Assembly (NCBI GenBank): GCA_003566715.1
Contig: PXCF01000142.1
Coordinates: 1 to 55,101, forward strand
DNA: 55,101 nucleotides
From: Cryomorphaceae bacterium
Lineage (GTDB): Bacteria > Bacteroidota > Bacteroidia > Flavobacteriales > Schleiferiaceae
Direction: 5' to 3'
Shown: piece by piece, positions 1-55,101 of the stretch
Layout: every line of letters starts with the position of its first letter
Numbering within the stretch: position 1 is the stretch's first letter
Program-made: the position numbers and the translations under genes
The notes under the pieces: model-generated
The model's database searches: none
Told to the model about the DNA's origin: nothing
The model's input: the letters and a program-made list of their open reading frames with translations, nothing else

Positions 1-295
1 ACAAAAAATAAATACAATAAAATTTTCATACTGTCTATCAGTAAGATAATAATGCTTCTTGATCATTTCAATAAGTTACCCAATCGCAATTATGACGCTA
101 TTGTTAAGTAAGTGTTCACATTGAAATAAACAGTTTTATTCGTATTAAAAAAGCAAATCTACTGATTTTAATAGATTTAAAAGATTTATAATTTTAATAA
201 AATCCTGTAATAATATTTCTCTTACACTTAATAATACGTTCATTCATATGAATTGTAGATGATGAAAAATTTGTGGTGATATTAAACATTGCCAC
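1..295. other. AT-rich intergenic region upstream of the receptor gene
   Basis: No open frame of convincing size, tRNA or strong hairpin is visible here. The stretch is very AT-rich and presumably carries the promoter of the receptor gene, but no clean TAnnTTTG element faces it. The nearest match, around 266-273, reads AAAATTTG and lacks the TA. Whatever lies upstream is cut off by the window edge. Confidence 0.5.
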
Positions 296-3100
296 ATGCG
301 CTATTTTGTTTTCGTTTTTTTGTTTTTTGGATTTTGCATTCACGGACAAAACGCTTCCTTGTCCGGTACCTTAACCGACACGGATAAACAACCGTTAATC
401 GGGGTGAATATACTCGTAAAAAACAACGACAATATTTACGGATCATCCACCAACCTTGACGGTTTCTTTCAAATCGACAGAATTGTGGCTGGCAAATACA
501 CGGTATCCGTATCTTATCTAGGGTACGAAACCGTTGAAAAAGTGGTGGAAATAAAGCCCGGTCTAAACCTACTCCCAATCAACACGCTGAATGAATCCAC
601 CTCTTCGTTAGCTGGTGCAACGGTGACCGCAGAACGTGTTTACAATACGGAAAAAGCTTTGGTTATGGCAACCAAAGATGCCAAAGAGGTGGTGTCTGGC
701 ATCTCCATGCAACAAATACAAAAGTCACAAGACGGAAATGCAGCCCAAGCCATGCAGCGGGTACCAGGCGTAACCATTGTTTCCAATCGCTTTGTGATGA
801 TACGCGGCATCAGTGAACGATACAACAACGTATTGATCAATAACGTCATCGCGCCTAGTACAGAGGTCGACAAGCGTACGTTTGCGTTTGACTTACTCTC
901 CAGTGGTGCCATTGACCGAATGATGGTTTACAAATCCGGTGCACCCGATATGCCGGGGGACTTTGCGGGGGGAATCATCAAAATCACCACGCGCAGCGAA
1001 GTGACCGAGTCATTCACCAAACTACACTTTGATGTGGGTTATCGTGAAGCAACTACGTTTAGACCACACTTCCAAAGCCAAGGGTCTTCGACCGATTTCA
1101 TGGGCTTCGACAATGGCTTTCGTTCACTACCATCTAACTTTCCCTCTACCTTCGATTACCAGGGTCTAAACAATCGTTCACCGGAAAAAGCGGAATTGGC
1201 TCGTCAATTACCCAACAATTTTGAACCGCTGAAGAGAACGGCTATGCCAGACATGGGAGTAGGCGTTAGTTTGGGAAGGAAGTACAACATCAATGGCAAT
1301 CCTTTATCATCTTACACCTTTATAGGACTCAGTCAAAGTCAAGTTCAATACAAGCGTTCCTTTAACCGATATTTTGAATGGGTTGATCAAACACAAGACA
1401 TCTTGCCTTGGGAACAGTACAACGACATGCAATACAGCAAAGACAACAGTGTAAATGTCTTGTCAAACTGGACGTATTCTGATGCAAGAAACACCTATAA
1501 GTTTTCCAATATGTTTGCGCAGATTGGAGAAAATGAAACCATCATTCGCAGTGGTCGCAACTTCCTACAACGTCCGGATGACGAGTGGAGAAACTACCTA
1601 TTGGGGTTTCGCAGTCGCACCATTTACAGCGGCCAACTTGAGGGTATTCACTACTTGGGTGACAAACACCGTTACGACTGGGTGGTGGGCTTTAGCTACT
1701 TGGGAGAAAACGAACCCGACCTCAGGCGATTTAGGACGCTAAGAAACTTAGACGCTGCCGACGAGGATCCATTTATGATGATGCTCCCCCCCTCTTCCAA
1801 CATTTTTGAAACCGGTAGATACTGGGGTAATCTCAGCGAAACATCCAACAATTGGGGGTTCAATTACACCCGTGAAATTGGTCGAAAAGGCAACCAAGTG
1901 AGAGAAATAAAAATGGGCTACTATGGCGATTACCGCGCAAGAACATTTACCAGTAGGTACTTCTCATACCTCTACCCGGGATTCAATGCTCCGGAAATTC
2001 AAGAAGAAATCATCCGCCTCCCCCTTTCCGACATTTTTGCCCCGGAAAACATCAACCACGAAAATGGCTTGGTTCTCGAAGAAGGTACACGGCCCATCGA
2101 CTCTTATACCGCCAGCAACTTTCTCAATGCCGCCTACATAAAGGTCGTTTACCCGTGGAAACGCTTCAACTTCTCTGGGGGGTTAAGAGGTGAATACAAC
2201 ATGCAGCAGCTCTTGTCAAATGACAATTTCAACGATGTAGAAGTGTTCAATCCCATACTTGCAACATTGCCATTCTTCAACGCATCTTACATGGCATCGC
2301 CGAAAAGTCAGGTGAGATTTAGTGCCATGACCACGGTAAACCGTCCGGAGTTTAGAGAGTTGGCACCGTTTCTATTTTACGATTACAAGCTGCAGGCCGT
2401 TCGCTACGGTGATCAAAACTTGCAAATGGCAGTCATACAAAACTTAGACACCCGCTGGGAGTATTATCCCCGCGTTGGTGAAGTCGTCAGTCTGGGCGTT
2501 TTCTACAAATACTTCGACAACCCCATAGAAAACCGCTCAGTGATTACCAGCGAGCAACCGTCATTCTCCTATATGAATGCCGATTGGGCACAGAACTATG
2601 GAGCCGAAATGGAAGTTCGCTTATCCATGCGTGACAGAGCACCCGGAACCGTGTTTGACAATTTCTCGGTTAACCTAAACGCCAGTTACATCATCAGCAT
2701 GGTCGATCTGGGCGAAACCGCGGTAGCACAAACACAAATTCGTCCACTAGAAGGACAATCGCCGTATATCATCAACACCGGACTTTACTACAACGACAAC
2801 AAGAAGCACCTTGATTTGGCTTTGCAATACAACGTGTTTGGTCCACGCATCTTTGCGGTAGGAGATGACAACTTCCCTACCATTTACGAACTGCCTCGTC
2901 ACGCCCTTGACTTCTCTTTGAGTAAGCAATTAAATAAAATCGTTGATATGAAGTTTGGCGTACAGAACATTCTCAACTATGCCTTCAGTTTCTACCAAGA
3001 CTCCGACCGCAACGAAGTTATTGACAACAAAGACCACGAAGTCATTGCTTACCAAGTAGGCTCATTAACCACATTGTCGTTCACCATACGACTAAACTAA
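296..3100 (+). CDS. TonB-dependent outer-membrane receptor with carboxypeptidase-like N-terminal domain
   Basis: This is an outer-membrane active-transport receptor of 934 residues, energised by TonB-ExbBD. A signal peptide covers about residues 1-17. A carboxypeptidase regulatory-like beta-sandwich (about 22-100, with GTLTDTDKQPLIGVNI and the YLGYE end) is typical of Bacteroidota receptors. The plug follows at about 130-235, with QAMQRVPGV, MIRGISERYNNV and the closing DFAGGIIKITTR. The remaining roughly 650 residues have the aromatic-rich alternating pattern of a 22-strand barrel and end in TLSFTIRLN. No SusD homologue follows, so it is not a SusCD glycan pair; the next gene, 38 bases on, is a beta-helix lipoprotein that could be its surface partner. 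The substrate cannot be read from sequence. A two-component pair lies three genes downstream and may suggest regulated uptake, but that is inference. Confidence 0.93.
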   Translation: MRYFVFVFLFFGFCIHGQNASLSGTLTDTDKQPLIGVNILVKNNDNIYGSSTNLDGFFQIDRIVAGKYTVSVSYLGYETVEKVVEIKPGLNLLPINTLNESTSSLAGATVTAERVYNTEKALVMATKDAKEVVSGISMQQIQKSQDGNAAQAMQRVPGVTIVSNRFVMIRGISERYNNVLINNVIAPSTEVDKRTFAFDLLSSGAIDRMMVYKSGAPDMPGDFAGGIIKITTRSEVTESFTKLHFDVGYREATTFRPHFQSQGSSTDFMGFDNGFRSLPSNFPSTFDYQGLNNRSPEKAELARQLPNNFEPLKRTAMPDMGVGVSLGRKYNINGNPLSSYTFIGLSQSQVQYKRSFNRYFEWVDQTQDILPWEQYNDMQYSKDNSVNVLSNWTYSDARNTYKFSNMFAQIGENETIIRSGRNFLQRPDDEWRNYLLGFRSRTIYSGQLEGIHYLGDKHRYDWVVGFSYLGENEPDLRRFRTLRNLDAADEDPFMMMLPPSSNIFETGRYWGNLSETSNNWGFNYTREIGRKGNQVREIKMGYYGDYRARTFTSRYFSYLYPGFNAPEIQEEIIRLPLSDIFAPENINHENGLVLEEGTRPIDSYTASNFLNAAYIKVVYPWKRFNFSGGLRGEYNMQQLLSNDNFNDVEVFNPILATLPFFNASYMASPKSQVRFSAMTTVNRPEFRELAPFLFYDYKLQAVRYGDQNLQMAVIQNLDTRWEYYPRVGEVVSLGVFYKYFDNPIENRSVITSEQPSFSYMNADWAQNYGAEMEVRLSMRDRAPGTVFDNFSVNLNASYIISMVDLGETAVAQTQIRPLEGQSPYIINTGLYYNDNKKHLDLALQYNVFGPRIFAVGDDNFPTIYELPRHALDFSLSKQLNKIVDMKFGVQNILNYAFSFYQDSDRNEVIDNKDHEVIAYQVGSLTTLSFTIRLN

Positions 3101-3138
3101 GTGTAATTCACTATTTGTATCAATTAATTTAATCTAAC

Positions 3139-4566
3139 ATGAAAATCAACATTCGATTTTTCGCTTTAGCTGCTTCAGTAGCTATTTTGTTGTCGGGCTG
3201 TAAAAAAGACGACGACTCAAACGGAGGGAACGGTAACAACTCAGAAATGGTGGAGTTAACGGGTAACCTTGACAACATGACGTTGAAAAAAGAAGAAAAG
3301 TACCTTCTAAAAGGTCAAGTTTTTGTTCGTGATGGCAAGACACTCACCATTGAACCAGGGACCGTTATTTTTGGCGACAAACGCACGCGCGGTACACTGG
3401 TCATTGACAAAGGGGGGAAAATCATGGCTGAGGGAACTGCTTCTCAGCCCATTGTATTTACTTCTAATCAAGAAGTAGGTGTAAGAGACCGCGGAGACTG
3501 GGGCGGTTTGGTCATTCTCGGTAATGCCAATGTCAACCAAAACAACCCGGCTATAGAAGGCATTACACCTGAGGTAAACTTTGGTACAACCAACAGTACG
3601 GCCAACGACAATGAAAGCAGTGGCATTTTAAAATATGTTCGCGTTGAATTTGGCGGTATTGAATTGACCCCCAACAACGAAACCAACTCCATCACTATGG
3701 GTGGTGTAGGTCGCGGCACCGTTATGGAATACAACATGGTTTCATATGGTGGTGACGATGGATTTGAGTGGTTTGGAGGTACCGTAGATGGAAAGTACTT
3801 TGTCTCACACGCCATGTGGGATGACGACTTTGACTGTGACTTCGGTTGGAGCGGCAATGTTCAGTATGGTTTGGTAGTTCGTTATCCTGGGTTTGCAGAC
3901 CAGTCAGAATCCAATGCGTTTGAGTGCGACAATGGCCCTAACGACAACGATGTGGAACCATATACCACTGGCACCTTCTCAAACGTCACTGTTTTCGGTC
4001 CCATTCGCGTAGGAAACCGCGTAAGCAACAACAACTTTGCGCATGCCATCGACCTGAGACGTCGCACAGCAATATCGATATTTAATTCCGTTTTTACCGG
4101 TTTTCCTCGTGGGCTGCGAATGAACCAACCTTCGGTTTACGAAAACTATACGGCTAAGAACATTGGCGTATTGGAAAACAACATCATGGTGACACCCAAT
4201 GCAGATAACAAGTATCGCGCAGGTAGCGGTGTCGATGTAGCAGATGTTCAGTCTTACTGGGAGACTGCCAACACCACCATAGTAGGCCCACAAAGCGAAA
4301 GCGAATTGTCTATCTACACCAACTTAGGCATTGAACCAAACCTGTTTTACGGACCAAACCAATTGGCAATCAACTATACATCTAACCCCAACTTTGCGGT
4401 TACCAACGGAACGCTTACATCCGGTGCTGACTTTAGCCACGCCAAATTCAATGAATCCAATCGCGCAGGCTTTTTTGACACCAGCGTTAACTTTATTGGT
4501 GGGTTTGGTTCCGAAAACTGGACAGCCGGTTGGACCGAGTTCGATCCGGTAAACGCCGAATACTAG
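3139..4566 (+). CDS. Beta-helix-like surface lipoprotein paired with the TonB receptor
   Basis: This 475-residue protein has a lipoprotein signal peptide ending in LLSGC (Cys at about residue 21), followed by KKDDD, a Bacteroidota-type lipoprotein N-terminus often linked to surface export. The body contains the repeating pattern of a right-handed parallel beta-helix: TLTIEPGTVIFG, then a direction to minimise or replace misplaced material (KIMAEGTASQPIVFTSNQ), then Gly/Asn/Asp-rich turns (RGDWGGLVILG, YVRVEFGG). It is very rich in Asn and Gly and carries DDGFEWFGG and DDDFDCDFGWSG, which look like acidic surface loops and might bind divalent cations. It sits 38 bases after the receptor with no terminator between, so co-transcription is likely. 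A related EPGT-containing fold recurs in the lipoproteins at 36922 and 38371. Function and ligand are unknown; databases sometimes give such proteins misleading transporter names. Confidence 0.8.
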   Translation: MKINIRFFALAASVAILLSGCKKDDDSNGGNGNNSEMVELTGNLDNMTLKKEEKYLLKGQVFVRDGKTLTIEPGTVIFGDKRTRGTLVIDKGGKIMAEGTASQPIVFTSNQEVGVRDRGDWGGLVILGNANVNQNNPAIEGITPEVNFGTTNSTANDNESSGILKYVRVEFGGIELTPNNETNSITMGGVGRGTVMEYNMVSYGGDDGFEWFGGTVDGKYFVSHAMWDDDFDCDFGWSGNVQYGLVVRYPGFADQSESNAFECDNGPNDNDVEPYTTGTFSNVTVFGPIRVGNRVSNNNFAHAIDLRRRTAISIFNSVFTGFPRGLRMNQPSVYENYTAKNIGVLENNIMVTPNADNKYRAGSGVDVADVQSYWETANTTIVGPQSESELSIYTNLGIEPNLFYGPNQLAINYTSNPNFAVTNGTLTSGADFSHAKFNESNRAGFFDTSVNFIGGFGSENWTAGWTEFDPVNAEY

Positions 4567-4632
4567 CCGCGTAAATATTAAAATTTGAAGCTGCTTTTTT
4601 CAAAAAATGATCATTTCATGGTTTAATTTTTG

Positions 4633-4673
4633 ATGCATAAGTTGAACATTTTGCTCAGCTTATGCATTTTTTC
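4633..4673 (+). terminator. Rho-independent terminator after the receptor-lipoprotein pair
   Basis: A 13-base stem, 4633-4645 paired with 4655-4667 with one G-T wobble, encloses a 9-base loop and is followed by a T-run. It closes the receptor/lipoprotein unit and separates it from the next gene. Confidence 0.8.
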
Positions 4674-4713
4674 TTAGAGTAGTTATCCGTAAACAAACAA
4701 CCAAAAAGACCAA

Positions 4714-5337
4714 ATGATCTTAAAACCCTTAAAAATCTTCCTCACTTTGTGCATCCTAACAGCAGGATGCTCTCCGATTTCTTACAGAGCCGACAAACAT
4801 TTAAATGAAGATGAGCAACGAGAAGTTATAGAAAAAATAATTAGATACTTAGGAAAAATACCCGACAAAGCAGATTTTAATACCAGATTTGACAGCATTT
4901 TTGACGAGCACTATAAAAAAGAACTAGATAAGTACGAGCTGATTCACTTTTACCCCAAAAAAAACACCTATTACATTTACTTTTCTACGATAAGGCGCGC
5001 ACCTAGTATTTCGGAAAAATACGTGGCAACTGGAGGAAAGTTTAGATACGAATATGGTGTGGTAAAAGAATACAAAGAGGTATTTCGAACCTGGAAGATG
5101 GAAAAAGAAGAGCTGATAGACAAACTCGATATGCTGTTTGAGCGCATGGTTTACGGTCGGGATTTAAAACCTTACTACCCTGAAAACTCTGGAGACGAAG
5201 AGTACATCGAGTTCCCAAACAATGAAGTGAGTTACAACGTTAAAAAAAACATTTGGGAAAGCAGCAGGGAAAACGTGATTGAACCCTACTACAAAAAGCT
5301 CCACAGTGAGTCTAAAGACACCAACAAGAGTAATTAA
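4714..5337 (+). CDS. Small hypothetical lipoprotein
   Basis: A 207-residue protein of unknown function. The N-terminus has a hydrophobic signal segment ending in ILTAGC (Cys at about residue 19), a good lipobox. The rest is highly charged and rich in Lys, Glu, Tyr and Asp, with no recognisable catalytic motif. The central part (YYIYFSTIRRAPSISEKYVATGGKF) may form a small beta-rich domain, and the C-terminus is a charged, probably helical tail. It follows a terminator and precedes the response regulator by 184 bases, so it is probably its own unit. Its base composition is more AT-rich than the flanking receptor and regulator genes. I do not recognise a family. Confidence 0.65.
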   Translation: MILKPLKIFLTLCILTAGCSPISYRADKHLNEDEQREVIEKIIRYLGKIPDKADFNTRFDSIFDEHYKKELDKYELIHFYPKKNTYYIYFSTIRRAPSISEKYVATGGKFRYEYGVVKEYKEVFRTWKMEKEELIDKLDMLFERMVYGRDLKPYYPENSGDEEYIEFPNNEVSYNVKKNIWESSRENVIEPYYKKLHSESKDTNKSN

Positions 5338-5521
5338 TAACAATTTAGAAACACGCCATACGGTGCATATCACTATGTTTACAAGGTGATTTTAAGGTTA
5401 TTGAAAACAGCAAAGATTATTTGTTTTCAACCTTTTACCGCAGATAAACACAAAAAAAGATTGGTCATTCACAAAGTAATTTTTCATTTTATTTCTTTGT
5501 ATGTTACCAAATAATTAAGAC

Positions 5522-6208
5522 ATGAACACACACCGTATATTATTGGTAGACGATGAACCGGATATTCTGGAGTTTGTTGGCTATAATCTTAAAAAGGAAG
5601 ACTTTCAAGTGCAAACTGCCAGCAATGGCCAGGATGCCATTGAAATAGCCAAAGCCTTCAAACCCCATCTCATTCTATTGGATGTCATGATGCCCGGTCT
5701 CGATGGAATAGAAACCTGTGAGCAAATCAGAAACATTCCGGAAATCAAGCACACCCTCATCGCTTTTCTTACTGCTCGCGGAGAAGATTACAGTCAGGTA
5801 GCAGGATTTGACGCGGGTGCCGACGACTACATCAGCAAGCCCATCAAGCCAAAAATATTGGTGAGCCGCATAAAAGCCCTTCTCAGGAGATTGCAAACCA
5901 ATGGCGGCCCAGCAAGAGAGGGCTCAATGGAATTCAACGGACTTGAAATCAATCTGGAAAAATATCAAGTGCGGAAAGATGGCGAAAAGATTGCCATGCC
6001 ACGCAAAGAATTTGAAACCCTTAGCTTATTAGCATCAAAACCCGGCAAAGTATTTACACGAGAGGAAATCCTTGAGACTGTATGGGGCAGAGATGTGGTG
6101 GTGGGAGACCGAACCATTGATGTACACGTGAGAAAGATCAGAGAAAAGATTGGTGACAAATACATTCACACCATCAAAGGCGTTGGGTATAAGTTTGAAT
6201 TGGCGTAA
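5522..6208 (+). CDS. OmpR/PhoB-family response regulator
   Basis: A 228-residue two-component response regulator. The receiver domain occupies about 1-120: acidic pocket DD at 10-11, phospho-acceptor Asp54 in LLDVMMPG, Thr84 in FLTARGE and Lys106 in YISKPIKP are all present. The winged-helix DNA-binding domain is at about 130-228, with PRKEFETLSLLASKPGKVFTREEI (split here for reading) and the RTIDVHVRKIREKIG recognition-helix signature of the OmpR family. It is followed 77 bases later by a PhoR-like histidine kinase, its likely partner. The sequence most resembles the PhoB-type regulator of Bacteroidota, which would point to phosphate control, but no pst or phoU gene lies in the window, so the stimulus is not established. 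Confidence 0.92.
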   Translation: MNTHRILLVDDEPDILEFVGYNLKKEDFQVQTASNGQDAIEIAKAFKPHLILLDVMMPGLDGIETCEQIRNIPEIKHTLIAFLTARGEDYSQVAGFDAGADDYISKPIKPKILVSRIKALLRRLQTNGGPAREGSMEFNGLEINLEKYQVRKDGEKIAMPRKEFETLSLLASKPGKVFTREEILETVWGRDVVVGDRTIDVHVRKIREKIGDKYIHTIKGVGYKFELA

Positions 6209-6285
6209 CTTGCGCATCCTTACCTAAAACCAATCTCAATTAGTGGCTTCTCATTGATTGATGGTTTTTAAAACGTTATCACCCG

Positions 6286-7278
6286 ATGAACAAACCTTCC
6301 TCCATTGCCCTTTTCATTTCGCTATTGAGTGGTTTGCTCCTCTTACTGGGAAGTTGGATGTTTCAACTTCCCCTCCATGCTTTCTACTTGGGTGTGGTTG
6401 TGTTCATTTACATTATCTCCTTGTTGGCCCTTAGGATAACTGTATTTGAACGTTTAAAAAATATCTTGTGCAAAATTAGCCCAAACACGGAGCATGACCC
6501 CAAAAACGTCATCATAGAATTAGAAAACAGTGTAAAGTCCATTGAGCGCTTACAAAAGAAAGAAATCAAAGTTCTAAAAGATCGTGAACGCTACAGAAGA
6601 GAGTTTATTGGCAACGTCAGCCACGAACTTAAGACGCCCATCTTCAACATTCAAGGCTACCTCCTAACCCTACTAGATGGGGCCACCGACGATCCGGAAA
6701 TAACCGAAAAATATCTCAAGCGTGCCAATAAGAGTATTGAGCGCATCATTAGCATCATCAAAGATTTAGATTTTATCACAAAACTCGAATCAGGCGCCTT
6801 AGACATTCATCTAAAAGCCATTGATGTACATGCTTTGGTCCTTGATGTGGTCGAGCAAATGGAGGATTTAGCAAAAGAACACGGGGTTGACGTTAAGGTT
6901 AAAACCAATATTGACCCTCCACTTATGGTGATGGCCGACATCAAGCGCATTGAACAAATATTGGTCAATTTAATCAACAACGCCATCAAATACTCCAAGT
7001 TACCTGATAGTTATGTAGAAATAGGATTTACGGAAAGAAGCAACAGCATTGAGATTTACGTTTCTGATAACGGCTTAGGTATCCCCAAAAATGACCTACC
7101 ACGAATCTTCGAACGCTTCTACCGAGTAGACAAATCTCGTACCCGTGATGCCGGCGGATCCGGATTGGGACTTGCCATCGTCAAACACATCATTGAAGCC
7201 CACAAACAAAACATCCGCGTGGAAAGCACCGAGGGTGTGGGATCGTCGTTTATTTTTTCTTTGAAAAAATGTCTATAA
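6286..7278 (+). CDS. Sensor histidine kinase, PhoR-like
   Basis: A 330-residue membrane histidine kinase, partner of the upstream regulator. Two hydrophobic segments at about 7-28 and 33-52 anchor it with almost no periplasmic loop, so the signal is probably sensed in or near the membrane or through partner proteins. A short coiled linker precedes the dimerisation domain with the phospho-acceptor His113 in NVSHELKTP. The ATPase domain carries the N box (NLINNAIKYS), the G1 box DNGLGIP, the F box IFERFYRVDKSR and the G2 box GSGLGLAIVKHI. There is no PAS or HAMP domain, which fits the short PhoR-like kinases of Bacteroidota. A convergent terminator directly follows the stop codon. Confidence 0.92.
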   Translation: MNKPSSIALFISLLSGLLLLLGSWMFQLPLHAFYLGVVVFIYIISLLALRITVFERLKNILCKISPNTEHDPKNVIIELENSVKSIERLQKKEIKVLKDRERYRREFIGNVSHELKTPIFNIQGYLLTLLDGATDDPEITEKYLKRANKSIERIISIIKDLDFITKLESGALDIHLKAIDVHALVLDVVEQMEDLAKEHGVDVKVKTNIDPPLMVMADIKRIEQILVNLINNAIKYSKLPDSYVEIGFTERSNSIEIYVSDNGLGIPKNDLPRIFERFYRVDKSRTRDAGGSGLGLAIVKHIIEAHKQNIRVESTEGVGSSFIFSLKKCL

Positions 7279-7306
7279 TAGAGGCATAGCCATGCTATGC
7301 CTCTAT
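7278..7306. terminator. Bidirectional hairpin between convergent genes
   Basis: A perfect 13-base inverted repeat (7278-7290 with 7294-7306) with a 3-base loop starts at the last base of the kinase stop codon and lies 17 bases from the end of the oppositely oriented peptidase gene. Flanking T-rich sequence is short, so it may act as a terminator for both sides. Confidence 0.65.
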
Positions 7307-7322
7307 ACATTTATTGTAAGTG

Positions 7323-8006
7323 CTAATCTCTCGCGACCAATAACATTATGTAATACGCCAACTGCGTCAACGATGCCAATGCCGCTACCAAGTAAGTATT
7401 GGCCGCCCATCTAAGTGCGTCTTGGGCTTGTGTGGTCTCCAATGTACCGGCCACACCGCTTTGTTGCAAATAAACCAACGCGCGGTCAGACGCATCGTAT
7501 TCTACCGGTAGAGTAACCAAGGTGAAAGCGGTAACAATAGCCTGAAGAATGATCATCACCCAGATGACAGTTTCAAAATTAAAGGCGCTGGTAACCCCCA
7601 TGCCGAGAATCATAAAGAGAAATATAAAGCTCATGGCACGAGAACTAAAACTCACGGCCGGCACCATCGCTGAACGGAATTCTAACCACTTATAGGCTTG
7701 CGCGTGCTGAAGTGCATGTCCACATTCGTGTGTAGCAACGGCAGCAGCGGCAACCGAGCGGCCATTATAAACTTCCGGACTTAGGTTCACTGTTTTGTTG
7801 CGAGGATCGTAGTGGTCGGTCAGTTTACCTGGTGTTGAAAGCACTTCCACATCGGTAATGCCATTGTCTTGCAACATTTTAATGGCAATTTCTCTACCAC
7901 TCAATCCTGTTTGCAAAGGAACATTGCTGTATTTTTTAAATTTAGATTTTAACCGGTTTTGAACCAAAAAACCAATTAACATAAATGCTAAAAGAATGAC
8001 AATCAT
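7323..8006 (-). CDS. Membrane zinc metallopeptidase (YugP / Zn_peptidase_2 family)
   Basis: A 227-residue membrane protein of the neutral zinc metallopeptidase family typified by Bacillus YugP. Residues 1-12 are hydrophobic and anchor the N-terminus. The catalytic zinc motif HECGH is at 93-97 in ATHECGHALQHA. Two or three hydrophobic segments follow (about 118-165 and 205-222), including FIFLFMILGMGVTSAF. The Ser/Arg-rich DHYDPRNKTVNLSPEVY segment before the motif is conserved in the family. Length agrees with the family (about 225-230). The physiological substrate is not known. It is divergent from surE with 104 bases between, and convergent with the kinase. Confidence 0.9.
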   Translation of the reverse strand: MIVILLAFMLIGFLVQNRLKSKFKKYSNVPLQTGLSGREIAIKMLQDNGITDVEVLSTPGKLTDHYDPRNKTVNLSPEVYNGRSVAAAAVATHECGHALQHAQAYKWLEFRSAMVPAVSFSSRAMSFIFLFMILGMGVTSAFNFETVIWVMIILQAIVTAFTLVTLPVEYDASDRALVYLQQSGVAGTLETTQAQDALRWAANTYLVAALASLTQLAYYIMLLVARD

Positions 8007-8037
8007 TTTTTGTATATTTTGTTGATTTTATTGTGGA

Positions 8038-8045
8038 CAAATTTA
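8038..8045 (-). promoter_or_regulatory. Candidate -7 element for the zinc peptidase
   Basis: The minus strand reads TAAATTTG, a match to the Bacteroidota TAnnTTTG element, about 32 bases upstream of the peptidase start. No matching -33 TTG was found at the usual distance. Confidence 0.45.
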
Positions 8046-8089
8046 GCAAATAATATGCCGTCTCCTACGATAGAAAGACGGTCTGATTG

Positions 8090-8097
8090 TAGTTTTG
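8090..8097 (+). promoter_or_regulatory. Candidate -7 element for surE
   Basis: TAGTTTTG fits TAnnTTTG and ends 13 bases before the surE ATG, giving a very short leader. No clear -33 element is present. Confidence 0.5.
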
Positions 8098-8110
8098 TGA
8101 AAAAGTTAGT

Positions 8111-8896
8111 ATGACAAGCAAACGCCCATTTATTTTGGTCTGCAACGACGACGGAATCACGGCTCCCGGCATTAGAACACTGATCTCCATTGCCAATGAA
8201 TTGGGCGATGTTGTGGTTGTAGCGCCTGATAGTCCGCAATCGGGAATGGGACACGCCATTACCATTAACAGCACTTTGCGATGTGACCCCATCATCATAG
8301 AAGACAATGCCCCCCAACAGGAATACAGTTGCAGTGGCACGCCGGTAGACTGTGTCAAATTGGCCATCAATGCCATTCTTGACCGAAAACCTGACATGAT
8401 TATTTCTGGGATCAATCACGGCAGCAACTCATCCATCAATGTCATCTACTCCGGCACGATGTCGGCAGCCGTTGAGGGCGCTCTCGAAGGCATTCCTTCC
8501 ATTGGTTTTTCATTGCTTGATTACTCTTGGGAGGCCGACTTCAATCCTGCTCGACCATTCATAAAAAGTATTTGCGAAACGGTTTTGGAAAAAGGGTTAC
8601 CCGATGGTGTTTGTTTGAACGTGAATATTCCCCGAGCCAGCTCCGAACGCTACAGAGGCATTCGCATTTGTCGACAAGCACGTGCGAACTGGGAAGAGGA
8701 AATCGATGTACGCACCGATCCTCGCGGTAGAAAGTACTACTGGTTGACGGGAACCTTTGTCAATTTTGACTACGGAGAAGACACCGATGAGTGGGCATTG
8801 GCAAAAAACTACATCAGTGTGGTGCCTGTTGGCATTGATTTAACCGCCGGATCTTACCTTCCCGCCATGTTGGAATGGGACTTTAGCATAAAGTAA
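8111..8896 (+). CDS. surE: 5'/3'-nucleotidase SurE
   Basis: A metal-dependent nucleoside monophosphate phosphatase of 261 residues. The N-terminal catalytic signature LVCNDDGITAPG contains the metal-binding Asp13-Asp14. Other family motifs are present: PDSPQSGMGHAIT, the SGTPVDCVK segment, ISGINHGSN with its metal-ligand Asn, and YSGTMSAA(V)EG. Length and motif order agree with SurE throughout. It starts a run of tightly packed genes ending with ComEC; the next gene begins 5 bases after the stop. The neighbourhood with lpxB is common in Bacteroidota. Confidence 0.96.
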   Translation: MTSKRPFILVCNDDGITAPGIRTLISIANELGDVVVVAPDSPQSGMGHAITINSTLRCDPIIIEDNAPQQEYSCSGTPVDCVKLAINAILDRKPDMIISGINHGSNSSINVIYSGTMSAAVEGALEGIPSIGFSLLDYSWEADFNPARPFIKSICETVLEKGLPDGVCLNVNIPRASSERYRGIRICRQARANWEEEIDVRTDPRGRKYYWLTGTFVNFDYGEDTDEWALAKNYISVVPVGIDLTAGSYLPAMLEWDFSIK

Positions 8897-8901
8897 TCAC
8901 C

Positions 8902-9222
8902 ATGAAACATTCGCACACCCCTGATGGCAGACCATTGGTGCTCAGTGCACCTTTTGTTTTAGGATTTTTGATTGCCATGATCATCCCCCCTATTTCTATG
9001 TTTGTGTTTTCAAAGATTCACGGTTACAACATCTCGGAAGCCGGAGCTTACGGCGAACTTGTTCGTTTTTTAAACATCAGGCTTTTAAGCGCCAGTGTCA
9101 TTGTTAATGTTGGCTTGTTTTTCCTCGCCTTGAGATTCGACAAAGAACTCTTTTCAAGGGGGGTTCTCTACGGCACTGTTTCCATATTTGTCATCATCCT
9201 ATTCTACAAATATGCCATGTGA
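8902..9222 (+). CDS. Small hypothetical membrane protein
   Basis: A 106-residue protein with three predicted membrane segments (about 15-37, 57-76 and 85-104). The cytoplasmic N-terminus begins with a His-rich polar stretch. There are no catalytic motifs. It lies between surE (5-base gap) and lpxB (11-base overlap), so it is almost certainly translated from the same message. Its conserved place in this kind of cluster suggests an envelope role, but I do not recognise a named family. Confidence 0.75.
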   Translation: MKHSHTPDGRPLVLSAPFVLGFLIAMIIPPISMFVFSKIHGYNISEAGAYGELVRFLNIRLLSASVIVNVGLFFLALRFDKELFSRGVLYGTVSIFVIILFYKYAM

Positions 9223-10324
9223 TTATTACATCATTGCCGGAGAAGCTTCGGGTGATCTGCACGGTGCAAATCTCATCCACGCCATAAAAGCCAAACAGCC
9301 AAATGCTACGTTTCGCCTTTGGGGTGGAGAAAAGATGCAGAAAGCTGCCAAAAGCGAACTGGTTGTACACTATCGCGAGATGGCCTTTATGGGCTTCATT
9401 GAGGTCATCAAAAACATTCGCACCATAAGCAGGCGATTAAAGCAGTGTAAAAAAGATATCCTCGAGCACAATCCACAGGTACTCGTGCTTATCGACTATC
9501 CTGGATTTAATATGCGCATCGCCAAGTTTGCCAAAGAACATGGAATAAAAGTGGCTTGGTATATAGCACCACAGATATGGGCTTGGAAAGAAAATCGGGT
9601 AAAAGCTTTAAAACGAACCACCGATTTAATGTTGGTGATACTACCGTTTGAAACCGATTTTTTTGCTAAACACGATATGGATGTCACCTATGTGGGGCAC
9701 CCGCTACTCGACCATCTTAAATGGAATCCGTCGGCTATTGACATTGAGGACAGTCCATCGATTGCCCTATTACCAGGTAGCAGACAGCAAGAAATAAACA
9801 GCATTTTACCCCGCATGTTAGAAGTGGTGAAACACTTTCCTAAAGCGACGTTTTTTATCAGTCGCGCCCCCTCTCAAAGCAAAGATGTTTACCAACCTTA
9901 TTTGAACGATCAAGTTGTTTTGTCGGAAAAAAACAGTTACGACTTACTTGCTGAAAGTGATGCGGCATTAGTAACCAGCGGAACCGCCACCCTAGAAACA
10001 GCTTTAATTGGTGTTCCGCAAATCGTGTGTTACCTCACCAGTCCAACCACTTATCAACTTGCCAAGTTTTTTATAAAAGTGCCATTTATTTCGCTGGTAA
10101 ACTTGATTGCGGATCGCGAAGTCGTCAAAGAACTGATTCAACACAACCTGAATGCTGATGCGCTAAAAACTGAACTTGCCAAGATTCTTGAAACGGAGAA
10201 TAGAAAGGACATGCTCAATGATTATAAATTCATTCGGGAGAAGCTGGGTGGCCATGGAGCCTCCGAGCGAGCGGCCGATAACATCATAGCGTTGCACCAC
10301 AATACCCGAGACTCATTTCTATGA
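9212..10324 (+). CDS. lpxB: Lipid-A-disaccharide synthase
   Basis: A GT19 glycosyltransferase that condenses UDP-2,3-diacylglucosamine with lipid X in lipid A synthesis, acting at the inner membrane. The ATG at 9212 (protein starting MPCDYYIIAGEASGDLHG, 370 residues) is preferred over an upstream in-frame TTG at 9188, because it places the conserved AGEASGDLHG motif at the usual distance from the N-terminus. Other signatures are AFMGFIEV, IDYPGFNMR, WYIAPQIWAWKENR, VGHPLLD and the LLPGSRQQEI nucleotide-sugar motif, then SGTATLE near the C-terminus. It overlaps the upstream gene by 11 bases and the downstream gene by the four bases ATGA. Its presence shows a lipid A-bearing outer membrane. Confidence 0.95.
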   Translation: MPCDYYIIAGEASGDLHGANLIHAIKAKQPNATFRLWGGEKMQKAAKSELVVHYREMAFMGFIEVIKNIRTISRRLKQCKKDILEHNPQVLVLIDYPGFNMRIAKFAKEHGIKVAWYIAPQIWAWKENRVKALKRTTDLMLVILPFETDFFAKHDMDVTYVGHPLLDHLKWNPSAIDIEDSPSIALLPGSRQQEINSILPRMLEVVKHFPKATFFISRAPSQSKDVYQPYLNDQVVLSEKNSYDLLAESDAALVTSGTATLETALIGVPQIVCYLTSPTTYQLAKFFIKVPFISLVNLIADREVVKELIQHNLNADALKTELAKILETENRKDMLNDYKFIREKLGGHGASERAADNIIALHHNTRDSFL

Positions 10325-11586
10325 ATCACATTCGAGACATATTAGCGATATCCTTTATCCTTTTTTCGGTGACCGAAGCCTTCGGGCAAATGGACATACG
10401 CGTGCGGTTAGGTAATGAACCAAGTGATATAATGGTTAGCATCAAAGAAGGTCACTACACCATACTGGCAGCCGAACCCAACGGATTTGCCATTGATACT
10501 GTTTGGTGTATTGCAGATTCCGATGCAATCAAACTCATGCATATCAAGCAACAAGGTAACAATATTGCGCTTTCGTCAAAAGCATTTGGAATCATTGTCC
10601 TCTCCGAGCTTTGGTTGGTCCCCAGCAAAGACGACATCGACCCATCTTTCATCATCTCGGGCGTGGGAAAAAATGAACGCTGGTATCAAGATGTGCTGCA
10701 CGTTTTTATATCAAAATCCCACAACAAGCTAACGGTGGTTAATCAAGTGCACTTTGAAAAGTATGTGGCCGGAGTGATTGAATCGGAAGGAGGAGCTTTT
10801 CCTGAGTCTGAGTTTTTCAAAGCACAGGCCGTCATCGCGCGAACTTTCGCCATGAAAAATCTCAAAAAACACATCAACGAAGGCTATAACCTCCGCGACG
10901 ACGTTAGTTCTCAAGTGTATCATAGTCGCGCCTACCTAAAAAACAGCGCAATGATTCTCGAAGCAACCAAGGCCACCTCTGACAGCATCCTGGTTGATAG
11001 ATTTGGTTATCCCCTTTCTACACTCTTTCACGCCAATAGCGGCGGACAAACAGCCAATGCAGGTGATGTTTGGTCCAATGATATCCCCTACCTGCGCAGC
11101 AGGCCCGATCCATTTAGCGTCAATCAAACCTCGTTTCGCTGGGAAAAAACCATCAACAAAAACGAAATATTGTCCTATTTGGCTCGACAATTAAATACCC
11201 ATGCACAAGACAGTGGCTTGATTGATGCGTGGAAAAACTTTACGCAACCCAATCGCAAAGCCTATTTCACATACAATGGCAAGAGCTTAAAGTTGACGCA
11301 TATAAGACACAGATTCAACCTTCGATCTACGTTTTTTGATGTGCATGAAAGCGGTCAAAACTACATACTGAAAGGTCGCGGCTACGGCCACGGCGTAGGG
11401 TTATCACAAGACGGCGCCATTAACATGTCAAATTCAGGATTTTCTTTCAAAGATATTTTGTACTTTTACTACGAAAATTCAGAATTAATAAATTTAAAAG
11501 AACTGTTTTATAGCCGTGAAGAGATCAGGGAATTGGTTAATAAAAATTCTCATAGCCCTATGTTTAGGGGTTCTCCTGGGACATAA
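10321..11586 (+). CDS. SpoIID/LytB-domain protein, putative peptidoglycan lytic transglycosylase
   Basis: A 421-residue exported protein with a signal peptide (about 1-22, ending EAFGQ). The SpoIID domain spans about 130-400. Visible signatures are VNQVHFEKYVAGVIESEGG, where the Glu of the ESE stretch aligns with the catalytic position of SpoIID, FFKAQAVIARTFAM, the LFHANSGGQTANA segment and the C-terminal GRGYGHGVGLSQDGA motif. In spore-formers this domain cleaves glycan strands stripped of stem peptides; in a non-sporulating Gram-negative it probably remodels the cell wall. The start codon overlaps the lpxB stop (ATGA) and the 3' end overlaps the next gene by 71 bases. Confidence 0.9.
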   Translation: MNHIRDILAISFILFSVTEAFGQMDIRVRLGNEPSDIMVSIKEGHYTILAAEPNGFAIDTVWCIADSDAIKLMHIKQQGNNIALSSKAFGIIVLSELWLVPSKDDIDPSFIISGVGKNERWYQDVLHVFISKSHNKLTVVNQVHFEKYVAGVIESEGGAFPESEFFKAQAVIARTFAMKNLKKHINEGYNLRDDVSSQVYHSRAYLKNSAMILEATKATSDSILVDRFGYPLSTLFHANSGGQTANAGDVWSNDIPYLRSRPDPFSVNQTSFRWEKTINKNEILSYLARQLNTHAQDSGLIDAWKNFTQPNRKAYFTYNGKSLKLTHIRHRFNLRSTFFDVHESGQNYILKGRGYGHGVGLSQDGAINMSNSGFSFKDILYFYYENSELINLKELFYSREEIRELVNKNSHSPMFRGSPGT

Positions 11587-13054
11587 CTATGGTGTTCCCA
11601 TCAGTGATTTCACGCGCATCACTGTAAGTTGTACGGCTCTTTTTTCCGCGGCCCTTGCCTCTTTTACAAAGCTCACCAAAAAAGGTTTTTTCACTTTTTT
11701 GGCGTTCTTTATATTGGGATTAATCCTGATATCTCCCGCTCAAAATAGCATTTACTTTTCTCCTACCAAAAGCGGAGACGCCGTGCTTATCAGGCTCACG
11801 CAAACCCCCGAAGAAAAACCCAAAAGCCTTGGTGTTGAAGCTGATGTATTAGGGCAAAAAAACGAAAACACATTAACACCTGATGCCGGCCGAGTGTTGC
11901 TTTATATAGAAAAAAGTCAAGACGCTTTATCTCTAAAAGAAGGGGACCTCTTATTGATCAACACTCGGTTTGACAGCATCGTCAACGCCCCAGAACAAAC
12001 CTTTGACGCAGAGGGATTTTACAATAAAAAAGGCATTTATCATCGCAGTTATGTGAGCAGCGAGAAGTGGCAACACATTGGCTACCGCGAATCTCGCTCT
12101 GTACTAAGCCGGTGGCGTGACCATCTGGGAATCGTTATCGAATCATGGACAATGCACGCGTACAGCACACAAGTGATGAAGGCGCTTGTTCTCGGCGATA
12201 AACGAAAATTAGACAAAGATTTACAACAGTCCTACGCCAACGCCGGGGTGGTACATATTTTAGCCGTAAGCGGACTTCACGTGGGCGTGATTTTTCTATT
12301 GATGTCTGTCGTATTAAACCGCATCACCAACCCCAAGCAACAAGTACTTCGCAGCGCGTTGATCATTGCCGCGCTCTGGTTATACGCGCTGTTAACCGGT
12401 TTATCGCCCAGTGTATGGCGGGCATCAACCATGTTTAGCCTCATCACCATTGGGCGCAATTTGGGCCGAATAACTGGCATATATAACACCTTGTGCACTT
12501 CTGCACTTTTATTGTTGATACTTGAGCCATCGCTGTTGTTCTCTCCGGGCTTTCAATTGAGCTACGCAGCGGTTTTTGGCATTGTACGGTATCAACCGCT
12601 TATTCTATCGATGTGGACACCGGGTTCCAAGTGGCTGATGTACATCTGGGAAATCATGAGTGTTTCTCTCGCTGCACAGTTACTAACCATGCCATTCACC
12701 TTTTATTACTTCCAGCAATTCCCCACCTATTTCTTACTGGCTAATTTACTCATCATCCCATTGATTTCTATCATCATGATTACCTCCATTATCACCTTGA
12801 TTTTTGGTGCCATGCTAGACCTTCCAGCGTTTATCACCCTCGGTATGGATTATGCGTTCAGGTTTCCCAATACTGTTGTGAAGTACATCAATGCTTGGCC
12901 AATGGCTGTTTTACAGACACCACCATTGTCGCTCTATTTTTACCTGTTATTCTTTACCTTCACTATTTGTCTACTTGAAGCGTGTGCACAAAGACGGGGC
13001 AAATGGGCCATAGCCACCCTTATGAGTGCCATTCTATGTGTTGTTTTGATTTGA
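11516..13054 (+). CDS. ComEC/Rec2-family membrane channel protein, short form
   Basis: A 512-residue polytopic membrane protein of the ComEC/Rec2 family, which forms the inner-membrane channel for single-stranded DNA uptake in transformable bacteria. The N-terminal part (about 1-190) has two membrane segments plus a soluble beta-rich OB-like region. The Competence domain follows at about 210-480 with VVHILAVSGLHVGVIF, LTGLSPSVWRA and PGFQLSYAAVFGI, all characteristic. The protein ends soon after the last membrane segment and has no C-terminal metallo-beta-lactamase domain. The start is a GTG at 11516, 71 bases inside the SpoIID gene; no in-frame ATG lies near enough to keep the N-terminal membrane segments. 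Confidence 0.88.
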   Translation: MKRSGNWLIKILIALCLGVLLGHNYGVPISDFTRITVSCTALFSAALASFTKLTKKGFFTFLAFFILGLILISPAQNSIYFSPTKSGDAVLIRLTQTPEEKPKSLGVEADVLGQKNENTLTPDAGRVLLYIEKSQDALSLKEGDLLLINTRFDSIVNAPEQTFDAEGFYNKKGIYHRSYVSSEKWQHIGYRESRSVLSRWRDHLGIVIESWTMHAYSTQVMKALVLGDKRKLDKDLQQSYANAGVVHILAVSGLHVGVIFLLMSVVLNRITNPKQQVLRSALIIAALWLYALLTGLSPSVWRASTMFSLITIGRNLGRITGIYNTLCTSALLLLILEPSLLFSPGFQLSYAAVFGIVRYQPLILSMWTPGSKWLMYIWEIMSVSLAAQLLTMPFTFYYFQQFPTYFLLANLLIIPLISIIMITSIITLIFGAMLDLPAFITLGMDYAFRFPNTVVKYINAWPMAVLQTPPLSLYFYLLFFTFTICLLEACAQRRGKWAIATLMSAILCVVLI

Positions 13055-13066
13055 TTAACCCATCCG

Positions 13067-13098
13067 TTTGCCGACATAAACGACGGAATGTACCTTTG
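13067..13098 (+). promoter_or_regulatory. Promoter of the NhaC gene
   Basis: TTTG at 13067-13070, a 20-base spacer and TACCTTTG at 13091-13098 form a complete Bacteroidota housekeeping promoter (-33 TTG, -7 TAnnTTTG). Expected initiation is near 13104, immediately before the antiporter reading frame. Confidence 0.75.
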
Positions 13099-13109
13099 GA
13101 CGGCACTAA

Positions 13110-14528
13110 TTGACGTCCATCATATTGAACACGAAAAAACCTTTACCCCTCTGGCAGGCTTTGTTGCCACTGATTGTTTTACTGATTGCACTGTTTTTTA
13201 ATATCCGACACGTTGGTGATGCGGCGCAAGACGGCAGCAACCAAATGATACTCATTACGTGTGGATTGATCGCTGCTGCACTGGGATGGTTTCGCGGTGT
13301 TCACTGGCAAGACATGATGGTATCCGTAGAGCGCAATATTGCCTCCACCTCTCAAGCCATCATCATCTTACTTCTTATTGGCGCCCTGGCCGGTAGCTGG
13401 ATGGCCGGAGGGATTGTTCCGGCCATGATTTATTACGGAACGGCCCTGATGCATCCCACATATTTCCTACCGGTATCGGCCATTATCTGCGCCATTGTTG
13501 CATTGGTTACCGGCAGTAGTTGGTCGACTACCGCTACCATTGGCATCGCGTTGATGGCTATGAGCGAACCGCTGGGAATTCCCATTTACATCACTGCCGG
13601 GGCAATTATAAGTGGCGCTTACTTCGGAGATAAGTTGTCTCCACTTTCAGATACCACCAACCTTGCTGCAGCCATGGGCAACGTCGACGTTATCAAGCAT
13701 ATCAAATATTTAAGCATAACCACCATCCCCACATTTATCATAGCTCTGGTCATATACCTAGTGATTTCTCTTTTTTACGGGAGTGACGCTTCAACGTCGT
13801 TAGAGATGCGGGAAAAACTCCCCAACATCTACAATCTCAATCCGTGGATATTTTTGGCACCAGTAGCCACCATTGTATTGATTGCCAGAAAAGTTCCCGC
13901 CATACCCGCGTTGAGTTTTGGCATCTTTGCCGGCATTGCTTGTATGGTCATTTTTCAGCGTGAGTCATTAGTAGGAACCGGACTGTACAACGCCATCCAC
14001 GACGCACTGCTTACACAATATCAACCGCTCACCAGCAACAAAGACATGGAGGAGCTGCTTTCAACGGGAGGCATGGCCGGTATGCTCAACACCATTTGGT
14101 TGATATTGGCCGCCATGTTTTTTGGAGGCATCATGGAAGCCTGTGGCTTTTTAAAGAGGATGACTCGTGCTTTGATCAGTGAAAAGAGCAGCGATGTAGC
14201 AACGGTGGCCGCTACTGCCGGTAGCGCCATTACCGTAAATGTTAGCGCCTCCGACCAATACTTGGCCATTGTTATACCCGGTAGGATGTTTGCCGGAAGT
14301 TTCGCAGAGCGCAATCTCTCCCCGGAAAACATGACGAGAACCCTTGAAGATGCCGGAACCGTCACCTCCCCGCTCATTCCTTGGAATACCTGCGGCGCAT
14401 ATCAATCTACTATTTTGGGAGTAAACGCGTTCGTATATGCCCCATTTGCCTTTTTTAATATCCTAAGTCCGCTGATGAGCATACTATTTATGAAATTAAA
14501 TATCAAAATACAGCGCATAAAATCGTAA
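13110..14528 (+). CDS. nhaC: NhaC-family Na+/H+ antiporter
   Basis: A 472-residue polytopic inner-membrane antiporter that exchanges cytoplasmic Na+ for protons. About 11-12 hydrophobic segments are visible. Family signatures include ITGSSWSTT-like VTGSSWSTTATIGIAL, the ISGAYFGDKLSPLSDTTNLA segment in the first half, and its second-half counterpart VTSPLIPWNTCGAYQ. No ATG is usable near the N-terminus: TTG at 13110 or TTG at 13125 (giving MNTKKPLPLW) are the choices. With the promoter ending at 13098, the 13125 start would have a more normal leader, so the first five residues are uncertain. It is likely a single-gene unit. Confidence 0.92.
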   Translation: MTSIILNTKKPLPLWQALLPLIVLLIALFFNIRHVGDAAQDGSNQMILITCGLIAAALGWFRGVHWQDMMVSVERNIASTSQAIIILLLIGALAGSWMAGGIVPAMIYYGTALMHPTYFLPVSAIICAIVALVTGSSWSTTATIGIALMAMSEPLGIPIYITAGAIISGAYFGDKLSPLSDTTNLAAAMGNVDVIKHIKYLSITTIPTFIIALVIYLVISLFYGSDASTSLEMREKLPNIYNLNPWIFLAPVATIVLIARKVPAIPALSFGIFAGIACMVIFQRESLVGTGLYNAIHDALLTQYQPLTSNKDMEELLSTGGMAGMLNTIWLILAAMFFGGIMEACGFLKRMTRALISEKSSDVATVAATAGSAITVNVSASDQYLAIVIPGRMFAGSFAERNLSPENMTRTLEDAGTVTSPLIPWNTCGAYQSTILGVNAFVYAPFAFFNILSPLMSILFMKLNIKIQRIKS

Positions 14529-14732
14529 CCGCGTATTTTACGAATATATAAGTGACTGTCTGCGTAGTACTTAATCGACAGAATTACAATTTTTTATTGT
14601 GTATAAATTGCTTCAAAACAACTTGTTGAACTTGCTTTTATTTTTCGTAAGCAATTTGTATGCTAGGCTGATATGTTAATTTTCATAAAACATTAATTTT
14701 TCAATAAAAAATTACCATTTTTTTACAAAAAT

Positions 14733-14743
14733 GTCGATATTTG
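14733..14743 (+). promoter_or_regulatory. Weak candidate -7 element upstream of the T9SS protein
   Basis: The sequence GATATTTGC, about 60 bases before the ATG, differs from TAnnTTTG only at the first base. The rest of the 273-base gap between the antiporter and this gene is AT-rich with no clear hairpin or small gene. Confidence 0.3.
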
Positions 14744-14801
14744 CATAATGATTTATTAAAGTCGATTTTGACTTTATTGTTTAAACTAAAACACTTTTTT
14801 T

Positions 14802-17800
14802 ATGTGGATCAATTACTTTAGAAAAGGCACGCTTTATTCTCTATTCTGTGTTTTTTCATTTGTAGGACTTGCAGACCTAAATGCACAAACCACCTATACC
14901 ATCGGTACGGGCACTACAGCCAATACCGCGACAGGCTATCCCACGCCTTACGGCAACTGGTACTGGGGGAACCGCACGCAGTTTATTTATCGCGCTTCTG
15001 AGCTTACAGCAGCTGGCGCAACTGCCGGATTGATTTCTTCCATTTCGTTCAACATCACCAATTTGAACTCCCTACCAACACTAAATGATTTTGAAATCAA
15101 AATTAAAAATGATGCGACCAATGACTTGTCTACAGGTTGGGTTACGGGAATGACGACGGTATTTTCCTCAACCGCATTTCCCCCTCCAGCTTCTACCGGT
15201 TGGAACACGCATACATTTACCAGTCCTTTTATGTGGGATGGTGTTTCAAACATCATCATTGAGGTATGTAGTCAAAATTCTAGTTTTACTGGCAGCGGAA
15301 ATGCCTCCGTTCAATGGACGGAAAACCTTCCGACAGGAACATCAAGAACATACCGAATGGATGCTTTAGGTATTTGTAGCAATACAGCAACCAGCAACTT
15401 AAGTCCTCAAAACAGGCCAAACGCACAATTTGTCATCACTTCCGGCCCTTGTACTGCACCACCAACAGCAGGCACCACAACCGGCCAAGACAGTGTTTGT
15501 CCTGCGGAATTGGTTAACCTATCTCTTTCCGGTGCAACGGGTGGAACCGGACAAACATTCCAGTGGCAATCTTCTCCTGACGGAACAACTTGGACCAACT
15601 TACCAAATGACACACTACCCGGACTATCTACAAACATCACAGCCCCTACGCACTTCAGATGTATTGTCACTTGTAACAATCAATCGGCTACCTCTACGTC
15701 TAAATTGGTGGTGTTGAAGCCCATCGCTGATTGTTATTGTCCATCAACTGCAACCTCAACCACATTTGGCTACATTCAGCAAGTTGAACTGGGTTCCATA
15801 AACCAATTGTCACCTGTTGGTTGTGGTCAACAATATACCGACTATACAGATTCGAGCTCAACCAACCTCATTGCATCGGTTACATATCCAATATCCATTG
15901 ACGTACAAGGATGTAGTGGTGGTACCTGGACACACTCGACCAAAGTATGGATTGATTTCAACCAAAACGGTAGCTTCCTTGATCCGGGTGAAGAGGTATT
16001 TGTTGAAAGTCCGCACCAATATGGTGTCATCACGGGTAACATCACCATCCCTACCACCAATATTGTTCCCGGCCCCACGATTATGCGTGTGGTGACTGTT
16101 GAAACAGGTGCTGCAGCCAGTGTTACGCCTTGTGGTACATATACATGGGGGGAAACGGAAGATTACACGGTTGTTATTATTGCCGACACTTGTACATCTC
16201 CTGTCACTATCGGTGCACTTCAAGCCAGCGAGCCTCAAGTTTGTCCCGGTGTGCCTTCCACCATCACAGCGCCTAACATGTCTATGGGAATTACCCAGTC
16301 ATATCAATGGCAAGTATCGGCAGATAGCACTACTTGGAACGATATCAGTGGTGCCACCAACCCACAATACACAGCCACCAGTAACGACGACCGATTCTAC
16401 AGATTGAAGAGTGCTTGTCAAGGTGACACCACCATTTCTGACCCAATCAAAATCACCATTGCCGGTGATCCACTTCGCGGAACGTATACCATCAATCAAC
16501 TTGCCGCTCCTTCACCAACCAACTTTACCAGTTTTACCGACTTGGTTGATGCGCTCAATTGTGGTGGCGTAGACAGCGCAGTGGTTATTAATGTGGTTTC
16601 GGGTACCGGACCTTATAACGAACAAATCTTCTTCGGAAATATCAACGGTACTTCCGCTGCAAATACCATAACCATTAATGGAAATGGCACCGAACTACAG
16701 TTTGCCGCTACCGATGGAAACGAGCGTTATACCTTAGCCCTTAGCGGAACCTCCTATTTGACCATCGACAGCTTGAAGATTGTAGGTCTATCGACAGGCA
16801 ACACAGATTTTGGCTGGGGTGTGTGGTTGACCAACAATGCACAACACAATACCATTAAAAACAGCGAAATCATTGTTGACACAACGGCAACCAACACCAA
16901 CTACGGTGGGATCATTATGAGCGCCCAGGCCAATAACGCGATTCCATTTGGTGGCGCTGTAGCCGGTTCTTACAACGTTTTTGAAAATAACCACATTTTT
17001 GGTGGCTATTATGGTGTGACTGCCATGGCCAACAATGCTGCTGAGCAAGGTGTCGGTAACCAGTTTATTGACAATACCATTACCGACTTTAGATTCTACG
17101 GCATGTACCTACGTGCTCAAGACAGTCTGGTCGTTAAAGGTAATGACATCACTCGTGGAGACCGATTTATCTCCGGCTTCGTTACATTCTATGGTATTTA
17201 CTTTACCACAGGATTTACCAACAACATCATTGATGGTAACCGAATCTACAACAGCTGTGGCAACTGCAACAACGTTACCTCTGCGCAATACGCTGTTTTC
17301 TTTATAGGTGCATCGGGAACAGCAGGTAATAGCAACTTGTTTTCCAATAACTTGATTCACGATATTAACGGAGATGGAAATGCCTACGGAATCTACGCGT
17401 TTACTAATAACCATTGGCGTTATTACCACAACTCCATCATCATGGATGCCACCGCAGCTTCTACGACCACTTGGGCCGTTTACAGCTCCGGTAATACCGC
17501 CGACTCAGAGTTTATCAATAACATCATCTCAGCAGATAAGAGTGGTACAGTAATCGGACTTAATTTCCCCACGGCAACTAATGCAATTGGAAGTGATTAC
17601 AACGGCGTCTACGTACCAAACGGTGATGTTGGCCGCTTAGGAACTACCAACTACAGTACTTTGACCGACTGGCAAACCCAAGGTTTTGACGTTAACGGTG
17701 TTGAAGCACCACCGTTGTTTGTTGATCCGGCAAACTTTGACTATGCTCCGGGTACACCTGCCTTCAGTGGTCAAGGTATCAACCTTTTGAGCGATGTCCC

Positions 17801-19700
17801 TAACGACTTCTTTGGCGTTGCCAGAACAACCACGCCCGATTTAGGTGCCATTGAGTTTGTTCCTACGCCTTGTGCAGGTCCATTTAGCTTAGGCATTGAC
17901 AGCATCACCTCTTCAAGCGGCTTCTTCAGCTGGGGTTCATTTGAAAACGACTGGGTGATTGAATGGGGGGCTGTTGGATTCCTACCTGGATCTGCCATTG
18001 GAACACAAGTGGTAGCAACAACAGACAGCATGTTTGAAGTAACCGGGTTTTCATCAAACACCTGCTACCACGTATTTGTGGCCGAAGTATGTAATGGCGA
18101 TACCAGTACATGGACCGGACCGGTAACCATCTGTACGCCTAAAGCCAACGATGCAGCCCTATTGGGTATCGTTCAACCAAAAGATCGCGATTGTGGTGAA
18201 GACCCCATGGACATTCAAGTTGAACTCCGCAACAATGGATTCTTCCCCATAACCTCCGTACCTATTACGGTAGAAATCTCCGGAGACTTCAGTCAAACCA
18301 TCAACTTTACCTACAGTGGTAATTTGGCAAAAGACTCATCAGAAGTCGTCACTGTAGGTTCGGCTGACTTCTCTCGTGGCGGCATCTTTGATATCGTTGC
18401 GTGGGTTGATTTACCCAACGATGAAGACAGTCTTAACGATACCGCCTCTGTGAATGACATTCGACTTATTCCGGCTGAACCGCGTTTCGACAACCTGCCT
18501 TTCTGTGCCGGCGACGATTCCGTAACTGTATTTGGTATTCATTTACCTCAGTTGGTGTCTTATGGTTGGTACGATGTAGCTACCGGTGGAACCAGACTTA
18601 GCGGAAACGATACCATTACCGTAGCCGCTTCTCAGTTACCTAACTTATGGATTGGCTACGACTCCGTGCCAAACACACCAGGTAATCGAACTTACTGCTC
18701 TGCAAATGCTACATCAACTACCTATGGATATATTCAGAATGTAACTTTTGGAAGCATCAATCAAACATCACCTATTGGTTGCGGCCAGCAGTATACCGAT
18801 TATACAGACAGTGCAACTACTGCTGTTAATCTCGGTCAAACCATTCCTATCAGCATCGACGTACAAGGTTGTTCCGGTGGCAACTGGACCCACTCGACTA
18901 AGGTCTTCATCGACTTTAATGGCAACGGTGATTTCACCGATCCGGGAGAAGAGGTATTGGTTGAAAGTCCACACCAATACGGCGTGGTTACCGGTAACAT
19001 CACCATCCCAATGAGTGCTACTCCTGGATTGACCACCACCATGCGTGTGATAACGGTTGAAACAAGTTTAGCAAGCAATGTAAATCCTTGCGGAACATTT
19101 ACTTGGGGAGAAGTTGAAGATTACACCGTTGAAATTTTAGGCGCCGTGGCTTGTAGCCCGAACCGCACACAAGTGGATATTAGTGCCGACTCCGTACCCG
19201 TAGCTTCTTTTAGCTACACGGAGTTACCTAACCTTGAGGTTGAGTTTATCAATACTTCTATACCTGCGGGCACCAATGCAACTTGGGATTTCGGTCCTCT
19301 GGGAACCGCTACTGGTGATACAGTTACCATCGCTTTCCCTGATAAAGGTGACTTTACCGTATGCTTAGAAGTGTCTAACTTCTGTGCAAGCGATAATACT
19401 TGTGAAACGGTTACCGTAAATGGAATTGGCGTGGAAACTTTCCACATCAATAACTTAAAGCTCTTCCCTAACCCCAACCAAGGACAATTCACACTGTCCT
19501 TCACTCAAGACTACATCAGCGATGTGCTGATTGAGATTGTCGATATGGCTGGGAAGGTTGTATACACGCAAATGACCGAAAACTTTAGCGGTGAATTCGC
19601 GCATACATTTGAAAAAGGTGCTCTTGCCTCCGGAGCCTATATGCTACGCATACGCAACGATAAAGGATCAACAGTAAAATCTGTTATCGTTAATAAGTAA
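14802..19700 (+). CDS. Giant secreted multidomain protein with T9SS type A sorting domain
   Basis: A 1632-residue exported protein. A Sec signal peptide covers about 1-29 (ending LNAQ). Then come an N-terminal beta-sandwich-like region (30-215), an Ig-like domain (217-308), a first GEVED-type domain (312-458, with GQQYTDYTD and ETEDYTV), a second Ig-like domain (462-552), and a right-handed beta-helix region (about 560-1020) ending in the typical DLGAIEFVP. These are followed by a fibronectin-III-like domain (1024-1108), a CARDB-like adhesion domain (1116-1223), a second GEVED domain (1297-1445, EVEDYTV) and a PKD-like domain (1465-1540). The last 80 residues (LKLFPNPNQGQFTLSF to SVIVNK) are a type A sorting domain that directs export by T9SS and surface attachment. 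No catalytic site is evident, so an adhesin or matrix role is likely. The two GEVED copies are closely similar. Confidence 0.9.
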   Translation: MWINYFRKGTLYSLFCVFSFVGLADLNAQTTYTIGTGTTANTATGYPTPYGNWYWGNRTQFIYRASELTAAGATAGLISSISFNITNLNSLPTLNDFEIKIKNDATNDLSTGWVTGMTTVFSSTAFPPPASTGWNTHTFTSPFMWDGVSNIIIEVCSQNSSFTGSGNASVQWTENLPTGTSRTYRMDALGICSNTATSNLSPQNRPNAQFVITSGPCTAPPTAGTTTGQDSVCPAELVNLSLSGATGGTGQTFQWQSSPDGTTWTNLPNDTLPGLSTNITAPTHFRCIVTCNNQSATSTSKLVVLKPIADCYCPSTATSTTFGYIQQVELGSINQLSPVGCGQQYTDYTDSSSTNLIASVTYPISIDVQGCSGGTWTHSTKVWIDFNQNGSFLDPGEEVFVESPHQYGVITGNITIPTTNIVPGPTIMRVVTVETGAAASVTPCGTYTWGETEDYTVVIIADTCTSPVTIGALQASEPQVCPGVPSTITAPNMSMGITQSYQWQVSADSTTWNDISGATNPQYTATSNDDRFYRLKSACQGDTTISDPIKITIAGDPLRGTYTINQLAAPSPTNFTSFTDLVDALNCGGVDSAVVINVVSGTGPYNEQIFFGNINGTSAANTITINGNGTELQFAATDGNERYTLALSGTSYLTIDSLKIVGLSTGNTDFGWGVWLTNNAQHNTIKNSEIIVDTTATNTNYGGIIMSAQANNAIPFGGAVAGSYNVFENNHIFGGYYGVTAMANNAAEQGVGNQFIDNTITDFRFYGMYLRAQDSLVVKGNDITRGDRFISGFVTFYGIYFTTGFTNNIIDGNRIYNSCGNCNNVTSAQYAVFFIGASGTAGNSNLFSNNLIHDINGDGNAYGIYAFTNNHWRYYHNSIIMDATAASTTTWAVYSSGNTADSEFINNIISADKSGTVIGLNFPTATNAIGSDYNGVYVPNGDVGRLGTTNYSTLTDWQTQGFDVNGVEAPPLFVDPANFDYAPGTPAFSGQGINLLSDVPNDFFGVARTTTPDLGAIEFVPTPCAGPFSLGIDSITSSSGFFSWGSFENDWVIEWGAVGFLPGSAIGTQVVATTDSMFEVTGFSSNTCYHVFVAEVCNGDTSTWTGPVTICTPKANDAALLGIVQPKDRDCGEDPMDIQVELRNNGFFPITSVPITVEISGDFSQTINFTYSGNLAKDSSEVVTVGSADFSRGGIFDIVAWVDLPNDEDSLNDTASVNDIRLIPAEPRFDNLPFCAGDDSVTVFGIHLPQLVSYGWYDVATGGTRLSGNDTITVAASQLPNLWIGYDSVPNTPGNRTYCSANATSTTYGYIQNVTFGSINQTSPIGCGQQYTDYTDSATTAVNLGQTIPISIDVQGCSGGNWTHSTKVFIDFNGNGDFTDPGEEVLVESPHQYGVVTGNITIPMSATPGLTTTMRVITVETSLASNVNPCGTFTWGEVEDYTVEILGAVACSPNRTQVDISADSVPVASFSYTELPNLEVEFINTSIPAGTNATWDFGPLGTATGDTVTIAFPDKGDFTVCLEVSNFCASDNTCETVTVNGIGVETFHINNLKLFPNPNQGQFTLSFTQDYISDVLIEIVDMAGKVVYTQMTENFSGEFAHTFEKGALASGAYMLRIRNDKGSTVKSVIVNK
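15736..16176 (+). repeat. First copy of the duplicated GEVED domain
   Basis: This in-gene segment and the one at 18700-19140 encode nearly matching domains: both hold QQYTDYTDS, ISIDVQGCSGG, WTHSTKV, IDFN, DPGEEV, VESPHQYGV, TGNITIP and a closing EDYTV. The likeness suggests a duplication within the gene. Confidence 0.8.
18700..19140 (+). repeat. Second copy of the duplicated GEVED domain
   Basis: Partner of the segment at 15736-16176; see that entry for the shared motifs. About 2.5 kb of beta-helix, fibronectin-like and CARDB-like coding sequence separates the two. Confidence 0.8.
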
Positions 19701-19717
19701 GCTTTTAAATAAGCATC

Positions 19718-19749
19718 AAAAAAGGCCGGTCAAATGACCGGCCTTTTTT
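19718..19749. terminator. Bidirectional terminator between the T9SS gene and clpB
   Basis: A perfect 9-base GC-rich stem (19724-19732 with 19735-19743, two-base loop) is flanked by six As on the left and seven Ts on the right. It therefore ends transcription from both converging genes. Confidence 0.9.
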
Positions 19750-22340
19750 TATTTCACCTCTTTGAATATCAATTGACCTTCGTCGTAATCCAACATAATC
19801 ACACTGTCGTCGGTTACGTTACCCTTGAGGATTTCCTTAGACAACTCATTGGTGACGCGCTTGAGGATGGTTCGCTTCACCGGACGTGCACCGTACTGCG
19901 GGTCGTAACTCACACTTGCCAAGTAGGCCACCGCTTCGGGCGAGGCTTCCATAGTGATGTGGTTCCTCTTCAACTGAGTTTTTAGGTGCTCCAACTGTAT
20001 ACGTACAATGTTTTCCATCTGATGCTCACCCAGTGGCGCAAATACTACCGTCTCGTCGATGCGGTTGATGAACTCCGGTCGCATGTGCTTCTTCAGCACA
20101 TCTATGACTTGCTCACGCGCGTTTTCCATCACTTCATAGCGATTGCCTTCATTCATATCTTTCATCAAATCGTTGAGTAAATCAGACCCCAAGTTAGAAG
20201 TCATGATGATGATGGTATTCTTAAAGTTGACGGTTCGGCCTTTGTTGTCGGTAAGGCGTCCGTCGTCTAATACCTGCAAGAGTGTATTAAACACATCCGG
20301 GTGTGCCTTTTCAATTTCGTCAAAAAGAACCACGGAATAAGGTCGGTGACGAACGGCCTCGGTCAGTTGACCACCTTCGTCATATCCTACGTACCCAGGA
20401 GGTGAACCAATCAATCGGCTCACGGCATGGCGCTCCTGGTATTCACTCATATCAATGCGGATCAACGCCTTTTCTTCGTTAAAGAGATACTCTGCCAGGG
20501 TCTTGGCCAGCTCTGTTTTACCTACTCCGGTAGTTCCCATAAATATAAAGGAGCCTATGGGACGGTGTTCATCTTGTAGTCCTGCACGACTGCGACGTAC
20601 TGCCTCGGATACGGCTAAGAGAGCCTCTTCTTGTCCCACCACGCGCTTGCGCAAATGGTCTTCCAACAAGAGCAATTTCTCCCGCTCGCTTTGCAGCATT
20701 TTCTGCACCGGTATGCCCGTCCAACGTGAAACCGTTTCGGCGATGTCTTCCGCCGTCACCTCCTCCTTAATCATACGGCTGGTGACTTGCGACTTTAACT
20801 CTACTTCGAGTGCTTTCTGATGTTCCTCAGCATCTTTAATACGACCGTAACGCAGCTCAGCTACCTTGGCGTAATCACCATCACGTTCAGCTCTATCGGC
20901 TTCTAAGCGCAAGTTCTCCACCTCCTCTTTCAGTCGTTGCAACTGATCAACCTTGCCCTTTTCCATTTCCCATCGACTGTTCAGCGCATTTCGTTTTTCG
21001 TTGAGATTGGCCAATTCCTCTCGGATCACCGCCAATTTCTTTTCGTCCTTCTCACGCTTAATGGCCGCTTGCTCAATCTCCAACTGGCGAATCTTTCGGT
21101 CAAGCTGATCGATGTCTTCGGGCTTAGAGTTAATTTCCAAGCGCAAACGCGAAGCCGCCTCATCGATGAGGTCAATGGCTTTGTCGGGCAAAAAGCGCTC
21201 GGTGATATAGCGCTCGGAAAACTCCACCGAAGCAATAATGGCCTCATCGAGAATGCGCACCTTGTGGTGGGTTTCGTATTTTTCTTTGATGCCGCGTAAG
21301 ATGGAAATGGCCGATTCGGTATCCGGCTCTTCTACCAAGACTTTTTGGAAACGGCGCTCTAAAGCCTTGTCCTTTTCAAAGAACTTCTGGTACTCCGCCA
21401 AAGTCGTAGCACCCACAGCACGTAGCTCGCCCCTGGCCAATGCCGGTTTTAAAATATTGGCCGCATCCATGGCGCCCTCTCCCCCACCTGCTCCTACCAA
21501 GGTGTGGATTTCGTCGATGAAGAGAATGATGTTACCCTCACCACTGGTCACTTCTTTCACTACGGCCTTTAGGCGCTCTTCAAACTCGCCCTTGTATTTG
21601 GCTCCGGCAATCAGCGCGCCCATATCTAAGGCAAATATCTGCTTGTCTTTGAGGTTTTCCGGAATATCGCCATTGATGATACGATGCGCCATCCCCTCGG
21701 CAATGGCGGTTTTACCCACGCCAGGTTCACCGATGAGGATGGGATTGTTTTTGGTGCGACGAGACAATATTTGCAATACGCGCCGAATTTCGTCTTCGCG
21801 ACCAATCACAGGATCCAACTTTCCGTCTCGCGCCAATTGATTCAAATTTTTGGCGTATTTATTTAATGCGTTATACGATTCCTCTACCGAGGCCGACTTT
21901 ACCTTCTCGCCTTTGCGAAGCTCGGCAATGGCTGCGCGCAAGCCTTTTTCGGTTACGCCGGCATCTTTTAGTATGGTGGCAGCCGTATCCGATGCAAGGA
22001 GAATACCCAACACCAAGTGTTCTACCGCAACATAATCATCGGCATTTTTCTTAGCCTCTGCTTGGGCTTTACTGATCGCATCCCCCGCACCCCTAGAAAA
22101 ATAAGTATCGCCGCCGGTTACTTTGGGAAGAGACGACACGCTTTTACTCAATACATTGATCAATACGGGCAATTGCACCCCCAGTTTTCCGAAAAGAAAA
22201 GGAATGACATCTTTATCGTGCTGTAGTGCACTCGTTAATACGTGAACGTTTTCTACCGATTGATGATTTTCCGACTGAGCCAATACCTGTGCTTGCTGAA
22301 GTATTTCCTGCGTCTTAATGGTTAAATTATTTGTTGTCAT
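19749..22340 (-). CDS. clpB: ATP-dependent disaggregase ClpB
   Basis: An 863-residue Hsp100 hexameric unfoldase that rescues aggregated protein together with DnaK. The Clp N-domain is at about 1-145. AAA+ module 1 has Walker A GEPGVGKT and Walker [10 protein letters not shown], with pore loop [13 protein letters not shown]. The long coiled-coil middle domain (about 400-525, dense in Glu, Lys, Arg and Leu) distinguishes ClpB from ClpA and ClpC. AAA+ module 2 has Walker A GTTGVGKT, pore-loop [13 protein letters not shown] and Walker [12 protein letters not shown], followed by the C-terminal small domain. Length matches the family. No TAnnTTTG element was seen in the 189 bases upstream, so a heat-shock or alternative promoter is possible. 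Confidence 0.97.
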
Positions 22341-22539
22341 AATATTTTCTTTTTCTTCAACTCCGTCAATTTACATTCCAATGCGTAAAGACTGACAATG
22401 TACGACATTTTGGCCGAAAACAACCTTGCTAAACACTTGTTTTTCTGTCATTTAGGCGCAAAATAAAAAATCCCATTATTAAAGATGACATATTTATATC
22501 ACGAATAAAACACCAATAGGGATTCTCCTTTGGCATCCC

Positions 22540-22547
22540 TACTTTTG
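22540..22547 (+). promoter_or_regulatory. -7 element for tyrS
   Basis: TACTTTTG followed by C is a good TAnnTTTG match. Initiation would be near 22553, which makes the in-frame TTG at 22530 impossible as a start and supports the ATG at 22569. No -33 TTG at the usual distance was found. Confidence 0.6.
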
Positions 22548-22568
22548 CGGAGCAAAAAAATGGGACAC

Positions 22569-23846
22569 ATGCACACAAATTTCATTGAAGAATTACGCTG
22601 GAGAGGGATGTTACACGACATGACCCCAGGCACGGAAGATCAACTCAGTAAATCATCTACGGTTGGTTACGTTGGGTTTGACCCCACCGCAGATTCTCTA
22701 CATATTGGCAACTTGGTTCCCGTCATGCTCTTGACCCATTTTCAGCGTTGCGGGCATAAACCATTGGTTTTGGTAGGTGGTGCCACTGGTCGTGTTGGTG
22801 ACCCTTCAGGAAAAGTAAAAGAGCGTCAACTACTCGGTACCGATGTGATTGAGCATAACCTCAATGCACAGAAAAAACAGCTTCAACAATTTCTCAATTT
22901 TGAAGACGGCGAAAACAAGGCCGAGATCGTCAACAACTACGACTGGTTTAAAGACTACAACTTTTTAGACTTCATTCGCGATGTAGGCAAACACATCAGC
23001 ATCAACTATATGATGGCTAAAGACTCGGTTAAAAACCGCCTCGAAAGCGGAATTTCCTTCGCCGAGTTTAGCTACCAACTCATTCAGGGGTACGACTTTT
23101 ACCACTTGTTGACCACCAAAAACTGTAGGTTACAAATGGGAGGTAGCGATCAATGGGGCAACATTACCACCGGAACTGAACTCATCAGACGAATGGGCGG
23201 CGGAGATGCCTTTGCACTAACATCACCACTCATTACCAAAGCTGATGGCTCCAAATTTGGTAAGTCTGAAGGGGGAAACATTTGGTTGGATCGCAACAAG
23301 ACCTCGCCTTACCAGTTCTACCAGTTTTGGATCAACGTGTCCGACGAAGATGTGGTAAACTTTACGCCCATTTTTTCACTGAAAAATAAAGAAGAAATAG
23401 ACGCATTGACTGTCCAGCACCAAGAAGCACCCCACCTGCGCATTTTGCAAAAAGCACTGGCCGAAGAAATGACCAGTCGTGTGCACAGCAAAGAAGACTT
23501 GATGCAAGCACAAAAAGCGAGCAACGTGTTGTTTGGAAAATCCGGGCAAGAAGAATTGCGCAGCTTAGACAAACGCACCTTGCTGGAAGTCTTTGATAGT
23601 GTACCTTCTTTCTCCGTAAATGCAACTGACTTAGTAGAAGGCCCCGTAGAACTATTGGCCAGTAAAACATCCATTCTTCCCAGTAAATCCGAGGCGAGGA
23701 AAATGCTAAAAGCCAATGCCATTTCGGTAAATAAAGAGAAAATATCGGAAGACACTGCACTCAGTAACGATGATTTACTTCACAACGAATATCTCATTGT
23801 GCAACGCGGAAAAAAGAACTACTACCTCATCAAAGTAACGGGCTGA
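22569..23846 (+). CDS. tyrS: Tyrosyl-tRNA synthetase
   Basis: Class I aminoacyl-tRNA synthetase that charges tRNA-Tyr, 425 residues from ATG 22569. An ATG at 22560 is also in frame, but [17 protein letters not shown] matches the family N-terminus. The HIGH-type motif is DSLHIGN, the Tyr-binding region includes YDFYHLL and GGSDQWGNI, and the KMSKS-type loop is [10 protein letters not shown]-terminal S4 RNA-binding domain at about 355-425 ([26 protein letters not shown]) completes the bacterial TyrS architecture. Next gene starts 37 bases later. Confidence 0.97.
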
Positions 23847-23883
23847 TTTTTTGGTTGTAAATTCGCCACACAAACACCTACCT

Positions 23884-24861
23884 ATGCGCTTACTTCTCAC
23901 CTTTTCCCTCCTTTTAGCTGGTCAGGTCTTATTTGCTCAAAGCCTGACTTGCAAAGTGACAGCACCCTCGGGATTAAACGTTCGCTCGGAACCTTCCACG
24001 AAAGGAAAAGTAATCGGAAGGCTACTTACCAATGACGTCATCGAAATTGAGGCAAAAACCTATGGCGAACTTACGGTTGATGGCATGCCCGGTTTTTGGA
24101 GAAAGACCGAAATAAAAGGCAAAGTGGGCTATGTTTGGGATGGGTATCTGGAGATTATTGGACGCGTTGTATCGGAGGAGCAGGCCGTTGAAGTAACGGA
24201 TACCATTAAACGCGAAACGAGTATTGAACTCAATCTTTTACTGGAAACCTATAACCACTGCGGGAACTTGTCACATGTTAATCCCAGTGGGTTTTGGTAC
24301 GCCTTTGTTCCCAATGAAAAAAATAACAACATCACTGTAAAGCCGGTAGAAATAACCGTTTGCTTAAGTAAAAACAGGTTGAGCAAGTTGATGGAGTTTG
24401 ATATTCAAACCAACAGCGACCTAAGATCTCTCTTTCTTATTGGCGCCAACCAAGAGCTGTCGGTTGCTGAAAACTTTAAAAGCATAGAAGATGAACTAAG
24501 AACTGCCGGCAGACAGGTTATGCCCGGACAAAGGCGATTGCTAGGCAGAGGGGTACACATGAGTGCCTTGGGAAATGTAAAAAGTCTGGATGGCGACTGT
24601 CCGAAAATTGACAATTACCGACTACATCTCTTTACCGATAACAAGAGACAAGACGTGTTGAACATGCTAACTTCCATTGGCGAATGTGGCGTTCCCGATT
24701 TATATTGGTACGGCGACATCACCGGTAACGGTTTTCCCGACATTATCATGGTAAGTGTGGAAGAAAACACCAATACCTTTTATTTACTAAAGCATTCATT
24801 TGATCGACCGGAGGCCCCCTATCAGGTGGTTTCTACGTTTACAATGGAAGATTGTGAATAG
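23884..24861 (+). CDS. Exported SH3-domain protein of unknown function
   Basis: A 325-residue protein with a signal peptide (about 1-18, LLLAGQVLFAQ). A bacterial SH3b domain follows at about 20-95: SGLNVRSEPSTKGKVIGRL and GKVGYVWDGYLEI are standard. The C-terminal part (about 115-325) has no recognised domain; it includes a region with DITGNGFPDIIMVS, resembling an FG-GAP-type acidic turn. SH3b domains in periplasmic proteins usually bind cell-wall peptides. ATG 23884 is chosen because it begins the signal peptide directly; a TTG 33 bases upstream would bury it. It lies 26 bases before the carboxyltransferase gene. Confidence 0.75.
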   Translation: MRLLLTFSLLLAGQVLFAQSLTCKVTAPSGLNVRSEPSTKGKVIGRLLTNDVIEIEAKTYGELTVDGMPGFWRKTEIKGKVGYVWDGYLEIIGRVVSEEQAVEVTDTIKRETSIELNLLLETYNHCGNLSHVNPSGFWYAFVPNEKNNNITVKPVEITVCLSKNRLSKLMEFDIQTNSDLRSLFLIGANQELSVAENFKSIEDELRTAGRQVMPGQRRLLGRGVHMSALGNVKSLDGDCPKIDNYRLHLFTDNKRQDVLNMLTSIGECGVPDLYWYGDITGNGFPDIIMVSVEENTNTFYLLKHSFDRPEAPYQVVSTFTMEDCE

Positions 24862-24887
24862 TCGCTCTATAACGACTAACACATAAA

Positions 24888-26561
24888 ATGAACAAAGCAT
24901 TTCAAGACATGAGCAAAACGGAAAACATCAAAAAAGACATTAACTTCAACAAAAACGAAGACCAGCTTCGCCTGATGGTTTCAGAGCTTAAGCAGCGATG
25001 GAACAAAGTGTCTGAAGGTGGAGGTAAAAAGAAAATTGACAAACTACACAGTCAGGGTAAACTGACCGCCCGTGAACGCGTGGCCTTTTTGCTCGACAAA
25101 AACCGCGATCAAATCGAAATTGGCGCCTTTGCCGGTGAAGATATGTACACCGAACACGGCGGTTGTCCCTCCGGTGGCGTGGTAGTGGTTTTGGGTTACG
25201 TTAAAGGACGCATGTGCTTGGTGGTGGCCAACGACGCCACGGTAAAAGCCGGTGCTTGGTTTCCCATTACCGGGAAAAAAAATCTTCGCGCTCAGGAGAT
25301 TGCCATGGAAAACCGCATTCCCATCATCTATCTGGTAGACAGCGCCGGGGTGTATTTACCCATGCAAGACGAAATTTTCCCCGACAAGGAAAACTTTGGT
25401 CGCATCTTTCGCAACAACGCCATGATGTCGTCCATGGGCATTACACAAATTGCCGCGGTTATGGGCAGTTGTGTTGCAGGAGGGGCCTACTTACCTATTA
25501 TGAGCGACGAAGCGCTAATCGTAGATAAAACCGGATCCATCTTCTTGGCCGGATCATATTTGGTAAAAGCCGCCATTGGTGAAGATGTCGACAACGAAAC
25601 GCTTGGTGGGGCGACTACCCATTGCGAGATTTCCGGGGTTACCGACTACAAGTCACCCGATGACAAATCAGCATTGACCACCATTCAAAACATAGTAGAC
25701 AAAATGGGTGACGCCCAAAAGGCCGGATTCAATCGCATAAAGCCAACCGCACCCGCCGAAGATCCCAACGATATTTACGGCATTTTACACCCCGAAAATG
25801 CCAAGCCATTCTCCACCCGTGCCATTATTGATCGCTTGGTGGACAACAGCGAATTTGAAGAGTACAAAGAAGGCTACGGCAAAACCATCATTACCGGATA
25901 CGGACGCATCGATGGCTGGGCTGTAGGTATAGTTGCCAACAACCGCGAAGTACAAAAAAACAAAAAAGGGGAAATGCAGTTTGGTGGCGTCATCTACTCC
26001 GACTCTGCCGATAAAGCCACCCGTTTTATTGCCAACTGCAACCAGAAAAAAATTCCGTTGGTCTTCTTACAAGACGTTACCGGATTTATGGTCGGCTCAC
26101 GCTCAGAACACGGCGGCATCATCAAGGACGGTGCAAAAATGGTCAATGCCGTGAGCAACTCCGTGGTACCAAAATTCACCATCATTGTTGGCAACTCCTA
26201 CGGAGCCGGTAACTACGCCATGTGTGGAAAGGCCTACGACCCGCGCTTGATCGCTGCGTGGCCCAACGCCAAATTGGCCGTGATGGGTGGTTCGCAAGCG
26301 GCCAAGGTGTTGCTGCAAATTGAAAAAGCCTCACTCAAAGCCAAAGGTGAAACCATCACCGAGGAAAAAGAAAAAGAACTACTCGATAGAATTCAGGGCA
26401 ATTACGACAGGCAAACCTCGCCCTATTACGCTGCCGCTCGTTTGTGGGTTGACGCCATCATCGACCCACTTGATACCAGAAAGTGGATCAGCATGGGGAT
26501 AGAAATGGCCAACCACGCCCCCATTGAACGATCATACAACACCGGGGTAATTCAGGTATAA
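24888..26561 (+). CDS. Acyl-CoA carboxylase carboxyltransferase beta subunit (methylcrotonoyl-CoA carboxylase-like)
   Basis: A 557-residue crotonase-fold carboxyltransferase that moves the carboxyl group from carboxybiotin to an acyl-CoA. The N-half has GKLTARERVAFLLDK and GGCPSGGVVVVLGYVKG; the acyl-CoA pocket region DSAGVYLPMQDEIFPD and the GSCVAGGAYLPIMSDE oxyanion segment are closest to the methylcrotonoyl-CoA carboxylase branch, which would mean leucine catabolism. The C-half has the second crotonase domain with FLQDVTGFMVG, GNSYGAGNYAMCGKAYDPR and MGGSQAAKV. No biotin carboxylase or biotin carrier gene lies nearby, so the partner alpha subunit is encoded elsewhere. The stop overlaps the next start by one base (TAATG). 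An internal ATG at 24909 is an alternative start. Confidence 0.9.
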   Translation: MNKAFQDMSKTENIKKDINFNKNEDQLRLMVSELKQRWNKVSEGGGKKKIDKLHSQGKLTARERVAFLLDKNRDQIEIGAFAGEDMYTEHGGCPSGGVVVVLGYVKGRMCLVVANDATVKAGAWFPITGKKNLRAQEIAMENRIPIIYLVDSAGVYLPMQDEIFPDKENFGRIFRNNAMMSSMGITQIAAVMGSCVAGGAYLPIMSDEALIVDKTGSIFLAGSYLVKAAIGEDVDNETLGGATTHCEISGVTDYKSPDDKSALTTIQNIVDKMGDAQKAGFNRIKPTAPAEDPNDIYGILHPENAKPFSTRAIIDRLVDNSEFEEYKEGYGKTIITGYGRIDGWAVGIVANNREVQKNKKGEMQFGGVIYSDSADKATRFIANCNQKKIPLVFLQDVTGFMVGSRSEHGGIIKDGAKMVNAVSNSVVPKFTIIVGNSYGAGNYAMCGKAYDPRLIAAWPNAKLAVMGGSQAAKVLLQIEKASLKAKGETITEEKEKELLDRIQGNYDRQTSPYYAAARLWVDAIIDPLDTRKWISMGIEMANHAPIERSYNTGVIQV

Positions 26562-27505
26562 TGTTCGATTTGCTGCACTTTGCGCTGTATGTTGTCCGAC
26601 ATATCTATCCGGCCAAAAAGATGCTGAAGCAACGTGCAGCACGACTCGACAAACATGCCCATAAGCGCATGTTTTCTCTGGCTCTATTTGCCGTGGCCGG
26701 CAGTTACCCCTACGTCGTTTGCCGGGGAAAGTCTTTGAGAAAAAACGAACGCCAATCGCTGATTTTACTCGGTGCCGCTACGGCGTTGTGCGATGACTTA
26801 ACCGATGAACATCAATATCCGCTAGAGGCATTGAAAAACCTCTTTGCTAACGACGTAGTGCACAATCCGGAAAACGCCACGGAAAGCGTATGCAGAGCGC
26901 TCTACAAAGAAGCGATGGCCATCCACCCCAATCCTGAGCTGTTTCTCAATAAACTCTTCACCGCTTTAGAAGCGCAAGAACAGAGTAAACGCCAATTGGG
27001 TAAGACTTTGGACTTTGAGAAACTTTGGCAAATTACCCAAGACAAAGGCGGCACAACCAACGTTTTGTTTCTGCACTTTCTTCACCACCTACCCAATAAA
27101 AGCGAAGAAGCCTTTGCACATCAAGCCGGTATTGCCCTGCAATTACTCGACGACCTCTTTGATCTGTATGAAGATTTGGAAGATGGCGTACACACACCCG
27201 TAACTGCCATTGAATCCTTAGACCAACTGGAAGCACTCTACACCGCTGAAGCTAGGGAAGCAATGGTCCTTTTGGGACAAATTTCTCCGAGTAAACGATC
27301 CGAATCAGCCGTCGGATTTATTTATGCGCGTGGCACCATTGCTTTGGATCAGTATCGAACATTTTGTCGAGAGAGTCATCAATCATTTCCTCCGAAACAG
27401 TACCGCAGGAAAGACCTCATCATAGATATGGAAAAAGGTGCCAATCTGCGCACAAATGTTGTTCGACGTTTTGTATTTTCGCGGCCGAAAGACACTTCAA
27501 TATAA
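26561..27505 (+). CDS. Class I isoprenoid-synthase-like protein of unknown product
   Basis: A 314-residue, largely alpha-helical protein. Two Asp-rich motifs are placed as in trans-isoprenyl diphosphate or terpenoid synthases: DDLTDE at 78-83, and DDLFDLYEDLED at 197-208 preceded by GIALQLL, which parallels the G..FQ..DD..D second motif of prenyl synthases. A KGGTTN segment at 162-167 sits where the conserved Lys-Thr/Gly precedes the second motif. It is otherwise divergent, and it lacks a convincing RR-containing chain-length region, so substrate and product cannot be named. The start overlaps the carboxyltransferase stop by one base, indicating translational coupling. The 3' end runs to within 7 bases of the transketolase gene. 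An Asp-rich helical protein that binds Mg2+ and diphosphate is inferred, not shown. Confidence 0.6.
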   Translation: MFDLLHFALYVVRHIYPAKKMLKQRAARLDKHAHKRMFSLALFAVAGSYPYVVCRGKSLRKNERQSLILLGAATALCDDLTDEHQYPLEALKNLFANDVVHNPENATESVCRALYKEAMAIHPNPELFLNKLFTALEAQEQSKRQLGKTLDFEKLWQITQDKGGTTNVLFLHFLHHLPNKSEEAFAHQAGIALQLLDDLFDLYEDLEDGVHTPVTAIESLDQLEALYTAEAREAMVLLGQISPSKRSESAVGFIYARGTIALDQYRTFCRESHQSFPPKQYRRKDLIIDMEKGANLRTNVVRRFVFSRPKDTSI

Positions 27506-27512
27506 CCATACC

Positions 27513-28463
27513 ATGATTTATAAAGACCAGGGATCAAAAGACACACGTTCGGGCTTTGGCGCCGGATTATTAGAACTTGGAAAAAACAATCCGCGCGTGG
27601 TGGCCCTATGTGCCGACCTCACCGGTTCACTAAAAATGGATGCCTTCCAAAGTGAATTCCCTGATCGATTTTATCAAGTGGGTATTGCCGAGGCCAATAT
27701 GATGGGCATTGCTGCCGGTTTGACCATTGGCGGAAACATCCCCTTCACCGGAACCTTTGCCAACTTTTCCACCGGTCGCGTGTACGACCAGATTCGTCAG
27801 AGCATCGCCTACTCCGGTAAAAATGTAAAAATATGTGCCTCTCACGCCGGAATTACCTTGGGTGAAGACGGAGCCACGCACCAGATACTAGAAGACATTG
27901 GTTTGATGAAAATGCTTCCCGGCATGGTGGTCATCAATCCCTGTGATTACAACCAAACCAAAGCGGCAACCTTGGCCATTGCCGAACACGAAGGACCGGT
28001 TTACCTGCGCTTTGGTCGCCCGAAAGTGGCCAACTTCACCCCGGAAGATATGCCGTTTGAGATTGGCAAAGCCATCGTACTTAAAGAAGGTACCGACGTG
28101 TCTATTTTTGCCACCGGGCACCTGGTATGGGAAAGTCTTCTAGCCGCCGAAGAATTAGAGAAAAAAGGCATCAGTGCTGAAGTAGTCAACATCCACACCA
28201 TCAAACCTCTCGACGAAGAGGCCGTGCTAAAAAGCATTGCCAAAACAGGTTGCGCCGTTACCGCCGAAGAGCACCAAATTTTTGGCGGATTGGGCGAGTC
28301 CATTGCCGGCTTACTGGCACGCAAACACCCTACGCCAATAGAGATGGTTGCCGTAAACGATAGCTTTGGCGAAAGCGGCACACCGGATGCACTCATGGAA
28401 AAATACGGATTGAAATCCGGTAACGTGGTGACGGCTGTAGAAAAAGTGGTCAAGCGTAAATAA
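27513..28463 (+). CDS. Transketolase C-terminal half (pyrimidine-binding and C-terminal domains)
   Basis: A 316-residue protein covering only the second and third domains of transketolase. It has the pyrimidine-binding domain (SGFGAGLLELGKNNPRVVALCADLTGS and FYQVGIAEANMMGIAAGL, with the Glu of GIAEAN that activates thiamine diphosphate), the YDQIRQSIAYSG region, and the C-terminal domain with AEEHQIFGGLGESIAGLLA. The N-terminal ThDP-diphosphate-binding half would be a separate protein, as in split transketolases, but it is not in the window. ATG 27513 is preferred over a GTG 75 bases upstream, which lies in the preceding gene. A terminator follows. Confidence 0.9.
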   Translation: MIYKDQGSKDTRSGFGAGLLELGKNNPRVVALCADLTGSLKMDAFQSEFPDRFYQVGIAEANMMGIAAGLTIGGNIPFTGTFANFSTGRVYDQIRQSIAYSGKNVKICASHAGITLGEDGATHQILEDIGLMKMLPGMVVINPCDYNQTKAATLAIAEHEGPVYLRFGRPKVANFTPEDMPFEIGKAIVLKEGTDVSIFATGHLVWESLLAAEELEKKGISAEVVNIHTIKPLDEEAVLKSIAKTGCAVTAEEHQIFGGLGESIAGLLARKHPTPIEMVAVNDSFGESGTPDALMEKYGLKSGNVVTAVEKVVKRK

Positions 28464-28491
28464 GCATTTATATCAGTGAATACTTTTAAAT

Positions 28492-28520
28492 GACGGGCAG
28501 TGTGCTCGTCGTTTTTTTTT
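28492..28520 (+). terminator. Rho-independent terminator after the transketolase half
   Basis: An 8-base stem (28492-28499 with 28503-28510, one G-T wobble, 3-base loop) is followed by a run of nine Ts. Confidence 0.85.
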
Positions 28521-28549
28521 AGAAAAAACACTTAACCAACATCAACGCC

Positions 28550-30073
28550 ATGAAAGTTCTAAACTTATTTGACACGAAACAACAAGTTGACTACAAAACA
28601 GAAATTCTTTCCGGCTTGACTGTTGCAATGGCATTGGTACCGGAAGCGGTTGCCTTTGCCTTGATTGCCGGGTTATCACCGCTCACCGGGCTGTACGCGG
28701 CATTTGTTATGGGCTTGGTGACCTCTATTTTTGGAGGTAGGCCAGGTATGATTTCCGGTGCCACGGGAGCGATTGCCGTCGTGTTGGTTGCATTAGCTGT
28801 TTCCCATGGTCCTGAGTATATTTTTGCTACCGTGATTTTAGCCGGAATTCTTCAAATGGCCGCGGGTTTTTTAAAGTTGGGTAAGTTTATGCGTTTGGTG
28901 CCACAGCCCGTTATTTTCGGTTTTGTCAACGGCTTGGCCATCATTATTTTCAAATCGCAGTTGGTTCAATTTAAAGATGCAAGCGGAAATTGGTTGAGCG
29001 GAGCTACTCTTTACATATTGCTAGGCTTGGTACTACTCACCATGCTCATCATTTGGGGGCTTCCCAAAATCACAAAAATCATCCCGTCCTCATTAGCTGC
29101 CATATTGGTTGTGTTTGCTATCGTATTTTTTGCCGGTATTGATACCCAAACCGTTGGTGATTTGGCTTCGATTAAGGGCGGATTTCCACCTTTTAACATT
29201 CCCAGCATTGCCTACACCTGGGAAACGCTTGCACTTATATTTCCTTACGCAGCTATTGTTGCCGGTGTTGGATTGATCGAGAGTCTCTTGACCCTCAACA
29301 TCATTGACGAAATCACCGAAACACGTGGCAGTGGTAATAGAGAATCCGTTGCTCAGGGCTTGGCCAATATTACCTCCGGCTTCTTTTCCGGAATGGGTGG
29401 CTGCGCAATGATTGGCCAAAGCTTAATCAATATTTCCAACGGCGCCCGTGCACGCCTCTCGGGAATTGTTGCCGCCATCATGCTGCTCGTGTTCATCATG
29501 TTTGGCGCAAACCTCATCGAGCAAGTCCCCATGGCCGCCCTTACCGGGCTGATGATTATGGTTTCCATCGGCACATTTGAATGGGCCAGTTTACGTACGT
29601 TTAAGCGCATGCCTCAGTCGGATATCATCGTTATGGTTTTGGTTACCCTGATTACCGCCGTCTTGCATAACTTGGCCTTGGCCGTACTAGTAGGTGTGAT
29701 TATTGCTGCCTTAGTCTTTGCCTGGGACAACGCCAAGCGCATTCGCGCACGAAAAATGCTGGATGAAGACGGTGCTAAGCACTACCAGATTTACGGACCA
29801 CTTTTCTTTGGCTCCATTGCCGCCTTCAACGAAAAATTTGATCCACAAAACGACCCTGAAGTGGTCATCATTGACTTTGAGGAGAGTCGCGTGGTGGATA
29901 TGTCGGCCATCGAGGCTCTAAACAAAGTCACCGAGCGCTACCGCAAGTTAGGCAAAACCGTACGATTACGCCACCTCAGTCCTGACTGTCAAAAACTCCT
30001 CAAAAACGCCGATAAAATCATTGACGTCAACATTGAAAAAGATCCGAGCTATAAGGTGATGGTTGATGTCTGA
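28550..30073 (+). CDS. SulP-family anion permease with STAS domain
   Basis: A 507-residue inner-membrane anion transporter of the SLC26/SulP family. The N-terminal 400 residues carry about 12-14 hydrophobic segments with family signatures ALVPEAVAFALIAGLSPLTGLYA near the N-terminus, and GGMISG-like GRPGMISGATGAIAVVL after it, then GANLIEQVPMAALTGLMIMV. A cytoplasmic STAS domain lies at about 415-507 (VVIIDFEESRVVDMSAIEAL). Substrate may be sulfate, bicarbonate or another anion; sequence alone does not decide. It stands between a terminator and a repeat array, and no sulfate-assimilation or carbonic-anhydrase gene is adjacent. Confidence 0.9.
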   Translation: MKVLNLFDTKQQVDYKTEILSGLTVAMALVPEAVAFALIAGLSPLTGLYAAFVMGLVTSIFGGRPGMISGATGAIAVVLVALAVSHGPEYIFATVILAGILQMAAGFLKLGKFMRLVPQPVIFGFVNGLAIIIFKSQLVQFKDASGNWLSGATLYILLGLVLLTMLIIWGLPKITKIIPSSLAAILVVFAIVFFAGIDTQTVGDLASIKGGFPPFNIPSIAYTWETLALIFPYAAIVAGVGLIESLLTLNIIDEITETRGSGNRESVAQGLANITSGFFSGMGGCAMIGQSLINISNGARARLSGIVAAIMLLVFIMFGANLIEQVPMAALTGLMIMVSIGTFEWASLRTFKRMPQSDIIVMVLVTLITAVLHNLALAVLVGVIIAALVFAWDNAKRIRARKMLDEDGAKHYQIYGPLFFGSIAAFNEKFDPQNDPEVVIIDFEESRVVDMSAIEALNKVTERYRKLGKTVRLRHLSPDCQKLLKNADKIIDVNIEKDPSYKVMVDV

Positions 30074-30101
30074 GAACTTTAGTGACTTCCCGACAAGGAT
30101 A

Positions 30102-30545
30102 TTACACAACGAACCACAAAGGAGGCACAAAGGGCCACGGAGATAAAACTTCGTGAAACTTTGTGCCTTCTTTGTGCAACTTTGTGCAACTTTGTGGTAA
30201 AGCTGGCTTGGTTGTTACACAGAGAACCACGGAGGAGTCACAGAGGACCACAGAGAACTTTCAGAATGTATTAATCTTCGTGAAACTTTGTGCCTTCTTT
30301 GTGCAACTTTGTGGAATAGCTCTACGAATTGATTATTACACAAAGAACCACGAAGGAGTCACAAAGGACCACAGAGATAAATCTTCGTGAAACTTTGTGC
30401 CTTCTTTGTGCAACTTTGTGGAATAGCTTTACAAGGTTGTTACACAAAGAACCGCTAAGAAGTCACAAAGGACCACAGAGAAAAACTTCGTGAAACTTAG
30501 TGCCTTCTTTGTGAAACTTTGTGGAATAGCTTTACGACTTGGTTG
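30102..30545. repeat. Four-copy imperfect tandem repeat with internal inverted repeats
   Basis: Four units begin with TTACAC at 30102, 30215, 30336 and 30440 (lengths 113, 121, 104 and 106); a fifth TTACAC at 30546 starts a unit that immediately degenerates. Each unit has a left half of the type ACAAAGAACCACGAAGGAG plus CACAAAGGACCACAGAG and a right half of the type CTTCGTGAAACTTTGTGCC plus TTCTTTGTGCAACTTTGTGG. The halves are partly reverse complementary, so each unit can fold into a hairpin. Similar CACAAAG/CTTTGTG boilerplate is widespread in Bacteroidota intergenic DNA. The open frame at 30163-30390 lies in the repeats and is not a gene. Confidence 0.9.
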
Positions 30546-30606
30546 TTACACAATTAATTAATCAAAAACCAAAAACGCAGCGTATTATTTGCGCTTATAT
30601 CGTCTA

Positions 30607-30628
30607 CAAAAAGTTCCAGCACAGAACT
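30607..30628 (-). terminator. Weak terminator candidate downstream of pepD
   Basis: On the minus strand a 5-base stem (AGTTC with GAACT, 30624-30628 and 30612-30616) is followed by five Ts. It is short, so only a tentative call. The remaining bases between the repeat array and pepD show nothing else. Confidence 0.35.
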
Positions 30629-30664
30629 AAAAACTGCAGTAAAAATTTTGTAAAGAGACGTGTC

Positions 30665-32104
30665 TTACAAACGCTCCAACGTATCCAACGTCAACTTCCA
30701 AAACTTCTGTACCGAGGAGATAGACACGCGCTCGTCGGGTGAGTGCGCACCTCGGATGGTGGGGCCGTAGGAAATCATGTCCAGATTGGGATAGTGCTTG
30801 CCAATCAAACCACACTCTAGTCCGGCATGACAGATGGTAATACGTGGTGAAGCGTCAAAGTTGGCTTCGTAGGCGTCCTTCATCAAGTTCACAACCTTGG
30901 AATCGCTTTTGGGCTGCCATCCGGGGTATTGTCCACTGTGCTCAACCTCGGCACCAATGGCAGCAAATGCAGAGCCCACGGTTTTACCAGCAAAATCGCG
31001 GGCAGCATCTATTGACGAGCGCTGTAAGCTCAAGGTAGTAAAGTGACCGTCTTTGATGACAACGCGGGCCAAATTGGACGAAGTCTCTGTGAGTCCGGGT
31101 ACTTCCGGACTAAGGCGAAAAACGCCATTGGGGCAGCCAGCAATGCTGTTGAGCATGTTAAGAGACTCGTTGTACTCTGCGGCCAATTTTATCCCCAAGG
31201 CCGGTTGAATACTCAAGGTCATATTGGGGTCGGTCTTGGCGTAGATACCTTTCATGGCGTCAAAGACTTGTTGTATTTTCTCAATCAACGCCTCGGCCTT
31301 ACTCTCTGGTAAAGCAATGATGGCACTGGCCTCACGAGGAATCGCGTTACGCAAACTCCCTCCGTCAAATGAAACCAAGCGAATATTGGGCGCAGCTTCT
31401 AAGATGAGCTGGGCTAAGAGAATATTGGCGTTCCCCAACCCCAAGTGAATTTCCATACCACTGTGTCCACCTTGCAGTCCGTGCAACACCACGTTATAAC
31501 CGCTAAATCCATCACCCAATTCTTCTTTGTCGTAATAGTAATTGGTGGTGGTATCCACACCGCCGGCACTGCCAATGGTAAACTCATCGTCTTCTTCGGT
31601 ATCCATGTTCAGGAGAATTTCTCCCGAGAGTAAATCCTCAGATAAATGCTGTGCGCCTGTCATACCCGCTTCTTCGTCAACCGTAAACAAGGCTTCTAAT
31701 GCAGGATGAGCAATATCTTTAGATGCGAGAATGGCCATCATGGTCGCCACGGCCATACCGTTGTCGGCGCCCAAAGTCGTCCCCTCTGCCTTTACCCAGT
31801 CGCCTTCAATTTTCATACGAATGCCTTCCGTATCGAAGTCAAACTCCGTATCGGCGTTCTTTTGGTGAACCATATCTACGTGCCCTTGCATCACTACTTT
31901 GGGACTTCCCTCCTTTCCCGCAGTGGCCGGTTTGTAAATCACAATATTGCCCACACTGTCTTGCTTGTGGGTTAATCCGTGCTCATCAGCAAACGCTTTT
32001 ACCCAAGCCAATACCTCCTCCTCCTTCTTAGAGGCGCGGGGAATGGCGTTGAGTTGTTCGAAGTAAGTCCAAACGGATTGGGGTGAAAGTTGAGAAACAG
32101 ACAT
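30665..32104 (-). CDS. pepD: Aminoacyl-histidine dipeptidase (M20 family)
   Basis: A 479-residue cytoplasmic di-zinc peptidase that hydrolyses dipeptides such as carnosine-type Xaa-His. M20C signatures are MQGHVDMVHQKN (zinc-ligand His and Asp nearby), TTLGADNGMAVA (bridging Asp), VDEEAGMTGA (catalytic Glu and zinc Glu), and the lid domain at about 205-365 containing GLQGGHSGMEIH. The C-terminal half has ICHAGLECGLIG and SYGPTIRGAHSPDERV, with the last zinc-ligand His. Length agrees with E. coli PepD (485). It is 31 bases downstream of the osmC-like gene on the same strand. Confidence 0.95.
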   Translation of the reverse strand: MSVSQLSPQSVWTYFEQLNAIPRASKKEEEVLAWVKAFADEHGLTHKQDSVGNIVIYKPATAGKEGSPKVVMQGHVDMVHQKNADTEFDFDTEGIRMKIEGDWVKAEGTTLGADNGMAVATMMAILASKDIAHPALEALFTVDEEAGMTGAQHLSEDLLSGEILLNMDTEEDDEFTIGSAGGVDTTTNYYYDKEELGDGFSGYNVVLHGLQGGHSGMEIHLGLGNANILLAQLILEAAPNIRLVSFDGGSLRNAIPREASAIIALPESKAEALIEKIQQVFDAMKGIYAKTDPNMTLSIQPALGIKLAAEYNESLNMLNSIAGCPNGVFRLSPEVPGLTETSSNLARVVIKDGHFTTLSLQRSSIDAARDFAGKTVGSAFAAIGAEVEHSGQYPGWQPKSDSKVVNLMKDAYEANFDASPRITICHAGLECGLIGKHYPNLDMISYGPTIRGAHSPDERVSISSVQKFWKLTLDTLERL

Positions 32105-32135
32105 TTAATTGTTGTTTTTAAAGTTGATACAGTGT

Positions 32136-32540
32136 TTACAAATCCCAAGAAAAGGTAACGAGTTGTTCCAATTCCGGGTGAAGGCTTTTGGCAACCGGAC
32201 AGTTTCGTCCAATTTGCTCTAAGCGACCTCTCAAAGACGGATTGATTTGTTTGGGTAAACGAATATCCACTTCCACCTTTGAAATGCGTCTTGGGTCAGA
32301 AGCCATGGTTTTTTTGACAGAGGCCGACGCGCCGATCATGTCAATTTGCTTTGACTCTGCATAAATACCCATTACCGTGAGCATACACGAGGCCAAAGAG
32401 GCAGCCACCATATCCGTAGGACTAAACGCTTGTCCCTTGCCGTGGTTATCGACGGGGGCATCGCTAATCACCTTTTCACCCGACGCTTGGTGGGTGAGTG
32501 TACAGCGAAGGTCACCGGAGTAAGTTACGTTTGCGGTCAT
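32136..32540 (-). CDS. OsmC/Ohr-family peroxiredoxin-like protein
   Basis: A 134-residue protein of the OsmC superfamily, thiol-dependent peroxidases for organic hydroperoxides. Both redox cysteines are present: Cys52 in ASLASCMLTVMG and Cys114 in GRNCPVAKSLHP. The FSPTDMVAASLA motif before Cys52 is characteristic. Length and the Cys spacing are typical for the OsmC rather than Ohr subgroup. It lies just downstream of the sucC terminator and 31 bases before pepD, so the two may be co-transcribed, although no separate promoter was recognised in the 54-base gap after sucC. Confidence 0.92.
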   Translation of the reverse strand: MTANVTYSGDLRCTLTHQASGEKVISDAPVDNHGKGQAFSPTDMVAASLASCMLTVMGIYAESKQIDMIGASASVKKTMASDPRRISKVEVDIRLPKQINPSLRGRLEQIGRNCPVAKSLHPELEQLVTFSWDL

Positions 32541-32548
32541 AGTGGAAA

Positions 32549-32574
32549 TAAAAAAGGAGGGACTAATCCCTCCT
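32549..32574 (-). terminator. Terminator of sucC
   Basis: On the minus strand an 8-base perfect stem (32567-32574 with 32555-32562, 4-base loop) is followed by a T-run (As at 32549-32554 on the plus strand). Confidence 0.85.
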
Positions 32575-32594
32575 GAGTATGTGAAAAAATAATT

Positions 32595-33782
32595 TTAGAC
32601 AAGCTCTCCAACCAAGTCTGCCGCTTCTTTCAGCATGATGGCAGAGTGTACTTTAAGTCCACTGTCGTCAATGATTTGCTTGGCTTCTTCAGCGTTGGTT
32701 CCTTGCAAGCGCACGATGATAGGAATACCGATATCGCCAATGTTTTTGTAGGCGTCTACGATTCCTTGTGCCACGCGATCGCAGCGAACGATACCGCCAA
32801 AGATATTCACCAAAATGGCTTTTACGTTCTCGTCTTTAAGGATGATGCGGAAGGCTTTTTCTACACGAGCAGCATCAGCCGTACCACCTACGTCGAGGAA
32901 GTTGGCAGGATTACCACCGGCCATTTTAATGATGTCCATCGTGGCCATTGCCAAACCGGCACCGTTTACCATACACCCAACATTTCCGTCGAGCTTAACG
33001 AAGTTTAGACCAACTTCACCAGCTTCAACTTCTGTAGGGTCTTCTTCGCGCTTATCGCGCATAGCGGCGTAATCCGGGTGACGGAAAAGTCCGTTATCGT
33101 CGAGGGTTACTTTAGCGTCAACCGCAAGAATTTTATCGTCTGATGTTTTCAACACCGGGTTGATTTCAAATAGTCCGGCATCGATACCGTCGTAGGCGTT
33201 GTAAAGTGCGGTGACAAACTTCACCATTTCTTTGAACGCCTTTCCGCTTAGTCCTAGGTTAAAGGCAATTTTACGCGCTTGGAAACCTTGCAGTCCCGTA
33301 CGAGGATCTACCTCCTCAGTAAAGATGAGCTCCGGCGTTTTCTCAGCTACCTCTTCGATGTCCATTCCACCTTCGGTAGAGTACATAATAATGTTGCGGC
33401 CATTCTGGCGATCGAGCAACACAGACATGTAGATTTCGCTGGTTTCACTTTCTCCGGGGTAGTAAACATCTTCAGCGATGAGCACTTGGTGTACCGGTTT
33501 ACCTTCTTTAGAGGTTTGTGGGGTCACCAACTGCATACCAATAATATTTCCGGCAATTTCACGAACTTCATCAAGGGATTTGGCCAATTTTACACCGCCG
33601 CCTTTTCCGCGACCACCGGCGTGTATTTGTGCTTTAACAACGTACCATTCGGTACCAGTTTCTGCATTGAGCTTTTTAGCCGCTTCTACCGCTTCTTCGG
33701 GCGTGCTGGCTACAATTCCGCGTTGGATGTTTACACCAAATGTGCTGAGGATTTCCTTTCCTTGATATTCGTGAAGATTCAT
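32595..33782 (-). CDS. sucC: Succinyl-CoA synthetase beta subunit
   Basis: The beta subunit of the TCA-cycle enzyme that makes ATP or GTP from succinyl-CoA, 395 residues. The N-terminal ATP-grasp domain has MNLHEYQGKEIL, KAQIHAGGRGKGGGVKLA and GLFEINPV, and the C-terminal CoA-ligase domain has FLDVGGTADAARV and ILVNIFGGIVRCDRVA, plus RLQGTNAEEAKQII at the end. Length fits the ADP/GDP-forming bacterial enzyme (388-400). The alpha subunit gene sucD is not adjacent, as in many Bacteroidota where they are separated. It has its own promoter and terminator. Confidence 0.97.
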   Translation of the reverse strand: MNLHEYQGKEILSTFGVNIQRGIVASTPEEAVEAAKKLNAETGTEWYVVKAQIHAGGRGKGGGVKLAKSLDEVREIAGNIIGMQLVTPQTSKEGKPVHQVLIAEDVYYPGESETSEIYMSVLLDRQNGRNIIMYSTEGGMDIEEVAEKTPELIFTEEVDPRTGLQGFQARKIAFNLGLSGKAFKEMVKFVTALYNAYDGIDAGLFEINPVLKTSDDKILAVDAKVTLDDNGLFRHPDYAAMRDKREEDPTEVEAGEVGLNFVKLDGNVGCMVNGAGLAMATMDIIKMAGGNPANFLDVGGTADAARVEKAFRIILKDENVKAILVNIFGGIVRCDRVAQGIVDAYKNIGDIGIPIIVRLQGTNAEEAKQIIDDSGLKVHSAIMLKEAADLVGELV

Positions 33783-33820
33783 GTATAATTGCGTTTAGTC
33801 AAGTTAAATTTAATCGACGA

Positions 33821-33851
33821 CAAAAGTAAGTGTGAGAAGGAGTAAAAACAA
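33821..33851 (-). promoter_or_regulatory. Promoter of sucC
   Basis: On the minus strand TTG (33849-33851), a 20-base spacer and TACTTTTG (33821-33828) give a complete -33/-7 Bacteroidota promoter. Expected initiation is about 33815, leaving a leader of roughly 33 bases. Confidence 0.8.
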
Positions 33852-33863
33852 GTTTTAAGATAC

Positions 33864-34430
33864 CTATTGTTTTAATAAATCCACCAATTCATTCAACGTT
33901 CGCAGGCCCTTATTCTCGTTGTACCACTTTTGCATTTCTTCCAAAATCATGTGGATATTGCTGGTAGTGGCTTTTAGTTGTTCGTAAGTAGCCTGAGCGA
34001 TTTCAGGTCTTGGGCCCCAAGTATTAATTACCTCAAAGGTGGGTGTCATACGAATCAACTTGGGAATACTTCGTGCACCATTGGTGGTAAACTGATCCAT
34101 GACTTCGAGGTTCTCATCGCGAAAAATATAGCGAGGTTGGACACCACAAACGGCAGCTACGTCTTCAATAACCGGTATAATGTGCGCGGCGTCACCGCAC
34201 CAATATTCGGTTAAAACCAGCCACTCCTCTTCAATACCTGTACCGGGGAGCTCTTGCCACGCATCAAAGTTGCGCCAAGGTTTTCTGTTGACCCAACGAT
34301 TGTTTCGAGATAGATTAATTTTTACGTAACGTCCCAATTCTGTATCGGATGTTTTGAGAATTTCATCCGGCCATTTTTCAACATATTCTGAAAACAGCAA
34401 TCCGCTCTCGTGAGCTTTTTTTAAATCCAT
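33864..34430 (-). CDS. Thioredoxin-like family protein with a single-cysteine active site
   Basis: A 188-residue cytoplasmic protein with a thioredoxin-like fold. The active-site segment VLTEYWCGDAAHIIPVIEDVA has one Cys followed by Gly-Asp rather than CxxC, and ARSIPKLI supplies the cis-Pro region. This is the pattern of the Thioredoxin_9-like family widespread in Bacteroidota. Without the second Cys, standard disulfide exchange is not expected, so a monothiol or non-redox role is likely. A basic Arg/Trp-rich stretch (NRWVNRKPWRNFDAW) precedes the active site. It follows rocD by 24 bases on the same strand and is probably the last gene of that operon. Confidence 0.85.
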   Translation of the reverse strand: MDLKKAHESGLLFSEYVEKWPDEILKTSDTELGRYVKINLSRNNRWVNRKPWRNFDAWQELPGTGIEEEWLVLTEYWCGDAAHIIPVIEDVAAVCGVQPRYIFRDENLEVMDQFTTNGARSIPKLIRMTPTFEVINTWGPRPEIAQATYEQLKATTSNIHMILEEMQKWYNENKGLRTLNELVDLLKQ

Positions 34431-34454
34431 GGTTTTATGGTAAAATACCTGATG

Positions 34455-35690
34455 TTATTTTTTAAAATTCAGTATGGTTTTGCGAATGATGGCCACACAT
34501 TCCATCAGCTGATCACGGGTGATAACCAATGGCGGTGCAAAACGGATAATGTTTCCGTGCGTTGGTTTGGCAAGGAGTCCATTATCGCGCAATGCCATAC
34601 AAATGTTCCAAGCGGTATCGCTGCTCTCCTCATCATCAATGACGATGGCATTGAGCAAACCTTTACCGCGCACCAAGGTGACCAATTCTGTTTCTTCCAC
34701 CAACTTTTGCATCTCTTGACGGAAGAGTTCACCCAAGCGAAAGGCATTTTCTGCAAGATTTTCGCGCTCAACTACTTTCAACGCTTCCATGGCAACGGCA
34801 CAAGCCAGCGGATTACCTCCGTAGGTACTGCCATGTTCTCCCGGACGGATACACATCATGATCTCGTCATCGGCTAATACGGCGGAAACTGGAAGAACTC
34901 CCCCCGAAAGCGCTTTACCGAGAATAACGATGTCCGGTCGGGCATCCTCGTAATCAGTGGCCAAGCGTTTTCCTGTGCGCGCAATACCTGTTTGCACCTC
35001 ATCTGCAATAAAGAGAACATTGTGCTTGGTACAAAGTTTACGCACGCCGGCCAAATACCCTTCATCGGGAACCACAACACCAGCTTCTCCTTGAATGGGC
35101 TCTACCATAAAGGCTGCCACATTGGGGTCTTTTAATGCCTTGTCTAAAGCATCTAAATCGTTGTAGTCTATGATGTCGTAACCGGGCATATAGGGACCGA
35201 AACCCTTGTAACTACTCGGGTCGTCTGATGAACTAATGGCGGCAAGGGTTCGTCCCCAGAAATTGCCGTGTACAAAAACCACTCGGGCTTTATTTTCTTC
35301 AATGCCTTTTTTCTCGTACGCCCATTTTCGCGCCAGCTTTACGGCCGTTTCACCACCTTCCACGCCAGAATTCATGGGCAGCACCTTGTCATAACCAAAG
35401 AGTTCGGTGATGTATTTTTCGTAAGGCCCCAGCACGCTATTGTAGAATGCTCTTGATGTCAAGGTCAAGGTTTGTGCTTGATCGCTTAATGCCTTGATGA
35501 TATCGGGGTGACAATGTCCTTGATTAACCGCTGAGTAAGCACTGAGAAAGTCGAAATACTTCTTTCCTTCCAAGTCCCATACGTAAACACCTTCCCCTTT
35601 GTCGATGACTACAGGGAGTGGATGATAATTATGTGCACCGTATTTATTTTCTAATTCAATGGCTTTTTCAGACGTCAATTTTGCAGACAT
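34455..35690 (-). CDS. rocD: Ornithine-oxo-acid aminotransferase
   Basis: A class III PLP-dependent aminotransferase of 411 residues that converts ornithine and 2-oxoglutarate to glutamate semialdehyde. The N-terminal segment [15 protein letters not shown]-like ([21 protein letters not shown]) is specific to ornithine aminotransferase. Other signatures are [20 protein letters not shown], the PLP-binding [15 protein letters not shown], the catalytic Lys in [17 protein letters not shown], and [17 protein letters not shown]. It lies 6 bases after the MenE-like gene on the minus strand and 24 bases before the thioredoxin-like gene. Confidence 0.95.
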
Positions 35691-35696
35691 AAATGC

Positions 35697-36692
35697 TTAT
35701 TTTTTTAGATCAATTATTAGGCTTGCAAGTTCCGAAATATCTTCTGGATAGAGAAATATTTTTGGCTTACCTGATGTTGTGTAAGCCCACTGACTTACAA
35801 CAAATAGACGCTTGGGATGCCAGTGCTTGGGGAGTTGTTTAATATTTTTTTGCACTTTGAACACATCTGATGTTTCGAGAACCAATAACACCGGCACTTC
35901 GCCAAACTGCTTATCAGCCATGCCAACCAGTTGAACCTCGATATCTGATAAATCATTCCAGGCATCGTACCAATCTTTGATATGAATCTTTACTCCCCCA
36001 CTGTTGATCACCTTATCGGCCCGACGAACAAACACAAAGCGGTGCTCGTCGATAAGTTCGACCACGTCATTGGTTACCAATCCGTTTATACCCAGCACAC
36101 GATCGTGAATCACCAAGGTGTTTTGCTCGGAAAGAGAAAACCGAACACCAGCTAAAGCTTTAAAAACACGCTCTTTTGCTGGTTGCATCAGCGCTACATT
36201 CGAAAGCGTTTCTGTCATACCATAACTGTGAAAAACATGCTCGGGAAAAACACCCCCTTCATCGAGCACCCCTCCGCCGATGAGCACCTTTGCGCACTTG
36301 GATAAAAACGATTTGTTGGATTGCCACTGTGCAGGCGTTACCGAGATTAAGTCAACGGGGGCCATATCGTTAAAAACAATAGATGGTTTATATATGTGTA
36401 AACGCATTTTGTAGAGAAGTGCACGATAGAGCAACATTCTCCCTCCTGTTGTTTCCGGAGGCAAAACCAATGCTGCAGATCCGCCTTCTACACCAAGGGC
36501 TTTCATTGTTCTTTCAACACTGGCTTTAACTTGGTTGGCAGTAAAGGTAATGGACTTAGGTTTCCCTGTGCTGCCACTGCTTTGAAGTGTCGCTTCACCT
36601 TTATGCGCAAGTTCATCAACATACAAATTAATATGTTTTAAATCTGCAGAAAAACTGAGTTCTTCAATACTTTGGGAAAAATCTATAATCAA
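35697..36692 (-). CDS. AMP-binding acyl-CoA ligase, MenE-like (o-succinylbenzoate-CoA ligase)
   Basis: A 331-residue, shortened member of the ANL adenylating superfamily. It has the P-loop SSGSTGKPKSI, the adenylate-binding SYGMTETLS, and the hinge region FVFVRRADKVINSGGVKIH, and ends with a small C-terminal domain containing the GKPKIFLY lysine motif. Full-length family members run 450-550 residues; the short N-terminal domain fits the compact MenE-like ligases of Flavobacteria, which activate o-succinylbenzoate in menaquinone synthesis. No other men gene is in the window, so the assignment rests on length and motif style. It heads an apparent operon with rocD and the thioredoxin-like gene. 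Confidence 0.75.
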   Translation of the reverse strand: MIIDFSQSIEELSFSADLKHINLYVDELAHKGEATLQSSGSTGKPKSITFTANQVKASVERTMKALGVEGGSAALVLPPETTGGRMLLYRALLYKMRLHIYKPSIVFNDMAPVDLISVTPAQWQSNKSFLSKCAKVLIGGGVLDEGGVFPEHVFHSYGMTETLSNVALMQPAKERVFKALAGVRFSLSEQNTLVIHDRVLGINGLVTNDVVELIDEHRFVFVRRADKVINSGGVKIHIKDWYDAWNDLSDIEVQLVGMADKQFGEVPVLLVLETSDVFKVQKNIKQLPKHWHPKRLFVVSQWAYTTSGKPKIFLYPEDISELASLIIDLKK

Positions 36693-36726
36693 AGCAACGA
36701 TAATTTACATGTTGATGTTTGGCTGA

Positions 36727-36734
36727 CAAAATTA
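36727..36734 (-). promoter_or_regulatory. Candidate -7 element for the MenE-like operon
   Basis: The minus strand reads TAATTTTG, fitting TAnnTTTG, about 35 bases upstream of the start codon. No -33 TTG at the usual distance was identified. Confidence 0.45.
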
Positions 36735-36887
36735 CTATTCACATGACAACAGTTCTACCTAAATTCCATACAATTCACCAAATTGTTAGAACGCAAAATT
36801 TTTGACATTTTACTTTATATACAGTAAGCAATAAAACTTAAATACAATATGTTGTATTTTTTTTATTATTAATTAATGTTAATGATA

Positions 36888-36895
36888 TATATTTG
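36888..36895 (+). promoter_or_regulatory. -7 element for the first beta-helix lipoprotein
   Basis: TATATTTG followed by CC matches TAnnTTTG, 26 bases before the ATG. The upstream sequence is nearly all A and T and shows no clear -33 TTG. Confidence 0.6.
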
Positions 36896-36921
36896 CCCAA
36901 ACATTCCAAAAACAAACTAAA

Positions 36922-38172
36922 ATGAAAAAGATTTTACTGAGTAAGCTATTCATGCTTACGTTAATTACGCCTTTATTTTTAATTAGCTCATGCTCCAAAA
37001 AAGAAGGCTGCACCGATCCAGCTGCCATCAACTATGATCAAGACGCAGAAGAAGATGACGGTAGTTGCGAGTATGAAGAAAACAACAATGGTAACGACAA
37101 CGGCGATTCTGGTGAACCCGTTGTCTTGTCCGGAACCATTGATTCACCTTTATTACTCGAAGACATTTTTGAACCGAGCGAATTGGTGGACTACATTATT
37201 CAAGGTTCCTTAACCATCAATGCTGCGGTAACCGTAGAGCCGGGCGTTAGATTTCTGATGAAGCCGGGCGCTCGTGTATTTGTTCGTTCCGGCGGTTCTC
37301 TTGATATGACCGGTACTGAGCAAGACACCATCTTTATGACCGGCGAGCAGGATGTTCACGGATACTGGGACTACATTTTATTTGATGGCAGTAATAACCC
37401 TAACAATAAGATGATTTATACCAGTGTTCATAACGGCGGTGGGTCGAACACACGTGACGCTATGATTTCTCTAGGCGGAAACAGTCGTGTAACATTTATG
37501 AATTCTACTTTTTCAAAAAGTGAACGCTTCGGTATTCGTTTAAATTCTGAAGATGGAAACATCCCCGACTTTAAAGACAATAATGTAAAAAACTGCAACC
37601 TTCATCCAGTTTCATTGGATAATTTTTCTCAAGCCATTAATTTTGATGAGAGTTCTGACTTCACTCAAGGCAATGCCAATAATTCCGTAAGAATTGGGAG
37701 TCGTACCATCCAACAATCGTTCACCATTCCAAAATTAAGCGGCCCATACGAAGCTCACGGAAGAATACGTTTTAATGGAGAAGTTGTTGTTGAGGCGGGC
37801 ACCACAATTAAAATGGCTGCTAGTGCAAGGATTACTGTAGAAAGCAATGCATCGTTAAAATGCATTGGCACATCATCCGAACGCATTACCATCGAAGGCA
37901 CGCAACCAGTTGAAGGATTTTTTGAATGTATCCGCTTCAACAACTCCAACAACACCAACAACGAGTTTCAATATGTAGACGTCAGTTATGGAGGCGGGTC
38001 AAATATATATCCTGCCACCATATTCCTTTCGTCCGCATCTCGATTCAAAATGGGGAATTCCAGCATTAACTTTAGTGCAAGAAATGGTATTTCCGGAAGC
38101 AATAGCGCCATTTATGAAGACGACGGAAACAACACATTTAACGGCAATGTGCTAGACGACATAGACCTCTAG
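36922..38172 (+). CDS. Beta-helix lipoprotein with CTDPAA/DDGSC motif, copy 1
   Basis: A 416-residue lipoprotein. The signal segment ends in LLISSC (Cys at about residue 24), followed by SKKEGCTDPAAINYDQ and AEEDDGSCEYEE: this Cys-TDP-AxN-Y-AxxDDGSC motif is a short Cys-bounded acidic repeat common in surface proteins of marine Bacteroidota, thought to bind a cation, here as a single copy. An Asn/Gly/Asp linker leads to a right-handed beta-helix-like body made of two similar halves: about 80-225 (TVEPGVRFLMKPGARVFV and SGGSLDMTGTEQDTI) and about 265-400 (VEAGTTIKMAASARITV and ESNASLKCIGTSSERI). Both halves then carry a G-x-x-E-x-x-x-G(Y/F) segment followed by an N-N-x-N-N stretch and a YGGG- or HNGGG-like turn. 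No catalytic site is apparent. A terminator separates it from its close paralogue downstream. Confidence 0.75.
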   Translation: MKKILLSKLFMLTLITPLFLISSCSKKEGCTDPAAINYDQDAEEDDGSCEYEENNNGNDNGDSGEPVVLSGTIDSPLLLEDIFEPSELVDYIIQGSLTINAAVTVEPGVRFLMKPGARVFVRSGGSLDMTGTEQDTIFMTGEQDVHGYWDYILFDGSNNPNNKMIYTSVHNGGGSNTRDAMISLGGNSRVTFMNSTFSKSERFGIRLNSEDGNIPDFKDNNVKNCNLHPVSLDNFSQAINFDESSDFTQGNANNSVRIGSRTIQQSFTIPKLSGPYEAHGRIRFNGEVVVEAGTTIKMAASARITVESNASLKCIGTSSERITIEGTQPVEGFFECIRFNNSNNTNNEFQYVDVSYGGGSNIYPATIFLSSASRFKMGNSSINFSARNGISGSNSAIYEDDGNNTFNGNVLDDIDL

Positions 38173-38194
38173 TTGTTTTTATACTTAAAGCTTA

Positions 38195-38227
38195 AAGAGC
38201 CGCACAATTGTGTGGCTCTTTTTTTTT
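38195..38227 (+). terminator. Terminator after lipoprotein copy 1
   Basis: A 13-base stem without loop insert (38195-38207 with 38208-38220, one wobble) followed by a run of Ts; the actual loop will open a few central bases. Confidence 0.85.
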
Positions 38228-38340
38228 ACACCAAGTTCATATTAAAAATAGTCACATACCTAGATCGTGTTTAAATTGTTTTAATATTTGTTTTTAAGTA
38301 ACTTATGATTTTTATTTTTATAAAAATAGTTTACATATCA

Positions 38341-38348
38341 TATGTTTG
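38341..38348 (+). promoter_or_regulatory. -7 element for lipoprotein copy 2
   Basis: TATGTTTG followed by C lies 22 bases before the ATG at 38371. It falls inside a longer open frame that could start at an ATG at 38305, and so argues for the downstream start. Confidence 0.6.
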
Positions 38349-38370
38349 CAAAAACCAAACAAATCAAGTC

Positions 38371-39591
38371 ATGAAAAAACAATTGCCAAGTAAACTTTTT
38401 TTAGCGTCCATACTTTTGACTGCATTTATCATTCAATCATGTTCGAGCAACGATGGCTGTACAGACCCTGCAGCTATAAATTTCGATGAAAGCGCTGAAG
38501 AAGATGACGGTAGTTGCGAATATGAAGAAGGTGACCCGGAAGAGCTATCCGGAACCATCGATGTTCCTACCACTTTTGAAAACATCTACCAGTCTGATCA
38601 ACTTTACGATTATGTGGTAGATGGTCACGTTAGAATTGATGCTGCGGTAACCATCGAACCAGGTGTTCGAATTTTAATGAAATCAGGTGCGCAAATCACT
38701 GTCCGCTCAGATGGCTCTCTTGATATGAGCGGAACATCACAAGACTCTATCATTATCAAAGGCGAACAAGATATCCCGGGGTTTTGGAACTACATTCGAT
38801 TTAATGGAAGCAACAACCCCAATAATAAAATAATCTATACCGGAATTTACAATGGAGGTGCAGACAGCCGGAGGGATGGCTTGGTGTTTTTATCGAGCAA
38901 CAGTCGTTTGAGCGTGGAAAACTCCACGTTTGCAGTAAGTCAACGCAATGGATTAGTTGTCAGTGGAAGCGATGCAATTATTCCAAGCTTTAGTAATAAC
39001 GTGTTTAGAGACTGTGCACTGTACCCTGTGGAATTGAGCAACTTTTTTCAATCCGAAAACTTTAACGAGACCAGTATGTTCCACGAAAGCAACGGTACAA
39101 ATTTCGTTCGTGTAGGCAGTAGAACCATTCCAAATTCTTTTACCATTCCAAAAATTAATGGCTACTACGAAAAGCATGGCAGAACCAATCTAGACGGCGA
39201 TGTAGAGATTGCCCCCGGCACGAAAATCAAAATGGCATCCGGCGCAAGAATCACGGTTAGGAGCAACGGCTCACTGAAATGTATCGGCACAATATCGGAG
39301 CGCATTACTATTGAAGGCACTCAGCAAGTTGAGGGCTTCTTCGAATGCATAAGATTCAACGGATCCAACAATCCCAACAATGAATTTCAGTACGTAGATG
39401 TCAGTTATGGCGGCGCAAACAGCTTGTATGACGCCAATATATATCTTTCGTCAGATTCGAGGTTTAAGATGGGTAACTGTAGTTTAAACTACAGTGCCGG
39501 ATACGGTCTATCAGGTGGAAGCAGTGCCATATTTGACGATGATGGCAATAACACATTTAACGGCAATGTGTTGGGGGATATTGGACTTTAA
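38371..39591 (+). CDS. Beta-helix lipoprotein with CTDPAA/DDGSC motif, copy 2
   Basis: A 406-residue paralogue of the preceding gene. The ATG at 38371 gives a signal peptide with lipobox FIIQSC (Cys about residue 24). The same GCTDPAAINFDE and AEEDDGSCEYEE motif follows, then the two-half beta-helix: TIEPGVRILMKSGAQITVRS in half 1 and EIAPGTKIKMASGARITVRS in half 2, with FNGSNNPNNK and FNGSNNPNNE repeated in the two halves. It lacks the Asn/Asp-rich linker that copy 1 has after DDGSC. The C-terminus DDDGNNTFNGNVLGDIGL mirrors copy 1 nearly exactly. Each copy has its own promoter and terminator, so they can be regulated separately. Function unknown; surface exposure is inferred. Confidence 0.75.
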   Translation: MKKQLPSKLFLASILLTAFIIQSCSSNDGCTDPAAINFDESAEEDDGSCEYEEGDPEELSGTIDVPTTFENIYQSDQLYDYVVDGHVRIDAAVTIEPGVRILMKSGAQITVRSDGSLDMSGTSQDSIIIKGEQDIPGFWNYIRFNGSNNPNNKIIYTGIYNGGADSRRDGLVFLSSNSRLSVENSTFAVSQRNGLVVSGSDAIIPSFSNNVFRDCALYPVELSNFFQSENFNETSMFHESNGTNFVRVGSRTIPNSFTIPKINGYYEKHGRTNLDGDVEIAPGTKIKMASGARITVRSNGSLKCIGTISERITIEGTQQVEGFFECIRFNGSNNPNNEFQYVDVSYGGANSLYDANIYLSSDSRFKMGNCSLNYSAGYGLSGGSSAIFDDDGNNTFNGNVLGDIGL

Positions 39592-39612
39592 AATTCCCTT
39601 CGTTTATCTACA

Positions 39613-39645
39613 AAAGAGCTGCTGTTTTATGCAGCTCTTTTTTTA
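39613..39645 (+). terminator. Terminator after lipoprotein copy 2
   Basis: A perfect 10-base stem (39613-39622 with 39631-39640) with an 8-base loop runs into seven Ts. Confidence 0.85.
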
Positions 39646-39700
39646 TATAAAAGCGGCTAAAATCAATGGATACTGCACACTCAAAAATGATGATTGGTTT

Positions 39701-39733
39701 TTGGTATTATCGCCTATACAATAAGTATATTTG
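39701..39733 (+). promoter_or_regulatory. Promoter of the ABC-F gene
   Basis: TTG at 39701-39703, a 22-base spacer and TATATTTG at 39726-39733 followed by C form a complete -33/-7 promoter. Initiation near 39739 means that translation starts at ATG 39757 rather than at an upstream in-frame TTG. Confidence 0.75.
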
Positions 39734-39756
39734 CCCATTCTAATAAAAGATACACT

Positions 39757-41454
39757 ATGTCTGACGATAAAAAGGTCATTTTCTCCATGAGCGGGGTCAC
39801 TAAGACCTACAGCTCAAGTAATAAAACCGTACTAAAAGATATTTACCTAAGTTTTTACTATGGGGCTAAAATCGGGATTCTCGGTCTCAACGGCTCAGGT
39901 AAATCAACGCTTTTAAAAATCATTGCTGGTATTGACAAAAACTATCAAGGCGATGTGGTTTTTTCTCCGGGGTATAAAGTGGGATATCTCGAGCAAGAAC
40001 CTCAGTTAGATGAAAGTAAAACGGTTATTGAAGTGGTACGTGAAGGCGCCGCAGAAACCGTAGCACTTTTGGAAGAATACAACAAAATAAACGACGACTT
40101 TGGACTGCCCGAGGTTTATGAGAATCCCGACAAAATGGAAAAGCTCATGAACCGTCAGGCCGAGTTGCAAGATAAAATTGACGCATCAAACGCCTGGGAA
40201 TTGGACACCGAGCTCGAACGTGCCATGAGCGCCTTGAATTGTCCGGAAAGCGACACCCCCGTCAGCGTGCTCTCCGGTGGGGAACGCCGACGCGTAGCCC
40301 TTTGTCGATTGTTGATTTCCAATCCGGAAATCCTGCTACTCGATGAGCCCACCAACCACTTAGACGCAGAGTCGGTGCATTGGTTGGAACAACACTTGCA
40401 GCAGTATAAAGGAACCGTTATTGCCGTAACGCACGACCGCTATTTCCTCGATAATGTAGCCGGATGGATTCTCGAACTGGATCGCGGTGAAGGCATTCCC
40501 TGGAAAGGCAACTACTCAAGCTGGCTTGACCAAAAGTCTAAGCGATTGGCGCAGGAAGAAAAGCAGGCCAGCAAGAAACGCAAAACCCTCGAACGAGAAC
40601 TCGAATGGGTACGCATGAATCCCAAAGGAAGACAGGCCAAATCAAAAGCCAGATTGAGCAACTACGAAAAACTACTCAGTCAAGAAGAAAGAGAGCAAGA
40701 ACAAAAGCTGGAAATTTTTATCCCACCCGGTCCGCGATTGGGCACCAACGTCATTGAAGCCAAAGATGTGAAAAAGGCATTTGGTGACAAACTCTTGTAT
40801 GAGAATTTAAACTTCAACCTTCCTCCTGCCGGAATCGTTGGTATTGTTGGCCCAAATGGTGCCGGTAAGACCACCATTTTCCGCATGATTATGGGACAAG
40901 AAAAACCGGATGAAGGAACATTCAGCATTGGCGAAACCGTAAAAATCGCCTATGTCGACCAGTCGCACGAAAAATTAGTAGCCGACAAGTCCATCCACCA
41001 AATCATTGCCGACGGCGAAGAAGAGTTTGAACTCGGCGGCCGACGCGTTAATGCCCGTGCCTACTTGAGTCGATTTAATTTTGCCGGACAAGACCAAAGC
41101 AAACAAGTAGGTGTCCTCTCCGGTGGAGAGCGTAACCGCTTACACTTGGCCATGGCATTAAAAGAAGGCGGCAACGTACTCCTCCTCGATGAGCCTACCA
41201 ACGACCTTGACATCAACACCCTGAGAGCTCTTGAAGAGGCCTTGGATAACTTCGCCGGTTGTGCGGTCATCATCAGTCACGACCGCTGGTTCCTCGACCG
41301 TGTCTGTACCCACATCTTGGCCTTTGAAGGCGATGCACAGGTATATTACTTCGAGGGCGGATATTCCGACTACGAAGAAAACAAGAAAAAGCGCCTTGGC
41401 AATACTGCGGGTACAAGATTTAAATACAAGAAACTCAAAAAGGACGGCGTTTAA
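39757..41454 (+). CDS. ettA: Energy-dependent translational throttle protein EttA (ABC-F)
   Basis: A 565-residue soluble protein with two ABC ATPase domains and no membrane segment. ABC-F proteins bind the ribosomal E site and EttA gates entry to elongation according to energy state. Domain 1 has Walker A GLNGSGKST, signature VLSGGERRRVAL and Walker B LLLDEPTNHLD; domain 2 has GPNGAGKTT, VLSGGERNRLHL and LLLDEPTNDLD. Between them lies the Lys/Glu/Arg-rich P-site tRNA-interaction linker (about 245-310, with KRKTLERELEWVRMNPKGRQAKSKARL, split by family features). Length and the EWVRMNPKGRQAK linker fit EttA rather than Uup or YheS. pheT follows 43 bases later. Confidence 0.95.
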   Translation: MSDDKKVIFSMSGVTKTYSSSNKTVLKDIYLSFYYGAKIGILGLNGSGKSTLLKIIAGIDKNYQGDVVFSPGYKVGYLEQEPQLDESKTVIEVVREGAAETVALLEEYNKINDDFGLPEVYENPDKMEKLMNRQAELQDKIDASNAWELDTELERAMSALNCPESDTPVSVLSGGERRRVALCRLLISNPEILLLDEPTNHLDAESVHWLEQHLQQYKGTVIAVTHDRYFLDNVAGWILELDRGEGIPWKGNYSSWLDQKSKRLAQEEKQASKKRKTLERELEWVRMNPKGRQAKSKARLSNYEKLLSQEEREQEQKLEIFIPPGPRLGTNVIEAKDVKKAFGDKLLYENLNFNLPPAGIVGIVGPNGAGKTTIFRMIMGQEKPDEGTFSIGETVKIAYVDQSHEKLVADKSIHQIIADGEEEFELGGRRVNARAYLSRFNFAGQDQSKQVGVLSGGERNRLHLAMALKEGGNVLLLDEPTNDLDINTLRALEEALDNFAGCAVIISHDRWFLDRVCTHILAFEGDAQVYYFEGGYSDYEENKKKRLGNTAGTRFKYKKLKKDGV

Positions 41455-41497
41455 ATCGCAATACCAAGCGTTTTTTTACCACAAATAAAACACATAC

Positions 41498-43909
41498 ATG
41501 AAGATCGCATACAGCTGGCTTAAAGATTATTTTCCCACAGATATTTCACTAGAAGATGCTGCTGAGATTCTAACGGATATCGGACTTGAAGTTGAAGGCG
41601 TTGAATCGTTTACTTCCATTCCCGGGAACTTAGAAGGCGTGGTTGTTGGGCACGTTTTAACCTGTGGCAAGCACCCCAATGCCGATCGTTTGTCCTTGAC
41701 CACCGTAGACATTGGTGAAAGCGACCCTGTGCAAATTGTATGCGGTGCCCCCAATGTGGCGGAAGGACAGTATGTACTGGTGGCTACTGTTGGCGCTACC
41801 ATCTATCCCAACGATGGGGACCCCCTAAAAATTAAGAAGGGTAAAATCCGTGGAGAGGTATCTATGGGGATGATTTGTGCAGAAGACGAATTGGGCTTAG
41901 GGCAGTCTCACGACGGCATCATGGTGCTTAAAGAAGCGGCCACTCCCGGAACACCGGCGTCAGAACTTTTCAAGGTCTTTAACGACGATGTATTGGAAAT
42001 TGGACTAACCCCCAACAGAAGTGACGCCATGTGTCATTACGGCGTGGCCCGCGACCTTAACGCAGCTTTGCGCAGTAGACATCAGGTGCACGTCCCTCTC
42101 AACCTAAAATCAACAGCAGATTTTGTGGTATCAGACACCACCGAACCCATCAAAATAACCATTAAAGATAGCGATCGGTGTATGCGCTACGCCGGTCTGC
42201 GAATTTCCGGTATTAAAATGACCGAATCACCCGCGTGGATGCAGGCACGATTGAAATCCATCGGACTTCGTCCAATTAACCAGGTTGTGGACGTTACCAA
42301 CTTCGTGCTTCACGAAACAGGTCACCCACTCCACGCTTTTGACGCCAAAAAGATTGCCGGCCAACACATCATTGTACAAACCATGTCTGCCGGCAACAAA
42401 CTTACCACGCTTGACGATGTTGAACGAACGTTACACGAAGAAGATTTGTGTATTTGCGACGAACAAGGCCCACTTGTTTTGGCTGGTGTATTTGGTGGTG
42501 AACGAGCAGAAGTGGACAACAACACCACCGATATTTTTCTGGAAAGCGCCTTGTTTAACGCCGTAAGTGTGCGTAAAACAGCTCGTCGGCACGGATTGAA
42601 TACCGATGCCTCATTTCGATACGAGCGCGGCGTTGACCCGGAAATGAGCATCTACGCGCTTCGCCGTGCTGCCTTACTGATCAAATCGATTGGCGGGGGA
42701 AAAATCACCATGAACATCGATGATGTTTACCCCAAGCCCGTGCTTCCTAAAGAAATTACTTTGCGCTTCGAAAAAGTCCAGGCACTGATTGGAAAAAATA
42801 TCCCCGAACCGACCATCAAAGAAATATTGAGTTTTCTAGATATTAAAATAAAACGCGAAGTAGCCAACAAAGTGGTGGTTGAAGTTCCCGCTTATCGCGC
42901 AGATGTTACGAGAGAAGCAGACCTCATCGAAGAAGTGCTTCGCATTTACGGGTTTAACAATGTGGAAGTGAGTGGCAAAATGACCATCAGCGTACCACAA
43001 AAACGCCCAAATAATCGCACTCATATTGAAGATACCGTAAGTCAAAAGCTCTGTGGACGAGGATTTAGCGAATGTGTCAACAATTCGTTGACCAAAAGCA
43101 GTTTTGCGACAGACGGCGCAGTCAATATACTCAACCCTCTAAGTACTGATTTGGGGATCATGCGCATGAGTCTGATTCCGGGGTTGGTGGAAAATGCCGC
43201 CTATAATGTCAACCGCAAAAATCGCCATCTAAAGTTGTTTGAATGGGGAAATGTTTACCAAAAAACCAGTCATGGATTTCAGGAAGACGCCCGCTTGACT
43301 CTCCTTATGACCGGAGCAACCATTGAAGAAAATTGGCTGACCCCAGCACAAGATAGCCGTGTGTTTCACCTCAGCGGAACGCTGCATCACTTTTTAGAAT
43401 CGTGGGGGATGGATGTTATCGACTACCGTCCTTGTACCAACCCACTTTTGGAAGGCGGTATTGCTCTATTTCACCAAAATCGATGGTTGGCAGATATCGG
43501 TGTGGTGAACCCCGACCTAAGAAAAAAACTCGACCTCAGTCAGGAAGCATTTGTTGCCGAGATGAATTGGACACTGATAGAAGACCACATAAATTCGCGC
43601 AAGCTAACATTTCAGAACATTCCCCGTTATCCGGCGGTAAGACGTGATTTGGCCTTGGTGCTTCCCGAAGATATCAAATATGTGGACCTCGTAGCTGCTG
43701 CCCAAAAAGCCGAACGACAATTGCTAAAAACAGTTAACCTCTTTGACGTTTACAAAGGAAAAAACATACCGGAAGGCAAGATTTCCTATGCTTTGTCATT
43801 TGTGCTGCAAGACGAAAACAAGACCCTTACGGATAAGCAGATAGAAAAAAGCATACAACGCATTCAATCGGCTCTCGAAGAAAACTTTGCTGCATCGCTT
43901 CGTGTATAA
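41498..43909 (+). CDS. pheT: Phenylalanyl-tRNA synthetase beta subunit
   Basis: An 803-residue subunit of the heterotetrameric class II PheRS that charges tRNA-Phe. The N-terminal tRNA-binding EMAP-like domain is at about 40-150 (HVLTCGKHPNADRLSL, VCGAPNV, GMICAEDELGL). The B3/B4 editing domain is at about 210-390, with RPINQVVDVTNFVLHETGHPLHAFDAKK-type motif, then the B5 domain (about 405-475, EADLIEEVLRIYGFNNV) and the catalytic-like core (GRGFSECVNNSL, NPLSTDLGIMRMSLIPGL). The C-terminal ferredoxin-like anticodon-binding domain (about 710-803) has YPAVRRDLALVLPE. PheS is not in the window. The next gene starts 6 bases downstream. Confidence 0.97.
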   Translation: MKIAYSWLKDYFPTDISLEDAAEILTDIGLEVEGVESFTSIPGNLEGVVVGHVLTCGKHPNADRLSLTTVDIGESDPVQIVCGAPNVAEGQYVLVATVGATIYPNDGDPLKIKKGKIRGEVSMGMICAEDELGLGQSHDGIMVLKEAATPGTPASELFKVFNDDVLEIGLTPNRSDAMCHYGVARDLNAALRSRHQVHVPLNLKSTADFVVSDTTEPIKITIKDSDRCMRYAGLRISGIKMTESPAWMQARLKSIGLRPINQVVDVTNFVLHETGHPLHAFDAKKIAGQHIIVQTMSAGNKLTTLDDVERTLHEEDLCICDEQGPLVLAGVFGGERAEVDNNTTDIFLESALFNAVSVRKTARRHGLNTDASFRYERGVDPEMSIYALRRAALLIKSIGGGKITMNIDDVYPKPVLPKEITLRFEKVQALIGKNIPEPTIKEILSFLDIKIKREVANKVVVEVPAYRADVTREADLIEEVLRIYGFNNVEVSGKMTISVPQKRPNNRTHIEDTVSQKLCGRGFSECVNNSLTKSSFATDGAVNILNPLSTDLGIMRMSLIPGLVENAAYNVNRKNRHLKLFEWGNVYQKTSHGFQEDARLTLLMTGATIEENWLTPAQDSRVFHLSGTLHHFLESWGMDVIDYRPCTNPLLEGGIALFHQNRWLADIGVVNPDLRKKLDLSQEAFVAEMNWTLIEDHINSRKLTFQNIPRYPAVRRDLALVLPEDIKYVDLVAAAQKAERQLLKTVNLFDVYKGKNIPEGKISYALSFVLQDENKTLTDKQIEKSIQRIQSALEENFAASLRV

Positions 43910-43915
43910 TCATAC

Positions 43916-44818
43916 ATGTTAACCATTGCTTTTGCCAAAAACTATGAGCACCCACTTCCGGAGGGACATCGGTTTCCTATGGAGAAGTACGGGTTATTGC
44001 CTCGACAGTTAACTTATGATGGAACAGCTACGGAAGATAATTTCTTTGTGCCTTCACCGGCTGAAGTTGAAGATATCTTACGTGTACATGACAAAGCCTA
44101 TTGGCAAAGACTCCGAGCACTTCAGTTGACAAAAAGCGAACAAAGACGTTCGGGTTTTCCATTGAGTAAAGCGCTGGTAGATCGAGAAATAACCATAGCC
44201 GGTGGCAGCATACAAAATCTTTACCACGCCAAAACATATGGCTGCTCGTTAAACATTGCCGGAGGTACCCATCACGCTTATACAAACCGCGCGGAAGGCT
44301 TTTGTCTGCTAAACGATATTGCTATTTCTGCCGCCCACGGGCTTGACAAAGGAATGATTAAGAAAGCATTGGTGATTGACCTGGACGTGCATCAAGGCAA
44401 CGGTACCGCAGAAATCTTTGCACACACGCCAGAAGTATTTACCTTCAGCATGCACGGCGAAAAAAACTATCCCCTACACAAGGAAGTTTCGGATTTAGAC
44501 ATCCCTTTACCGGACGACACCGACGACGAAACCTATCTCAGTATGCTGTATGAAACCCTCCGCATTCTACGCAAAAAAGTAGATCCGGATGTTATTTATT
44601 TTCAAGCGGGGGTAGATGTTTTGGCTTCCGACAAACTGGGCCGTTTAGGGTTGAGTATTGATGGCTGTCGACAAAGAGATCAAATTGTATTTGAATATGC
44701 CCACAAATACAGTATTCCTGTTGCAGTGAGTATGGGAGGCGGCTACAGTAAACATCTACCCGATATTGTCAATGCCCACGCCAACACCTTTCGAGAAGCG
44801 AGAAAAATTTTCTTTTAG
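43916..44818 (+). CDS. Histone deacetylase-superfamily protein (acetoin-utilisation-like amidohydrolase)
   Basis: A 300-residue zinc-dependent amidohydrolase of the arginase/deacetylase fold. The signature elements are present: GHRFPMEKYG near the N-terminus, NIAGGTHHAYTNRAEGFCLLNDIAI (tandem His of the charge relay and the Gly-Phe-Cys active-site loop), the zinc-ligand pair in VIDLDVHQGNGTAEIF, the third ligand Asp in FQAGVDVL, and SMGGGYS near the C-terminus. Bacterial members deacetylate small amides, polyamines or protein lysines; the real substrate cannot be read. It is only 6 bases after pheT and so probably co-transcribed with it. Confidence 0.9.
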   Translation: MLTIAFAKNYEHPLPEGHRFPMEKYGLLPRQLTYDGTATEDNFFVPSPAEVEDILRVHDKAYWQRLRALQLTKSEQRRSGFPLSKALVDREITIAGGSIQNLYHAKTYGCSLNIAGGTHHAYTNRAEGFCLLNDIAISAAHGLDKGMIKKALVIDLDVHQGNGTAEIFAHTPEVFTFSMHGEKNYPLHKEVSDLDIPLPDDTDDETYLSMLYETLRILRKKVDPDVIYFQAGVDVLASDKLGRLGLSIDGCRQRDQIVFEYAHKYSIPVAVSMGGGYSKHLPDIVNAHANTFREARKIFF

Positions 44819-44837
44819 TGGATTGATTGTTGGCATG

Positions 44838-44845
44838 TATATTTG
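44838..44845 (+). promoter_or_regulatory. -7 element for the lipocalin-like gene
   Basis: TATATTTG matches TAnnTTTG, 93 bases before the ATG at 44938. No -33 TTG was found at the usual distance. The leader between has no obvious hairpin. Confidence 0.5.
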
Positions 44846-44937
44846 TACGTAATAATTTAAAATCGACGTGAGCTTTAATCCACCCAATTTTTTGGTCTTT
44901 AAAGCGTTTATTCTTTGTAACCTACAGACGAAAGAAA

Positions 44938-45432
44938 ATGAAAAAAATCTCTTCTTTTATGGCATTTGCCTTACTGCTTGGCTTTTCTGCATGCTCAAGT
45001 GACGATGCCAAAGAAATTGAAGGCATCTGGACACTTAGTTCATTTGAAGAGCAAACCGTAAAAACAAATTATTTGGGTGGCGGTATAACCGTTCAAACCA
45101 CGCAAAATTACGACTTGGTTGACGCCAACCGTCAGTGGAGATTTAACTTAGATCCACAAACCATTGATTTTGCCGGGTTTAAAGAGGTGTCAGACGAGCG
45201 CTTAGAACTGAGCAATGGCGACACACTCAATTATTCATTTGCGGTCATTGAAAGAACTCTTTTCAATAGCAGCCAAACTTGGGAGCTCAGCGACAATGAA
45301 ACGATGATCATTGGCACCCTTCCCCGTCAGTTTGAGTTTAACTACGAAGTAACAGAGTCTCAATTATCGCTCAATATCAGTCGCAATACGGCGAATGAAA
45401 CCCATACGGTTAGATATCGTTTTACACGCTAA
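44938..45432 (+). CDS. Lipocalin-like lipoprotein
   Basis: A 164-residue lipoprotein. The signal peptide ends in LGFSAC (Cys at about residue 19), followed by SSDDAKEIEGIWTLSSFEEQ, the usual N-terminal strand of small Bacteroidota lipocalin-like proteins (GxW motif). The remaining sequence alternates polar and aromatic residues across about eight short strands, in keeping with a beta-barrel, and ends NETHTVRYRFTR. No ligand can be inferred. It is followed 26 bases later by another exported protein. Confidence 0.7.
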   Translation: MKKISSFMAFALLLGFSACSSDDAKEIEGIWTLSSFEEQTVKTNYLGGGITVQTTQNYDLVDANRQWRFNLDPQTIDFAGFKEVSDERLELSNGDTLNYSFAVIERTLFNSSQTWELSDNETMIIGTLPRQFEFNYEVTESQLSLNISRNTANETHTVRYRFTR

Positions 45433-45458
45433 TTAACTTTTAATCAAACAACATACGA

Positions 45459-46439
45459 ATGAAACGTTTAGCATTTTGGAGCGTCCTTATAGCATCGGTT
45501 GCTATGTTTAATCAATGTCGCAGTGACGACGATGAAAATGGAGGCAACGGTAGTTTATTTACGCCCGGTGGAGATCCGATTGATCAACTTGATACACCTC
45601 GCAAACTATACAGTGCCATCATCAATGCCGGTCAAGTGAAGGCCAAATCGGTGGCTGCTGAAAGCATACTCAGGTTTGCCGAAATGTATGAAAGTGACGA
45701 ATTTTTATATTTGGTTCATATCCCTGACGCCAGCAGCGACTTTTTCCATGCCGACTACAATAGATTAGACAATTTATTTCCCGGTTTAATGGATCCCAGT
45801 GACTTCTATTTAAACCAAGAAGTCTTTCAGCCTCAACCTTACACAAATATATCTTTTTACGAGCAATTGGCGCCGATCGACTTGCCGTTGGCAGCAGTCA
45901 ATCACTTGACAAGGGTACGTGGGGATTCTGTCATTGTCAATGCACGGGTTCAGTTCTTTGAAAATGTGAATCGACGCAATTTTTATGTCGCTTCATATTT
46001 AGCTGCCGAAATCCCTGCGGAGAATTTTGACCAGGGCCCCAATTTTACGGTTCCCACCATCAATAACTTTTTGAGTAATGCCGATGACGTCAGCGCATTC
46101 ATCAATCCGTTCCCCAATGATTCGGTATTTATCTTTAGTGATGGTGAGAAATACAAACACCGCTACGTGATCATTGGAGAGCCCAAAGAAATTCTTGGCG
46201 TTAAATTAGAAGACGTTAATCTTTTTGGAAGGGAGTTTCAAGCCAGCGATGTTCTTGGCTCCATGGAAACCCCCATTCGGATAGCTCTACCCAAAACACA
46301 CCCGGCTGCTGAGTTTGCCACCGGCTTCGGTATTTGGACAGTCATGTACGAATTGGAAGAAGAAGTTGATCCTGCAGATCCCAACGGCCCTCCGCTCATC
46401 ACCATTACGATGATTAACAGCCGTTTTTCTACGTTTTAA
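45459..46439 (+). CDS. Hypothetical exported protein, probable lipoprotein
   Basis: A 326-residue protein with a signal segment (about 1-19) ending in AMFNQC, a poor but possible lipobox, followed by RSDDDENGGNGS, which resembles the acidic post-Cys region of surface lipoproteins. The body is beta-rich and full of Asp, Phe and Asn, with no motif that I recognise. It follows the lipocalin-like gene by 26 bases, suggesting one message. A strong terminator follows. Confidence 0.65.
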   Translation: MKRLAFWSVLIASVAMFNQCRSDDDENGGNGSLFTPGGDPIDQLDTPRKLYSAIINAGQVKAKSVAAESILRFAEMYESDEFLYLVHIPDASSDFFHADYNRLDNLFPGLMDPSDFYLNQEVFQPQPYTNISFYEQLAPIDLPLAAVNHLTRVRGDSVIVNARVQFFENVNRRNFYVASYLAAEIPAENFDQGPNFTVPTINNFLSNADDVSAFINPFPNDSVFIFSDGEKYKHRYVIIGEPKEILGVKLEDVNLFGREFQASDVLGSMETPIRIALPKTHPAAEFATGFGIWTVMYELEEEVDPADPNGPPLITITMINSRFSTF

Positions 46440-46459
46440 TTAGCAAATAACTGCATAAA

Positions 46460-46499
46460 AAAAAGGCGAAATGCTTAGATGAGCATTTCGCCTTTTTTT
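46460..46499. terminator. Bidirectional terminator between the exported protein and gyrB
   Basis: A perfect 12-base stem (46464-46475 with 46482-46493, 6-base loop) flanked by a run of eight As on the left and seven Ts on the right. Confidence 0.9.
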
Positions 46500-46533
46500 G
46501 TAGTTGTATATATCTCGCGGAGAGAAAATTAAT

Positions 46534-46572
46534 ACAACTGTACAGACATGCTAAACACGACCGTACAGTTGT
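46534..46572. repeat. Inverted repeat just downstream of gyrB
   Basis: A perfect 10-base inverted repeat, 46534-46543 with 46563-46572, has a 19-base loop and lies 16 bases beyond the gyrB stop. It has no T-run on the strand of gyrB after the second arm, so it looks more like an mRNA 3'-end structure than a second terminator. Confidence 0.55.
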
Positions 46573-46587
46573 GTGAAAAAAGAATCA

Positions 46588-48763
<2,176 letters not shown>

Positions 48764-48800
48764 ATAAAAAAACTGCATGACAATTTCTCATCATGCAGTT
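48764..48800 (-). terminator. Terminator of the S6-S18-L9 operon
   Basis: On the minus strand a perfect 10-base stem (48791-48800 with 48771-48780, 10-base loop) runs into seven Ts, 38 bases after the rplI stop. Confidence 0.85.
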
Positions 48801-48838
48801 AATTTAAGTAGATACAACGGATAAGTTGTATGTATGTA

Positions 48839-49288
48839 TTACTTCGCTGCTACTACCTCGAATTCAAAATCAATTGAAACTTCGCGGTGAAGGCGAATTT
48901 TTGCGGTGTATGAACCAAGTGCTTTAATGGTATTTCCAGGAACTTGGATAAATTTCTTATCCACTTGGAAACCGTTATCACTCAGTGCATCAGCAATGTT
49001 CTGATTGTTAATAGACCCAAACAACTTGTTGCCTGAACCCACTTTCGAAGCAATTTTCAATTCGAAGCCTTTGATGCCTTCGGCTTTTTTCTTTGCCTCT
49101 TCGATCAACTTCTGCTCTTTGTGCGCTTTTTGCTTGAGGTTTTCAGCCAAAACTTTGCGCGCAGATTCGGTAGCCAATTCGGCGATACCTTGTGGAATAA
49201 GGTAATTGCGAGCGTAGCCGTGCTTAACGGTCACGATTTCGTCTTTAAACCCAAGGTTTTCCACATCGGTTTTTAAAATGATGTCCAT
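48839..49288 (-). CDS. rplI: 50S ribosomal protein L9
   Basis: A 149-residue ribosomal protein of the 50S subunit. The N-terminal RNA-binding domain starts MDIILKTDVENLGFKDEIVTVKHGYARNYLIPQGIA (the GYARNYLIP stretch is diagnostic), a long charged connecting helix follows (about 45-75), and the C-terminal domain includes GSGNKLFGSI and the terminal beta-rich segment. It is the last gene of the rpsF-rpsR-rplI operon, 7 bases after rpsR. Confidence 0.97.
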   Translation of the reverse strand: MDIILKTDVENLGFKDEIVTVKHGYARNYLIPQGIAELATESARKVLAENLKQKAHKEQKLIEEAKKKAEGIKGFELKIASKVGSGNKLFGSINNQNIADALSDNGFQVDKKFIQVPGNTIKALGSYTAKIRLHREVSIDFEFEVVAAK

Positions 49289-49295
49289 CGTGTTT

Positions 49296-49595
49296 TTATT
49301 TAAGGTTATCAGCTACGTAAGGCAATAGCGCAAGGTGACGAGCACGCTTAACGGCTACTGAAAGTTTACGTTGGTATTTCAATGAAGTTCCCGTGATGCG
49401 ACGTGGTAAAATTTTACCTTGGTCGTTGAGGAAACGCAACAAGAAGTCGGCATTCTTGTGATCGATGTGCTTGATTCCGTAACGCTTGAAACGACAAAAC
49501 TTTTGGTTGTTGCCGGTATCGATGGTCAAGGGCTGTAAGTAGCGGATCTCAGACTGGTTGGTCTTGCCTGCTACATTGTCCAATTCTGTACTCAT
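49296..49595 (-). CDS. rpsR: 30S ribosomal protein S18
   Basis: A 99-residue S18. The conserved core is [30 protein letters not shown] and [19 protein letters not shown]. The N-terminal extension of about 20 residues beyond the E. coli form is common in Bacteroidota. S18 forms a heterodimer with S6 on the platform of the 30S subunit, and the genes are 14 bases apart. Confidence 0.97.
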
Positions 49596-49609
49596 ATCGG
49601 ATGATTCTT

Positions 49610-49951
49610 TTAAGCGTTAGCATTCATTTTCTGACGACGCTTTTCTGCGAAGTCTTTAGCGTGCTTGTCGAGCTTAACGGTCAAGTAACGCATGACGCGC
49701 TCGTCACGACGAAGCTGAAGCTCAAATTCGTCGATAACTTCGCCTGAAGCATCAAATTCTAAAAGGGTGTAGAAACCACTTTTTTTCTTCTGAATGGGGT
49801 AAGCCAATTTCTTTAGCCCCCAGTTCTCACGGTGATTGAGCTTGGCTCCTTTGGTTTTTAGGATGCCCTCAAACTTTTCGACTGTCTCCCTTACCTGATC
49901 ATCAGATAAGACGGGATGTAAAATGAAAACAGCCTCATAGGTGTTAGCCAT
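49610..49951 (-). CDS. rpsF: 30S ribosomal protein S6
   Basis: A 113-residue S6. Recognisable parts are [16 protein letters not shown] at the N-terminus, [25 protein letters not shown] in the middle (cut here as family core) and the [15 protein letters not shown] strand near the end. It is the first gene of the operon, with a strong promoter about 50 bases upstream. Confidence 0.97.
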
Positions 49952-49980
49952 AACATCTGGTATTTGTTAAACAATAAAAA

Positions 49981-50001
49981 TGCCCCCTGTATAAGGGGGC
50001 G
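49981..50001 (-). terminator. GC-rich hairpin between the thioredoxin gene and rpsF
   Basis: On the minus strand GCCCCCT, a short loop and AGGGGGC are followed by ATTTTTATTG, the form of a rho-independent terminator for the thioredoxin gene. The rpsF promoter is directly adjacent and the expected start site lies inside the first arm, so the hairpin may also shape the rpsF leader. Confidence 0.65.
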
Positions 50002-50033
50002 CAAAGATACATATAATAAACCAATTAAAACAA
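50002..50033 (-). promoter_or_regulatory. Promoter of the rpsF-rpsR-rplI operon
   Basis: On the minus strand TTG (50031-50033), a 21-base spacer and TATCTTTG followed by C (50002-50009) give a full-consensus Bacteroidota promoter, as expected for ribosomal protein genes. Confidence 0.85.
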
Positions 50034-50038
50034 GCTAT

Positions 50039-50572
50039 TTACCACTCCTTCTTCATGGATTTTTCGAAGGCCTCCCATTCGGTGTTTTGGTAGGCACCGG
50101 AACCAAAATATTTTAAAATCGGTTCGATGCGATCAGGCGTTAAATACCCCTGAATCGGCTGGGTCAGCATATTCAAGTCGCTGTCGAGATATGCGGTTGT
50201 AGGATAAGCCAATCGACCTTTTACGGCAAAATTGCCCGCAAATGGATGGGTGGCATTTCTTCCACTCTTTGCAGGATCGTATTTTTCATTAGAAAATGTT
50301 TGTCCGCGAAAGGTGACTTCTTCGTTGCCCTCCGCATTAAACTTCACCGCATGAAAGTGCTTGTTGATGTAAGCCGCTACTTTAGGGTTGTTGAATGTGT
50401 TCTTGTCCATCATCTTGCATGGTCCACACCAGGTGGTGTACATGTCAACGATAATGGGCTTGGGATCTTTCTTAACCGCTGCTTCTAATTCAGAAAGAGA
50501 AATCCAATTGACTTCTTGGGCTTTAGAAACTTGTGACAGGCCCATGAATAAGAAAATTAACAAATAACGCAT
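50039..50572 (-). CDS. Exported thioredoxin-fold protein
   Basis: A 177-residue protein with a signal peptide (about 1-18, ending SKAQ). A thioredoxin domain follows, with the redox-active WCGPCK motif at about 49-54 (DMYTTWCGPCKMMDKNTF) and the cis-Pro in AYPTTAYLD. The MMDKNTFNNPKVAAYIN segment places it with thioredoxin-like DUF255/DsbD-gamma-type proteins found in Bacteroidota. It probably acts in the periplasm as a disulfide reductant. It lies upstream of the ribosomal operon with its own -7 element and terminator hairpin. Confidence 0.9.
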   Translation of the reverse strand: MRYLLIFLFMGLSQVSKAQEVNWISLSELEAAVKKDPKPIIVDMYTTWCGPCKMMDKNTFNNPKVAAYINKHFHAVKFNAEGNEEVTFRGQTFSNEKYDPAKSGRNATHPFAGNFAVKGRLAYPTTAYLDSDLNMLTQPIQGYLTPDRIEPILKYFGSGAYQNTEWEAFEKSMKKEW

Positions 50573-50588
50573 ATGTTCAAAATTTTAT

Positions 50589-50596
50589 CAAAGTTA
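50589..50596 (-). promoter_or_regulatory. -7 element for the exported thioredoxin
   Basis: The minus strand reads TAACTTTG, fitting TAnnTTTG, 16 bases before the ATG, giving a short leader. A TTG lies only 12 bases further upstream, too close for the usual spacer. Confidence 0.45.
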
Positions 50597-50626
50597 CACT
50601 CTCTTTCGCAAATGGAATACCATTTA

Positions 50627-51718
50627 TTATCTACGATTTATATCGGCTAAAAATGTTTCAGCCATGTTGATGGTTTGTTGGTGGGAAAGCCATTGTCGAA
50701 TGTGCGACTGTGCTTGTTTACCCATGTGTTGGGTTTTTTCTGGATTATTACTGCATTCCAATAAAACATCTCCTAAAATGTCGGCTTTTTTAATAGGAAC
50801 AACCCTGCCGCTAACGCCTTCTTCAACCAATCCTTTATTTCCCGGAATACCTGTAATAACCGGACAAACGCCGAGATGCATAGCTTCTTGAACTGCTTTG
50901 GTGAGCGCTTCTGAGCGCAAAGATGGTAGAACCAAAACATCTGAAGCAGCTATTAATCTCAGTGCGTCTGATCGAAAACCCAGTTGATGAATACGATCAG
51001 ACATCAAACTCTCTTTGAGTTGATTAATGTATTCCGGCTTTTCCATCCCTAAACCAACCAACAACAGGTGCGCTCTAGGATTTTTAGCCAAGGTATTTGT
51101 CGCTTGCAATAAATATTTTAGTCCTTTTACTCGACGTACATTTCCAACATAAATACACAAAAAGGCTTCTTCTGGCACACCTATCTCCTCACGACTGATG
51201 GCTTTAATTCCATCATACCATTGAGGATTGTGTCCTTTGCGCATAACATAAGTCCTTTTTTTAACAAAAACCATTTGCTTGTCGAGATGTGTCTTAACAG
51301 CATCATGTAAACACAAAATTGCATCCACTCTTGGGTGAAGCACTTTCAAATAGGAGGTCGGATCATACCAGTGAACATTACCTACCGATCCTCGATAAAC
51401 AACAACCTTTAAAGACTTATCCGCTGCTGCTTTTATTCCATTAACTACCGCTCGATTATTGAAAAGCAAAATGGACGATGCACTGTATTTATCAATACAA
51501 AAACGGATGAAAGCTATTTCATCCGGATGTTTTCTCCCCTTAATTTTATAAGTTTCAATTGTCATTCCTTCTGCTTGAAACCTCGAAACCCAGGGAGAAT
51601 TTTCAGGTACCAGCAAAACCAATTTATGGCCACGGTGATGAAGTGAAATGAATAACTCAGCCTCAGGTCGTGCAGAAACAATATTTGCGTAATCACTGAT
51701 TACTAAAACTGCTGACAT
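50627..51718 (-). CDS. Glycosyltransferase family 4 (GT-B fold)
   Basis: A 363-residue retaining glycosyltransferase of the GT4 type. The N-terminal Rossmann domain has LVLLVPENSPWVSRFQAEGM, and the C-terminal domain has the donor-binding IYVGNVRRVKGLKYLLQA and HLLLVGLGMEKPEY, followed by the family EX7E-like segment in RSEALTKAVQEAMHLGVCPVIT. The protein is soluble or peripheral. The acceptor and sugar cannot be read. It follows the GT2 gene by 50 bases on the same strand and is probably the third gene of a small surface-glycan or lipid-glycosylation unit. Confidence 0.9.
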   Translation of the reverse strand: MSAVLVISDYANIVSARPEAELFISLHHRGHKLVLLVPENSPWVSRFQAEGMTIETYKIKGRKHPDEIAFIRFCIDKYSASSILLFNNRAVVNGIKAAADKSLKVVVYRGSVGNVHWYDPTSYLKVLHPRVDAILCLHDAVKTHLDKQMVFVKKRTYVMRKGHNPQWYDGIKAISREEIGVPEEAFLCIYVGNVRRVKGLKYLLQATNTLAKNPRAHLLLVGLGMEKPEYINQLKESLMSDRIHQLGFRSDALRLIAASDVLVLPSLRSEALTKAVQEAMHLGVCPVITGIPGNKGLVEEGVSGRVVPIKKADILGDVLLECSNNPEKTQHMGKQAQSHIRQWLSHQQTINMAETFLADINRR

Positions 51719-51768
51719 TTAGTGATTGGATTTGAAATTCAAAAAACACACGCGGTGATATGTATGAC

Positions 51769-52731
51769 TCATCGATCTATATTACACGTTTCCCCTATTG
51801 CGTACTCGCTTTTTCGTTGGCTATTTCTAATAACAATTTCGGCAATAAAACCAGCTAAAAAAAGCTGTGTGCCCATGACCATGCTAATTAAGGCAATGTA
51901 AAACCAAGGATTATCAGTTACCAGAATGGCGCTTTGTCCTTGCGCTAGTGCGTATAGTTTGCCAGCACCAATCAATAGAGCCGAAAAGAAGCCAAATAAA
52001 AACATCAAGGTACCCAAACCGCCAAAAAAGTGCATGGGGCGTTTACTGAATTTCGATACGAATGCCAACGTGACCAAATCGAGAAAGCCATTGATGAAAC
52101 GCTCTAATCCGAACTTGGTCGTGCCATATTTACGCGCACGGTGCTGAACAACCTTTTCTCCAATCTTAGTAAAACCCGCATTTCGCGATAAAAATGGAAT
52201 ATAGCGATGTAACTCTCCGTAGACATCGATGTTTTTGACCACTTCCTTCCTATAAGCTTTTAAACCACAGTTGAAATCGTGTAGATGAATACCGGAGATT
52301 TTTCGCGTGGCCCAATTAAACAATTTCGTGGGAATCGTTTTGGTGATGGGGTCGTAACGCTTTCTCTTCCAACCTGAAACCAAATCGAAGCCGTCTTCAA
52401 TAATCATACGGCGAAGTTCCGGGATTTCATCCGGACTGTCTTGTAAGTCTGCATCCATGGTGATAACCACCTCCCCTTCTGCCACTTTAAACCCGGCGTT
52501 AAGCGCGGCACTCTTGCCGTGATTGCGGCGAAAGCGAACGGCCTTAATGCGGTCATTTTTCGAGGATAAGTCTTTGATCACCGACCAAGAATTATCGCTA
52601 CTTCCGTCGTCCACTAGCACCACTTCAATGGCCAATTGATGTTCGTCGGCCACACGGTATATCCAATCGCTCAATTCCGGCAGCGACTCTTCTTCATTAA
52701 ACAGCGGTATGACTACGGATACATCACTCAT
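51769..52731 (-). CDS. Membrane-anchored glycosyltransferase family 2 (dolichol-phosphate mannosyltransferase-like)
   Basis: A 320-residue GT2 enzyme. The GT-A domain has SVVIPLFNEEESLPEL, VLVDDGSSDNSW and the DxD-type MDADLQDSPDEIPE, followed by the HDFNCGLKAYRKEV motif characteristic of polyprenyl-phosphate glycosyltransferases. Two hydrophobic segments at about 232-255 and 275-300 anchor the C-terminus. It probably moves a sugar to undecaprenyl phosphate at the inner membrane. The start overlaps the DUF4199 stop by 8 bases, showing translational coupling. Confidence 0.93.
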   Translation of the reverse strand: MSDVSVVIPLFNEEESLPELSDWIYRVADEHQLAIEVVLVDDGSSDNSWSVIKDLSSKNDRIKAVRFRRNHGKSAALNAGFKVAEGEVVITMDADLQDSPDEIPELRRMIIEDGFDLVSGWKRKRYDPITKTIPTKLFNWATRKISGIHLHDFNCGLKAYRKEVVKNIDVYGELHRYIPFLSRNAGFTKIGEKVVQHRARKYGTTKFGLERFINGFLDLVTLAFVSKFSKRPMHFFGGLGTLMFLFGFFSALLIGAGKLYALAQGQSAILVTDNPWFYIALISMVMGTQLFLAGFIAEIVIRNSQRKSEYAIGETCNIDR

Positions 52732-53266
52732 AAATAGGACGATCTTTTTTCATAAAGGCGGCAATGATCAACGCTAAAATGGCAGAGAACAACAAACCGG
52801 TGAAAAAACCTCTTACTTGCGTACTGGTTCCAAATTGATTGTTTTCTTCCAAAGATTTAACCAATTCATCTATATCAGAAACATCTCCTCCAAAGCGCTC
52901 TGCCATGGCAACGGTGTTTTCAATGACCTTTTCTTGAATCTCATCCGCGGCCTGGGGGTCAATCACGTTAAAAAGTAAAATCACAAAAGTTGTACTGATC
53001 AAAGAGTAAATCAACGATGTTAAAAAGGCTACAGAAAAAGCTTCCTTAAAGGTCACAAATCCTTCTTTGGCCTTTTTTACCGCACGTACAGCCACAATCA
53101 AAATGACGATATTTACAATAAATAACGTGCCCGTCACAAAAAAATTGACAAACAAATCTCTGGCAAATAGATAAGCCACTAGGTAAAAGCCAACATTGAT
53201 GGCCGCTAAGGTGAGCCCCCAACGAGAGGTTTCCTGTTTAACAATGGGGTCTAAGTTAGATAGCAT
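52724..53266 (-). CDS. DUF4199 family membrane protein
   Basis: A 180-residue membrane protein with four hydrophobic segments (about 15-35, 38-58, 78-103 and 150-172). The segment between 2 and 3, KAKEGFVTFKEAFSVAF, is characteristic of DUF4199, a Bacteroidota family of unknown function often found next to a GT2 gene. An acidic extracytoplasmic loop (about 110-145) lies between helices 3 and 4. It is the first gene of the DUF4199-GT2-GT4 unit. Confidence 0.9.
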   Translation of the reverse strand: MLSNLDPIVKQETSRWGLTLAAINVGFYLVAYLFARDLFVNFFVTGTLFIVNIVILIVAVRAVKKAKEGFVTFKEAFSVAFLTSLIYSLISTTFVILLFNVIDPQAADEIQEKVIENTVAMAERFGGDVSDIDELVKSLEENNQFGTSTQVRGFFTGLLFSAILALIIAAFMKKDRPIYE

Positions 53267-53304
53267 GGTGATTTAGCGTTATTAAATATTGCCACAAACC
53301 TACG

Positions 53305-53332
53305 CAAAAATATCTTTTTACCGACACCTCAA
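53305..53332 (-). promoter_or_regulatory. Promoter of the DUF4199-GT2-GT4 unit
   Basis: On the minus strand TTG (53330-53332), a 17-base spacer and TATTTTTG (53305-53312) form a -33/-7 pair. An overlapping second candidate, TAGGTTTG (53295-53302), lies 10 bases closer to the gene. Confidence 0.6.
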
Positions 53333-53347
53333 TTTAGACAGAACACT

Positions 53348-53355
53348 TACTTTTG
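53348..53355 (+). promoter_or_regulatory. -7 element for the alpha/beta hydrolase
   Basis: TACTTTTG fits TAnnTTTG and lies about 40 bases before the ATG at 53395. It overlaps an in-frame TTG at 53353, ruling that out as the start. It is divergent from the DUF4199 promoter. Confidence 0.55.
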
Positions 53356-53394
53356 TTTGTCATAGTATCATTGATTATTAACGAGAAAAATTTC

Positions 53395-54825
53395 ATGAAA
53401 ATATTTTTGTTTTACACTACCCTCATCGTAAGTATTGTTTTATTCAATACTCATGCGCACGGACAAGATTTCAGCGGAAGCTGGAAAGGCAAATTAGATG
53501 TTGGCACAATGGAAATGCGCATCAATATCCACATCACTCCGTCTGAGAGTGGTCCGTACTCCGGCACCTTTGACAGTCCCGACCAAGGGGCTTACGACTT
53601 ACCCTTCACATCGGTGGTTGTGGTTGATGGTGAGCTGACCTGCACGAATGAATCGATGGGTATTGTCCTTACGGCTACATTTGTTGAAGACGACGATTTA
53701 GAAGCACGATGGATGCAGGGCGGCATGGCCTTCCCCATTTCATTCAAGCGCGCTGAAGGCGCTATTGAACGAGAGAAAAAAGTGCAAGACCCCGAACCGC
53801 CCTTTCCGTACGAGGAAGAATTTTTATTTGTGGTCAACGAACAAGGTGATACCATCCACGGCACCCTTACTTTACCCAACAACGTAAAGAAAGCGCCGGT
53901 GGTCATCCTCGTCACCGGGAGTGGTCCTCAAAACCGCGACTCAGAAATTCTCGGGCACCGCCCATTCTTGGTATTGGCAGATTATCTCAGTCGACAAGGC
54001 ATTGCGGTATTCAGATACGACGAGCGTGGTGTGGGTGAATCCGGCGGCGACTTTCTGACGGCCACATCACGAGACTTCGCTTCTGACGCTGCACTGATTG
54101 TGCAAATGATTGCCAAACACAAAAACATCGACAATAGGCGCATTGGGGTTTATGGACACTCCGAAGGCGCTATGGTGGCAGCCATTCTCAATGCTGAGTT
54201 CATCAATCCCAACTTCATTATCTTAGCTGCCGGACCAGGGGTGCCCATTCCTGAACTGCTTCGCAAACAGTCAGACGATATACTGAAAACACAAGGCGCC
54301 ACAAGAAGCAAAAGAGACGAAATTAACAGCCTCAATACCGACATCTATAACTTTCTCGTAAATAGCGAGGACCTTGAGTCAGCAGCCATAAAAATAAATG
54401 AGTATTTCAATAAGTTGATGGTTGAAGCCGAAAAAGAAAACGATGAAGATAAATTACAACGCATTGTGGAAACCAAGAAGAGCATACGCGAGAACGTCAT
54501 CACCCCCTGGTTTCATTTTTTCATAAAATTTGACCCTGAGCATTACTACGGCCAAATCAATGTTCCCACCCTCATTATCAATGGCAAAAAAGACCTACAG
54601 GTATGGTGGGAAGACAACCCTACCGCCATTCAACGCATCATCACCGAATCAGGTAATAAGCAAGTTGAAATGAAAATTTATGACGATATCAACCATCTAT
54701 TTCAAACAGCAGAAACGGGTTCACCAATGGAATACGCCGGTAATGAAGAGACTTTTAATAAAAAAATAATGGCGGATATCGCTGAATTCATCAACGCACA
54801 GAAAGCAGGAAAAAGAATAACATAG
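53395..54825 (+). CDS. Exported alpha/beta hydrolase
   Basis: A 476-residue secreted or periplasmic serine hydrolase. ATG 53395 starts a signal peptide (about 1-22, ending HAHGQ). A beta-rich N-terminal domain (about 23-125, DFSGSWKGKLDVG) resembles the accessory domain found in many Bacteroidota hydrolases. The hydrolase fold follows: VVILVTGSGPQNRDSE (oxyanion region), FRYDERGVGESGG, the nucleophile elbow GVYGHSEGAMVA with its Ser, and a C-terminal VPTLIINGKKDLQVWW carrying the acid residue and INHLFQ the His. Ester or peptide substrate is unknown. The helical insertion around 290-355 is Lys/Glu-rich. Confidence 0.9.
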   Translation: MKIFLFYTTLIVSIVLFNTHAHGQDFSGSWKGKLDVGTMEMRINIHITPSESGPYSGTFDSPDQGAYDLPFTSVVVVDGELTCTNESMGIVLTATFVEDDDLEARWMQGGMAFPISFKRAEGAIEREKKVQDPEPPFPYEEEFLFVVNEQGDTIHGTLTLPNNVKKAPVVILVTGSGPQNRDSEILGHRPFLVLADYLSRQGIAVFRYDERGVGESGGDFLTATSRDFASDAALIVQMIAKHKNIDNRRIGVYGHSEGAMVAAILNAEFINPNFIILAAGPGVPIPELLRKQSDDILKTQGATRSKRDEINSLNTDIYNFLVNSEDLESAAIKINEYFNKLMVEAEKENDEDKLQRIVETKKSIRENVITPWFHFFIKFDPEHYYGQINVPTLIINGKKDLQVWWEDNPTAIQRIITESGNKQVEMKIYDDINHLFQTAETGSPMEYAGNEETFNKKIMADIAEFINAQKAGKRIT

Positions 54826-54830
54826 AAAAA

Positions 54831-54890
54831 GGCAGTTCGGAAATCATCCACCACAAACACACACTTAAATCACCATGCTTCCGAACTGCC
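54831..54890. repeat. Perfect 12-base inverted repeat with a 36-base AC-rich spacer
   Basis: GGCAGTTCGGAA at 54831-54842 and its exact complement at 54879-54890 bracket a loop free of G over most of its length. It begins 6 bases after the hydrolase stop. It is followed by AAAG and then TTGTTTTC, so it might terminate transcription, but the long loop is unusual for that. Confidence 0.7.
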
Positions 54891-55101
54891 AAAGTTGTTT
54901 TCACTAGCACATACTATATACACAAAACAATACAAACTTGTTCGAGAAAAAGTGAATAAGGAAATATCTCGTAGTGGTTTGCCTTGCGCTGACACTGACT
55001 ACGGCTTTTTTTGTTCACCAAAATGGAAAGGATTAACTGCGTTGATCCTCTGAGTGTCCGAATGGCGATAGAAAAGCCGAACAGATTCCGCTGTGCTCCA
55101 T
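54891..55101. other. Non-coding tail with further inverted repeats
   Basis: No credible open frame is present. Three complementary pairs are visible: CGTAGT (54970-54975) with ACTACG (54998-55003) followed by seven Ts; GGATTAA (55030-55036) with TTGATCC (55042-55048); and CGGCTTTT (55002-55009) with AAAAGCCG (55072-55079), which encloses the previous hairpin. The first and third pairs compete for 55002-55003. It does not match any tRNA, tmRNA, RNase P or SRP RNA signature that I know. The feature is cut by the window end. Confidence 0.4.

Follow-up and report, generated by a model that had tools for sequence, protein, structure and literature searches.

Trans-isoprenyl diphosphate synthases (PF00348; IspA, octaprenyl diphosphate synthase) carry a first DDxxD motif and a glutamine shortly ahead of a second motif, [ND]DxxDxxxD, as do the proteins described here. 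Two further motifs of prenyl synthases, GKxxR and RRG, bind IPP. Canonical class I terpene synthases also share the DDxxD motif with the present family, whose [ND]DxxDxxxD is spaced like their NSE triad; the consensus of the triad is quoted in extracts of two studies (PMC7192455, PMC7484799), as N/DDxxS/TxxxD/E in the latter. The non-canonical terpene synthases of classes IB to IF are described, in the part of the source used here, as performing class I chemistry without the canonical motifs, as the present family would, and a characterised example sits outside terpene gene clusters (PMC11234867). ComQ, a Bacillus peptide prenyltransferase, is prenyl-synthase-like and uses another acceptor. 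Here we analyzed an open reading frame in a window of Bacteroidota DNA (the whole stretch of 55,101 nucleotides) that a preliminary description had called class I isoprenoid-synthase-like, a designation in good agreement with the family-wide aspartate motifs, K162 and Q194, and with a profile signal to trans-prenyl synthases.

The reading frame and its gene neighbourhood

Re-reading of the sequence confirmed the open reading frame (Table 1) and the motifs first assigned to it, with DDLTDE at residues 78–83, KGG at 162–164, G190IALQ194, and DDLFDLYEDLED at 197–208, all at the positions originally given. Its ATG shares one base with the stop codon of the upstream carboxyltransferase gene (TAATG, 26559–26563); hence, the overlap previously placed at the start of that gene lies at its end. 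On the 3' side, 7 bases separate the stop codon from the likely ATG of the transketolase half.

Table 1. Features of the reading frame and its neighbours in the window; fractions give the family members that carry the residue.
Feature	Coordinates	Strand	Details
Class I isoprenoid-synthase-like ORF	26561..27505	+	314 aa, ATG to TAA
First Asp-rich motif DDLTDE, codons 78-83	26792..26809	+	D78 40/41, D79 33/41, D82 37/41
QEQSKRQ, codons 139-145	26975..26995	+	Q139 37/41, S142 37/41, Q145 31/41
KGG, codons 162-164	27044..27052	+	K162 40/41, G163 34/41, G164 31/41
Second Asp-rich motif GIALQLLDDLFDLYEDLED, codons 190-208	27128..27184	+	D198, D201, D205 each 41/41
C-terminal RKDLIIDMEKGAN, codons 283-295	27407..27445	+	R283 37/41, D289 37/41, M290 36/41, N295 32/41
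Upstream acyl-CoA carboxyltransferase (methylcrotonyl/propionyl-CoA carboxylase beta type)	24888..26561	+	Neighbour; its stop codon shares one base with the ATG of the ORF
Downstream transketolase C-terminal half	27513..28463	+	Likely ATG at 27513, placed via L012 homologue; neighbour only

The upstream gene product resembles methylcrotonyl-CoA carboxylase beta subunits, in line with its assignment to the leucine-degradation type. The metabolic link drawn from this neighbour did not hold, as the pairing was found, among the stretches examined, inside the genus only. It occurred in all four genomes of the genus that include the 3' end of the carboxyltransferase gene (G000, G001, G002, G003), was cut by the contig end within that gene in G004, and was absent from the stretches of every other genome in which the family is represented. 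A metabolic coupling of the two genes was therefore rejected as a functional guide.

When 374 proteins (the 41 of the family and 333 others) from 35 stretches of 30 genomes were clustered, the neighbours proved to be lineage-restricted, with none recurring beyond single lineages. A lepA gene, named by eye, was a neighbour in four genomes of one bacterial family, and a protein without Pfam hits was common to the loci L027 and L030. Among the neighbours searched against families, an isoprenoid-related look was seen only at L146, in one genome, where the family gene is flanked by a gene of the geranylgeranyl reductase family (226.6 bits, cut-off 158.8) on one side and by one for a SAM-dependent methyltransferase on the other; the remaining neighbours were judged by eye. 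L146 is a divergent member. Of the 46 genomes in its bacterial family, 44 were without a match to it, the second match (in G656) being the family member L127.

Conserved residues in a fast-evolving Bacteroidota family

The family comprises 41 members from 30 Bacteroidota genomes, the phylum to which the whole-genome searches were confined, and most are 17–29% identical to the window protein. Three long relatives (L034–L036) and a contig-cut copy in G002 (L008, 77 aa) were kept apart from this set. The relative L012 was 85% identical to the window protein and was the sole match in a scan of genome contigs. Between these two, dN was 0.094 and dS 0.98 (one pair, with dS near saturation), and the reading frame is therefore under purifying selection; the neighbouring carboxyltransferase had a dN of only 0.015. 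The family is patchy, fast-evolving and bacterial, with long branches in its tree (median end branch 0.66) and several members that occur as tandem pairs. None of 57 pattern stretches on viral contigs encoded a relative, and plasmids gave no match to the window protein, L127 or L034.

The long branches, together with a clade (L028, L029, L031, L033) in which motif residues are being lost (D82 and Q194 are gone in L033), would fit a member of the fold that has lost catalysis or serves in regulation. For the window lineage we consider this very unlikely, given that the window protein retains every one of the 13 residues that 90% or more of the members share and that its dN is low relative to dS.

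Across the 41 relatives, whose collection by similarity favours motif retention, D78, D82, D198, D201 and D205 had a mean conservation of 0.976, compared to 0.41 at 34 other acidic positions, and 0 of 100,000 random five-column sets reached 0.976. The most conserved of the 314 columns include the aspartates of the metal motifs, Q194 (kept in 40 members) and K162. Position 197 is D in 20 members, including the window protein, E in one and N in 20, which turns the motif into NDxxDxxxD, close to the triad of terpene synthases. Of the 41 family members, 37 showed the two-motif pattern with its spacing, compared to 0/333 neighbouring proteins from outside the family and 0/333 of these same sequences reversed. 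In the window, the pattern occurred in one of 256 six-frame open stretches (at least 60 aa), which is the frame at 26561–27505, as this matches the pattern.

Controls were 30 of 31 prenyl synthases and 29 of 31 phytoene synthases, L060, L064 and L081 having been dropped by length or position. A K[GA][GA]-type motif preceded the second motif by a fixed distance in 40/41 members versus 0/30 prenyl synthases. AQxxS was found in 27/41 members and GQxxD in 28/30 prenyl synthases; QEQSKRQ would occupy the site at which prenyl synthases carry GQxxD. The distance from D78 to D198 is 120 residues in the window protein and 112–124 in the family, compared to 128–131 in the prenyl synthases and 120–121 in the phytoene synthases.

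The subtype signatures of known enzymes were missing. GKxxR[PAG] was found in 28/30 prenyl synthases versus 0/41 family members, RRG after the first motif in 29/30 versus 0/41, and a looser RR pattern in 30/30 versus 1/41. A diverged but ordinary chain-elongating trans-prenyl diphosphate synthase, with which the QxxDDxxDxxxD form of the second motif and the profile signal of the family would agree, is hardly to be expected given the lack of GKxxR and RRG; moreover, the window genome already encodes two normal prenyl synthases, alongside one separate phytoene synthase. The phytoene synthase signatures R..D[DE]..D and Q..N..RD were each present in 29/29 controls and in 0/41 family members. In comparison with canonical terpene synthases, the family has aspartate in place of both the S/T and the E of the triad, and the strict NSE/DTE pattern [ND]D[LIV]x[ST]xxxE occurred in 0/41 members. 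The class IB motifs DYLDNLxD and DY(FLW)IDxxED were found in 0/41 members each, and RxxKD, from the class ID set D(N/D), ND, RxxKD, in 2/41 members versus 15/333 unrelated proteins. This separation by motif covers IB and ID, and the family could be identical with class IE (SalTPS) or IF (NpsTPS). The long relatives L034, L035 and L036 (413–420 aa) matched the family in profile–profile comparison (score 110, probability 98.4, 93 columns) and share its AQxxS-like, KGG and second motifs, but are about 100 residues longer and have Y[ST]DNxxD in the first-motif region.

Profile and structure comparisons

The window protein scored below every Pfam and NCBIfam cut-off in the models scanned. Its top matches were SQS_PSY (PF00494; 17.0 bits, gathering score 26 bits), weak and collinear over residues 59–209, and HpnD (TIGR03465; 17.2 bits, cut-off 278.6); polyprenyl_synt (PF00348) scored 13.9 bits against a gathering score of 27 bits. 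In hhalign, a 13-member core of the family, which was also used for the shuffle nulls in place of the whole 41, matched prenyl synthases with a score of 33.5 (probability 20%, E 0.0012) in a stretch of 35 columns surrounding the second motif; the highest score from 100 column shuffles was 23.4. As a benchmark, the distant pair of phytoene and prenyl synthases scored 33.0 (24%) versus a null maximum of 30.5. The core scored 17.7 with phytoene synthases, inside the shuffle null (maximum 22.3), and prenyl synthases were thus the better match of the two families compared. Against 333 unrelated neighbours, the family profile reached an AUC of 0.996 for the 30 prenyl synthases and 0.953 for the 29 phytoene synthases; both groups contain related rows, and p-values are therefore not quoted. 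Hence, the earlier characterization of the protein as unlike known prenyl, squalene and phytoene synthases stands as far as subtype signatures are concerned, although SQS_PSY and HpnD still match at 17 bits and the second motif still matches that of prenyl synthases.

These scores also bear on a head-to-head or irregular coupling enzyme of the squalene/phytoene synthase type. The two top single-protein matches and the phytoene-synthase-like spacing of 120 point in this direction, as does the asparagine that replaces the first aspartate of the second motif in 20/41 members, a change proposed for irregular coupling in the portion of PMC10960109 used here. We nevertheless regard such an enzyme as improbable, as both phytoene synthase signatures are missing from the family and the profile–profile score lies within the null. 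The window protein, moreover, has D197, and a D-to-N change is reported to have abolished irregular coupling (PMC10960109, in part).

In a profile search of the PDB, 16 of the 20 matches listed were prenyl synthases (E 0.09–1.6), of which 11 were versions of one octaprenyl synthase, and the top match and three more of the 20 were growth hormone. A single-sequence PDB search with the window protein gave a best E of 0.6 and no isoprenoid synthase. When the 41 members were searched against Pfam (E up to 0.1), polyprenyl_synt was matched by 11/41 (best 0.00016), SQS_PSY by 3/41 and Terpene_synth_C by 3/41. Single members matched unrelated families equally well or better, with one member each for Lyase_aromatic (6.5e-05), histidine ammonia-lyase (4.8e-05) and SMC (0.0003).

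The AlphaFold2 model, based on two sequences (the window protein and L012), was all-helical with a pLDDT of 41.4 and a pTM of 0.34, too poor for fold evidence. In a Foldseek search with this model, isoprenoid synthases took ranks 1–36 and 41 among the best 50 of 389 matches. A few enzymes account for many of these entries, and LvqB4, which we take to be an isoprenoid synthase, is counted among them. None of the 389 matches had E <= 0.001, TM was at most 0.28 and the rmsd at least 12 Å; the ranking of so poor a model is a hint only of a class I isoprenoid synthase fold.

Proposed reaction and its meaning for the family

The metal motifs are kept and the parts for chain lengthening are missing, and the window protein therefore probably makes an unknown terpenoid. 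In our best reading, it is a class I enzyme, dependent on Mg2+, that ionises an allylic diphosphate and does not elongate it, most likely as a non-canonical terpene synthase; for the latter we see about an even chance. The predicted fold, metal binding, substrate and reaction would be as follows. In an all-helical enzyme of the class I isoprenoid synthase type, D78/D82 and D/N197-D198-D201-D205 would bind Mg2+ ions, and these would anchor the diphosphate group of an allylic substrate (FPP or GGPP, for example), with K162 and R283 assisting. Departure of the diphosphate would leave a carbocation, to be cyclised, rearranged or quenched, most likely without joining IPP, since the IPP-holding residues are missing from the family. 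According to an extract of PMC7484799, a fungal GGPP synthase became a terpene synthase through R81P, a change at an arginine of the IPP site, and an insect FPP synthase lost its synthase activity when 'KKxR' was replaced.

If it is not a terpene synthase, the window protein would otherwise be a transferase to another acceptor. A class I prenyltransferase that moves the allylic group to an acceptor other than IPP, be it a peptide, a quinone precursor, an aromatic compound or a lipid, would likewise combine missing IPP-site residues with intact metal motifs, and the varied gene surroundings would fit an acceptor produced elsewhere. ComQ sets a precedent as a relative of FPP/GGPP synthases with an essential first motif and the tryptophan of ComX as acceptor; its second motif is reduced to one aspartate, however, according to the same excerpt (PMC5331326), whereas that of the family is complete, with three in 41/41 members. 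In addition, comQXPA-like loci are reported from Firmicutes only in the portion of PMC4008528 drawn on, and no recurring peptide gene was found among neighbours of at least 80 aa. We therefore judge an acceptor-directed enzyme of this kind unlikely for the window protein, and continue with the non-canonical terpene synthase.

NCBI may name some family members 'Class 1 isoprenoid biosynthesis enzyme'. In the consulted part of PMC11165630, a gene from Bacillus velezensis is so called. Judged by titles and the beginnings of abstracts, the literature found on bacterial terpene synthases with Bacteroidota contained nothing on the family, and a term search of the main text of PMC11234867 found no occurrence of 'bacteroid', 'chitinophaga' or 'flavobacteri'. 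Tentatively, the window protein may belong to a class of its own in Bacteroidota, made up of class I terpene synthases of non-canonical type or else of acceptor-directed prenyltransferases, with DDxxD - AQxxS - K[GA][GA] - Q..[ND]DxxDxxxD - RxxLIxDM as its defining series of motifs. These motifs would set it apart from classes IB and ID as well as from prenyl and phytoene synthases. Its inheritance would be patchy, with repeated tandem duplication, and each copy would perhaps have its own terpenoid.

Motif and profile searches are the usual route to terpene synthases, and the Pfam and NCBIfam models scanned do not pick up the window protein at their cut-offs. For product discovery in Bacteroidota, the family offers about 40 candidates that share a clear motif set, several of them arranged in tandem pairs. 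It would represent a natural prenyl-synthase-like enzyme without an IPP site, and may be useful for understanding how terpene synthases emerge from chain-elongating enzymes.

Reading frame and gene neighbourhood

The 314-codon open reading frame (ORF) proposed in the preliminary description exists, and its first Asp-rich motif (DDLTDE, residues 78-83) and second Asp-rich motif (197-208) lie at the residues assigned there, with the intervening KGG at 162-164. The overlap with the start of the partner carboxyltransferase gene, also proposed there, proved to be reversed: the carboxyltransferase gene lies upstream, and its stop codon shares 1 base with the ORF start. The downstream gene, encoding half of a transketolase, most likely starts at the ATG at 27513, because its homologue in locus L012 starts likewise; the longer GTG-started frame at 27438 would therefore exaggerate the overlap with the ORF.

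Compared with the carboxyltransferase, one chain annotated as propionyl-CoA carboxylase beta gave 524 bits, AccD1 and the beta chains of methylcrotonyl-CoA carboxylase gave 461-513 bits, geranyl-CoA carboxylase gave 357 bits, and the remaining propionyl-CoA carboxylase chains gave at most 286 bits. Its pairing with the family gene was genus-restricted among the stretches examined. Elsewhere, the window's genome encodes one phytoene synthase and two prenyl synthases, and the window gene is therefore not the sole enzyme of its kind there. At locus L146, the PDB matches of the methyltransferase next to a divergent member included geranyl diphosphate 2-C-methyltransferase at 68 bits, with others leading at 100 bits, and 44/46 genomes of its bacterial family lacked any match to L146. 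This one locus in one genome gives no more than a hint of a possible terpenoid gene cluster.

Positions of the ORF, neighbouring genes and family loci
Locus	Positions	Feature
Window	26561-27505 (+)	ORF, 314 aa
Window	27513-28463	Transketolase C-terminal half; N-terminal half not immediately adjacent among listed ORFs (by eye)
Window	23851-24861	SH3_3 (bacterial SH3) domain protein, apparently secreted, encoded upstream of carboxyltransferase gene; similar gene at same place in genome G003 (L042)
L027	6126-7289	Apparently secreted protein adjoining family member
L030	4879-6066	As L027 (both: 387-395 aa, no Pfam match; two genera, differing orientations)
L028	5720-6763	Member of clade adjoining lepA (named by eye), motifs decaying
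L029	5029-6009	As L028
L031	6319-7545	As L028
L033	6333-7322	As L028
L034	5203-6444	Longer relative; KGG and second motif in common with family, N-terminal half differs
L035	5233-6495	As L034
L036	6200-7441	As L034 (all three: 413-420 aa, below every Pfam cut-off)
L039	6356-8336	Tandem pair of diverged paralogues
L041	3473-5409	As L039
L132	5313-7281	As L039
L134	5150-7118	As L039
L137	5055-7023	As L039
L138	5131-7102	As L039 (most of the six pairs overlap by few bases)
L146	3719-7118	Divergent member between geranylgeranyl-reductase-family FAD gene and SAM-dependent methyltransferase gene, same strand

Family extent and conserved residues

Searches with the window protein alone were nearly silent: SQS_PSY gave 17.0 bits (cut-off 26), polyprenyl_synt 13.9 (cut-off 27) and HpnD 17.2 (cut-off 278.6), and the best PDB match had E 0.6. 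Among relatives with named records, the nearest came from a Cryomorphaceae metagenome-assembled genome (85% identical). Matches were found in 8/99 near genomes (3/42 genera), 11/395 genomes phylum-wide (three being longer relatives), 20/395 at class level and, with an enlarged profile, 10/296 (two being longer relatives); the window's own genome is part of every count, and the genome draws overlap one another. The 41 members collected (303-409 aa) came from 30 genomes with 1-3 copies each, two being 85% and 47% identical to the window protein and the others 17-29%. Tandem pairs occurred in several genomes, and these paralogues could form heteromers. In the family tree, 19/38 inner branches were well supported and deep forks were weak; the window protein's clade of three was firm.

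The residues conserved best were D198, D201 and D205, present in 41/41 members, followed by D78, K162, Q194 and T212 in 40/41, and D82, Q139, S142, G190, R283 and D289 in 37/41. Position 197 was evenly divided between Asp and Asn (20 members each), with Glu in the remaining one, and D79 was substituted in eight of the 41. Mean conservation was 0.976 for the five metal-motif Asp columns versus 0.41 for 34 other acidic positions, in members picked by similarity and hence biased toward retained motifs. L033 has lost D82 and Q194 and may therefore be catalytically dead or have taken on a new role.

Superfamily assignment

Aligned with hhalign, a 13-member core scored 33.5 against prenyl synthases at a probability of 20%, where 100 column shuffles reached at most 23.4 and reversal gave 20.7. 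Against phytoene synthases it scored 17.7, below the best shuffle (22.3) and thus no signal. A core of 17 members gave 38.8 (43%) and 21.4 (1%), respectively; the phytoene-prenyl synthase control pair gave 33.0 versus 30.5 for its best shuffle. The match region was the second motif only. The 41-member profile ranked prenyl synthases above 333 unrelated neighbouring proteins with an AUC of 0.996 and above reversed sequences with 0.988, the values for phytoene synthases being 0.953 and 0.867. Among the 20 PDB matches listed for this profile, 16 were prenyl synthases (E 0.09-1.6), a single octaprenyl synthase accounting for 11 of these in different versions; four, including the top row, were growth hormone. 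Polyprenyl_synt was matched by 11/41 members at E <= 0.1 (best 0.00016), and SQS_PSY and Terpene_synth_C by three each; 14 further Pfam families matched one member each, with Lyase_aromatic (6.5e-05) beating the best polyprenyl_synt value. Among NCBIfam models, HpnD matched two members and nine others one each, the lowest E being that of histidine ammonia-lyase. The case for the superfamily is thus motif conservation plus summed weak matches, with no single strong match. The structure model, built from two sequences 85% identical, was of low confidence (pLDDT 41.4, pTM 0.34); with it, Foldseek placed isoprenoid synthases at ranks 1-36 and in 41 of the best 50 rows, at E of at least 0.22 and TM of at most 0.28.

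Subtype signatures and predicted reaction

GKxxR, presumably the IPP site whose Arg was changed in a GGPP synthase, was found in 0/41 members versus 28/30 prenyl synthases from the same bacterial family; for RRG following the first motif, the counts were 0/41 versus 29/30. Phytoene-synthase motifs were likewise found in 0/41 members versus 29/29 controls, and the strict NSE triad in 0/41. The D78-D198 spacing (112-124, median 120) resembles that of phytoene synthases (120-121), unlike that of prenyl synthases (128-131). PMC7484799 describes a GGPP synthase turned into a terpene synthase by changing one IPP-site Arg. Chain elongation by the family enzymes is therefore improbable; they more likely convert a single substrate or use another acceptor.

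The family is a real, selected subfamily of class I isoprenoid-synthase-like putative enzymes, apparently uncharacterised to date, and is most likely a non-canonical terpene synthase.
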